From positions 5,258-42,231 of the forward strand of contig PMYN01000119.1 of NCBI GenBank assembly GCA_003171215.1: a stretch of DNA of 36,974 bases. Reading direction: 5' to 3'. Positions 1 through 36,974 of the stretch are shown here, piece by piece. How positions within the stretch are numbered: the first letter of the stretch is position 1; every line of letters starts with the position of its first letter. The notes below the pieces were generated by a model that had not been told where the DNA came from, did not search any database, and worked only from the letters and a program-made list of their open reading frames with translations. The position numbers and the translations under genes were made by a program. Source of the stretch: Gemmatimonadota bacterium. Its GTDB lineage: Bacteria; Gemmatimonadota; Gemmatimonadetes; Gemmatimonadales; Gemmatimonadaceae.

Positions 1-516
1 CAGGATGGCGTGGACCACATCGACGGTCATCGCACGGTGGCGCTGGTCGCGAGCCCGTACGCGAGGCGCGGCGTAATCGACAGCACCTTTTACAGTTTGC
101 CGAGCATGGTCAAGACCGTTGAACTCATGCTCGGCCTGCCGGCGCTCAGCATGTTCGATCTCGTCGCGACCGACATGCGCGCAAGTTTCATCGGGCCGGT
201 GGACGCGCCGGACCTCACGCCGTATTCGGCGCTGACGCCGCGCCAGTCGATCTACGACGTGAATCAGCGAGTGGGCGCGATCACTGGTCCGGACGCCGAT
301 GCGAGACGCAAGGCGACGCTCGCCTCGGGGAGGATGAACTTTCGCGTTCCCGATGCCGCACCGACGGAGCGGCTGAACCGAATTCTCTGGCACGACGCCC
401 GCGGCTGGACGGTGCCGTATCCGAAGATTCAGCGATCGCTCTTCTTTCCGCTCGCGGTGGATCTCACGGACGACGAGAAGGAGTTTTTTGAGCGCGAGGG
501 TCGGCGGAGACCCTGA
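1..516 (+). CDS. Phosphoesterase (alkaline-phosphatase superfamily), C-terminal part only
   Basis: The reading frame is open from base 1, so the gene starts outside the window; 171 residues remain. The visible start [20 protein letters not shown] matches the part of phosphoesterase-family (PF04185-like) or YncE-linked alkaline-phosphatase-superfamily proteins where a metal-binding Asp and His precede the hexapeptide ASPYAR. The following [20 protein letters not shown] segment is also typical of these enzymes. Members hydrolyse phosphate mono- or diesters outside the cytoplasm. The catalytic nucleophile and any signal peptide lie upstream of the window and cannot be judged. The stop is at 514-516. 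The next gene on the same strand begins 97 nt later; no terminator hairpin is obvious between them. The family call is fairly sure; the substrate is unknown. Confidence 0.75.
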
Positions 517-613
517 TCCCGGGCAGACAACGGAGTGGCACGAACCAACCATTCGGCCCGTAGGGCTGTCCAATCGAGTTGAGCCGTCACCCGTTCATCA
601 GCCAGAGTGCGCC

Positions 614-3142
614 ATGACCAGCAGCTCGAGTGGCAGTTCGAACAACGCCTCCGCGCGGGCCCCTTGGTGGGAATCGTTCGTTCAGGACCTGCGCTACGCG
701 GCGCGAGGACTTCGCGCGAAGCCCGGATTCACGATTGCGGTGGTGCTCACGCTCGGGCTCGGGATCGGCGCGAACGCGGCGATGTTCTCGGTCGTGGACC
801 GGCTGCTGTTCCGGCCGCCGCCGATGCTGCGCGATCCGGCGACGACGCATCGCGTGTACGCCGCCCGAACCAACCGGGGGAAGGAATTCGCCAGCGGCAG
901 CATCGCGTTCGCGCGTTACCTCGATTTCAGCCGCACGACCACATCCTTCTCGCGTTTCGCGCAAGTCACGGCGCGCGATCTCGCCATCGGCACCGGCTCC
1001 GACGCGCGCGAGATGCGCGTGGGGATCGTCAGCGCGTCGTTCTTCGGATTCTTCGATGCGCCGCCCGCCATCGGACGCTACTACACCACGGCCGAAGACT
1101 CGACGCCGAACGGCACGCCCGTCGCAGTGCTGTCGTACAGCTACTGGCACACGGAATACGGCGGACGTCGCGACGCGGTGGGCTCGACGATTCGAGTGGG
1201 ACCTCTCGTATACACCGTCATCGGCGTAGCTCCCGCGGGCTTCGCGGGACTCTGGCCGGACCAGCCGCCGGTCGCGTACATCCCAATCAGTTCGTATGCA
1301 TCGACGCAGGGGTTCATTCGGGCGGGCCAGACCTGGTGGACAACGTACAACTGGACGTGGTCGAACACGATCGCGCAGCGCAAGCCGGGCGTCACATCAG
1401 CCGCTGCCGAGGCCGACCTGACCAATGCGTACCTGCGCAGCTACGAGGCGGAACTGGTGTCGTGTCCTCGGTGCACGCCTATCGCGCTCGCGAAGCCGCA
1501 CGCGCTCATCGGATCGATCCTCACCGAGCGTGGGCCGAATCAATCGACCCTCTCGAAGGTCGCGACGTGGATCAGCGGCGTGGCGCTGATCGTCCTGCTC
1601 ATCGCGTGCGCGAACGTTGCGAATCTGCTCCTCGCGCGAGCCCTCAACCGCCGCCGCGAGATTGCCGTGCGGCTCGCGCTGGGGGTGAGCACGCGTCGGC
1701 TGCTCTCCCAACTGCTCACCGAGAGCATGATGCTCGCGCTCCTGGGCGGTGCAGCCGGACTTCTCTTCGCGCAGGCCGGCGGTTCAGTGCTGCGCGCGGC
1801 CTTCCTTCCCAAGGCCGTCTCCGCGAGCGTGCTCGCCGATCCCCGCACCCTGCTCTTTTCGGGCCTCGCCGCGCTCGCCGCGGGCGTGCTCACCGGGCTC
1901 GCGCCCGCGCTGCAGATCCGGAGCGTCAACCTCACGTCCGATCTCAAGACCGGTGCGCGTGAAGGCACGTTCCACCGCTCGAAGCTGCGCATGGTGCTGC
2001 TCCTGCTACAGGGCGCGCTGTCGGTGATGCTGCTCGTCGGCGCCGGTCTCTTCGTCCGCAGCCTCGACAACGTGCGCTCGATGCGAATGGGATACGACGT
2101 GGATCCGGTGCTGCTCCTCGACCTGAACATGCGCGGCGTGGTGCTCGACAGCTCGCAGAAAGTCCTGCTGCTGGAGAAGCTCCTCGCGACTGCCAAGACC
2201 ATCCCGGATGTGGAGAATGCGTCGCTTCAGACGAGCGTTCCGTTCTGGAGCAGCTGGAGCACGGGGTTGTACGTTGCCGGCATCGATTCCGTGAACACGC
2301 TGGGCCAGTTCAACCTGAATGGTGTCAGCCCGGAGTATTTCGCCACGCTCGGAACGCGCATCATTCGCGGTCGTTCGATCGGAGTGCAGGATGCATCCGG
2401 CGCGCCCGGCGCAATGGTGGTGAGCGCGGGAATGGCGAAGCGGCTGTGGCCCTCAGCCGACGCCATCGGTCAGTGCGTGAAGGTCAACGCCGACACCGTC
2501 CCCTGCACGTACGTCGTGGGAATCGCCGAAGACATCAAGGCTCAGAAGCTTGATGCGGATGACGCGTACTACTACTACCTCTCACACGCGCAATTCAGTC
2601 CCAGCAGCGGCGGGCTGTTCATTCGCACGCGCGGCCAGGGCGTGAAGTTCGTCGAGTCCATTCGTCGCCGGCTCCAGGCCGAGATGCCGGGCGCATCGTA
2701 CGTGACCATCACGCCGTTCGACGAAATCATCGGAGGACAGACGAAATCGTGGTCGCTCGGCGCGAGCATGTTCCTCACGTTCGGCGTTCTGGCGCTCGTG
2801 CTCGCCGCAATCGGTCTGTTCAGCGTGATCTCGTACAACGTCGCGCAGCGCACGCATGAACTCGGCGTCCGCGTAGCGCTTGGCGCGCAGATGGGTGACC
2901 TCATCCGCCTGGTGGTGAGCGAGGGCATGAAGCTCGGCGCGATCGGCGTGGCACTCGGGGCGACGGCGGCGTTCGCGAGCGCCAAGTGGATCGCGCCCCT
3001 CCTGTTCAGGGAGTCGCCCCGTGACCCGGTCGTCTTCAGCATCGTGGCGGGCGTGCTGCTCACCGTGACGATGGTCGCGAGCTTCATCCCCGCGCGGCGC
3101 GCGGCTCGAGTCGATCCGAACAGGGCGCTGCGATCGGATTGA
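614..3142 (+). CDS. ADOP-family FtsX-like ABC transporter permease
   Basis: A protein of 842 residues from ATG 614. The N-terminus contains a soluble leader ([20 protein letters not shown]), then the first membrane helix at about 41-62, a MacB-like periplasmic core domain (about 65-300), an FtsX block with three helices (about 320-435), another helix at 459-483, a second periplasmic domain, and a C-terminal FtsX block from about 719. This duplicated architecture is that of the 'acidobacterial duplicated orphan permease' (ADOP) family, abundant in Acidobacteria and Gemmatimonadota. Relatives in the MacB group work by mechanotransmission, moving substrates across the envelope without passing them through the membrane helices. 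No ATPase partner is encoded nearby, which is normal for ADOPs. I chose ATG 614 because the conserved leader begins just after it; no good ribosome binding site is visible, and a TTG at 488 overlapping the previous gene is less likely. Confidence 0.9.
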
Positions 3143-3176
3143 TCGATGGGTGGTGGTGGCGCTATGCTTCGATCCT

Positions 3177-3938
3177 ATGAATCGAACCGCCATCGCCCTG
3201 CTCTCCCTGTCATGCGGCCTCGCCGCTTCCGCGTTCGCTCAGAAGTCGGTTCCGGTCACGAGCGAACCGCACCACCATCTAGTGTACACCGGCGAGCGGC
3301 TGCGCGTGTTCCGGGTGGAAGTGCCGGCCCACAGCTCCACGCTGATTCACGAGCACGCCGTCGACTATTTCTGGATCGCCGTCGGCGCGAGCGAGTTCGT
3401 GAACGCCGCGGTCGGCAAGAATGAGGTCCCGGTCGTGGCGGCGGACGGCAGCGTGCATTTCACGCGGGGCGGCTTTTCGCACTTCGCCCGGGTCGACGGC
3501 GCGCAGCCCTTCCACAACGTCACCATCGAACTGCCGGAAGCACAGACGAACCCCCGCAATCTCTGCGAACCGGTGCTGCCCGACCAGCCGGCCGACTGCG
3601 ACGCGGCGATGAATCGTGCCGCGGCGCTGTTCTCCGGCGCGGACGTGCGTCCGGAGTTCGAGACCGATCAGGTGCGCGTCACGCTGCTCACCCTCGCGCC
3701 GCGCGCGAAGCTCGAGCTCGCGAGGCATGTCCATGCGCCCGTTCTCGTGGCGGTGGACGATGCCCCCGGTTCCCTGTCCGTAACCTGCCCGGTGTCCGAC
3801 AAACCGAAGGGCATCGCGCTGCAGTCGCGCTCGGGCAACACGTACCGCCTCACCGGAACCGCACGCTGCACCATGCACAACCAAACGGGATCGACGGTGA
3901 GATTTCTCGCGATCGAGTTCGCGCCCGCAACGCGCTAG
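3177..3938 (+). CDS. Secreted cupin-like protein of unknown function
   Basis: A protein of 253 residues. The first 21 residues form a Sec signal peptide (MNRTAIALLSLSCGLAASAFA) with a likely cut before QKSVP. The mature part has an RVEVPAHSSTLIHEHAVDYFWIAVG-like stretch of small beta strands with His residues at the right spacing for a cupin metal site, followed by a second, weaker repeat (VRVTLLTLAPRAKLELARHVHAPVLVAVDD). It therefore looks like a bicupin made of two related beta-barrel halves. The function and substrate are unknown. ATG 3177 is preferred over the upstream 3150 start because it begins the signal peptide. Its stop TAG at 3936-3938 overlaps the stop of the convergent hydrolase gene. 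Confidence 0.7.
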   Translation: MNRTAIALLSLSCGLAASAFAQKSVPVTSEPHHHLVYTGERLRVFRVEVPAHSSTLIHEHAVDYFWIAVGASEFVNAAVGKNEVPVVAADGSVHFTRGGFSHFARVDGAQPFHNVTIELPEAQTNPRNLCEPVLPDQPADCDAAMNRAAALFSGADVRPEFETDQVRVTLLTLAPRAKLELARHVHAPVLVAVDDAPGSLSVTCPVSDKPKGIALQSRSGNTYRLTGTARCTMHNQTGSTVRFLAIEFAPATR

Positions 3939-4849
3939 CCAGACCCCTGCGGCGCCGGCGCTCGCGCTGCCGCCAGCACCCGCCGCAGCTCCCCCACCAC
4001 CATCGACTGGAACCCGCCGTCGCTCCAGTAGCGCGTGTGCGAAAGCGGCGTCATCGAGATCCCCGGCATCCCCACCTCGAGCGCAACGTCGTCGATCTTC
4101 GTCCCGTGCGCATCATCCCAGAGATCGCCGAGCGCATATCCGAGGATGTCGTACGGGTCGTAGACGTTCAGCCAGCGCGCCGCGGCCCTCAGGTGATCCG
4201 GTAGACCCGGCCGCGGAAAGCGCACGCATTCGTACGGCGGTGTCGGCGGCAGAAAGAGCGGAATGTTGCAGCCGAACGTGATCAATCCCGCCAGCGTCTC
4301 CAGCCGCTGCATCGGTGAATCGCCGACCGGGCGACGCGCGACCTCACGCGCGCCGGCGTGCATCGTGCTCACGGCGCCCGTTCCCACCTCACCAGCGGCG
4401 CGCTCGAGATTCCAGAGATAGTTCGTCACCACCACGCCGCCCAGCGAATGCGCGAGCACCACGAGTGGACCGCCTGCCGGATCGTTCAGCCGGCGCTCCA
4501 ACGCGGCGAGCGATTGAGCGAACCGTTGATGCACGCTCTGGAGCACCGGGACTCCCCGCTGCTCGTATCCGGACAGATATCCGGTCGGATCGCCGAGCGT
4601 TCCCACGACCCATTGGCGCAACGCGCTGAGGCGCATCGGGGTCGGCGCGCGCTGCAAACGGTGCCAGATCTCGTTCTGGCTCTCTTGAAGGATGTCGGAC
4701 CAGAAGCACGGCTCGAAGGCGATCGCCGCGGCGGCGTCACCGAGCAGGCGCGAAAGTCCATCGATGAGCGGCGCGGCGAACGACGGCGTGGGGTCGCCCA
4801 TCCCGTGTATGACCACCACGCCGACCTCGGCCGAGCGAGAGGCGCTCAA
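3935..4849 (-). CDS. Alpha/beta hydrolase, last gene of the M4 protease operon
   Basis: About 304 residues. It begins with the strand-loop VVVIHGMGD (oxyanion-hole HG motif) and carries the nucleophile elbow AHSLGG with Ser135. An acid candidate is Asp231 in NVYDPYD and the base candidate is His271 in PLSHTRYW, so a complete Ser-Asp-His triad is visible. There is no signal peptide, so a cytoplasmic location is likely. The start is uncertain: the most economical choice is TTG 4849, whose TTGA overlaps the TGA stop of the preceding gene; GTG codons a few residues further on are possible. It is translated in series with the M4 peptidase, emfourin and secreted-protein genes, which suggests a shared process. 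Lipase, esterase or acyltransferase activity is possible; the substrate cannot be predicted. Confidence 0.75.
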   Translation of the reverse strand: MSASRSAEVGVVVIHGMGDPTPSFAAPLIDGLSRLLGDAAAAIAFEPCFWSDILQESQNEIWHRLQRAPTPMRLSALRQWVVGTLGDPTGYLSGYEQRGVPVLQSVHQRFAQSLAALERRLNDPAGGPLVVLAHSLGGVVVTNYLWNLERAAGEVGTGAVSTMHAGAREVARRPVGDSPMQRLETLAGLITFGCNIPLFLPPTPPYECVRFPRPGLPDHLRAAARWLNVYDPYDILGYALGDLWDDAHGTKIDDVALEVGMPGISMTPLSHTRYWSDGGFQSMVVGELRRVLAAARAPAPQGSG

Positions 4850-5796
4850 AGCTTGAACTGGCTCACGAACAGCGCGACGGTCATCGCTCGCGAATCCGTC
4901 CGGTATCCCAACCGGACCCCGCCCGCGAGACCGCCAGCCGGATTCGCAATCAGCCACACGGGAAGGTCGATGCCGGTGATCGCGCGCCGGATGTCGTGCG
5001 AGATGGTGAGGCGCGCGGCGCCCGCGCCGCCGATGCTCCACGCTCCGGAGACACTCGCGACCGCTCGCTCCCTGCTCCGCGGCGCGCCGAGCACCATGTC
5101 GGCGCAGGTCTCCGTGCCGGCTGGGCCGAACGTCGCCGGGCTGCACACGTTGTGGGACGTACGCGCGCGGTACGCCTGCTCCCAGCGCACACCTCCGTAC
5201 AGCGAGACCGACGACCACCGACGACCGCCGCCGCTCTCGATCGCATACGCGGCATGTTCCACCGAACGCCTGCCGAGCGTCGTCGAATCACGATACGCGA
5301 ACCTCGGCTCGCTGAACGTCCCTGTGAACGAATAGAAAGCGCCGGCGCCCGTCGCATTGCTCGTGTAGCTCCCCTGCACGCGCGCCGAACCGAAGAGCCC
5401 GTCGAGATCGGCGAGCCTCGTGAACTCATTGCCGGAGTTGAACGGGCCGGCGAGCATCAGGCTGCTCGCACCCCTCTCGCCGCAAATCGCGCCCGCGATA
5501 TCGCAGAGATTGGCCTGTATTCTCGCCTCCGTCACCGGGCTGGCGCGGACGACGCTCGCCGTCCACGCGGACGATCGCGCGGGTGCGGCGAGCGACGGGT
5601 CGAACACGAGCGCGGCGAAAATGGTGTCGCGTTTCGCAGCGGCCCCGGCCGACGCGTTCTCGACGAGCAGACGGCGGGCCTTGCGAGTCGAGTCCGTCTG
5701 GTGAAGCAGCGTGCCGGTCTTTTGCGCGAGCGCGGCGCCGCTCGCCAGCAACATGGCCAGCAACATCATCGCCATGGCGCGGATCGTGTATGCCAT
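4846..5796 (-). CDS. Secreted protein, possible small outer-membrane beta-barrel
   Basis: A protein of 316 residues that I cannot place in a named family. Residues 1-24 form a signal peptide (MMLLAMLLASGAALA then QKTG). The second half has many short alternating hydrophobic stretches (SSVSLYGGVRWEQAY, AVASVSGAWSI, ARLTISHDI, AGGVRLGYRTD) and ends with MTVALFVSQFKL, which resembles a final barrel strand, although it ends in Leu rather than the usual Phe. Two Cys pairs (CDIAGAIC; CSPATFG..TCADM) could form disulfides outside the cytoplasm. The start ATG 5796 lies 3 nt after the emfourin stop, and its stop overlaps the hydrolase start, so it is part of the same operon. Outer-membrane location is inference. 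Confidence 0.7.
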   Translation of the reverse strand: MAYTIRAMAMMLLAMLLASGAALAQKTGTLLHQTDSTRKARRLLVENASAGAAAKRDTIFAALVFDPSLAAPARSSAWTASVVRASPVTEARIQANLCDIAGAICGERGASSLMLAGPFNSGNEFTRLADLDGLFGSARVQGSYTSNATGAGAFYSFTGTFSEPRFAYRDSTTLGRRSVEHAAYAIESGGGRRWSSVSLYGGVRWEQAYRARTSHNVCSPATFGPAGTETCADMVLGAPRSRERAVASVSGAWSIGGAGAARLTISHDIRRAITGIDLPVWLIANPAGGLAGGVRLGYRTDSRAMTVALFVSQFKL

Positions 5797-5799
5797 CGG

Positions 5800-6102
5800 T
5801 CACTCGCGTCCCTGCGGCTTCGCGTTCCGTCGCAGGAAACTCACCAGCGGCCTGGCCTTTTCCGGCAGGGTGTGGTCGTCGAACGTCACTGCCACGCTGC
5901 CCGCGCCGCTCTCGAGATGAATCTCGTACAAACGCAGGTCGCGAGCGGCAGCCGTGAGAAACTCGCCAGATGCCGACAGCCCGCTCGACCGCACGAGCGA
6001 TTCCAGTTCGCGCGCTTCCGCAGGCGGAAGCGAGGAACTGTCGAGATCGCATCCCCGCGCGGCGCCAACGACGCCGCCGGACTGCACGAACTTCACGCGC
6101 AT
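5800..6102 (-). CDS. Emfourin-type inhibitor of the adjacent M4 peptidase
   Basis: A protein of 100 residues starting MRVKFVQSGGVVG, followed by an acidic helix SLPPAEARELESLV, a YEIHL strand, and a VAVTFDDHTLPEKARPLVSFL ending. This is the pattern of emfourin, the protealysin-associated inhibitor first described in Serratia: a small fold that docks on the M4 active site and is encoded next to a protealysin-like protease. The start at ATG 6102 is set by a GGGAGG ribosome binding site at 6108-6113, 5 nt upstream; a GTG overlapping the M4 stop is possible but has no such site. It lies 14 nt downstream of the M4 gene, so protease and inhibitor are made from one transcript. The family match is from memory of the pattern; inhibition itself is inferred. 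Confidence 0.85.
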   Translation of the reverse strand: MRVKFVQSGGVVGAARGCDLDSSSLPPAEARELESLVRSSGLSASGEFLTAAARDLRLYEIHLESGAGSVAVTFDDHTLPEKARPLVSFLRRNAKPQGRE

Positions 6103-6116
6103 CACCACCTCCCACG

Positions 6117-7190
6117 TCACGCGTACACCTTCGCGGTGACGCCGACGTTCGCCCACGCCTTCGACACGGCACGACCGGCATCGGCGCCAAGCGCCATGGC
6201 CATCTGAACGCACACTTCCGCGCACTCATGAAACTCGCACCGCTTGGGCAATCGCAACATGGTGTCGTACCAGATGCGTCCCGCCACGTCCCAGGCGTTG
6301 GCGCCAAGCGCCTTCGCCGCGAGCACGAACGCGCGGTTGGGAATTCCGGAGTTGATGTGCACACCGCCGTTGTCGCTCTGCCCTTCGTAGAGTTTCGACA
6401 TGTGCGCCGGCTGCGGATCGGTGCCAAGGTACGGATCGCGCGTGAACGCGGTGCCCGGATGCTCCATGTCGCGCACGCCGCGCCGCGTTGGAGCGTCCAC
6501 CAGCACCTCCCTGCCGATGAGCCAGTCGGCGCTGTCCGCCCTCTCTCCGTTCTTCCATTGCCTGACGAGCACGCCGAACACGTCTGCGAAGTGCTCGTTG
6601 AGCGCGCCCGACTGCCCTTCATAGTCGAGATTGCTCGTGAAGGTCTGCACACCGTGCGTGAGCTCGTGACCGACGACGTCGAGCGATCGCGTGAAACGCC
6701 GGAAAATCACGCCGTCACCATCGCCGTAGGCCATCTGCCGACCGTCCCAGAACGCGTTGTCGAGCGGGACGAACCGGCCGCGCCCGTCGGCCTCGACGAG
6801 ATGCACAGTGCCGACGAGTGTCATCCCGTCGCCGTCGAGCGAGTTGCGCTTGAACACCGTATCGTAGAAGTCGTACGTCGCACCGGCGTGATCGAACGCC
6901 TCGTTCACCGCGGGATCGGCGACGGGTCCCTGTCCTTCGGAGCGCACGAGGACGCCGGGCAGTCTGTCGCTCTTCTTCGCATCGTACAGCAGGCGGTGCT
7001 TCCCGACTGTCGGCGACCGCGGAGCCATGAGCGATGGCGCGGCCTGGGCCCGCGCGCGCGCCGCTCGCATGTTCGCCGCGGCGGTGAGGTTCGCCTCGGC
7101 GCGCGCGCGAACTTCGGCGTCGTCGGAGCGCAGCAACCGCTCGGTGATATACGGCGGGATGATGCACTGGATCGGGTCGCGCTGGCACAT
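6117..7190 (-). CDS. Protealysin-like M4 family zinc metallopeptidase
   Basis: A protein of 357 residues. It carries the thermolysin-family motif HELTH (His175, Glu176, His179), the third zinc ligand Glu199 in GALNEHFAD, and the catalytic-side GGVHINSGIPN segment with the His that stabilises the transition state. The N-terminus has no Sec signal; instead it has the short protealysin-type propeptide with MCQRDPIQCIIPPY, where the Cys plus IPPY motif sits in the active-site cleft of the precursor and keeps it inactive. About 50 residues should be removed on maturation. The start ATG 7190 has a strong GAGGAGG site at 7198-7204, 7 nt upstream. It heads the operon and is followed by its likely inhibitor. 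In Serratia such enzymes cleave bacterial and host proteins such as actin; the target here is unknown. Confidence 0.93.
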   Translation of the reverse strand: MCQRDPIQCIIPPYITERLLRSDDAEVRARAEANLTAAANMRAARARAQAAPSLMAPRSPTVGKHRLLYDAKKSDRLPGVLVRSEGQGPVADPAVNEAFDHAGATYDFYDTVFKRNSLDGDGMTLVGTVHLVEADGRGRFVPLDNAFWDGRQMAYGDGDGVIFRRFTRSLDVVGHELTHGVQTFTSNLDYEGQSGALNEHFADVFGVLVRQWKNGERADSADWLIGREVLVDAPTRRGVRDMEHPGTAFTRDPYLGTDPQPAHMSKLYEGQSDNGGVHINSGIPNRAFVLAAKALGANAWDVAGRIWYDTMLRLPKRCEFHECAEVCVQMAMALGADAGRAVSKAWANVGVTAKVYA

Positions 7191-7266
7191 CGTTGTGCCT
7201 CCTCGAGTAGTGATGGAACGCCAGAGTCCGCTGCTCCCGCAGACGGATGATCGACGACGACCACAA

Positions 7267-7290
7267 CGGCGGCACATTATTGCGCCGCCG
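7267..7290. promoter_or_regulatory. Operator-like inverted repeat centred on the -10 box
   Basis: The perfect 7-nt arms CGGCGGC (7267-7273) and GCCGCCG (7284-7290) flank a 10-nt AT-rich centre that contains the whole -10 hexamer. The arm centres are 17 nt apart, close to two helical turns, which suits a dimeric repressor blocking the promoter. It could alternatively form a hairpin at the start of the transcript or end the TonB-like transcript, but there is no T run. Repressor identity is unknown. Confidence 0.45.
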
Positions 7291-7304
7291 GGGTCTCCGG
7301 TCAA
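7276..7304 (-). promoter_or_regulatory. Sigma70-like promoter of the M4-emfourin operon
   Basis: On the minus strand the -35 box TTGACC (7299-7304) is separated by exactly 17 nt from the -10 box AATAAT (7276-7281). Each differs from consensus at one position. The predicted transcript start is near 7269, giving a leader of roughly 80 nt before ATG 7190. It begins within 40 nt of the stop of the TonB-like gene, so the operon can be transcribed on its own. Confidence 0.65.
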
Positions 7305-7338
7305 GGAGTGGCTCAATTGTGTAGGAACCCGCTGCGAA

Positions 7339-8070
7339 CTACGAAGGCTTCTTGCCCGCCGTCGTGTCGTGTTTCCCCTGTAGCCTGAAGGCGAAAGGCT
7401 GCTCGGAGAGCTGGCGCACGGCCTTGGTGCCCATCATGGCCGGCCTGAATCGCATGCCGGGCAGCGCGGCTCGCACGGCTCGCGCGAACGATTCATTCGT
7501 CGTCTCGAGCACCTTGAACGTCGAGAGGTCGACGAGGCCGGTGGAGTCGACGACGAAGCGCACGCGCACCAACCCTTCGATTTCCTTCGCCATCATGTCC
7601 TCGGGATACGCCGGGGCGGCGCTTCGCGGATCACGGACGGCAGCGCTGTCCACGTCCAACAGTGCGAATGCGCCCATGGATTCGGCCATCTTCTGCTGCT
7701 CTGCGATCAGCTCCGGCGTGCCCGCTGTGCCGCCTTCGGGCTTCTCCACTTGAAGCTTGAACGGATCGGGCGATTTCGTCGCGGAACGGCCGGTGGCCGA
7801 GCCGGAACCACCGACGGAGGCCGACGATCCCGTTAAGCCGCCGGGGACGCGCAGATACGTAAGGCCTTCGTCTCCGATCTTCGGCGCGCGATCCTGCGGG
7901 AAGAGATATTCCGCGATGCGCTCCTCGAATTCCGTGGCGGCGCGAATCGCGGGCCGCGAGCCGAACAGGAGCGCGGTGACCAAACTCCCGTGCACGAGCA
8001 TGCTCACGACGACCCCACCGACGGGGCGGGGCGCCTTCGTCTTGCCGGAGGCGATCAGGGTGTTGAACAC
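7339..8070 (-). CDS. TonB family energy-transducing protein
   Basis: About 243 residues from GTG 8070. The start MFNTLIASGKTKAPRP (after GTG-to-Met) matches the compact TonB proteins of Gemmatimonadota. One membrane helix lies at about 18-38 (GGVVVSMLVHGSLVTALLF), so the N-terminus is cytoplasmic. A low-complexity linker with GSSASVGGSGSATG follows. The C-terminal TonB domain is at about 150-236 with YPEDMMAKEIEGLVRVRFVVDSTGLV and the final MRFRPAMMGTKAVRQL strand. TonB proteins pass proton-motive-force energy from ExbB/ExbD to outer-membrane receptors; no exbB or exbD is present in the window, and the linker is too short to be Pro-rich in the classical way, so it may serve a non-uptake role. 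GTG 8070 is preferred over the ATG at 8109 by family alignment. Confidence 0.8.
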   Translation of the reverse strand: MFNTLIASGKTKAPRPVGGVVVSMLVHGSLVTALLFGSRPAIRAATEFEERIAEYLFPQDRAPKIGDEGLTYLRVPGGLTGSSASVGGSGSATGRSATKSPDPFKLQVEKPEGGTAGTPELIAEQQKMAESMGAFALLDVDSAAVRDPRSAAPAYPEDMMAKEIEGLVRVRFVVDSTGLVDLSTFKVLETTNESFARAVRAALPGMRFRPAMMGTKAVRQLSEQPFAFRLQGKHDTTAGKKPS

Positions 8071-8212
8071 CGTTCTTCTATGATATGGAATTCGGGAAGC
8101 GGGAGCCACCCCCGCTCGCCGGGGCGGCCTGCATTTCGTGATCTACCCCGTTCGGAGCCGCCGGTATCACGACACCCGGCCATTCCCGCGCCAATCCCCA
8201 ATGGATGACCGG

Positions 8213-9178
8213 TCAGTTCCGCGCTGCCTCGGCCAGCCGATCCAGAATCCGCATATTGAGCAGGGCGTCGCCCGCACCCACCCGCGGCTCCGATCCATCC
8301 AGGATCGCAGTCGCAAGATCGTCCACTTCGAGCTGGAACGTGTTGACCGGCTCGAACTCGATGATCTCCTCGCGATCCTTCGTGCGCACCGCGAGCTGCG
8401 GCTGCCCCGTCCACGACTTGAACGGATGATTCAGTTCGATCGTACCCGCAGTTCCGCTCAGTACGACTTTCTCATGGGCTCCGCTGTCGAACCCGCACGA
8501 AATGATCGCATGGCGGCCGGATCCGTAGTCGAGCACGCCCTGCAGACTCGTGTCGACCTTCCTCACCGGGTGAAAAGTCGCCATCGCCTTCATGCCAACC
8601 GGCGAGTCGCCCAGAAACAGCCGGCTCGCGCTCACGCAGTAACAGCCGACGTCGAGCAGCGATCCGCCGCCCCACTCGGCGTTCATTCTCACATCGTCGG
8701 CGTTGAACATCGGAAAGCGGAACGACGCCTCGACGGCCATCAGCGCGCCGATCGCTCCAGAGCGCACGAGTTCCTGCGCCCGCGGTATTTGCGGATGGTG
8801 GCGGTACATGAATGCTTCCGCCAAGAGCTTGCCGGTCGACTCGGCCACGCGCAGCATCTCCTCGCAGTCGCGTGCGTTCATCGCGAGCGGCTTCTCACAG
8901 AGCACGTGCTTGCCGGCGCGCAGAGCGGCGATCGAGAGTTCCTTGTGCAGTCCGTTGTGCGTCGCGATGTAGACGGCGTCGACGTCAACATCCCTCAGCA
9001 GCGCGGCGTATGAATCGTACGCGCGGGTGGGCCGCACCGACTCCGCGCGGCTCAGTTCGCGGCTGGCCGCCGCATGGAGTGTCGCGCGCTTCGCCGCGCG
9101 AATCGCCGGCGCAATCTGGTTGCGGGCGATACGGCCCGCGCCGATGAGACCGAACCTGACCACTGCCGTTGTCGTCAT
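8213..9178 (-). CDS. Gfo/Idh/MocA family NAD(P)-dependent oxidoreductase
   Basis: A protein of 321 residues. Near the N-terminus is the Rossmann nucleotide-binding motif GLIGAGRIAR (about 9-18). The family hallmark HVLCEKPLA (about 90-98) contains the Glu-Lys-Pro triplet with the catalytic Lys. The second half is the C-terminal alpha/beta domain (GGGSLLDVGCYCVSASRLFLG, with the Asp and Cys-Tyr positions usual for this family). Enzymes of this group oxidise or reduce sugars, inositols and related polyols, or act on trans-dihydrodiols. The sequence does not define the substrate. ATG 9178 is chosen because the Rossmann fold begins seven residues later. The gene is divergent from the M28 peptidase gene with only 64 nt between the starts. 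Confidence 0.9.
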   Translation of the reverse strand: MTTTAVVRFGLIGAGRIARNQIAPAIRAAKRATLHAAASRELSRAESVRPTRAYDSYAALLRDVDVDAVYIATHNGLHKELSIAALRAGKHVLCEKPLAMNARDCEEMLRVAESTGKLLAEAFMYRHHPQIPRAQELVRSGAIGALMAVEASFRFPMFNADDVRMNAEWGGGSLLDVGCYCVSASRLFLGDSPVGMKAMATFHPVRKVDTSLQGVLDYGSGRHAIISCGFDSGAHEKVVLSGTAGTIELNHPFKSWTGQPQLAVRTKDREEIIEFEPVNTFQLEVDDLATAILDGSEPRVGAGDALLNMRILDRLAEAARN

Positions 9179-9242
9179 TTGATCGCCGGACTTGGACGCT
9201 AGCATGCCTGGACTGCAACATAACCTCAACCCCCCGGTCCCC

Positions 9243-11363
9243 ATGAAAGCCACAACTCTCGCGCTGGCGCTCCTTGCTCTCGCGCGACCCGCGCTCGCCT
9301 CCGCGCAGGAACGCGAAGACCGCACCCTGCTTACGCAGGCCCAAATGACGTCCATCATCAACGAGGTCTCGGGCGAGCGCGCGATGCACCACGTGGAGGA
9401 ACTCGTCCCGTGGCAGCGCGTGCGCGCGCCCGAAGAGTATTCCGGGCCGATGCATGAAAGCCAGGTGATGGCTCGGCTCGCCAAGGAGTACGGCTTCAGC
9501 AACGTCTCTATCGTGGCGGTGCCGTCGCCGGGCACGACGCCCCAGCCCACACAAGGCGAACTCTGGATGACGACGCCCAAGAGCGTCAAGCTGTTCGACA
9601 TCCACGATCTCGCGCTCGCGCTCGCCTCGACGAACGCGAACGGCGACCTCTCCGCCGAGCTCGTCGACGTGGGGGCCGGGCGCGCCGCGGACTTCGAGGG
9701 CAAGGATGTCACCGGCAAGTTCGCCCTGTCGTCCGGGAATACGGGAGCTGTCTACGCGCAGGCGACGCAGCACGGCGCCATCGGCGTGCTCGCGATCAGC
9801 GCGATCGGATTTCAGCGCTCCATCGACTACCCGACACAAGTGGTCTGGTCCACCGTGAACGCGAAGCCGGGCACCGTCGCCTGGTCGGTCACACCGGCCG
9901 TCCAGCACAACCTCGCGGCGATGCTGCTCCGCGGCGACAAGATCACGATCCGGTCGGTCACCAAGAGCGTCGACGTGCCGAACAAGCTGGAATACGTGCA
10001 CGCCGAGATCCCCGGCGACGGAAGCACCACGCAGGAGGTCGCGATCAGCGGCCACCTGTATGAAGGGTTCATCAAGCAAGGTGCCAACGACGACAATTCA
10101 GGCTGTGCACTCACGATCGAGATCGGCCGGGCGTATCTCAAGCTCATCGCCGAGGGGAAGCTTCCCCGCCCCAGGCGGACGATCAACTTCCAGTGGGTGC
10201 CCGAGATCTCGGGCACGAACGCGTACCTGAACGCGAACCCGGAGAAGGCGAAGAACATCATCGGCACGCTGAACTTCGACATGGAAGCGATCCGCGTGTC
10301 GGAGAGCAGGAGCTATTGGGTGCTCCAGCGCACGCCCGACACGTTCCCGTCGTACCTGAACGACATCGCGCAAAGCATGATGGAGTACATCGCCGACGTC
10401 TCGCGCGAACGTGTGCGCTTCCGGCGCTCCGGATACGCCCCCACGCAGCCAGTGGAGTCGGCGCATGGAAGTCGCGACGCGTTCTACATCAAGATCGACA
10501 AGCACTACGGCTCCAGCGACCACGTGACGTACATGCAGCACGGAATTCCTGCCGTCATGTTCATCACGTGGCCGGACATGTGGTATCACTCGTCGGAGGA
10601 CACGCCGGACAAGCAGGATCCCACGCAGTACAAGCGCGCGGCCGCGGTCGGGCTCGGCGGACTCGCCGTGCTCTCGACCGGCACGGACGAGATGGCGGCG
10701 CGCGTGCTCAACGAAAACGTCGGGCGCGGCCTCGCACGCATGGGTGAGTCGCACACCAAGGGACTCGGCTACATGGCCGATGCCAACGACGGGCCGACGC
10801 TCACCAGCGCGTATAAGGAGGCGCGCGTGGCGATCCAGCATCAGGCCGAAATCGAGAAGGGCGTGGTGCGTTCAGCGAGCGTGCTCTGGACGAACACCGC
10901 CGACGGAAAGAAGAGGACGGCGGCATTCGAACCGCTAATCGACCAGCGCGCGAACGGGCTCTTGAACGAAGTGAAGGCGGCGTATCAGCTACAGGCTCTG
11001 CAGCGAAACGTGCCGGCGGCCGAACCGGTGGTCACCGCCGACGAGCGCGCCGCGGCGGGCCTGCTGGTGGAACAGGTTCCGGCGGCACCGGGCGCGGGAG
11101 GGCGCGCGGGCGGTGGTGGCGGCGGTGGTGGTGGCCGTGCTGGAGGCGGGGGCGGTCGCGGAGCCAATACCGGACCGGCGGTGCCGGAAGAGTTTGGTGC
11201 CGAGTTCTCGATTCTTCTGACGAAGGGATTGACCGCGCTTCAGATTCGCGACTTTCTTTCCGGCGAGTTCACGCCGCTTCCGCTCGCCGACGTCATGGCC
11301 GTACTCCGCGCACGCGAAGCGGCGGGCGCAATCAAGCTCGTTCCGAAGCCAGCTGGCAAGTAG
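9243..11363 (+). CDS. Secreted M28 family metallopeptidase with PA domain
   Basis: A protein of 706 residues. A signal peptide (MKATTLALALLALARPALASA, cut near residue 21) precedes an N-terminal helical segment, a protease-associated (PA) domain (about 115-240) and the M28 dizinc aminopeptidase or carboxypeptidase core. Zinc-site residues visible are His271 in ISGHLYEG, the Asp pair 283/284 in GANDDNSG, the Glu of VPEISGT, Asp in NFDMEAI and the His in MWYHSSEDTPD. After about residue 610 comes a Gly-rich linker (11092-11170), then a C-terminal helical tail. It probably acts in the periplasm or outside the cell, trimming peptides. ATG 9243 begins the signal peptide; an upstream start at 9192 would add 17 residues before it. 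A strong terminator follows the stop. Confidence 0.9.
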   Translation: MKATTLALALLALARPALASAQEREDRTLLTQAQMTSIINEVSGERAMHHVEELVPWQRVRAPEEYSGPMHESQVMARLAKEYGFSNVSIVAVPSPGTTPQPTQGELWMTTPKSVKLFDIHDLALALASTNANGDLSAELVDVGAGRAADFEGKDVTGKFALSSGNTGAVYAQATQHGAIGVLAISAIGFQRSIDYPTQVVWSTVNAKPGTVAWSVTPAVQHNLAAMLLRGDKITIRSVTKSVDVPNKLEYVHAEIPGDGSTTQEVAISGHLYEGFIKQGANDDNSGCALTIEIGRAYLKLIAEGKLPRPRRTINFQWVPEISGTNAYLNANPEKAKNIIGTLNFDMEAIRVSESRSYWVLQRTPDTFPSYLNDIAQSMMEYIADVSRERVRFRRSGYAPTQPVESAHGSRDAFYIKIDKHYGSSDHVTYMQHGIPAVMFITWPDMWYHSSEDTPDKQDPTQYKRAAAVGLGGLAVLSTGTDEMAARVLNENVGRGLARMGESHTKGLGYMADANDGPTLTSAYKEARVAIQHQAEIEKGVVRSASVLWTNTADGKKRTAAFEPLIDQRANGLLNEVKAAYQLQALQRNVPAAEPVVTADERAAAGLLVEQVPAAPGAGGRAGGGGGGGGGRAGGGGGRGANTGPAVPEEFGAEFSILLTKGLTALQIRDFLSGEFTPLPLADVMAVLRAREAAGAIKLVPKPAGK

Positions 11364-11376
11364 AAGTGTGAGGGAA

Positions 11377-11426
11377 AACGACGGGACCGATCGACGCACC
11401 GATCGGTCCCGTCGTTTCTTTTTTTT
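11377..11426 (+). terminator. Rho-independent terminator of the M28 peptidase gene
   Basis: A perfect 16-nt stem has arms 11377-11392 and 11401-11416 around an 8-nt loop. It is followed by TCTTTTTTTT (11417-11426). It begins 13 nt after the M28 stop. The stem belongs to a dispersed repeat that recurs at 15622-15698. Confidence 0.9.
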
Positions 11427-11457
11427 CGCAGCCGATAGCTCACCGCTGACAGCTCAC
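11377..11457 (+). repeat. Dispersed terminator-like repeat, copy A
   Basis: This 81-nt element contains the terminator hairpin, the T run and a downstream tail CGCAGCCgatAGCT...CAGCTCAC. The same order of parts occurs at 15622-15698: the stem-loop is almost identical (3 differences in about 30 nt of the core) and the tail shares CGCAGCC and CAGCTCAC. Just beyond it, at 11451-11468, an 8-nt arm hairpin (AGCTCACG, 2-nt loop, CGTGAGCT) follows, so the element ends in a second palindrome. Both copies sit in gaps between genes on the + and - strand respectively. Confidence 0.75.
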
Positions 11458-11609
11458 GACCGTGAGCTCCGGGCGGACAACCGTCAGTGGCAGTACCTCG
11501 AATTGTGGCGGGCGCTTCACCCATTTGGGCGATACCGCGGGCGGTAGCTGCGGAATATCGTTTGAGAGTCCCTGAGATATCTGTCCACTTTACCGCAGAG
11601 GCGAACATC

Positions 11610-11759
11610 ATGTTCCTGACAATCGGCGTCATACTTGTGTTGCTTTGGGCGCTCGGGGCGTTCGTAGTGCCAATCGGCGGCGGGTTGATCCATATCCTGC
11701 TGGTACTCGCGCTGATTTCAATAGTCTGGCATCTCATGAGCGGAAGGCGAGTGGAATAG
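11610..11759 (+). CDS. Small lmo0937-type membrane protein
   Basis: A protein of 49 residues (MFLTIGVILVLLWALGAFV...) with two predicted membrane segments, residues 3-18 and 24-43, joined by a Gly-rich turn VPIGGGLIH, and a charged end SGRRVE. This fits the lmo0937 family (DUF5670), very short hydrophobic proteins found in many bacteria, often as stress-responsive genes; the molecular function is unknown. The start ATG 11610 has an AGAGG site about 8 nt upstream. A longer frame from 11487 lacks any reason to be used. It lies between the M28 terminator and the histidine kinase, 95 nt before the latter. Confidence 0.8.
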   Translation: MFLTIGVILVLLWALGAFVVPIGGGLIHILLVLALISIVWHLMSGRRVE

Positions 11760-11854
11760 CGCCGTCGTTGGCGAGCGCCGCACATGTCGTCTAGCGTTCG
11801 CGTTGATGCTCGCGGTGACATTGCCCCGCAGTACTTTCCCGGCGCCCGCCGCCA

Positions 11855-14395
11855 ATGACGCGGCGCTTCGTGCGGCACATCCAGGCGGGGTTTGCGCTGA
11901 CGCTCCTCGCGATTGCCGTCGTGGGCGGGGCAGCCTTGCGCACCGCCGCCGTGACGAACGACAGCGCCGCATGGGTAGCGCACACCCTCCAGGTGGAGGC
12001 GCAGCTTGATGAAGGCGCGGCGCTGATCAGCTCCGCCGAAGACGGCGCGATGGGGTACGTCCTGACCGCCGATACTGGTTCTCTCGCTGTCTACACCTCT
12101 GCGAGAATCGCGCTGCCTGCGGTCGTCGAGCGAGTCCGGGTGCTTACAGCCGACAACCCGAGTCAGGAATTGCGGGCGGACTCGCTCGCGGCGCTCACGA
12201 GCGCCCAGTTGAAGCTGTTCGAACAAATCGTCGGCCCGCGGGCCGCGCTGGAACCTGCGACTGCACGCAGTTCGACCGAACGTGAAGAGCGCCAGGGCAT
12301 GGCCCGAATTCGCAGGGTTGTCGCTCGGATGCGGGGTGAAGAACAGCGACTGCAGAATGAACGTTCGGCGAGGTTGTCCACGGTGACCCGCCAAGCACGT
12401 GTCGCCGCCTGGGCGGGAATACTCCTCGCACTCGCGGCCGTATCAGTCGCCGGCGCGATGATCAGCCGTGAGTTGAGGCAGCGCCAGCGGGCCGAGGCGG
12501 CACTCGCCGCAAGCGAGTCACACTACCGCACCGTCCTCAACAACGTGACCGACGCCGTATTCGTCACAGACACCGTCGGACGGTATCTCGACGTCAACCC
12601 GCAGGGATGCGAGTTGACAGGCTATTCGCGAGCGGAGCTGCTTCGACTCACGGCGGCGGACACATACTTGCCTGAAGAGCGGCCGCTGGTGGCGGAGCGA
12701 ATCGCCGCAGTCACCGCCGGGCGTGTCCTGTCGTACGACCGCCGAATGCTGCGGAAGGACGGCTCGGTCATTCTCATTGAAGTCACGGCGGTGCTGCTCC
12801 CCGATGGCCGGATACTGACCACCTTTCGGGACCTTTCCGAACAGAGAAAGGTCGAGAACCAGATCCGGGAGAGCGAGCAGCGGTTTCGCGAGCTCGCGGA
12901 GAATGTGCGGGAGGTGTTCTTCAGCATGGATCCGGCAACCGGCCGCGTCCAGTACGTGAGCCCTTCATACGAAGAGCTGTTCGGGCATTCTCGCGAACAT
13001 GCATATGCCACGCCTCATGCGTGGACCGAGGGGATCCACCCCGACGACCGCGATCAGACGTTCGCAGCCGATCGACTGGCGGCCGAATCGGGCGTGCAGG
13101 CCGATTCAGTGTACCGCATCGTGCGGCCCGACGGCTCGACGCGCTGGGTTCGCGGCCGGTCGAGTCCGGTGCGGAACGCGAAGGGCGAGATCATCCGCGT
13201 GGTTGGAATCGCCGAGGATATCACCGACTTGAAGCGCACCGAGGCGCAGTCGCTGCAGTCGGCGAAGATGGAAGCGGTGGGCCGGCTGGCGGGCGGCATT
13301 GCGCACGACTTCAACAATCTGCTCACGGTGATCATGTCCTACGGGCAGTTACAGATCGACGAACATGCGTCCGATGATCCGCGCCGCCCCGACCTCGAAC
13401 AGATCGTCAGTGCCGCACGCCGCGCGGCGGACCTCACGAAGCAGCTTCTGGCCTTCAGTCGGAGACAGGTGCTTCAACCGCAGGTGCTGGACCTGAGCGA
13501 CCTGGTCATGAACCTGACCAGGATGCTCGAGCGAGTCATCGGCGAGAACATCGAACTCAGGTCCAATCTCACGTCGCGCATCGGTTGCGTGCGCGCCGAT
13601 TCCGGCGGGATTGAACAGATCATCATGAATTTGGTGGTCAACGCTCGCGATGCCATGCCGAGCGGCGGCACGGTGACCATCGAAACCGCGAACGTCGAGA
13701 TGAATGGCGCGGATGTCGGCGCGCAGGATCCGATCGCACCCGGGTCGTACGTGCTGCTTGCCGTGAGCGATACCGGCGAGGGACTGGAGGAAGCGATCAA
13801 GGGCCATCTCTTCGAACCGTTCTTCACGACGAAGGAACGGGGCAAGGGCACCGGCTTGGGCCTCTCAACGGTCTACGGGATCGTCAAGCAGAGCGGCGGA
13901 TACGTCGTGGCCGAATCGGAACGTGGCCGCGGGGCAACGTTCAAGGTCTACTTGCCTCGCATCGCCGAACCCGCCGAAGCGCTCCCCCCGAAGGGCGCAC
14001 ACACCGACATTCGCGGCGGCAGCGAGACCATCATGCTCGTGGAGGATGAAGCCGCTGTCCGGCAGGTGACCCGAACGGTGCTGGAGCGGCGGGGCTACAC
14101 CGTGATCGAGGCCGACCGGCCCGAGTCGGCGATCGCACTCGCGGATTCTCTTCCTCACGCGCCGAACCTCGTGGTGACGGACGTCGTTCTCCCGGGGATC
14201 AGCGGACGAGAACTGGCTGGTCTACTCGAAGGGAAATGGCCCGGACTGAAGGTGTTGTACCTCTCGGGCCACATGGATGACGCAATCGCGCGACACGGTG
14301 TGCTCGAGCGTGGCGTCGCGCTCCTGGAGAAACCGTTCACGCCCGATGCGCTGGCGCTCAAGGTGCGGCAGGTGCTCGATTCTACGGGCAGGTGA
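11855..14395 (+). CDS. Hybrid sensor histidine kinase (CHASE3-PAS-PAS-HisKA-HATPase-REC)
   Basis: A protein of 846 residues. Two membrane helices (about 10-30 and 183-205) bracket a CHASE3-type extracytoplasmic sensor domain. Two PAS domains follow (about 220-335 and 340-460). The phosphoacceptor His484 sits in GRLAGGIAHDFNNLL. The ATPase domain shows the N box NLVVNARDAMPSGG, the G1 box DTGEGL and the G2 box GKGTGLGLS. The C-terminal receiver domain has the acceptor Asp776 in VVTDVVLPG and the Lys of LLEKPF. This is a typical soil-bacterium hybrid kinase; phosphate would pass from His to Asp within the same chain and then probably to a histidine phosphotransferase elsewhere. There is no response regulator gene next to it. 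ATG 11855 fits, although no ribosome binding site is apparent. Confidence 0.93.
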   Translation: MTRRFVRHIQAGFALTLLAIAVVGGAALRTAAVTNDSAAWVAHTLQVEAQLDEGAALISSAEDGAMGYVLTADTGSLAVYTSARIALPAVVERVRVLTADNPSQELRADSLAALTSAQLKLFEQIVGPRAALEPATARSSTEREERQGMARIRRVVARMRGEEQRLQNERSARLSTVTRQARVAAWAGILLALAAVSVAGAMISRELRQRQRAEAALAASESHYRTVLNNVTDAVFVTDTVGRYLDVNPQGCELTGYSRAELLRLTAADTYLPEERPLVAERIAAVTAGRVLSYDRRMLRKDGSVILIEVTAVLLPDGRILTTFRDLSEQRKVENQIRESEQRFRELAENVREVFFSMDPATGRVQYVSPSYEELFGHSREHAYATPHAWTEGIHPDDRDQTFAADRLAAESGVQADSVYRIVRPDGSTRWVRGRSSPVRNAKGEIIRVVGIAEDITDLKRTEAQSLQSAKMEAVGRLAGGIAHDFNNLLTVIMSYGQLQIDEHASDDPRRPDLEQIVSAARRAADLTKQLLAFSRRQVLQPQVLDLSDLVMNLTRMLERVIGENIELRSNLTSRIGCVRADSGGIEQIIMNLVVNARDAMPSGGTVTIETANVEMNGADVGAQDPIAPGSYVLLAVSDTGEGLEEAIKGHLFEPFFTTKERGKGTGLGLSTVYGIVKQSGGYVVAESERGRGATFKVYLPRIAEPAEALPPKGAHTDIRGGSETIMLVEDEAAVRQVTRTVLERRGYTVIEADRPESAIALADSLPHAPNLVVTDVVLPGISGRELAGLLEGKWPGLKVLYLSGHMDDAIARHGVLERGVALLEKPFTPDALALKVRQVLDSTGR

Positions 14396-14461
14396 TCCAT
14401 CCCCAGCGGCGCATGAATTCCCAATCGGAGCATTGCGCCCGTCGCCTGCTTCTCCAGGTGC

Positions 14462-15517
14462 TCAGTTCTTCATCCAGACGACGGCGTACAGGATGCCACC
14501 GCTGTCCATCAGCGCGGAGCGGGCGCTCGTGCATCCGGCGATTCCCATGTAGGCCATGACCGAGCTCGGCGGCCTCATGTAGGGCGGGTACAGCTCCACG
14601 AACTCGACGTCATCGGCATCGTAATTGTCGAGCGAGACCTGCCCGATCATCTGGCGTCCGTTGAGCAGCACGCACGCGACGTTAAGGCTCACCTGCATGT
14701 CGCGAAGGAGATTGACGGCGCTCGGCGCGCGCGTGATCGCCTCGCCGAGGGGGATGCTGCCGAGCGGCGCAAGCTCCTCCCTCGTGACGACGATGGATTG
14801 AACGTTGCGGCGGGAAAGCCGCTGCAGCGTCTCGAGCCAGACGTGTCGCGACGTGTTTCCCAGGCCCGAGAGCATTCGTTGCTTCGACTTCGAGAGCGTC
14901 GTGTCCATCGACGCCATGTGGACCACGACGCCGCGCCAGTCTTTCAGGTCTATGCTCTGCGTCACGCCGACGTAGCCCTCCCTCACCACGTGGAGGACGA
15001 TCGGCCCGCTGCGCACGGCGGTGAACGTGAACCAGCCGTCGTCGCCGGTCGTATCGGCGGAGCCGCGGAGGCGGTCGCCGATCAGGTCGACCGTCGCGCC
15101 GGCGATCGGCCGGTTGCGCGCGTCCACCACGATACCGGCGAGCACGTTGATGCGCGCCCTCACCTTCACCGTGTCGAGCTCCTGGCGCGAAGGCACGAGC
15201 GTGAACGTGAGTGTCAGCGCGTCGTTCGCCAGCGGAGTCACGATCTGCAGGGCGGCGGGCAGGTAGCCGATGCGCCGCACGCCGATCGTGTGAATACCCT
15301 TCGACAGATTCGGCACCGAGAAGGCGCCCTGCGCGTCCGTGCGCACGCTGGACCTGGCACCGTCCACGTTGACCTCGGCATCGGGGAGGGGCTGGCCTCC
15401 CGCTGACCGGACGTGTCCGCGGAGCGGCGGAGTCGCGTCGGCGGGCTGCTGCGCGCCGGCAAGCGAGGCGGCGGCCACGCAGAGGACGGCGATCGCGCAT
15501 CGAATGATCGGCTTCAC
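14462..15517 (-). CDS. Secreted carboxypeptidase-regulatory-like protein with a plug-like domain
   Basis: A protein of 351 residues. The start GTG 15517 is set by a GGAGG site at 15524-15528, 6 nt upstream, and begins a signal peptide (KPIIRCAIAVLCVAAASLAGAQ). Two carboxypeptidase-regulatory-like domains follow, each an immunoglobulin-like sandwich: about 30-105 (LRGHVRSAGGQPLPDAEVNVDG) and 125-205 (LAGIVVDARNRPIAGATVDLIG). The remainder, about 230-345, resembles a degenerate TonB-dependent receptor plug (SIPLGEAITRAPSAVNLLRD, then ACVLLNGRQMIG, DDVEFVELY). There is no barrel, so it is not a complete receptor. Gemmatimonadota encode many such proteins; the role is unknown. It is transcribed after nrdJ in the same direction with a 230-nt gap containing the dispersed repeat. 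It converges on the histidine kinase with 66 nt between. Confidence 0.75.
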   Translation of the reverse strand: MKPIIRCAIAVLCVAAASLAGAQQPADATPPLRGHVRSAGGQPLPDAEVNVDGARSSVRTDAQGAFSVPNLSKGIHTIGVRRIGYLPAALQIVTPLANDALTLTFTLVPSRQELDTVKVRARINVLAGIVVDARNRPIAGATVDLIGDRLRGSADTTGDDGWFTFTAVRSGPIVLHVVREGYVGVTQSIDLKDWRGVVVHMASMDTTLSKSKQRMLSGLGNTSRHVWLETLQRLSRRNVQSIVVTREELAPLGSIPLGEAITRAPSAVNLLRDMQVSLNVACVLLNGRQMIGQVSLDNYDADDVEFVELYPPYMRPPSSVMAYMGIAGCTSARSALMDSGGILYAVVWMKN

Positions 15518-15621
15518 CACGCACCTCCGGTTCGCCTCGGATACCCGACAGTCAGCAGGAGGATCGCACGCCACGGCATCGGGAGCAAGGCGGGGATGGC
15601 CCTCGCGAAAGCTCGGAAACA

Positions 15622-15698
15622 AGGACAGGACCGATCAGTGCACCGATCGGTCCCGTCGCTCTTGTCCCGCAGCCATGAGCTGGTCGCTGTCAGCTCAC
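15622..15698 (+). repeat. Dispersed terminator-like repeat, copy B
   Basis: This is the second copy of the element at 11377-11457. Its core is GGACCGATC (15628-15636), an 8-nt loop and GATCGGTCC (15645-15653). Flanking ACAAG (15619-15623) and CTTGT (15661-15665) extend the stem with an internal mismatch bubble. The T run of copy A is replaced by CTCTTGT, so this copy is a weaker terminator on the + strand. On the minus strand, where it lies downstream of nrdJ, only TTGTTT follows the stem. Confidence 0.7.
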
Positions 15699-15714
15699 CG
15701 CTTTAGTTGTCAGC

Positions 15715-15730
15715 GCCGTCAGCTGACGGC
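15715..15730. repeat. Perfect 16-bp palindrome downstream of nrdJ
   Basis: GCCGTCAGCTGACGGC reads the same on both strands. It starts 17 nt after the nrdJ stop and lies next to repeat copy B, matching the place of the second hairpin beside copy A. It might help to end or stabilise the nrdJ transcript; no T run follows. Confidence 0.55.
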
Positions 15731-15747
15731 TGTTCGGCCGTTGTCGT

Positions 15748-18258
15748 TCACCCGCACTCGGAAAACCCGCACACATGGCACTTCGCGCACCCCTCGGCGA
15801 ACTCGAGCTGCGATCCGCAGTCCGGGCAGGTGCCGATGAAGGCTTCGCCGCCGTTGCCCGACGCCTCGAACATGGCCGACTGCTCCAATGCACCAGTCGA
15901 CGAGCGCACCTTCACGCTCTCCGGCTTCAGCGTCATCTCCGGCTGAATCGCCTGGATCCCGGCGCTGGAGGTGAGCAGCTCCTGCTGCACTCCCTGCTTC
16001 ATCTTCATCCATTCTTCGAGCGCGAGGCCGATCGCGTCCGGAACCGACATGACCTTGTTCGGTCCGAGTCCGACCGCGCGATCCGACGAGATCCCGCGCA
16101 GCTGACGGTGCAGCGCCTGGACCGAGATCCCCGAGCGCAGCGCGAGCGACATCAGGCGGCCGATCGCTTCGGCATCCGCCATCGCACTTCCACCGGCCTT
16201 GCCGAGATTGATGAACACCTCGAACGGCTGGCCCTTGTCGTCTTCGGTGATGTGCACGAACATCACGCCGAGCGGCGTCTCTTTCCTGATCGACGTCGAA
16301 CGGAGCGTATCCGGGCGCGCGCGCTTTTGCCGGCGCTGCAGATTCTCCGCCTGCTCGTCGAACAGGAGTTTCTTGAGCTGGCCGATCTCCGCGTCCTTTT
16401 CCATGATCGCGCTGTGAAGATCGGCGACTTCCACGCGGGACTCGCCGGTCTTCCCACGCTCGGCCGCGGCGGCTTCCGTCGCGCCCGTCGAGAGCACCTG
16501 GTTGTCGCGCGAGCCGTCGCGATAGACCGTGACACCCTTGCAGTGCGACTTGTACGCGAGCTCGTAGATCGCGCGCACGTCTTCCTGCGTCGCGGTGTGC
16601 GCGAAGTTCGTGGTCTTCGAAATGGCCGAGTCGCAATGCTCCTGGAACGCCGCCTGCATGCGGATGTGCCATTCGGGCGCGATCGCGTTCGCCGTGACGA
16701 ACACGCGCTGCCACTTGCCGGGCACCTCGGGGAAGCCGATGTGGCCTTCCTTCGCGATGCGCGCCATGAGCTCGTCGCTGTACCAGCCCTCGCGCTTCGC
16801 GATGGCCGTGAAGTCTTCGTTCACGTCCGGCATCTGCACGCCGGCCTGGTTGCGCATGAACGCGACGGCGAACAGCGGCTCGAGACCGCTCGAGCAGCCG
16901 GCGATGATGGAGATCGTTCCCGTCGGAGCGACGGTGGTGACGTTGCAGTTGCGCAGCATCTGCAACGGGCGGATCCGGGCGCCCGAAGCATCGCGTGCGC
17001 ACGTGGCATCCGGCCCCCAGATGCTCTGCGCCCACTCGGGGAACGCGCCGCGATCCGTCGCGAGGCGCTCGCTTTCCTTCTTTCCCTCGACATCGAGGAA
17101 CTCCATCACCTTCTTGCCGAACGCGACTCCTTCAGGGCTGTCATACGGAATGCCGAGGCGCACGAGCGCGTCGGCGAAGCCCATCACGCCGAGTCCGATG
17201 CGGCGAATGCGCTTCGCGAGCGCGTCGATCTCCGGCAGCGGGTACTTGTTGACGTCGATGATGTTGTCGAGGAAGTGCGTGGACAGATGGATGTCCTTCG
17301 CGAACGAATCCCAGTCGACCACGCCATCGTTGACGTAGTAACCGACGTTGACCGAGCCGAGGTTGCACACGTCGTACGGGAGCAGCGGCTGCTCGCCGCA
17401 CGGGTTCGTCGCCTCGTAGGCGCCGAGGTGCGGAACCGGATTGTAACGGTTCGCCTCGTCGATGAAGAACACGCCGGGCTCGCCCGTGCGCCACGCGCCG
17501 ACGAGCATCTTGTCCCAGACGTCCTTTGCGTGCATCCGGCCCGTCACCTTCTTGCTGACGGGATCCACGAGATCGTATTCGCCGTCGACTTCGAGCGCCT
17601 TCATGAAGGCGTCGGTGACACCGACGGAAATGTTGAAGTTCACGATCTGCGTGAGATCTTCCTTGCAGGCGATGAAGTCGAGAATGTCCGGATGATCGAC
17701 GCGCAGGATTCCCATGTTCGCGCCGCGACGGGTTCCGCCCTGTTTAACGGCGTCGGTGCTCGCGTCGTAGAGCTTCATGAAGCTCACAGGGCCGCTCGCG
17801 ACACCGGTCGTCGAGCGCACCATCGAACCCTTCCCGCGAAGACGCGAGAACGAGAACCCGGTACCGCCGCCGCTCTGATGGATGAGCGCCATCGAGCGCA
17901 GCGTGTCGTAAATGCCGGCGTGTCCATTGCTCAGCGCATCGTCGACCGGCAGCACGAAGCACGCCGAAAGCTGGCCGAGCGGACGGCCGGCGTTCATGAG
18001 GGTCGGTGAGTTCGGCTCGAACCGGCGCTGGGTCATCAGCGCGTAGAACGTCGCTGCCGTTGCCGAGACCTGTTCGTCTGTAGCCCCGTATCGCCTGTCG
18101 GCCTCCGCCACCACCGTGGCCACTCGCCAGAACATGTCCTCCGGCGTCTCTACCGGCTTGCCTGTCTTGTCCTTGACGAGGTAGCGCTTCTCGAGAACGG
18201 TGCGGGCGTTGCTGCTCAGCGACGCGAGCGTGGTGGTGGGGGTGGCAGGCAGCGGCAT
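15748..18258 (-). CDS. nrdJ: Class II (adenosylcobalamin-dependent) ribonucleoside-diphosphate reductase
   Basis: A protein of 836 residues that reduces ribonucleotides to deoxyribonucleotides in the cytoplasm using a radical from adenosylcobalamin. The catalytic loop TNPCGEQPLLPYDVCNLGS is present: Asn285, Cys287 (thiyl radical) and Glu289, with Cys298 pairing with Cys100 in LSACFVLP as the redox couple; the 11-residue spacing between Cys287 and Cys298 is as in the class. An APTGTIS loop binds phosphate. The region about 615-650 is a predicted coiled coil (IMEKDAEIGQLKKLLFDEQ) inserted before the C-terminal domain. The end CPDCG...CAKCHVCGFSECG holds six Cys, including a zinc-ribbon and the redox-shuttle pair. 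ATG 18258 has GGAGA 7 nt upstream. No other reductase class is encoded in the window, and it does not need oxygen, suiting life across oxygen gradients. Confidence 0.96.
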   Translation of the reverse strand: MPLPATPTTTLASLSSNARTVLEKRYLVKDKTGKPVETPEDMFWRVATVVAEADRRYGATDEQVSATAATFYALMTQRRFEPNSPTLMNAGRPLGQLSACFVLPVDDALSNGHAGIYDTLRSMALIHQSGGGTGFSFSRLRGKGSMVRSTTGVASGPVSFMKLYDASTDAVKQGGTRRGANMGILRVDHPDILDFIACKEDLTQIVNFNISVGVTDAFMKALEVDGEYDLVDPVSKKVTGRMHAKDVWDKMLVGAWRTGEPGVFFIDEANRYNPVPHLGAYEATNPCGEQPLLPYDVCNLGSVNVGYYVNDGVVDWDSFAKDIHLSTHFLDNIIDVNKYPLPEIDALAKRIRRIGLGVMGFADALVRLGIPYDSPEGVAFGKKVMEFLDVEGKKESERLATDRGAFPEWAQSIWGPDATCARDASGARIRPLQMLRNCNVTTVAPTGTISIIAGCSSGLEPLFAVAFMRNQAGVQMPDVNEDFTAIAKREGWYSDELMARIAKEGHIGFPEVPGKWQRVFVTANAIAPEWHIRMQAAFQEHCDSAISKTTNFAHTATQEDVRAIYELAYKSHCKGVTVYRDGSRDNQVLSTGATEAAAAERGKTGESRVEVADLHSAIMEKDAEIGQLKKLLFDEQAENLQRRQKRARPDTLRSTSIRKETPLGVMFVHITEDDKGQPFEVFINLGKAGGSAMADAEAIGRLMSLALRSGISVQALHRQLRGISSDRAVGLGPNKVMSVPDAIGLALEEWMKMKQGVQQELLTSSAGIQAIQPEMTLKPESVKVRSSTGALEQSAMFEASGNGGEAFIGTCPDCGSQLEFAEGCAKCHVCGFSECG

Positions 18259-18638
18259 TCCGACTTCTCCAACGGGGTGAGCTTATGAAATCTATGACGG
18301 GGGGAGCTTTGGTCGGGCCGTTCCGGTGGAGCCAGAGCCAAGGGGGATGAAGCTATGGGCAGTCGTGAGTCCGCGCCATAAGGACGTAACTTCTTACAAA
18401 TCAATCACTTGAAAGCGCAAAGTCACAGATCGGTGACGCCGGTGTCGATGAACATGAAAACATGGATTCCGGCCGCGATGACTCGATTCCAGCCGTGATG
18501 ACCGGGGGGACGGAAGAGTATGCCCTTCGGGACCGCTTCGCCAGTGGCTTGCTCGCTCGCACGTCACTCGTTAGCCGCCTTAAGCGACGAGGAAGCGGGC
18601 ACGGGGTAACGTCACGAAAAGGAGAGGGGAGGGACGAG

Positions 18639-18849
18639 AATCGACCCGATGCGGAATGCGGAAGAGGAATGGGGACGCGGGGTCGAGAGATGAGACGTGA
18701 GTAGAGATGAGACGTGAGTTCGGATACGGAATGCGAAAAGGGCGCGTCCGCGAAAGGTCGCGCCCTTCTCATCTCTCCCCGCTCACTCGCCACTCCCGTC
18801 TACACCCCGCATCCCGCATTCCTCTTCCGCACTCCGCATCGGGTCGAAT
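18639..18849. repeat. Long mosaic inverted repeat with central hairpin
   Basis: The outer arms 18639-18675 and 18813-18849 pair over about 37 nt with only a few mismatches; the arm contains TCGACCCGATGCGG and GCGGAAGAGGAATG. Inside are AGAGATGAG (18703-18711) matched by CTCATCTCT (18768-18776) and a central 9-nt stem hairpin. A further copy of the CCCCGCATCCCGCAT motif lies outside the right arm at 18870-18884. The whole could fold into one long stem. Confidence 0.75.
18736..18767 (-). terminator. Probable terminator of the carbonic anhydrase operon
   Basis: Arms AAGGGCGCG (18738-18746) and CGCGCCCTT (18759-18767) form a perfect 9-nt stem with a 12-nt loop. Read on the minus strand, the stem is followed by a short T run (TTTT, 18739-18736). 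It lies 122 nt past the carbonic anhydrase stop, at the centre of the mosaic inverted repeat. Confidence 0.6.
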
Positions 18850-18889
18850 CTCCCCACTCCTGTCTCCACCCCGCATCCCGCATCCGTCC

Positions 18890-19384
18890 TTATCGGTGCC
18901 GCGGAAACTCGCCGGCCCGATGCCGCTGCTGCATCTCCACGTACGAAAGGTGCCCGTTCGCGAGCCGGGCGCGCTGCTCGGGGTTCAGCGTCCTCACCAC
19001 CTTGCCCGGAACGCCGAGCACCAGGCTGTCGGGCGGAATCACGGTGCCTTCCGATACCACGGCGCCGGCGCCGATCAGGCTCCCCCGCCCCACGACGACC
19101 TTGTTCAGCACCACCGCGCCCATCCCGATCAGCACATCGTCCTGCACGAGCGCGCCGTGCACGATCGCCCTGTGCCCGATCGTCACGCGCTTGCCGATGA
19201 TGCACGGGATTCCTTCCTCGCAGTGCAGCACCGCTCCATCCTGCACGTTGCTGTCCTCGCCGACCTCGATGCGATCAACGTCGCCGCGCAGCACCGCGGT
19301 GGGCCAGACGCTCGCGCGCGCACCGAGGTGCACGTCGCCGATGACTACCGCGGTCTCATGTATGAACGCCGTCGGATCTATCAT
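18890..19384 (-). CDS. Gamma-class carbonic anhydrase family protein
   Basis: A protein of 164 residues with left-handed beta-helix hexapeptide repeats along most of its length (VVIGDVHLGARASVWPTAVL, LIGMGAVVLNKVVVG). The three zinc-binding histidines are conserved with correct spacing: His54 in GAVLHCEEG, His71 and His76 in TIGHRAIVHG. Members form trimers with metal sites between subunits; some hydrate carbon dioxide, others, like PaaY or YrdA relatives, act on CoA thioesters or have no clear activity. It is cytoplasmic, with no signal. ATG 19384 is the only reasonable in-frame start although no ribosome site is seen. It follows the barrel-protease gene by 71 nt on the same strand and may share its transcript. 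Confidence 0.9.
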   Translation of the reverse strand: MIDPTAFIHETAVVIGDVHLGARASVWPTAVLRGDVDRIEVGEDSNVQDGAVLHCEEGIPCIIGKRVTIGHRAIVHGALVQDDVLIGMGAVVLNKVVVGRGSLIGAGAVVSEGTVIPPDSLVLGVPGKVVRTLNPEQRARLANGHLSYVEMQQRHRAGEFPRHR

Positions 19385-19455
19385 GAAGGTGTTGTTGAAA
19401 ATCTGACCATGGAAAACTGACGACCGAAAACCGTTGACTCGTTCTTCGCGGCCGG

Positions 19456-22434
19456 TCAAAACGCGAGACCCAGCGCGAAGTACACGACGACGTTCCCTCC
19501 CCCAAAATACTGACGCCCCGCCAACGGCGTCGCCATGCCGAAACGAAACGTGTACGGCACGTCGTACTCGAACGCGGTATCGAGATGCAGCTCGGCACCC
19601 GCGCTCGCCATCCAGTCGTGCGGCGTCCCGTCGGGGCAGAGCACGGACGCCGTGAGCCCGTACGGACACCACGCGCTCGCCGCGTCGGCGAACACGATGG
19701 CGCTCACACGCTGCAGGAACACCGGGAGCATCTTCAGTCCCGCCGCCGGCACGGCGATCGGCGCGCGATACTCGAGGTTCGCCCCGAGCGCGCGCGTCCC
19801 CTGCTGCACTCCGGCGGGAAACCCGCGGACAAAAAATGTTCGCTGCGGATCGCCGAGCGTGACGCCGGGCGCGATGCTCAGCGTCGATCCGCTGATACCG
19901 CCCGCCTTGAGTTCGTCGGTGGCCTTCTCGTCTTCCCAGCCGGCCGCGACCCGAAATGCCAGCACGTGGTGCGCGAACCCCGGCAAGTCGAGCGACTTGA
20001 ATGCCGACGCCACACCGATCACGCTCGTGCTTCGCGTGGCCGTCGGATCGTCCGCCAGCCAGCGCTGCCTCGCCGACATGGCAAGCTGTATTCCGTCCTC
20101 CGGCGAGATCGCGAGAGCCGGCCGGCGCGCATTGCTCCATCCCGCGTTCACGAAGAAGGCAGGATACGCGTACACCGTCGTGAATCCCGTGTCGAGCTTC
20201 GCAATCAAGGACCGCGGCTCGGTTCGGTAATCCTGCCACTCCGTCTCCACGCCCACCGAGAGGTACGCGTTCGACGTGACCCGCGGCCGCAAACCCGTGA
20301 GCGCGACGTCGACGATCCTGCGCCGGCGCGCAATCGTGCCGGCGGGGATCTTCGTTCCGGCCGAATTCGTGCCGACGATGGTCCCATGCTCCCAGTCCTC
20401 CTGCGTCGTCACGCCGAGCACCGGATTGCCGAACCCGGCGTACTGGTACGAGAAGTTCCAGTTCGGCTCCTGGTGACGCGGCTCGTACGTCAGCTGCAGT
20501 TCGTAGTCGTGACGGCCGATTACGTCGCTTCCACTCGTAAGGAAGCCGAACATCGGGCGGCGGTCGTCGCTCTGCTCGAGCGCGGGAAGCCAGTAGCGCG
20601 GCAGCATCGACCGAAACGGCGAGTACGATCGCGCCGGCGCGCTGACCGTGACGCTCGTGTCGCGCCGCGACTTCGCCAGCACACTGGTGGAATCCGCCGC
20701 GGGAAAGGCTCCCTGCGCCGGAACGAGCGCCACGTGGAACCCGTCGCCCCTGTAATGCAGCGTCGCGAGCTGCGTGCCGTCGGGACTCGGCTCGTTCTCG
20801 AACAGCCCCGTCGCGGATTCCGCGATGCGCACGAGCGAACCGTCTGAGACGGTCGCGCGATAAAGCGCCGACCGCCCGCTGCGATCGCTCGTGAAATAGA
20901 TCATGCGATCGTCCGCGGCCCAGCTCGGCGCGTTGTTCACGGCGTGCGCGTGCCCGACCGTCTTGATCACGCGGCCGGCGGCGTCGAGAATCACGATCTC
21001 GGTCTCTGCGCCATGCGTCCATCGCGTCGCCGCGATGCGCGTGCCGTCGTGCGACCACCGCGGCTCCGACCAGACTGTGTCGGGGCTCGAACTCGTCAGC
21101 GGAAATATCTCGACCGAGGCGCCCGACACTCTCACGTGCACGAGCCGGTCCGCGCCCGGCGTCACCTGCACGGCGACGACGTCAACGTCGCCCGAGCTCC
21201 GGTCCCGCGCCGGGCCTGCCGGCATCGCGTCCGGCTGCATGAGGCGCGCGCCGTTCGTCAGCCGCCGTGTCTTTCCATCCTTCTCGAGGTAGAGATCGTT
21301 GCGGAGCGTGTACGGATCGACGAAATCCGCTTCGGCAAACACGCGCGCGCCGTTCTTCAGCGGTGACGTGATGTCGAGCGTCTTCCGCACGGCGAGAAGC
21401 CTTGGCTGGCCGCCCGTCGTCGCCACCTCACGCAGCGCGGGAAGCGAACGACCGTCGTCGTTGGCGTACGCGATGTGACCCGGATCGATCCATCGAAGAC
21501 GCTCCGCGGTCCATCCATGACCGGTGATGTCGCGAATGGGCGTGCTCTTCGCGGCGAGCGAGAACGCGTTGCGGCGGATGGAGTCGGTCCACACGCGCCA
21601 CGCGTTGTCGAACGACACGCCGAATCCGCGCTTCGCGTTCGCGTTGAGCAGAAAGGGAATCGTGCGCCCCGCGCTCACGTCCACGAAGTCGCGCATCGTC
21701 GCGGGCCCCTGCGTGCGCGCGACGAAGTCCATCAGGAGCGATCCGTACGCGTACGCCACTTGTCCGAGCGGATAGCTCAGGGTCGACGCCGACAGCGCGT
21801 TCAGCGCGGGCGTGACGCTGTCGAGCGCCTGCGCGCGCACGACCATCGCGTGGTCGGTGCCGACGATGCGGCCCGAGCCGGTGAGCCGCGACTCGTAGTA
21901 GACGGCAATCCCCTCGTCGAGCCAACTCGGCGTATACAGGTTCGGGAAGAGGAACGGGTTGCGGCCGAGCACGTATTGCGCCGCACGCCACCAGCCGGCC
22001 GTGCGGTCGAGATGGAAGATGTGGGTGAGCTCGTGCGTCACGACGAGGTCGATCCAGTCGTCGAGAAAACTCAGCGACGTCGCGTCGACCGTCGGGCGCG
22101 CGTAGATGACGATGCGATTCGTCGGGAAGACCGTCGCGTACCCGTTCGAGACGTCGAGATTGTCGCCGATCGTGAGATCGATCGGACCGCGCGGTTCATG
22201 CAGTTCCTTCGCGAGGCGGCCGTACGCGCGCTCGATGCTGCCGGCGGCGCGGCGCGCGACCGGCTCGAGTCCCGGCGCGAAGTTGATGTGAAAATGTTCG
22301 GTGGCGATCGTCCGCCAGTGCAGGTCGGGCGCGACCTGCGCGTGCGAAGCGGACGCGACGAAGACCGTGCAGAACAGGATCGCGTACAGCGCGCGCACCG
22401 CGAGCGCCGGCCAGCGGCGGAGAAGGACCGTCAC
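19456..22434 (-). CDS. Peptidase-MA-like protease fused to TolB-like propeller and Omp85-like barrel
   Basis: A protein of 992 residues. A signal peptide ends near SASHAQ (residue 32). The N-terminal domain has a gluzincin site: HELTH (His134, Glu135, His138) with Glu174 in WLDEGIAVYYE as the third ligand, as in the peptidase-MA-like families. From about 300 to 610 are WD40/TolB-like repeats (EPRWSHDGTRIAATRW, PSWAADDRMIYFTSDRSG, NEPSPDGTQLATLHY). The last about 380 residues look like an outer-membrane barrel, with the VRGF motif at 869-872 as in the L6 loop of Omp85 proteins and a terminal strand VVYFALGLAF ending in Phe. So a protease is probably held at the outer membrane. GTG 22434 overlaps the amidase stop by 4 nt. 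Substrates are unknown. Confidence 0.85.
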   Translation of the reverse strand: MTVLLRRWPALAVRALYAILFCTVFVASASHAQVAPDLHWRTIATEHFHINFAPGLEPVARRAAGSIERAYGRLAKELHEPRGPIDLTIGDNLDVSNGYATVFPTNRIVIYARPTVDATSLSFLDDWIDLVVTHELTHIFHLDRTAGWWRAAQYVLGRNPFLFPNLYTPSWLDEGIAVYYESRLTGSGRIVGTDHAMVVRAQALDSVTPALNALSASTLSYPLGQVAYAYGSLLMDFVARTQGPATMRDFVDVSAGRTIPFLLNANAKRGFGVSFDNAWRVWTDSIRRNAFSLAAKSTPIRDITGHGWTAERLRWIDPGHIAYANDDGRSLPALREVATTGGQPRLLAVRKTLDITSPLKNGARVFAEADFVDPYTLRNDLYLEKDGKTRRLTNGARLMQPDAMPAGPARDRSSGDVDVVAVQVTPGADRLVHVRVSGASVEIFPLTSSSPDTVWSEPRWSHDGTRIAATRWTHGAETEIVILDAAGRVIKTVGHAHAVNNAPSWAADDRMIYFTSDRSGRSALYRATVSDGSLVRIAESATGLFENEPSPDGTQLATLHYRGDGFHVALVPAQGAFPAADSTSVLAKSRRDTSVTVSAPARSYSPFRSMLPRYWLPALEQSDDRRPMFGFLTSGSDVIGRHDYELQLTYEPRHQEPNWNFSYQYAGFGNPVLGVTTQEDWEHGTIVGTNSAGTKIPAGTIARRRRIVDVALTGLRPRVTSNAYLSVGVETEWQDYRTEPRSLIAKLDTGFTTVYAYPAFFVNAGWSNARRPALAISPEDGIQLAMSARQRWLADDPTATRSTSVIGVASAFKSLDLPGFAHHVLAFRVAAGWEDEKATDELKAGGISGSTLSIAPGVTLGDPQRTFFVRGFPAGVQQGTRALGANLEYRAPIAVPAAGLKMLPVFLQRVSAIVFADAASAWCPYGLTASVLCPDGTPHDWMASAGAELHLDTAFEYDVPYTFRFGMATPLAGRQYFGGGNVVVYFALGLAF

Positions 22435-24317
22435 TGCCTGGCCGCGAACGAGCGGAAGTATTCTTCGAGGCCGTCGACGATTCCCGCGGCGTATCGTTTC
22501 TGGAAACTCTCGTCGCGAAGCGCCGCTTCCTGCTCAGGGACGATCAGGAACGCTCCCTCGCAGAGAATCGCCGGCATCCAGCTCTGCCGCACGACCGCGA
22601 GGTTGTCGTAGTTGATGCCCATATCGGGGAGCCCGATCCGGCGCACGAGCCCGCGCTGCACGGCGCGTGCGAGCGGTTCGGCCTGATCGAAGAAGAAGTA
22701 GGTGTTGGTGCCGTTTCTCGTGCGATACGGATTGACGCCGTCGGGATATGCGTTGAGATGAACGCTGACGAATGCTTCCGCGCTTGCGCGGCGGGCCGAG
22801 ATGGGGCGGTCGCCGAGCGGAACGGGGGCGCGCGTGGTGCGCGTCATGATGACCGTGGCGCCCCTGGCCTCGAGCATGGCGCGCAGCTGCTGTGCGACCG
22901 CGAGCACCGCGTCGCCCTCGTACAATCCGGTCGGGCCGGTCGAGCCGATCGGCGGATGTCCGGGATCGACGGCTATCACGCGGCCCGCGAGCGGGCGCGC
23001 TGCGTCGACGGTCGGCGCGTGCCGCACGCGCAGCACGAACGCTCCGCGATCCCACAGTGCGAGCCAGCCGAACGCCTGCTGGCGGAGGTGCACCGTGAAG
23101 CGAACGCGGTCTGACGACGCTTGTTCCCAGGTCACGTCGCGAACGGTGGGATCGTTCGTGGCGAAGTTCACGATGTCGACGTTGGAGACTGTACCGTAGA
23201 GGGTCAGGATGAGCGCATCCCCATTTACCTCTACCTGATAGGCCGGCTTCTCCGTCACCGGAATGCGGAGGTCGGTGAATTGCTCGTTGGAGACCACCCG
23301 CGAGTTGGACGCCGTGCGCCGCGGACGCGAGGCAGCCGGGTCGACGAATTGGACGGCCTTCTGGTCGACCCATGCCTCGAGCTGCGCGTCGAGCCGGACG
23401 CGGTACGAAGTTCCGCGCATTCCGGTGAGTTCCAGGACGGTGCCCGGAAAAAGGAGCCACTTGTACGTGCCGTTGGGCGTCGGGCGCAGGATGCTCACCT
23501 GGTCGGTGTCGCTGGCCGCATCGACATCGGCGTTCAGCAGCGAGACATAGCGGCTGGGCGCCGCGTCCATCGCCACGACCGCGGCCGTCTGAACGGTGAC
23601 CGAATCGCGACCGCGGCGCACGACGATGGTTCCGGCGTGCGCGAGTTCGCGCGCATTCACATCCGTGCTCCATGTGACGCCCGCACCGTGGATCAGCGGA
23701 CGCGAAGTTCCATCCCCCTCTTGCAGCAAGACGTTCGCGTTCGCAGGCGCCCGGACCGAGACGCGCACGCGTTCGTCGCCGCGCAGTCCGACCGTTCCCG
23801 ATGGTGTCACGCTGCCCGGGTCGACCGCGAGAGGTCCGGTGTCGGGGAGCGGCATGGGAAGAGGTCGGAGCGAAACCGGAACCGTCGCGTCCACGCTGAA
23901 CTCTCCCTTCACCGCGCGCAGCTCATATCGGGGAGCGTCGCCCGACGGCACCGGCAACCAGGCGAGAAACGCACCGTTAGGCAGGACCGGGACCTCGAAT
24001 CCGTCGATCATCAGGTGCGCCGCGCCGGAGCCGGTGGATCCGAAAATGAAGTTCGAGTCGCGAACGGTCAGTACCTGCTTAGGAGCCGGGTATACGACAC
24101 GTAGATTCAGTGGACCATCCACGGTCGGAATGGGCGGCAGCGAGGGAGCGGTCACCGGGACGTCCGTGGTTGCCGATCGAGCCGGCGCGCCGGCAGGGGC
24201 GGCGGCTGGCGGGACGGGGGCGGCAGCCGGGGGAGGAGCGAGCACGGGCTCCGGCGCCCGCGAACAGGCAACCAGAACTACGAGCGCCGTGGCTCGACAA
24301 AGTGGTGCCAGTCGCAT
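22431..24317 (-). CDS. N-acetylmuramoyl-L-alanine amidase, lipoprotein (Amidase_3)
   Basis: A protein of 628 residues that would cut the amide bond between MurNAc and the stem peptide. The N-terminus is a lipoprotein signal with lipobox LVAC, so Cys18 is lipidated and the enzyme anchored to a membrane. A Pro/Ala-rich linker (20-60) follows, then beta-rich domains of unclear identity, including an SH3-like part (about 285-325) and an AMIN-like part (about 345-430). The Amidase_3 core is at about 445-625 with the zinc ligands His454 in AVDPGHPP, Glu467 in LYEGDAV and His520 in FVSVHLNA, plus catalytic Glu587 in LCEGAF. It is the first gene of an operon with the barrel protease, overlapping it by 4 nt (GTGA). 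Both act in the envelope. A -10-like TATAGT lies just before its ATG. Confidence 0.93.
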   Translation of the reverse strand: MRLAPLCRATALVVLVACSRAPEPVLAPPPAAAPVPPAAAPAGAPARSATTDVPVTAPSLPPIPTVDGPLNLRVVYPAPKQVLTVRDSNFIFGSTGSGAAHLMIDGFEVPVLPNGAFLAWLPVPSGDAPRYELRAVKGEFSVDATVPVSLRPLPMPLPDTGPLAVDPGSVTPSGTVGLRGDERVRVSVRAPANANVLLQEGDGTSRPLIHGAGVTWSTDVNARELAHAGTIVVRRGRDSVTVQTAAVVAMDAAPSRYVSLLNADVDAASDTDQVSILRPTPNGTYKWLLFPGTVLELTGMRGTSYRVRLDAQLEAWVDQKAVQFVDPAASRPRRTASNSRVVSNEQFTDLRIPVTEKPAYQVEVNGDALILTLYGTVSNVDIVNFATNDPTVRDVTWEQASSDRVRFTVHLRQQAFGWLALWDRGAFVLRVRHAPTVDAARPLAGRVIAVDPGHPPIGSTGPTGLYEGDAVLAVAQQLRAMLEARGATVIMTRTTRAPVPLGDRPISARRASAEAFVSVHLNAYPDGVNPYRTRNGTNTYFFFDQAEPLARAVQRGLVRRIGLPDMGINYDNLAVVRQSWMPAILCEGAFLIVPEQEAALRDESFQKRYAAGIVDGLEEYFRSFAARQ

Positions 24318-24325
24318 GCGCGAAA

Positions 24326-24331
24326 ACTATA
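24326..24331 (-). promoter_or_regulatory. Candidate -10 box of the amidase gene
   Basis: TATAGT on the minus strand differs from the consensus at one base. Its distance to ATG 24317 (8 nt) would place the transcript start at or within 2 nt of the start codon, which predicts a leaderless or nearly leaderless messenger. No -35 box is visible at 16-18 nt. Confidence 0.35.
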
Positions 24332-24369
24332 GTGGTGGCGTTCGACTGGCCGCTACCCGAACCCCGGTC

Positions 24370-24375
24370 TATATT
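24370..24375 (+). promoter_or_regulatory. Candidate -10 box of the FHA/kinase operon
   Basis: TATATT on the + strand lies 64 nt before GTG 24440, in the divergent gap shared with the amidase gene. The matching -35 region (TGGCCG with a 17-nt gap) is weak, so the call rests on the -10 box and its location. Confidence 0.35.
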
Positions 24376-24398
24376 CGCCCCGCTCAGGACAAAATGAC

Positions 24399-24422
24399 CA
24401 TCCCGCGCCGCGTCGCGGGATG
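24399..24422 (+). promoter_or_regulatory. Leader hairpin just before the FHA gene ribosome site
   Basis: Arms CATCCCGCG (24399-24407) and CGCGGGATG (24414-24422) pair perfectly over 9 nt with a 6-nt loop. The hairpin ends 5 nt before the GGAGA ribosome site (24428-24432). It may modulate translation or protect the messenger; as a DNA palindrome it could also bind a regulator. No T run follows, so it is not a terminator. Confidence 0.5.
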
Positions 24423-24439
24423 CTATCGGAGATGATCGC

Positions 24440-25444
24440 GTGAATCGCTGCGGCTTCTGTGGCCGTGAGAATGATGAGCAGTCCAAGTTCTGCATCGACT
24501 GCGGCAAGCCCGTGGTCAAGGGCGGGGCTCGTGTCATTTCCGTGCCCGCGATGCTCAAGCCGTCCGGCGCGCAGGTCGAGCGTCCGGCCGGTTCCGAGCC
24601 CGTCCACGCCTCGAAGGGAATTCCCGATACCCGCGTCTCGTCCGCCGCGGCTCCGAAGGGAGGGATGGTGAAAGCCTGTGCAAGCTGTGGAAAGGCGGTC
24701 GATTCCTCGCTGCCGTTCTGCCCGCACTGCGGCACACGGGTCGACGGTGCGCCCACGAAACGCAGCAGCACCGCGACCTTCACCGCCCGTGGCACCGGAA
24801 CGGGGCCGAAGCTCTCGCTGCTCGACGAAGCGGGCGAGGTGAAGAAGTCGTTCACACTCGATCGCGGTGAAGCCACGTTCGGCCGCAGCGAAGGCGACAT
24901 TCGTTTTCCGGAAGACGTGTTCCTGAGTCCGGTTCACGCGCAGATCTCGATGCGTGACGGCCTGCTCCTCGTCCGCGACCTCGGCTCTCGCAACGGCACG
25001 TGGGTCTTCACCGACGGACCGTACCGCCTGCAGGACGGCGACACGATCCTCATCGGCTCGCAGCTGATTCGGTTCAGGCGGCTCGGCTATCCAGGCCCTC
25101 ACCCGCCGGAAGCAGACCAGACGCGCCGCCTCGGATCGTTCACGCCGAGCGCCGACATCGCGGTGCTCGCGCAGCTGCGCGCCGACGGCAGCGCGCGCGA
25201 TACGATGCACCTTTCGCCCGCGCGCAGCGTGAAGATCGGCCGCGACCAGGGCGACTGGGTGTTTCCGTACGACCAGACCATGAGCGGCAAGCACGCCGAA
25301 GTTCGCAGCGAAGACCTCGAGTTCATCGTGCTCGACGACGGGAGCCGCAACGGCATCGCGGTCGCGGTGCGAGGCGAGAAACCGGTGAAGCCCGGCCAGC
25401 GCTTCCTGATCGGCGACCAGACACTGCGCGTGGAGAGCGTGTGA
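24440..25444 (+). CDS. Zinc-ribbon protein with two FHA domains
   Basis: A protein of 334 residues. Two zinc ribbons are visible: Cys4, Cys7, Cys18, Cys21 and Cys80, Cys83, Cys94, Cys97. Then come two FHA domains, about 125-215 (GRSEGDIRF, LSPVHAQI, LGSRNGTWV) and 240-332 (GRDQGDWVF, SGKHAEV, DGSRNGIAV). FHA domains bind phosphothreonine peptides, so this is likely a substrate or adaptor of the kinase encoded next. There is no membrane segment, so it should be cytoplasmic. GTG 24440 has GGAGA 7 nt upstream. The stop overlaps the kinase start as GTGA, implying coupled translation and similar amounts of both proteins. The direct phosphopeptide partner is inferred. Confidence 0.88.
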   Translation: MNRCGFCGRENDEQSKFCIDCGKPVVKGGARVISVPAMLKPSGAQVERPAGSEPVHASKGIPDTRVSSAAAPKGGMVKACASCGKAVDSSLPFCPHCGTRVDGAPTKRSSTATFTARGTGTGPKLSLLDEAGEVKKSFTLDRGEATFGRSEGDIRFPEDVFLSPVHAQISMRDGLLLVRDLGSRNGTWVFTDGPYRLQDGDTILIGSQLIRFRRLGYPGPHPPEADQTRRLGSFTPSADIAVLAQLRADGSARDTMHLSPARSVKIGRDQGDWVFPYDQTMSGKHAEVRSEDLEFIVLDDGSRNGIAVAVRGEKPVKPGQRFLIGDQTLRVESV

Positions 25445-27099
25445 GCGACCAGAAAGTCTGTCCGACGTGCGGCACCGAGTATCCGCTGTCGGAGCGGTTC
25501 TGCCCTCGGGATGGAACGGCCCTGCGCAGCTCGAACGCGCAGGGCGACCTGATCGGATCGATCGTCGCCGAGCGCTATCACATCCTCAAGAAGCTCGGCG
25601 AGGGTGGGATGGGCACGGTGTATCTCGCCGAGCACGTGAAGATGGGACGGAAGGCCGCGTTGAAGGTCATGAATCCCGGGATGAATTCCGATCCCGACGC
25701 GATCGCGCGGTTCAACAGGGAGGCCGCGAACGCGAGCCGGCTCAATCATCCGAACGTCTGCGGCATCTATGATTTCGGTGAGACGCCCGAGGGGCTGATC
25801 TACCTCGCGATGGAGTTCATCGAGGGCGAATCGCTGACGAGCCTCATCGAGAAGAACGGGTTCCTGCCGGCGCCGCGCGCGGCGTCGATCATCCATCAGG
25901 CGGCGGACGCCCTGGCGGTGGCCCACGACTACGGGATCGTGCATCGCGACTTGAAGCCGGACAACATCATGATCGCAAAGGGCCGCGACGGCAGCGACAT
26001 GGTGAAGGTGGTGGACTTCGGCATCGCCAAGGCGAGCTCGAGCGACGCGCAGAAAGTGACGAAGACGGGGCTGGTGGTGGGCACTCCCGAGTACATGAGT
26101 CCAGAGCAGCTCGCGGGCGACAAGCTCGACGGCCGCAGCGACATCTATTCGCTCGGGCTCGTGGCCTTCAACTGCCTGACCGGCCAGCTGCCGTTCCAGA
26201 GCAACTCGGCGCAGGAAGCGATGATCATGCGGCTCACCGACCAGCCGAAGACGCTGGCCGAGATGAAGCCCGATATCGACTGGCCGCCGGAGTTGCAGGC
26301 CGTCATGGACAAGGTGCTCGCGCGCGACGCGGACGAGCGGTATCAGAAGTCGGCGGAGTTCGGCCGCGACATCGCGAAGGCGGTGGAGAACATGCCGGCG
26401 GCGGTCGCGGCGGCGGCGGGGACGATGGTGATGGGCGCGGCTGCCGCGGACGTTCCGAAGACGCGGATGGCGTCGAAGGGTGGGGCGACGGCGAAGATCG
26501 AGGCGGCCGCGCCTGTTCCCGATGCGGCGGCGCCGGCGAAGAAGAGTCCGGTGATGATGATTGTTGCGGCGGTGGTGGTGCTCGCGGGGATCGGGGGCGG
26601 GGTGATGTTCATGAAGAGGAATGGAGGCGCCGGAGCACCGCCGACGAAAGCCGAGGTGCCGGCTGCGGGGACTCCCGCGCCGGTAGGGGATCAGTCGAAG
26701 GCCTCGGCGCCGCAGAATGACACGAAGAAGGCGGATCCGAAGGCGCCGGTAACGATGATGGGGAAACCGGCGGTGACCGCGCCTGCGACCAATCCCCCGG
26801 CAGGTGCGGCGGCTCCCGCGGTCAGCGCAACGGAGACGATCGCCAAGTGGCAAAAGATCGTGAATTCGGATCCGAGTGCCACGGATGCTACCAATGCCAT
26901 TGAGGCGATCAATCCATTGCTCGAGAAACTCACAGGCCAGGAACGCAGTATTGCTCTATACGTGCAGATGGTGGCGTACGTGCGGCTGGACGACGACGCG
27001 CAGGTTTGCAGAATCTCAAAAGCAATTCTCGCAGGGAATCCCGACGCGAGTAGAGCGGAAGGCGCGAAGGGAGCGCAGCAGGGCCGAAACTGCAAGTGA
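25441..27099 (+). CDS. Zinc-ribbon Ser/Thr protein kinase with one membrane segment
   Basis: A protein of 552 residues. An N-terminal Cys motif CPTCGTEYPLSERFCPRDG (7-25, lacking the usual fourth Cys) looks like a degenerate zinc ribbon related to those of the upstream FHA protein. The kinase domain covers about 45-310: glycine loop GEGGMGTVY, Lys75 in AALKVM, catalytic Asp170 in IVHRDLKPDN, metal-binding Asp192 in VDFG and GTPEYMSPE. An Ala/Pro-rich linker follows. The membrane helix lies at about 370-391, then an Ala/Pro/Lys-rich stalk and an extracytoplasmic domain with a TPR-like helical pattern (about 475-552). It should phosphorylate Ser/Thr in the cytoplasm, possibly in response to an outside cue. 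GTG 25441 follows from the overlap with the previous stop; the longer frame upstream runs antiphase through the FHA gene. Confidence 0.93.
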   Translation: MSDQKVCPTCGTEYPLSERFCPRDGTALRSSNAQGDLIGSIVAERYHILKKLGEGGMGTVYLAEHVKMGRKAALKVMNPGMNSDPDAIARFNREAANASRLNHPNVCGIYDFGETPEGLIYLAMEFIEGESLTSLIEKNGFLPAPRAASIIHQAADALAVAHDYGIVHRDLKPDNIMIAKGRDGSDMVKVVDFGIAKASSSDAQKVTKTGLVVGTPEYMSPEQLAGDKLDGRSDIYSLGLVAFNCLTGQLPFQSNSAQEAMIMRLTDQPKTLAEMKPDIDWPPELQAVMDKVLARDADERYQKSAEFGRDIAKAVENMPAAVAAAAGTMVMGAAAADVPKTRMASKGGATAKIEAAAPVPDAAAPAKKSPVMMIVAAVVVLAGIGGGVMFMKRNGGAGAPPTKAEVPAAGTPAPVGDQSKASAPQNDTKKADPKAPVTMMGKPAVTAPATNPPAGAAAPAVSATETIAKWQKIVNSDPSATDATNAIEAINPLLEKLTGQERSIALYVQMVAYVRLDDDAQVCRISKAILAGNPDASRAEGAKGAQQGRNCK

Positions 27100-27213
27100 T
27101 CGCTCTTGTGATCCACATCACCAGCAAATAGAAGCTCTGCTCCTCGCGCACCCTCCGACTGCCGCGTTAGGTTCCACTGTCCAATAATCAGCCCGCCACG
27201 TAACCTCGCCCTC

Positions 27214-28365
27214 GTGACCGCCAACAGCACCCCCAATTCCGGCGAGATCATCGTCCACGTCTTCGGCAGGACCGACGTGGGGCGCACGCGCGAGCACAAC
27301 GAAGATTCGTTCGTCGTCGCGGACCTCAACACCATGAATGCGACGCTCCAGCCCGAGGTGCGCACACACCATCCGGGCAAGATGGGATCGCTCTTCATGG
27401 TCGCCGATGGCATGGGCGGCGCCGCCGCAGGCGAAATCGCGAGCGCGATGGCCACGGAAGTCGTGCTTCAGGAGCTCGATGCGCGCTGGCGGCACGCCGC
27501 GGAACACGACTCCGAGACGTTCGCGCGCGCCATCAAGGCCGCCACCGAAACCGCCAACGCCCGCATTCATCGCTACGCCACCGAACATCCCGAGAATCGC
27601 GGGATGGGCACCACCGCCACGATCGCCGGCCTGCTCGCCGACACGCTCTATCTCGCGCAGGTCGGCGACAGCCGCGCATACCTCGTGCGCAACGGCGTCG
27701 CCCAGCAGATCACGAAAGACCAGTCGCTCATGCAGAAGCTCGTCGAGGCGGGCGAGCTCACGGCCGAGGAAGCGGAGGTCAGCGAGCGTCGCAACATCAT
27801 TCTCCAGGCGCTCGGCCCCGAGCCGGTGGTGAAGGTCGATCTCACACACCAGCAGGTGCGGCGCGACGACGTGCTCGTGATCTGCAGCGACGGCCTCTCG
27901 GGCCAGATCCGCACCGCCGACATCGCGCGCGTGGTCGAGGAAGAGCCCGACCTCGTCAACGTCTGCAAGCAGCTGATCGATCTCGCGAACGAGGCCGGCG
28001 GCCCCGACAACATCACGGTGATCGCCGCGCGCTTCGACGGCGCGGGACTCAGCGCGGCATCGGCCGGCGAAGGCGTGGGACATCAGCCGTACACCAGCGA
28101 GTCCGAATCGCGCACGACGATGCCGGTCAACCTGAGCGCGGTGCAGGCGCTGGAAGATGCAGCCGACAGCGCATCGAAGACCGACCGTACGGTCACGCTG
28201 CCGCGCCGCTCGCCGGCCGCCTCGAACTCGCCGACCGCGCCGATGGAGCCCCGCGCGCGCGCGCCGCTCCCCGAAGGACGCGTTCCGAAGAGCCTGCTGC
28301 GCCTGATCTTCGGCGCGATCGCACTCATCATCATCGGCTGGCTCTACTACAAGTTCCGCAGCTGA
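27214..28365 (+). CDS. PP2C-type Ser/Thr phosphatase with C-terminal membrane anchor
   Basis: A protein of 383 residues that should reverse the action of the neighbouring kinase. PP2C motifs are complete: GRTREHNEDSF with Asp31, MVADGMGG with Asp65, GMGTTATIAGLL, GDSRAYLVRNG, SDGLSG and GGPDNITVIAARF. These Asp residues bind two Mn or Mg ions. Residues about 270-350 form a Ser/Pro-rich linker, then a single membrane helix at about 355-378 (LLRLIFGAIALIIIGWLYY) with a short charged tail, so the catalytic part faces the cytoplasm. GTG 27214 has no clear ribosome site. A 114-nt gap separates it from the kinase; a -10-like AATAAT at 27183-27188 may provide its own promoter, without a clear -35. 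Its stop overlaps the next start as TGATG. Confidence 0.93.
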   Translation: MTANSTPNSGEIIVHVFGRTDVGRTREHNEDSFVVADLNTMNATLQPEVRTHHPGKMGSLFMVADGMGGAAAGEIASAMATEVVLQELDARWRHAAEHDSETFARAIKAATETANARIHRYATEHPENRGMGTTATIAGLLADTLYLAQVGDSRAYLVRNGVAQQITKDQSLMQKLVEAGELTAEEAEVSERRNIILQALGPEPVVKVDLTHQQVRRDDVLVICSDGLSGQIRTADIARVVEEEPDLVNVCKQLIDLANEAGGPDNITVIAARFDGAGLSAASAGEGVGHQPYTSESESRTTMPVNLSAVQALEDAADSASKTDRTVTLPRRSPAASNSPTAPMEPRARAPLPEGRVPKSLLRLIFGAIALIIIGWLYYKFRS

Positions 28366-29813
28366 TGCGCGTCGAGCTGCGCATCACCAGCGGGTCGCGC
28401 GCTGGCCAGCGCGAGCTGTTCGACAAGTCGGTCATCAGCATCGGCCGCCACCCACTCAACGACCTGCGCTTCGATCCGGAGCGTGATCCCGACGCCTCGT
28501 CGCGCCACGCGGAGATCCGCATCCTCGGCGACAAGGCGACGCTGCACGATCTCAACAGCACGAACGGCACGTTCGTGAACGGCCAGCGCATTGCCGGCGA
28601 ACGCGCACTGTTCGACGGCGATCTCATGTCGTTCGGACGCGAAGGGCCGGCGGTGGAGTTCCATACGGTGACCGCCGTGGCCGCGACCGACCGCACACGC
28701 GCTTCCGGCGCCGCCGTCGCCGCGACGCCAGCCGCCGTGCCATCCGCTCCGTCCGCTCCTGCCGCGTCAGCCGCGCCGCCGCGCCGCGACACCGGCGCGC
28801 GAATCGCGGACGCGGTTCACGCGCAGACCGGCACGCTCCGCAAGATGGTGATCGGGCTGGGCGTGCTCGTCGTGGTCGGCGCTGGAACGGCGTACTGGAT
28901 CGGCCACCGCGACTCCGCGCAGGCGCAGGCCCGCGTGGACGAGCTGCTCAAGCGCAACGATTCCCTGAGCGCGATGTTCGAGAAGACGGTCGGCTCCATG
29001 AAGGGACGCGTCGCGGGACTCGACTCGGCGCTCGCCGCGTCGAGGAAGGAAACGGACCAGATCCGCTCGCGCATCAAGGGCGAGATGCAAAAGGGCGCCG
29101 ACGCGAACGTCGAGGACCTTTCGGCGCGACTCGACAAGGCCGAGCGGCGGCAGCACGCGCTCGTGTCGGCGGGCAACGTGGATTACGAGTCCATCGCCGC
29201 GAAGAACGGGCCCGCGATCGTGTTCATCGCGGTCGAGGAGGCAGGCGGCGCGTACATGAGCGGCTCGGGCTTCAACGTGTCGCCGTCAGGCCTGATCGTC
29301 ACCAACCGGCACGTCGTGCAGGACGCGCAGGGCCATCCGGCGAAGCGCGTGAAGGTGATCTTCGACGGCACCAGCGGCGCATGGAAGTCGGCTCATGTGT
29401 TGAAGGTCAGTACCACCGACGAGCTGGCCTTCATTAAGATCGATGACCCGGGCACCTATCCGGTGGTCGCCGGTGTCGCGAAGCAGCCGTCCGTGCGCGT
29501 GGGCACGCCTGTCGCACTGCTGGGCTACCCGCTCGGCACCAGCACCGCGGGAATGGGCGGCGACATCAACAAGATCCGGCCCAAGAGCACGCTCGGGCTC
29601 GGCACCGTGAGCAAGTTGCTGGCCGACACGCTGCAGTTCGACGCGTTCGCCGCACCGGGATCGAGCGGAAGCGCGGTGTTCGACGCGCGCGGGTTCGTGG
29701 TCGGCGTGCTCTTCGGCGGACAGACCGAGAGCAACGGCCGCATCGTGTACGCAGTGCCGAGCGACAAGCTCGCCGCGCAGATGCCGCCGGAAGGAACCGC
29801 GATCGTCCGCTAG
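28365..29813 (+). CDS. Single-pass FHA domain/trypsin-like serine protease
   Basis: A protein of 482 residues. An N-terminal FHA domain (about 1-100: IGRHPLNDLRF, SSRHAEIRI, LNSTNGTFVNG) is followed by an Ala/Pro linker and one membrane helix at 161-180. Residues about 183-268 are a predicted coiled coil. The C-terminal half is a trypsin/HtrA-like protease with His316 in VTNRHVV, Asp352 in STTDELAFIKID and Ser434 in PGSSGSAVF. No PDZ domain is present. With an N-in orientation, FHA lies in the cytoplasm and the protease outside. Phosphopeptide binding inside could therefore control or recruit a protease outside. ATG 28365 shares one base with the phosphatase stop. The control model is inference; the domains are clear. 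It converges on the nitroreductase gene with 2 nt between stops. Confidence 0.92.
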   Translation: MRVELRITSGSRAGQRELFDKSVISIGRHPLNDLRFDPERDPDASSRHAEIRILGDKATLHDLNSTNGTFVNGQRIAGERALFDGDLMSFGREGPAVEFHTVTAVAATDRTRASGAAVAATPAAVPSAPSAPAASAAPPRRDTGARIADAVHAQTGTLRKMVIGLGVLVVVGAGTAYWIGHRDSAQAQARVDELLKRNDSLSAMFEKTVGSMKGRVAGLDSALAASRKETDQIRSRIKGEMQKGADANVEDLSARLDKAERRQHALVSAGNVDYESIAAKNGPAIVFIAVEEAGGAYMSGSGFNVSPSGLIVTNRHVVQDAQGHPAKRVKVIFDGTSGAWKSAHVLKVSTTDELAFIKIDDPGTYPVVAGVAKQPSVRVGTPVALLGYPLGTSTAGMGGDINKIRPKSTLGLGTVSKLLADTLQFDAFAAPGSSGSAVFDARGFVVGVLFGGQTESNGRIVYAVPSDKLAAQMPPEGTAIVR

Positions 29814-29815
29814 CG

Positions 29816-30478
29816 TCAGCGAATCCAGCGAAGCACGTCCGGCGGCTTGCGGGGCACCGGAGCAGTCACGCCCGATGGAACGCCGACGATGACCGGTGCG
29901 AACGCCTCCACTCCGGCAGGCATACCGAGCTCCGCCTTGATGTTGGGATCGTTGAGCGCTTGCACCGCGAAGCCGATGCAACAGGTGCCGAGCCCATCCG
30001 CGCAGGCGGCCAGCATCAGGTTCTCCGCCGCCAGCCAGCAATCGGCGACGACGAACGAGTGTGCCGGCCAGGCGTCGGGCGAGAAGAACTCCGGCGTCAG
30101 TCGCGCGCAGATCACCACCAGCGTCCCCGCATCGTAAAAGATGTTGAAGTCGGGGTCCGCGAGCGGTGACGCCACGCCGTCGCCGGGGGAGCCCGGCGGC
30201 TTGAGAACGTTGCCGTGGTGCGCCGCGTTCGCACGCGCCAGCTCCTTGGCCCGGTCGGAAATCCGCTTCAAGAGCTCGCGGTTCTGCACCACGGCGAACT
30301 GCCACGGTTCCTGATGTCGCGCGGTGGGAGCATGGACCGCCGCGTCGAGCAGTTTCCTCAACCGATGCTCTTCGATGACATCCGCCTTGTACGCGCGAAC
30401 GGCGCGCCGGCGGTAGAGAACCTCCGTGAACGGGCTGTTCGGGTTGAGAGGCGCTAGGATGTCGGGGGGCGTCGGCAT
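29816..30478 (-). CDS. Nitroreductase family protein
   Basis: A protein of 220 residues in the FMN-dependent nitroreductase family. The first binding element LYRRRAVRAYK (about 21-31) contains the Arg residues that contact FMN phosphate. The HAPTARHQEPWQFAVVQN segment (about 49-66) and the C-terminal GLGTCCIGF (about 160-170) complete the FMN pocket. Members reduce nitroaromatics, quinones, flavins or enones with NAD(P)H in the cytoplasm; the physiological substrate is not evident. ATG 30478 has GAGGA about 4 nt upstream. It is divergent from the flavodoxin-like gene, with 210 nt between the starts. Confidence 0.88.
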   Translation of the reverse strand: MPTPPDILAPLNPNSPFTEVLYRRRAVRAYKADVIEEHRLRKLLDAAVHAPTARHQEPWQFAVVQNRELLKRISDRAKELARANAAHHGNVLKPPGSPGDGVASPLADPDFNIFYDAGTLVVICARLTPEFFSPDAWPAHSFVVADCWLAAENLMLAACADGLGTCCIGFAVQALNDPNIKAELGMPAGVEAFAPVIVGVPSGVTAPVPRKPPDVLRWIR

Positions 30479-30533
30479 GAGGTCCTCGGTGCGAGGTTGT
30501 CCTCACTCTGTAGTCGACAGCCATCGTTGTAAG

Positions 30534-30547
30534 CAGGGAGATCCCTG
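30534..30547. promoter_or_regulatory. Small inverted repeat between nitroreductase and flavodoxin genes
   Basis: CAGGGA and TCCCTG (30534-30539 and 30542-30547) form a 6-nt dyad with a 2-nt centre in the divergent control region. Such a symmetrical site could bind a dimeric regulator controlling both flavoprotein genes. It is short enough to arise by chance. Confidence 0.25.
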
Positions 30548-30688
30548 AAAATATCGCGGGAATCCCCGGCCGCCCTGCACCGCAGCTGCGATGTAAGCCT
30601 TCTCCCGACCGTATTGATGGCACTGTCCGGACGCCCATCCCGGACGACGCACGCCACATTACCGGAGGTCATTCATCAGGAGAATCCG

Positions 30689-31225
30689 GTGCGTGAGATC
30701 CGAACGCTCGTCGTCTATTACTCGCGCAGCGGGCACACGCGAGCCGTGGCAGAGGAAATCGCGCGTACTCTCGGCGGCGCCGAGGTCGAGGAGATCCGCG
30801 ACACCGTCGACCGCGCGGGCCTGCGTGGCTATTGGCGATCGTTCCGCGACGCGATGCGCAAGCGCACGACGGCGCTCGTGAACCCCGGGAGGAATGTCGG
30901 CGACTACGACCTCGTGGTCGTGGGCGGACCAGTATGGGTGGGCGCCCCGTCGAGTCCGGTGCGCACCTGGCTGATCGCGCACGCCGGCGAGCTTCACGCG
31001 GTCGCGTTCTTCCTGACGCACGGCGGCTCCGCGCGCGATCGCGTGTTCGGTTCGCTGGCGGCGCTGAGCGGCCGCTCCCCTCTCGCGGTGGTGTCCGTGC
31101 GCGAGCGAGAGCTGGGCACTCCCGAGGCCGGCGCGCGGATCGCCGCGTTCGCCGACGAAGTGCGGGTGCGGATGTCTGCCGCCGGATTGCGTCCGGTGAA
31201 GACGGAGAAGGCGCCCGTCGGCTGA
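30689..31225 (+). CDS. Flavodoxin-like protein
   Basis: A protein of 178 residues. It begins RTLVVYYSRSGHTRAVAEEIA, the FMN-phosphate loop of flavodoxins (Y-S-R-S-G-H-T), then DLVVVGGPVWVGAPSSPVRTWL, which corresponds to the loop next to the isoalloxazine ring, and FFLTHGGSA. It is a cytoplasmic electron carrier or FMN reductase-like protein. The length suits the short flavodoxins. I prefer GTG 30689 to the ATG at 30614 because it has a GGAGA site at 30679-30683 and the conserved fold starts four residues later. It might supply electrons to the divergent nitroreductase, but nothing in the sequence shows that. Confidence 0.85.
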   Translation: MREIRTLVVYYSRSGHTRAVAEEIARTLGGAEVEEIRDTVDRAGLRGYWRSFRDAMRKRTTALVNPGRNVGDYDLVVVGGPVWVGAPSSPVRTWLIAHAGELHAVAFFLTHGGSARDRVFGSLAALSGRSPLAVVSVRERELGTPEAGARIAAFADEVRVRMSAAGLRPVKTEKAPVG

Positions 31226-31243
31226 CACCGGGCAAGCGAGCGT

Positions 31244-32719
31244 CTATCGACGACGCTCGCCGGAGGACACGCGCGCGATCACTCGCGCCGCGGCGGACTG
31301 CATGGGCTTCTCGCCGCCCCATGCACACAATACGTTCGGCACGGCGGGCACCTGGGCCGCGTGGCGCGGGTGAGAGAAAAGCACGACCAGCGACTCCCGT
31401 TTCTGCTCGTGCGCGATCGCGGCCGCGCGCTCGATGCGGTCGCGGCTCGCACGCGAGAAGCCTGGTTCGCCCTTGCCTGCGACGGCATCGGCGAATGCCG
31501 CGATCAGCACCGGAACGCGCGTGCCCGTCGAGCGCATGTCGATCACGTTCGCCTCGATCTCCAGGGCACCGAGCGCCTCCACGAAATGCGCGCGGTTGGG
31601 AACCGGCCAGGGACCGCTCGCGTCGTCGTCCACGTGCACGATTTCCACGGCGTGTCCCACCCGCGGAATGGCGCCGCGGACGACGTGGACGGTCGCGTCG
31701 GCCACCTGCCGCGACCACATCTCGTCGTCGAGCGAGGGCTCGCGGCCGGGGACCGGACGCGCCCACAGGGCCCAGCGATCGCGCCGTTCCAGCGCGTCGC
31801 GCACGCGCTCCTCCAGCAGTTCGCCGCGCCGCGCCGCGCGATCGAGCGCGCGCGCGAGACCGGTGGCGTCGGCCGGCGCGAGCAGCACGTCGCACCCTGC
31901 CGAGACCGCGCGAATCGAGATCTCCTGTTCGGTTCCCGCCGCGAGCACTCCGCGCATCTCGAGCGCATCGCTCACGATGAGGCCATCGAACTCCATGGCA
32001 CCTCGCAGCAACGAGGTGAGGATCGGCGCGGAGAGCGTCGCGGGTGCGCCGGATGGATCGAGCGCGGGATACGCGACGTGCGCGGTCATCACCGACGCGA
32101 CGCCGGCGTCGAGCGCGGATCGGAACGGCGCCAGGTCATCCTTCTCGAGCCAGGTGGCGCTGATCGTCACCGATGGCAGTGTCTGGTGCGAGTCGGCGTC
32201 GGCGCGACCGTGCCCCGGAAAGTGCTTCGCGCACGCCATCACGCCCTCCGACTGGCAGCCGTCGATCCACTCGGCGATCAGGGTGCCGACGCCTTCCGGG
32301 TCGTGGCCCGCGGCGCGTGTTCCGATGATCGTATTGCCCGGCGCGAAATCGAGATCGCAGACGGGTGCGAGCGCCCAGTTGAGCCCAGTTCGCTTGAGGT
32401 CGCGTGCGGTGACCTGGCCCGCCCGTCGCATGCCGGCCGGGTCATCGAGGAATCCGAGCGCACCCAGCGGCGGCAAGGCGACGCAACCGTCGAACTGCTG
32501 GCCCGCGCCGCGCTCCGCGTCGGCGGCGAGCAGCAGCGGGATCGCGGAACGCGCGTGCAGTTCCGCCGCGAGCTCGGCGGCCGCCGCGCGCGGGCCGCCA
32601 AAAAACAGGAATCCGCCGACGCCCGCGCCCAGCGCCTCGTCGATCGTGCGCCGAAGATGCGAGTATCCGTGCTCGGAGTCCCAGCGCAGCGCGGGGACGA
32701 GGAGCGAGGCGAGTGTCAC
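31244..32719 (-). CDS. nagZ: Glycoside hydrolase family 3 beta-N-acetylglucosaminidase (NagZ-like)
   Basis: A protein of 491 residues. The NagZ signature KHFPGHGRADADSH (165-178) has the Asp176-His178 dyad used as acid/base in this subfamily. The nucleophile is Asp251 in GLIVSDALEMRG. There is no signal peptide, so it acts in the cytoplasm, removing GlcNAc from GlcNAc-anhydroMurNAc fragments. The first about 320 residues form the TIM barrel; the C-terminal about 150 residues are longer than in short NagZ enzymes and resemble a degenerate GH3 C-terminal domain. GTG 32719 overlaps the anmK stop by 4 nt (GTGA), fixing the start. It is the last gene of a murQ-anmK-nagZ operon and converges on the flavodoxin-like gene 18 nt away. 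Confidence 0.88.
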   Translation of the reverse strand: MTLASLLVPALRWDSEHGYSHLRRTIDEALGAGVGGFLFFGGPRAAAAELAAELHARSAIPLLLAADAERGAGQQFDGCVALPPLGALGFLDDPAGMRRAGQVTARDLKRTGLNWALAPVCDLDFAPGNTIIGTRAAGHDPEGVGTLIAEWIDGCQSEGVMACAKHFPGHGRADADSHQTLPSVTISATWLEKDDLAPFRSALDAGVASVMTAHVAYPALDPSGAPATLSAPILTSLLRGAMEFDGLIVSDALEMRGVLAAGTEQEISIRAVSAGCDVLLAPADATGLARALDRAARRGELLEERVRDALERRDRWALWARPVPGREPSLDDEMWSRQVADATVHVVRGAIPRVGHAVEIVHVDDDASGPWPVPNRAHFVEALGALEIEANVIDMRSTGTRVPVLIAAFADAVAGKGEPGFSRASRDRIERAAAIAHEQKRESLVVLFSHPRHAAQVPAVPNVLCAWGGEKPMQSAAARVIARVSSGERRR

Positions 32720-33867
32720 GCCGGGGTGAAGGAGCCGAGGATGCGCGGGCCGCGCGCGCCGGTGGCGCCCGGGACGTTCGCGGCGCGCCGCCGCAGATGA
32801 AGCCACCCGAGGAACGCGAACGCGACGCATTCCTTCGCTTCGCCGTCGAAGAAGACGCGCTCGAACGGCTCGATCGAGGGAACGGGCGACGATGACGCTC
32901 GCGCCGATCGGCCTATCGCTTCGCGAATGGCATCGAACAGCGCGGGATTCTTCGCGCCGCCGCCTGAGACGAGCACCTCGTCCACGGGCTCAGGAATGAA
33001 ATTCTCGAACGCGAGCGCGATGCTGCGGGCCGTGAGCGATGTCGCGGTCGCGATGATGTCTTCGTTGGAACAGCCGGGCTTCACGGCGCGGCAGCTCTCG
33101 ATCAACCGTGCGACATACCGCGGCGTGAACAGCTCACGGCCCGTGCTCTTCGGCGGTGAAGCGCTGAAGTATGGATCGTGGAGCAACTCGTCCACGACCG
33201 CCGGGACCGGCGTGCCGCCACGTGCGAGTGCTCCGCCGACATCATGAGCGAGTCCCGGTACGAGCGCGCGCACCACCGCGTCGATCACGCAGACGCCGGG
33301 GCCGGTGTCGAAGGCGCGAACACTCTCCAGCATGCCGCCCGGCGGAATGAGCTGCACGTTGGCAATTCCGCCGAGATTGAGCGTCGCGCGCCATTTCGCC
33401 GGCGAGTTGAACAGCATCGCGTCGGCGATCGTGACGAGCGGAGCGCCCTGCCCTCCGGCCGCGACGTCCCGCGAACGGAAATCGGAGATCACGGAGATGC
33501 CCGTGCGCTCGGCGATCACGGCCGCGTTGCCGATCTGCCAGGTGGCGCGCGGCGGATCGTGCCACACGGTGTGCCCGTGCGACGCGATCGCCGCGATGTC
33601 CGCGCGCGCGATTCCGGCCTCTGCGATCGCGGAGACGGCCGCGTCGCCGAGCCACGCGCCGATGTCAAAGTCGAGTCGCGCGTATTCCTGGGGCGTCGCG
33701 CCGACGAGCGCGGCGGCGATGCGTTCACGCTGGACGGAGGAGTACGGCGTCGAGACGAAGGCGAGAAGGTCCAGTCCGATCTCGCCGCCGGATTCGCGAA
33801 AGCGCACGACAGCCGCCGAGATGCCGTCGAGGCTGGTGCCGGACATCAGGCCGACGAGAACGGTCAC
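32716..33867 (-). CDS. anmK: Anhydro-N-acetylmuramic acid kinase
   Basis: A protein of 383 residues that opens the 1,6-anhydro ring and phosphorylates anhMurNAc to MurNAc-6-phosphate with ATP. The N-terminal phosphate-binding LVGLMSGTSLDGIS (about 4-17), SHGHTVWHDPP, ISDFRSRDVAAGGQGAPLV with the catalytic Asp, LNLGGIANV and the second nucleotide loop VSGGGAKN are all as expected of AnmK. The length is typical. The GTG start 33867 is 2 nt after the murQ stop; the open frame continues upstream only through an antiphase Arg-rich read of murQ. It supplies the substrate for MurQ and uses the product of NagZ, explaining the operon. Confidence 0.95.
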   Translation of the reverse strand: MTVLVGLMSGTSLDGISAAVVRFRESGGEIGLDLLAFVSTPYSSVQRERIAAALVGATPQEYARLDFDIGAWLGDAAVSAIAEAGIARADIAAIASHGHTVWHDPPRATWQIGNAAVIAERTGISVISDFRSRDVAAGGQGAPLVTIADAMLFNSPAKWRATLNLGGIANVQLIPPGGMLESVRAFDTGPGVCVIDAVVRALVPGLAHDVGGALARGGTPVPAVVDELLHDPYFSASPPKSTGRELFTPRYVARLIESCRAVKPGCSNEDIIATATSLTARSIALAFENFIPEPVDEVLVSGGGAKNPALFDAIREAIGRSARASSSPVPSIEPFERVFFDGEAKECVAFAFLGWLHLRRRAANVPGATGARGPRILGSFTPA

Positions 33868-33869
33868 GA

Positions 33870-34781
33870 CTATTCGACCGGCGGCGGCGGGCCCTTCACG
33901 ACGCGGCGGATCACGCCGCCTTCGTTCTCGAGCGCCGTGCGCGCGCCGGCGGCGTCGAGGTTCAACTTCTGCATGACGATCGCGAGCTTCACGCTTCCGT
34001 CCGCGGCGCGGAGCAGGTCGCCGGCCTCGTCCGCCCGCACGCCGCACACTTCACGCACGATGCGCTCGGCACGATCGCGAAGCTTCGCGTTCGACGCCTG
34101 CAGGTCGACCATCAGGTTTCCGTAGGTCTTGCCGAGCCGGATCATCGCGCCCGTCGTGATCGTATTCAGCACGAGCTTGGTGGCGGTGCCGGCCTTCATG
34201 CGCGTCGAACCGGTCACCACCTCGGGGCCGGTGAGCACGACGATCGCGATGTCGGCCGCGGCGAGCGTGTCGGCGGGGGGCGGCGAGCAGGCGATAATGG
34301 CGGTGCGCGCCCCGAGCTTCTTCGCATGCTGCAGCGCGGCGCGCACGTAGGGCGTGGTACCGCTCGCGGCGATGCCGATCACGAAATCACCGGGGCGAAC
34401 GCCGGCCATGTCGAGATCGTCGCGCGCGCCCTCGGGGCGGTCCTCGGCGCCTTCCTGCGAGCGCGTGAGGGCTGCGGGGCCGCCCGCGATGATCCCCTGC
34501 ACGAGCTCCGGCGGCGCGCCGAACGTCGGTGGGATCTCGCTCGCGTCGAGCACGCCGAGCCGTCCCGAGGTGCCGGCGCCGACGTGGAAAAGCCGCCCAC
34601 CCGCCCGGATCACCTGCTCGGCCGTCGACATGGCCGCGGAGATCGCCTCGCGCTGCGCGTGGACCGCTCCGGCGACCGTCCGGTCCTCGGAATTGATGAG
34701 ATCGACGATCTCCAGCGCGCTGGCCAGATCGATCGCCGCGGTCTTCGGGTTCCGTCGTTCGGTCAACGCGGCCAAGGTCAC
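33870..34781 (-). CDS. murQ: N-acetylmuramic acid 6-phosphate etherase
   Basis: A protein of 303 residues that cleaves the D-lactyl ether of MurNAc-6-phosphate, giving GlcNAc-6-phosphate and D-lactate. The SIS-fold signature GAGTSGRLGVLDASEIPPTFG holds the catalytic Glu, and GSTRMKAGTATKLVLN is the second family signature. The C-terminus has the helical hairpin usual in MurQ. GTG 34781 is chosen because the protein then begins TLAALTERRNPKTAAIDL, the normal MurQ start, and has the usual length; an ATG at 34871 would add 30 residues without homology. No ribosome site is visible before GTG 34781. It heads the recycling operon and is divergent from ggt. Confidence 0.95.
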   Translation of the reverse strand: MTLAALTERRNPKTAAIDLASALEIVDLINSEDRTVAGAVHAQREAISAAMSTAEQVIRAGGRLFHVGAGTSGRLGVLDASEIPPTFGAPPELVQGIIAGGPAALTRSQEGAEDRPEGARDDLDMAGVRPGDFVIGIAASGTTPYVRAALQHAKKLGARTAIIACSPPPADTLAAADIAIVVLTGPEVVTGSTRMKAGTATKLVLNTITTGAMIRLGKTYGNLMVDLQASNAKLRDRAERIVREVCGVRADEAGDLLRAADGSVKLAIVMQKLNLDAAGARTALENEGGVIRRVVKGPPPPVE

Positions 34782-34923
34782 GGTCCAGCGTGAAGGGCTG
34801 ACGATACGTACAGTCTCATGTCCGGCATCAACAGTCCACGCTAAGTTACGGATCGTGCGCCCCTCAGCCAACAGCGGGCCAACCGGGCACGAACATTTCC
34901 TGCTGGGCAGACGGAGAGTTCAC
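34782..34923. other. Divergent control region between murQ and ggt
   Basis: These 142 nt must contain promoters for both the recycling operon and ggt. I see no strong -35/-10 pair or long dyad. The ggt ribosome site GGAGA is at 34914-34918. Confidence 0.4.
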
Positions 34924-36708
34924 ATGCGTGATTCCCTGCATCGCTCGCGCGCCGCACTGCTGTCGGCGCTCCTCGTGGTGGCCGCCTGCCATCCCCAGCC
35001 TTCCGCGGCGCCTGCGCCCACGGCGATCGTCGAGCCGCGCGACGCGACGCGGGTGGCCCAGGCCGCCGCTGCCGCGGCGTTCCCCAGCGGCTGGCGGTTC
35101 CCGGTCGGAGTGAAGCCGACGGAAGCGGAGCACGCGATGGTCGTGAGCAACTCCCGCCTGGCGAGCGAAGCCGGAATCGAGATTCTCAGGGCGGGCGGCA
35201 ACGCCGTGGACGCCGCGGTCGCGACGGGCTTCGCACTCGCCGTGACGTATCCGAGCGCCGGCAACATCGGCGGCGGCGGTTTCATGAACATCCGGATGGC
35301 CGACGGTCGCTCGATGACGCTGGATTATCGCGAGATGGCTCCGCTCGCGTCGTCGCGCGACATGTACATCGACGCCAACGGCAAACTCACGAACAAGAGT
35401 ACCGTCGGGTATCTGGCGAGCGGCGTGCCCGGGTCCGTCGCAGGAATGAGCGAGGCGCTCAAGAAGTACGGTTCGTTCACGCTCGCGCAGGTGATGGCGC
35501 CGGCGATTCGCCTCGCCGAGCAGGGCTTCATGGTCGACAGTCAGTTCGCGAGAGGAATCGAGAACAGCCGTCGCGCAATCACGCCGTTCGAGGGAAAGGC
35601 CGTGTTCTTCCCCGGCGGCGAGGCGGTCAAAGCCGGCGCGCGATTCGTGCAAAGCGACCTCGCGCGCACGCTGAAACTCATCGCCGAGAAGGGACCGAAA
35701 GCGTTCTACGAGGGCCCGATCGCCGACTCGCTCGTGGCCGAGGAACAGCGTGGCGGCGGCATCATCACGAAGGAAGACTTGCGCCGCTACAAGCCGGAAT
35801 GGCGTACGCCGATCAAGTCCACCTATCGCGGATACACGCTGCTGGCGATGCCGCCGTCGTCGTCGGGCGGCATCACGATGACCGAGACGCTGAACATCCT
35901 CGAGAACTTCGCGCCGCTCCCGCCCGCGGGAAGCGTGAAATACGCGCACCTGCTCGCCGAGAGCTATCGGCGCGCGTTCATGGATCGCAACTCGAAACTG
36001 GGCGATCCCGCGTTCGTGAAGAACCCGCTGCACCAGCTCACGAGCAAGACATACGCGAAGGTGCTCGCGACGCAGATCGACCTCAACCATGCGTCGAAGA
36101 CGCCCGCCTTCGAAACCAGGGCTGAGGGAATGCAGACCACGCACTATTCGGTGGTGGACAACATGGGGAACGCGGTCGCAACGACGACCACGCTCAACGG
36201 CGGCTACGGATCGGGCGTCTGGGTGCGCGGCGGCGGGTTCTTCATGAACAACGAGATGGACGATTTCGCGGCCCAGCCGGGAACGCCGAACATGTTCGGG
36301 CTCGTGCAGGGCGAGGCGAACTCGATTCGCCCCGGCAAGCGCATGCTTTCCGCGATGGATCCGACGATCGTGCTCGATCCGGAGGGCAAGCTGCTGATGG
36401 TCACGGGCGCCGCCGGCGGCCCGACGATCATCACGGCGACGATGGAGGTCATCCTCAACGTGATCGAGCATCACATGACGCTCGCCGACGCGATGCGCGC
36501 CCCGCGGCTGCACCACCAGGCGCTGCCGGATGCGCTGCGCTACGAACCGAACGGGCTGAGCGCGGCCGTCGTGGATTCGCTCAAGGCGATGGGGCACACG
36601 GTGAGCTCGCAGAATGGGCTGGCGAATGTCAACTCGATCTTGCGGGTGCCGGGCGGGTGGCACGGGGTGTACGAGCCGCGGTCGGTGGGAGGGGCGGTGG
36701 GATACTAG
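34924..36708 (+). CDS. ggt: Gamma-glutamyltransferase, lipoprotein
   Basis: A protein of 594 residues that transfers or hydrolyses gamma-glutamyl groups, for instance of glutathione, outside the cytoplasm. The signal ends in the lipobox VAAC, so Cys22 is probably lipidated. The precursor is cut autocatalytically before the nucleophile Thr405 in MQTTHYSVVD, giving a large subunit (to 404) and a small subunit (405-594). Other family marks are AGGNAVDAAVATGFAL, GNIGGGGFM, DYREMAP, the Ser-Ser of PPSSSGGI and NNEMDDF. ATG 34924 has GGAGA 6 nt upstream. It is divergent from the murQ operon. Link to peptidoglycan recycling is possible, since stem peptides contain gamma-D-Glu, but the enzyme family normally uses L-gamma-glutamyl substrates. 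Confidence 0.95.
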   Translation: MRDSLHRSRAALLSALLVVAACHPQPSAAPAPTAIVEPRDATRVAQAAAAAAFPSGWRFPVGVKPTEAEHAMVVSNSRLASEAGIEILRAGGNAVDAAVATGFALAVTYPSAGNIGGGGFMNIRMADGRSMTLDYREMAPLASSRDMYIDANGKLTNKSTVGYLASGVPGSVAGMSEALKKYGSFTLAQVMAPAIRLAEQGFMVDSQFARGIENSRRAITPFEGKAVFFPGGEAVKAGARFVQSDLARTLKLIAEKGPKAFYEGPIADSLVAEEQRGGGIITKEDLRRYKPEWRTPIKSTYRGYTLLAMPPSSSGGITMTETLNILENFAPLPPAGSVKYAHLLAESYRRAFMDRNSKLGDPAFVKNPLHQLTSKTYAKVLATQIDLNHASKTPAFETRAEGMQTTHYSVVDNMGNAVATTTTLNGGYGSGVWVRGGGFFMNNEMDDFAAQPGTPNMFGLVQGEANSIRPGKRMLSAMDPTIVLDPEGKLLMVTGAAGGPTIITATMEVILNVIEHHMTLADAMRAPRLHHQALPDALRYEPNGLSAAVVDSLKAMGHTVSSQNGLANVNSILRVPGGWHGVYEPRSVGGAVGY

Positions 36709-36713
36709 AAAAA

Positions 36714-36834
36714 GCGACGAGCGACGAGTGAGGGGCGATCTGGCGAAAAGCGACGCGTAAGGAGCGCGGAGAACGTCTCCTCGCCGCTCACCCGTAGCTC
36801 TTCGCCAGATCGCCCCTCACATGTCGCCCGTCGC
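36714..36834. repeat. Long palindromic element between convergent genes
   Basis: The inner arms 36728-36747 and 36801-36820 are perfect 20-nt complements (GTGAGGGGCGATCTGGCGAA and its complement). They extend outward over about 14 more nt with a few mismatches (GCGACGAGCGACGA at 36714-36727 against TGTCGCCCGTCGCTC). The 53-nt centre has a small GGAG/CTCC hairpin. It sits 5 nt after the ggt stop and 9 nt before the stop of the convergent gene, so it probably ends both transcripts; no T run is present. Confidence 0.7.
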
Positions 36835-36842
36835 TCATCGGT

Positions 36843-36974
36843 TCAGTCCGGCAGCAGCCTGATCCGCAGGGGCGCGTCGAGATTAACCACGAGGTTGGCC
36901 GTCGTCGGCACGCACCCGTCATAGTCTGCCGTCCCCGCCGCCACAGCCGCACCGGCGGCGGCGCCCACTGCCCC
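36843..36974 (-). CDS. Glycine-zipper-like protein, C-terminal 43 residues only
   Basis: The minus-strand frame is open to the window edge and ends with TGA at 36843-36845. The visible part begins with GAVGAAAGAAVAAG, an Ala/Gly-rich stretch like a glycine-zipper membrane segment. The tail DYDGCVPTTANLVVNLDAPLRIRLLPD has one Cys. Small envelope proteins or lipoproteins of this type occur in Gemmatimonadota. It was too short for a full call; reading frame and codon use look natural, and it is placed convergently to ggt. Confidence 0.5.
   Translation of the reverse strand, partial: GAVGAAAGAAVAAGTADYDGCVPTTANLVVNLDAPLRIRLLPD

What the first reader, a model, noticed from the sequence alone, without database searches (positions are those of the whole stretch)
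3935..7190. Four-gene protealysin-emfourin operon extended by a secreted barrel-like protein and an alpha/beta hydrolase
The sequence shows an M4 peptidase, an emfourin-type inhibitor, a signal-bearing unknown protein and a Ser-hydrolase, in that order, with gaps of 14, 3 and about -3 nt. Protealysin-emfourin pairs are established; the last two genes are not part of the described pair to my knowledge. The M4 protein has no Sec signal although the third gene does. A working idea is a protease-inhibitor pair whose export or target is tied to the third gene product, with the hydrolase as a second effector.
Basis: partly seen in the sequence, partly recalled or inferred. Interest (0 to 1): 0.72.

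Follow-up and report, generated by a model that had tools for sequence, protein, structure and literature searches.

The report
Protease-inhibitor pair with two extra genes
A Gemmatimonadota bacterium carries a known kind of gene pair, a cell-internal protein-cutting enzyme and its dedicated inhibitor, packed together with two further genes whose relatives lead separate lives in other species, so the four-gene set looks like a local extension of a known cassette rather than a new system.

Summary
Four minus-strand genes lie at 7190-3935: a protealysin-like M4 protease (7190-6117), an emfourin (6102-5800), a signal-bearing protein of no known family, "g3" (5796-4846), and a weakly recognised alpha/beta hydrolase (TTG 4849 to 3935). 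Gaps are 14, 3 and -4 nt. All four are under purifying selection, follow a conserved promoter-like site, and are syntenic in two congeneric genomes. The pair belongs to the published protealysin-emfourin kind, whose protease is also intracellular. One congener lost protease, most of the inhibitor and the hydrolase but kept g3 intact and constrained. Distant g3 relatives in two other families have no protease or inhibitor beside them. Six protease-emfourin pairs elsewhere in Gemmatimonadota have neither extra gene nearby. The hydrolase family occurs in 24 further genomes of the phylum sample, none with emfourin. A beta-barrel was not shown: AlphaFold failed (pLDDT 32) and a strand-amphipathicity test was negative. 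Verdict: a new member of a known kind in a genus-restricted operon whose last two genes are probably co-expressed neighbours with roles of their own. Interest modest.

The parts
7276..7304 (-). promoter-like site TTGACC-17-AATAAT upstream of the M4 gene
   Evidence: 10 of 12 consensus positions, 1 found against 0.3 expected; CACTCCTTGACC and the AATA core kept in G010 and G002 while a stretch nearer the gene is lost in G002
6117..7190 (-). leaderless protealysin-like M4 metalloprotease, 357 aa; HELTH zinc site, E199 third ligand, H278 catalytic His, short N-terminal region with IIPPY
   Evidence: Pfam M4 N and C domains; best solved relative is protealysin precursor 2vqx, 287 bits, aligned from residue 8, against 140 bits for thermolysin; catalytic residues invariant in 7 homologues
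5800..6102 (-). emfourin, predicted M4-protease inhibitor, 100 aa, no signal peptide
   Evidence: PF20242, 59 bits, cut-off 27; kept in G010 and G002
4846..5796 (-). g3: exported protein of unknown fold, 316 aa, Sec signal ending ALAQ, four cysteines invariant in the genus (98, 105, 218, 231)
   Evidence: no match in Pfam, NCBIfam, PADLOC or PDB sequences; homologues in G010, G002, G014, G218, G287
3935..4849 (-). alpha/beta-hydrolase-like protein without signal, 304 aa, TTG start overlapping the g3 stop; HGMG, AHSLGG, D231/D234 and H271
   Evidence: Abhydrolase_6 E 0.003 and Hydrolase_4 E 0.002, both below cut-off; S135, D231, D234 and H271 invariant in 5 homologues down to 31% identity

Best explanation
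This is a protealysin-emfourin cassette: a leaderless M4 protease is made in the cytoplasm as a short-propeptide precursor and kept in check by the emfourin made from the same transcript, so that it acts only where inhibitor is absent or outcompeted (inside another cell, after lysis, or on a change of ratio). In this genus the transcript was extended by two translationally linked genes, an exported envelope protein (g3) and a cytosolic hydrolase. These are co-expressed but act independently of the protease. Shown: gene identities, order, conservation, selection, separability of g3. Inferred: a single transcript, inhibition of this protease by this emfourin (from the Serratia pair), and the independence of the hydrolase.
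For: M4 and emfourin domains; closest solved structure is the protealysin precursor itself; conserved promoter-like site and ribosome-binding region GAGGAGGCAC; synteny in three species with purifying selection. In 9 of 11 Gemmatimonadota genomes with an emfourin over cut-off an M4 gene lies next to or near it. g3 survives alone in G014 beside a 24-residue emfourin remnant, dN/dS about 0.3. g3 and hydrolase families occur without M4 or emfourin beside them elsewhere. Published: pln and emfourin form one operon, emfourin binds protealysin 1:1, protealysin is not secreted (PMC9505478).
Against: Tight packing (3 nt into g3, -4 into the hydrolase) held over dS of about 1 suggests that joint expression is worth keeping. 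Where protease and emfourin are intact in this genus, both extra genes are always there (3 of 3). Only one genome shows the decoupled state within the genus.
Confidence: 0.62

Rival explanations
1. A four-part antagonism module: the M4 protease and the hydrolase are two effectors, emfourin is the immunity protein for the first, and g3 is an envelope protein that is the second immunity factor or helps delivery.
For: Protealysin-emfourin has been proposed as an effector-immunity pair (PMC9505478); all four genes are syntenic in three species; in G014 the hydrolase is absent together with the protease.
Against: g3 persists without both supposed effectors in G014; hydrolase homologues stand without g3, M4 or emfourin beside them in twelve loci examined; no tail-sheath gene found in G000, G010 or G002 (T6SS not tested).
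Confidence: 0.12
2. g3 is the envelope substrate of the protease: an envelope protein trimmed by the M4 enzyme before or during export, by analogy with OmpX of Serratia, with emfourin setting the balance.
For: Protealysin cleaves newly made OmpX and the balance of protease and OmpX has a phenotype (PMC11172720); g3 is exported and, by position, co-transcribed.
Against: g3 is kept in G014 without any M4 match in that genome, and G218 has none either; barrel character not supported. None of the six pairs outside the genus has a g3.
Confidence: 0.13
3. The last two genes are there by chance insertion next to the pair and only share the strand; they are not co-transcribed.
For: Absent next to pairs elsewhere; sporadic within the genus, 3 of 18 genomes.
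Against: Gaps of 3 and -4 nt, kept closely in G010 and G002, no terminator-like site beyond chance; dS near 1 means the arrangement is not recent.
Confidence: 0.1

Closest known systems
Protealysin-emfourin operon of Serratia proteamaculans (pln-m4in)
   Same: leaderless M4 protease of the protealysin type together with emfourin in one apparent operon; short N-terminal propeptide region
   Different: the Serratia operon is described as protease plus inhibitor; here two more genes follow. PPY is kept in the propeptide but the Leu after PPY-x is Thr in all three congeners. The window's emfourin has no sequence match among solved chains.
Other Gemmatimonadota M4-emfourin pairs (G059, G220, G360, G039, G168, G286)
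   Same: adjacent or near protealysin-like M4 and emfourin, M4 about 39-49% identical to the window's
   Different: five of six have emfourin upstream of M4 instead of downstream; none has g3 or the hydrolase nearby; in G059 and G220 emfourin carries a lipoprotein-like leader
Alpha/beta hydrolases (Pfam Abhydrolase_6, Hydrolase_4)
   Same: HG oxyanion motif, AHSLGG nucleophile elbow, Asp and His in the expected order
   Different: scores below curated cut-offs; no solved relative by sequence

Membership tests
Protealysin-like proteases (M4) | M4 peptidase domains | tested here: met
   PF01447 92 bits and PF02868 160 bits, both over cut-off
Protealysin-like proteases (M4) | intact zinc and catalytic residues HExxH, Glu, His | tested here: met
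   HELTH 175-179, E199, H278 invariant in seven homologues
Protealysin-like proteases (M4) | closer to protealysin than to thermolysin-type secreted enzymes | tested here: met
   2vqx 287 bits, next best 158 bits
Protealysin-like proteases (M4) | short propeptide with PPL motif | tested here: inconclusive
   IIPPYIT aligns with VIPPYML of protealysin; PLN_propep 14.6 bits against cut-off 28.1; the published motif is drawn in a figure that is not held
Protealysin-like proteases (M4) | no signal peptide | tested here: met
   N-terminus MCQRDPIQCIIPP, no hydrophobic stretch, same in G010 and G002; judged by eye
Emfourin | PF20242 domain over cut-off | tested here: met
   59 bits, cut-off 27
Emfourin | inhibits the cognate M4 protease 1:1 | not testable with these tools
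   needs purified proteins
Alpha/beta hydrolase | curated family score | tested here: not met
   18.0 against 27 and 18.7 against 26.3 bits
Alpha/beta hydrolase | ordered Ser, Asp, His triad | tested here: met
   S135, D231 or D234, H271 invariant in five homologues; geometry not shown, model pLDDT 39.5
Outer-membrane beta-barrel (g3) | Sec signal and no internal membrane helix | tested here: met
   signal to ALAQ; highest 19-residue mean hydropathy after it 1.13
Outer-membrane beta-barrel (g3) | amphipathic strands closing a barrel | tested here: inconclusive
   alternation z about 0.5 against shuffles; AlphaFold2 pLDDT 32

The most novel reading that the evidence does not exclude
The four genes form one working unit in which emfourin guards against the protease, g3 guards the envelope against the hydrolase or serves as its receiver, and both enzymes are effectors delivered by a route that does not use Sec.
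Probability: 0.1. Interest if true: 0.55.

Novelty: new member of a known kind. Interest (0 to 1): 0.27.

Why it matters
It documents the protealysin-emfourin pair in Gemmatimonadota and shows that the order of the two genes is flexible across the phylum, with a putative lipoprotein form of the inhibitor in two genomes. It also shows that genes packed into one operon need not share a function: the congener that lost the protease but kept g3 is a natural deletion experiment.

Tried and rejected
AlphaFold2 of g3 (4 sequences, pLDDT 32.2) and of the hydrolase (3 sequences, pLDDT 39.5) were too poor to interpret or to search by fold. No solved relative for emfourin, g3 or hydrolase by sequence. 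PADLOC gave nothing. A simple strand-amphipathicity test did not single out g3. A tail-sheath search in G000, G010 and G002, as a possible delivery device, found none. The TonB-like gene upstream has relatives in all 18 genus genomes, but too many paralogues to define the empty site. Mobile or phage origin was dropped: the flanks are the same chromosomal genes (ABC permease, 262-aa exported protein, TonB-like gene) in relatives.

Full report
What is there. On the minus strand, 7190-3935, lie four close-packed genes: an M4 metalloprotease (7190-6117, 357 aa), an emfourin (6102-5800, 100 aa), a signal-bearing protein of unknown family called g3 here (5796-4846, 316 aa) and an alpha/beta-hydrolase-like protein (TTG 4849 to 3935, 304 aa). 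Gaps are 14, 3 and -4 nt. Pfam gives M4 domains at 92 and 160 bits and Emfourin at 59 bits, over their cut-offs; g3 has no family; the hydrolase has Abhydrolase_6 and Hydrolase_4 below cut-off. A promoter-like site, TTGACC-17-AATAAT, lies at 7304-7276; it and the ribosome-binding region are conserved in two relatives while the stretch between them is largely missing in one. The upstream TonB-like gene ends at 7339, so the set appears to have its own promoter (inference).

The pair. The nearest solved structure to the protease is the protealysin precursor 2vqx (287 bits, from residue 8 on), well ahead of bacillolysin and thermolysin (158 and 140 bits). HELTH, the third-ligand Glu and the catalytic His are invariant in seven homologues. 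The propeptide keeps IIPPY but has Thr where protealysin has Leu, and the PLN_propep profile is below its cut-off, so that defining feature is inconclusive. Absence of a Sec signal is normal for this group: protealysin is described as intracellular and not secreted, is encoded with emfourin in one operon, and emfourin binds it 1:1 (PMC9505478). That inhibition holds for this pair is inferred.

Conservation within the genus. Of 18 genomes of the genus, three (the window's G000, plus G010 and G002) hold all four genes in the same order between the same neighbours. Pairwise dN/dS for the four genes is 0.11-0.25 among these three. Of the other fifteen, only G014 holds any intact member, g3.

The natural deletion. 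In G014 the last 24 residues of emfourin precede an intact g3; no M4 match is found in that genome, no full emfourin and no hydrolase. g3 there is full length, 66% identical to the window's, with dN/dS 0.28-0.30 against the others, so it is still under constraint without the protease. This is one genome, but a clean case.

Outside the genus. A profile of g3 finds a full-length relative in G218 (33%) and a C-terminal one in G287 (22%), in other families of the same class, with no M4, emfourin or hydrolase beside them; G287 has a distant M4 on another contig. A scan of genome contigs with g3 patterns found only the three congeners, recorded as Gemmatimonadaceae or Gemmatimonadetes MAGs; those patterns are narrow, so distant members are missed. 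Emfourin over cut-off occurs in 11 of 395 Gemmatimonadota genomes; nine have an M4 gene next to or near it, three of them the genus cases. The six others carry neither g3 nor hydrolase in the 8-12 kb around. The hydrolase family matches in 27 of 395 genomes; apart from the three genus cases none is among the emfourin-bearing genomes, and none of twelve such loci has M4, emfourin or g3 within the flanks held.

What g3 and the hydrolase are. g3 has a plain Sec signal, no internal membrane helix, and four cysteines invariant in the genus, the pair at 218 and 231 also in the distant relatives. That it is a barrel is not shown: AlphaFold2 with four sequences failed (pLDDT 32) and strand alternation is no stronger than in shuffled sequence. 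The hydrolase has the motif order of the fold (HGMG, AHSLGG, Asp, His), invariant down to 31% identity, but its model was also poor.

Mechanism. Best supported: a latent cytosolic protease with its inhibitor, the known design, whose transcript was extended in one genus by two genes with roles of their own. The rivals (four-part effector module; g3 as protease substrate, by analogy with OmpX, PMC11172720; mere proximity) are each weakened by the G014 case, by the free-standing relatives, or by the tight packing. Only the gene identities, order, conservation and the separability of g3 are shown; transcription as a unit, inhibition, and any role of the hydrolase are inferred.

Novelty and interest. 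The pair is a new member of a known kind. The two added genes are a genus-level extension without evidence of a joint mechanism. The more unusual leads met on the way, an M4-emfourin pair beside a tail-sheath gene and a lipoprotein-like emfourin, lie in other genomes and were only partly followed.

Noticed in passing
L048 (G360:C128) 5912-7603 - and 5522-4067 -: An emfourin and M4 pair lies directly downstream of a phage-tail-sheath-domain protein (Phage_sheath_1 35.8 bits, Phage_sheath_1C 36.3 bits), with a GMC oxidoreductase next; a possible link of the pair with a contractile injection device.
   Followed up: partly
L025 8659-9141 - and L049 5708-6223 +: In G059 and G220 the emfourin domain follows a lipoprotein-like leader (LLQGC, AAVGC) while the neighbouring M4 has no leader, as if the inhibitor guarded the envelope.
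   Followed up: partly
L025, L048, L049, L050, L054: Emfourin lies upstream of M4 in five of six pairs outside the genus, the reverse of the window's order.
   Followed up: partly
window 7149-7190 (M4 propeptide, minus strand): The Leu that follows PPY-x in protealysin is Thr in all three members of this genus.
   Followed up: no
L024 8823-9716 (G014): A NAD-dependent epimerase-like reading frame runs into the emfourin remnant, marking the deletion scar.
   Followed up: partly

Follow-up and report, generated by a model that had tools for sequence, protein, structure and literature searches.

A Gemmatimonadota protein combining a predicted gluzincin domain and a TolB-like propeller with an Omp85-type barrel

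What might be the task of a protein that links a barrel of the Omp85 type to a TolB-like propeller and to a domain resembling zinc proteases? This question is raised by a gene in a stretch of 36,974 nucleotides from a Gemmatimonadota bacterium (contig PMYN01000119.1 of assembly GCA_003171215.1, positions 5,258 to 42,231 of the forward strand), which we call the window. A first-pass annotation had described a HELTH motif with a downstream glutamate, TolB-like repeats and a C-terminal barrel bearing VRGF within one chain of 992 residues, and the open reading frame does lie where it had been placed (Table 1). The gene is on the minus strand; the annotation gave its coordinates without a strand. 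We suggest, with a probability of about one half, that the protein is a zinc metallopeptidase tethered to the outer membrane, which faces the periplasm and serves the maintenance of the envelope and the cell wall.

Table 1. Features of the gene and of the adjoining amidase gene, in positions of the window
Feature	Position	Strand	Remark or basis
Whole gene, zincin, TolB-like propeller and Omp85 barrel	19456..22434	minus	992 aa, GTG start
Signal peptide, residues 1-32	22339..22434	minus	Sequence reading; pLDDT <50 for 1-32
Gluzincin-type metallopeptidase domain, residues 33-296	21547..22338	minus	Foldseek and VIA fold matches
HELTH, residues 134-138, with H134 and H138 as predicted zinc ligands and E135 as predicted catalytic residue	22021..22035	minus	Invariance, M1 alignment
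E174 within SWLDEGIAVYYE, predicted third zinc ligand	21913..21915	minus	Invariance; aligned with M1 WLSEGFATYFE
Y228 in AYAYG, candidate transition-state tyrosine	21751..21753	minus	Aligned with M1 Y-x-K-G
TolB-like beta-propeller, about residues 298-577	20704..21543	minus	PD40, PDB TolB matches, VIA
Omp85-type barrel, about residues 611-992	19459..20604	minus	Predicted fold, Foldseek BamA, VIA
VRGF, residues 869-872, at the place of L6, a long loop preceding strand 12	19819..19830	minus	Model, invariance
FADAA, residues 915-919, in the strand that follows the return strand of L6; D917 candidate partner of R870	19678..19692	minus	
C-terminal strand ending in F992, beta-signal-like	19459..19485	minus	F992 invariant in 63/63 rows
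N-acetylmuramoyl-L-alanine amidase, Amidase_3 at its residues 448-618	22431..24317	minus	Upstream, 4-nt overlap

Modelling of the full chain by AlphaFold2 with 63 sequences yielded three domains (pLDDT 89.9, pTM 0.88). They are preceded by a putative signal peptide that ends with SHA before Q33, and from this reading of the letters the cleavage site would lie there; Q33 is invariant in all 63 aligned rows. The nearest named relative (locus L031) is 93% identical to the 992-residue protein. Conservation was judged from two sets of relatives. The 23-row alignment A1 was gathered without any motif pattern, seven of its 30 source loci being omitted as fragments or near-duplicates. The larger set was gathered by patterns containing HEL[TA]H or EG[LI]A..E and comprises 80 loci, 62 of which entered the alignments A2 and A3. 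From the 18 omitted loci, 11 lie at contig ends, miss a start or have a length outside 900-1100 aa, L100 has a shifted C-terminus, and L071, L072, L073, L091, L096 and L108, which carry HEMAH or HEIVH, were omitted by the HEL filter. The invariance of residue L136 in A2 is therefore an artefact, as the filter required HEL.

The N-terminal domain carries the features of a gluzincin (clan MA), namely HExxH with a downstream glutamate and a predicted gluzincin fold. H134, E135, H138 and E174 are invariant in 23/23 rows of the alignment gathered without a motif filter and also in 63/63 rows of the HEL-filtered set, in which Y228 and G231 are invariant as well. HExxH was found in 28 of the 30 initial loci, the other two (L013 and L028) being fragments that start after it. 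The Pfam model Peptidase_MA_2 (PF13485) matches the 992-residue protein below threshold (E 4.9e-4, 20.4 bits with a cut-off of 32.4), and five of the 23 relatives, scanned singly, match it at E up to 1. Since VIA, run on the full-length model, listed no match that covers the zincin, residues 33-300 were also folded alone (pLDDT 90.5, pTM 0.89). With this model Foldseek found M1 aminopeptidases and leukotriene A4 hydrolase, whereas VIA placed the M30 peptidase Lugdulysin (Z 16.8, 234 aligned, 4.1 A) before M1 enzymes with Z from about 14 up to 15.6; the sequence identity in these structural alignments is 8-16%. The zincin profile did not find any PDB entry by hmmsearch at E up to 10, so that the gluzincin assignment stands on the fold and on an alignment with four M1 peptidases of the same genome (E 4.3e-5, probability 69%). 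This alignment pairs HELTH with HExxH, SWLDEGIAVYYE with WLSEGFATYFE and AYAYG with Y-x-K-G. Thus E174 is the expected third zinc ligand, and the HELTH motif together with its glutamate aligns with the zinc site of M1 peptidases. Y228 may act as transition-state tyrosine, a role known from M1 enzymes. The zincin is the most conserved of the three domains (mean conservation 0.62 compared with 0.50 for the propeller and 0.50 for the barrel), which fits the expectation for an enzyme.

The propeller is recognized in several ways. PD40 scores over the Pfam cut-off in the 992-residue protein (E 1.7e-8) and is found in 18 of the 23 relatives at E up to 1 when they are scanned singly. In the PDB, TolB was matched by phmmer (E 1.6e-12, residues 458-571) and by the profile search (E 6.4e-24), and VIA aligned the predicted structure with TolB over residues 298-553 (Z 24.8, 235 aligned, 2.5 A), other TolB entries reaching residue 577. 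The full-length TolB model TIGR02800 of NCBIfam scored 72.1 bits and did not reach its cut-off of 343.15. It is only the propeller that TolB and the 992-residue protein have in common.

For the C-terminal domain a barrel of 16 strands is predicted, a number that holds under either of two readings of the strand list. The top PDB match of the whole model in Foldseek is the BamA of Deinococcus (8xnb, E 1.8e-9, TM-score 0.63 when normalized by target length); TolB and further BamA entries rank next. VIA aligned 8xnb with residues 611-992 (Z 24.2, 323 aligned, 4.4 A). An L6 that folds into the barrel and contacts a motif of the barrel wall is described as a hallmark of the superfamily (PMC9355242). 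R870 and G871 of VRGF are invariant in the 23-row as well as in the 63-row alignment, and D917, which is conserved in at least 90% of the 63-row alignment, may be the partner of R870; residues 851-861 of the loop are modelled with low confidence. Two results count against the barrel as far as it is claimed from sequence alone: Pfam Omp85 (PF01103) has no match on the 992-residue protein itself, and an hhalign comparison of the 63-sequence profile with the BamA of the same genome gave only a weak alignment of 48 columns (probability 1.9%). The Omp85 claim thus stands on the structure, on VRGF and the other motif residues, and on the matches of PF01103 in relatives: seven of the 23 are hit with E values no higher than 1, the lowest being 3.4e-4, and some relatives of the type II described below (L135, L166, L174 and L175) score over the cut-off. 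In the 992-residue protein no POTRA family was detected with an E value of 1 or less, and none is listed for the 23 relatives; as a control, the BamA of the same genome (L111) gave POTRA at 1.1e-17.

The domain architecture is well supported. The idea of the first-pass annotation that a protease and a propeller take the place of POTRA domains on an Omp85-type barrel agrees with the predicted folds and with the BamA, TolB and gluzincin matches. The annotation had named two outcomes that would refute it, a predicted structure without a closed C-terminal barrel and a HELTH motif that forms no zinc site, and neither was obtained: a BamA-like barrel of 16 strands is predicted, and HELTH with its glutamate aligns with the zinc site of M1 peptidases. 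Chance matches of the motifs were considered and are ruled out by the invariant residues in relatives and by the predicted folds.

Relatives of the protein in the window, whose own type is hereafter called type I, were found at E up to 1e-30 in 160 of 249 Gemmatimonadota genomes and in 66 of 112 genera. Two loci titled Gammaproteobacteria (L103) and Kuenenia (L086) were not counted as a wider spread, since their matches coincide in coordinates with those of G244 and G238, which are genomes of the window's own phylum. The genome of the window also codes for another protein of this design (G000:C33), in which HEMVH, WYMEGMAEY and VRGY occur together with five PD40 stretches. It belongs to a full-length paralogue family with the same domain order, type II, which was found in 118 of 121 Gemmatimonadota genomes at E up to 1e-30. 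All type II open reading frames that were read retain HExxH, including three of 45 loci (L144, L172 and L173) that had been missed by the motif script. The profiles of both types align over 862 columns (E 1.5e-52), which implies that the three-domain design predates their split, and in a FastTree of 60 sequences the types separate with a support of 100. In a second phylum, that of genome G268, from which locus L105 is titled Acidobacteria, 67 of 80 genomes were matched at E up to 1e-15; many of these matches cover the propeller alone, and a count from the listing gives 39 of the 80 genomes with a match that begins in the zincin, most of them continuing into the propeller.

The neighbourhood of the gene gives a hint of the process in which the protein might take part. 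The overlap of four nucleotides with the gene of a cell-wall amidase, reported in the first-pass annotation, is real: stop and start share GTGA at positions 22434-22431. Directly upstream and on the same strand, an amidase is found at 54 of the 65 loci (from 80) that have at least 2.5 kb of upstream sequence, and it is absent at the other 11. The amidase of the window has a lipobox-like LVAC near its N-terminus. A crude filter, which did not work for near relatives of this amidase, scored a lipobox in 26 of 54 amidase homologues, and we draw no conclusion from this count. On the downstream side, a ribonucleotide reductase follows on the same strand at 41 of the 46 loci (again from 80) with at least 3.5 kb. 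In the window a hexapeptide-type gene lies between the amidase and the ribonucleotide reductase, and a carbonic-anhydrase-like gene is among the syntenic neighbours. An envelope role is not obvious for the ribonucleotide reductase and the carbonic-anhydrase-like gene, and both are a misfit for an envelope operon. Two further reading frames were rejected as neighbours. The frame 18707-19420 on the plus strand is very likely antisense to the hexapeptide-type gene within 18893-19453 on the minus strand, which scores best against the other loci (mean 204 bits in 55 loci, compared with 107 in 54 for the plus-strand frame), and the frame 24353-25294 on the minus strand is probably antisense to an FHA/zinc-ribbon gene at 24440-25444 on the plus strand.

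Type II has neighbours of its own. One or two genes for SPOR-domain proteins come directly after it in 20 of 20 Gemmatimonadota genomes, which were chosen among the type II-positive ones and do not represent 20 independent events, as the synteny is partly inherited among relatives; SPOR genes adjoined type II in neither of the two genomes of the second phylum that were checked. Peptidoglycan denuded by amidases is described as the target that SPOR domains bind (PMC7822825). We prefer a role at the cell wall mainly because both paralogues adjoin peptidoglycan genes, and these are of different kinds. This link consists of synteny among related genomes only. A part in envelope remodelling or in protein export with processing, at which the first-pass annotation had hinted, could not be established; the amidase link is common but not universal.

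Starting from the domain order, the predicted folds, the conserved zinc site and the neighbourhood, we infer catalysis, a kind of substrate, a periplasmic topology and a tie to cell-wall remodelling as follows. The signal peptide would export the protein, and the 16-strand barrel with the VRGF-bearing L6 would insert into the outer membrane. The propeller and the gluzincin domain would stay in the periplasm, underneath the outer membrane and near the peptidoglycan; we place them there because the N-termini of Omp85 proteins are periplasmic and the enzyme domain of the Omp85 protein PlpD was found there. The zinc site may cut a periplasmic or envelope protein, for which the propeller could be the docking platform. 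Such a cleavage might help to keep the outer membrane and the cell wall in step, and the co-translated amidase would act at the same place.

The closest rival to this reading is quality control of barrel proteins. Here the barrel would insert outer membrane proteins or stand beside the BAM complex and the zincin would remove stalled ones, so that BamA, BamB and BepA were combined in one chain. We consider this rather unlikely but worth keeping in mind. The BamA-like barrel found by Foldseek and VIA would suit such a function, and the near-universal occurrence of type II is what would be expected from a housekeeping part. In addition, the published guess for a group of Omp85 proteins with a propeller is a BamA-BamB-like fusion (PMC4104836), and BepA, a periplasmic zinc peptidase, is described to promote or degrade LptD on the BAM complex (PMC8423444). 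However, the same genome codes for a canonical POTRA-bearing BamA, so that assembly can do without an additional factor, genes of the cell wall and not of BAM lie next to the gene, and the Pfam family M48 to which BepA belongs has no match in the protein at E up to 1 and matches one of the 23 relatives at E 0.21.

We regard it as considerably less probable that the protein is a translocator for secretion, in which substrates would cross the barrel and be processed by the zincin during their passage. Translocation of proteins is known for Omp85 members of the TpsB type, and the domain order is compatible with export coupled to processing. Nevertheless, the POTRA domain that usually binds the substrate is missing, the predicted zincin is a folded periplasmic domain and not a plug, and no recurrent candidate for an exoprotein was noticed among the neighbours, which are the amidase, the carbonic-anhydrase-like gene and the ribonucleotide reductase. 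Very unlikely in our view is a surface protease, whose zincin and propeller would pass through the barrel to the cell exterior and act there in nutrition or defence. Surface display was once proposed for the patatin-bearing PlpD, but its enzyme domain was found in the periplasm only (both in PMC11116518), and a 16-strand barrel would need to let through the folded zincin and propeller, which together have about 580 residues. Least probable of all is a pseudo-peptidase, a scaffold protein whose zincin would serve for binding or structure: the Pfam peptidase models do score under their cut-offs and peptidase activity is a prediction only, but all expected zinc-binding and catalytic residues are invariant in type I and HExxH is retained in type II.

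The tethered metallopeptidase at the cell wall can be extended to a bolder picture, which we put forward as speculation and think improbable. All propeller-bearing Omp85 proteins might be barrel-tethered zinc proteases and form an envelope system that is core to Gemmatimonadota and shared with the second phylum, the amidase-paired and the SPOR-paired copy coupling the stripping of the wall to proteolysis and the barrel possibly feeding the zinc site. If this were true, these barrel proteases would be an unrecognised envelope system. Already the near-universal paralogue beside peptidoglycan genes, in a phylum whose envelope has been little investigated, makes the coordination of outer membrane and cell wall testable and raises the question how it is achieved in bacteria without well-studied systems. 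To our knowledge, the Omp85 subfamilies without POTRA domains are largely unstudied, and among those fused to an enzyme we know of no example other than PlpD that has been studied. Omp85 proteins of known function are described to assemble or move proteins (PMC11116518); a conserved zinc-protease-like site on the barrel would add proteolysis to this repertoire.

The protein can be compared with several known systems. As free enzymes, the M30 peptidase Lugdulysin and the M1 peptidases share with it the fold predicted for the N-terminal domain and the zinc-site motif, at the low identity given above, whereas the domain described here is anchored to a barrel. PF00149, the calcineurin-like metallophosphoesterase family, was not detected in the 992-residue protein with an E value of 1 or less and is not listed among the 23 relatives. 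It is the domain of the 'Metallo' subfamily, one of the ten Omp85/TpsB subfamilies defined by Heinz and Lithgow in 2014, in which an Omp85 barrel likewise carries an enzyme domain that depends on metal (PMC4104836). PlpD is similar in the fusion of an enzyme domain, periplasmic in PlpD, to an Omp85 barrel, but combines a lipase domain with one POTRA domain instead of a zinc protease-like domain with a propeller (PMC11116518). BepA likewise is a zinc peptidase that works in the periplasm next to a barrel of the BamA kind; it is, however, a separate soluble M48 peptidase, whereas here a peptidase of a different type is covalently tethered (PMC8423444). A literature search, in which few subscription journals were covered, found no publication on a combination of zincin, propeller and Omp85 barrel. 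The combination of propeller and barrel is already known, as the non-POTRA subfamily WD40-Omp85 was described in 2014, and the hallmark of this subfamily, a TolB-like propeller N-terminal to the Omp85 barrel without POTRA domains, is present in our protein (PMC4104836). The published description of the group, as far as it is accessible, has the propeller alone and makes no mention of a protease domain, while here a gluzincin precedes the propeller (PMC4104836). Thus, a zincin on a propeller-bearing Omp85 protein is a new variant, and it possibly corrects the view of what the known WD40-Omp85 kind is.

Beyond the amidase gene, the conserved cluster on the opposite strand encodes a zinc-ribbon/FHA protein, a Ser/Thr kinase, a PP2C phosphatase and an FHA-trypsin-like protease. 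As the listed start of the kinase (25000) falls inside the FHA gene, the real start probably lies after 25444. In the amidase itself, the approximately 400 residues that precede the catalytic domain gave no match in Pfam; the LVAC motif of this protein resembles a lipobox.

Just 3′ of the main gene and on the same strand lies a hexapeptide-repeat, gamma-carbonic-anhydrase-like reading frame, which was named by reading the sequence rather than by a database match. The plus-strand open reading frame 18707–19420 is probably the antisense of this frame.

Features of the window and of the own genome (coordinates with prefix refer to locus L133)
Feature	Position	Strand
Hexapeptide-repeat frame	18893–19453	−
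Amidase	22431–24317	−
Conserved cluster upstream of the amidase	24440–29813	+
Second zincin–propeller–Omp85 protein (contig C33)	L133:3350–6934	−

The own genome codes for two more Omp85-type proteins, at loci L112 and L115 (555 and 605 aa as read), the former above and the latter below the Omp85 cut-off, and neither matched the Pfam POTRA models. The gene of the second zincin–propeller–Omp85 protein is followed directly by SPOR-domain genes. Two public records, L103 (titled Gammaproteobacteria) and L086 (Candidatus Kuenenia), match genomes of the window's phylum with identical coordinates, and their titles are probably wrong.
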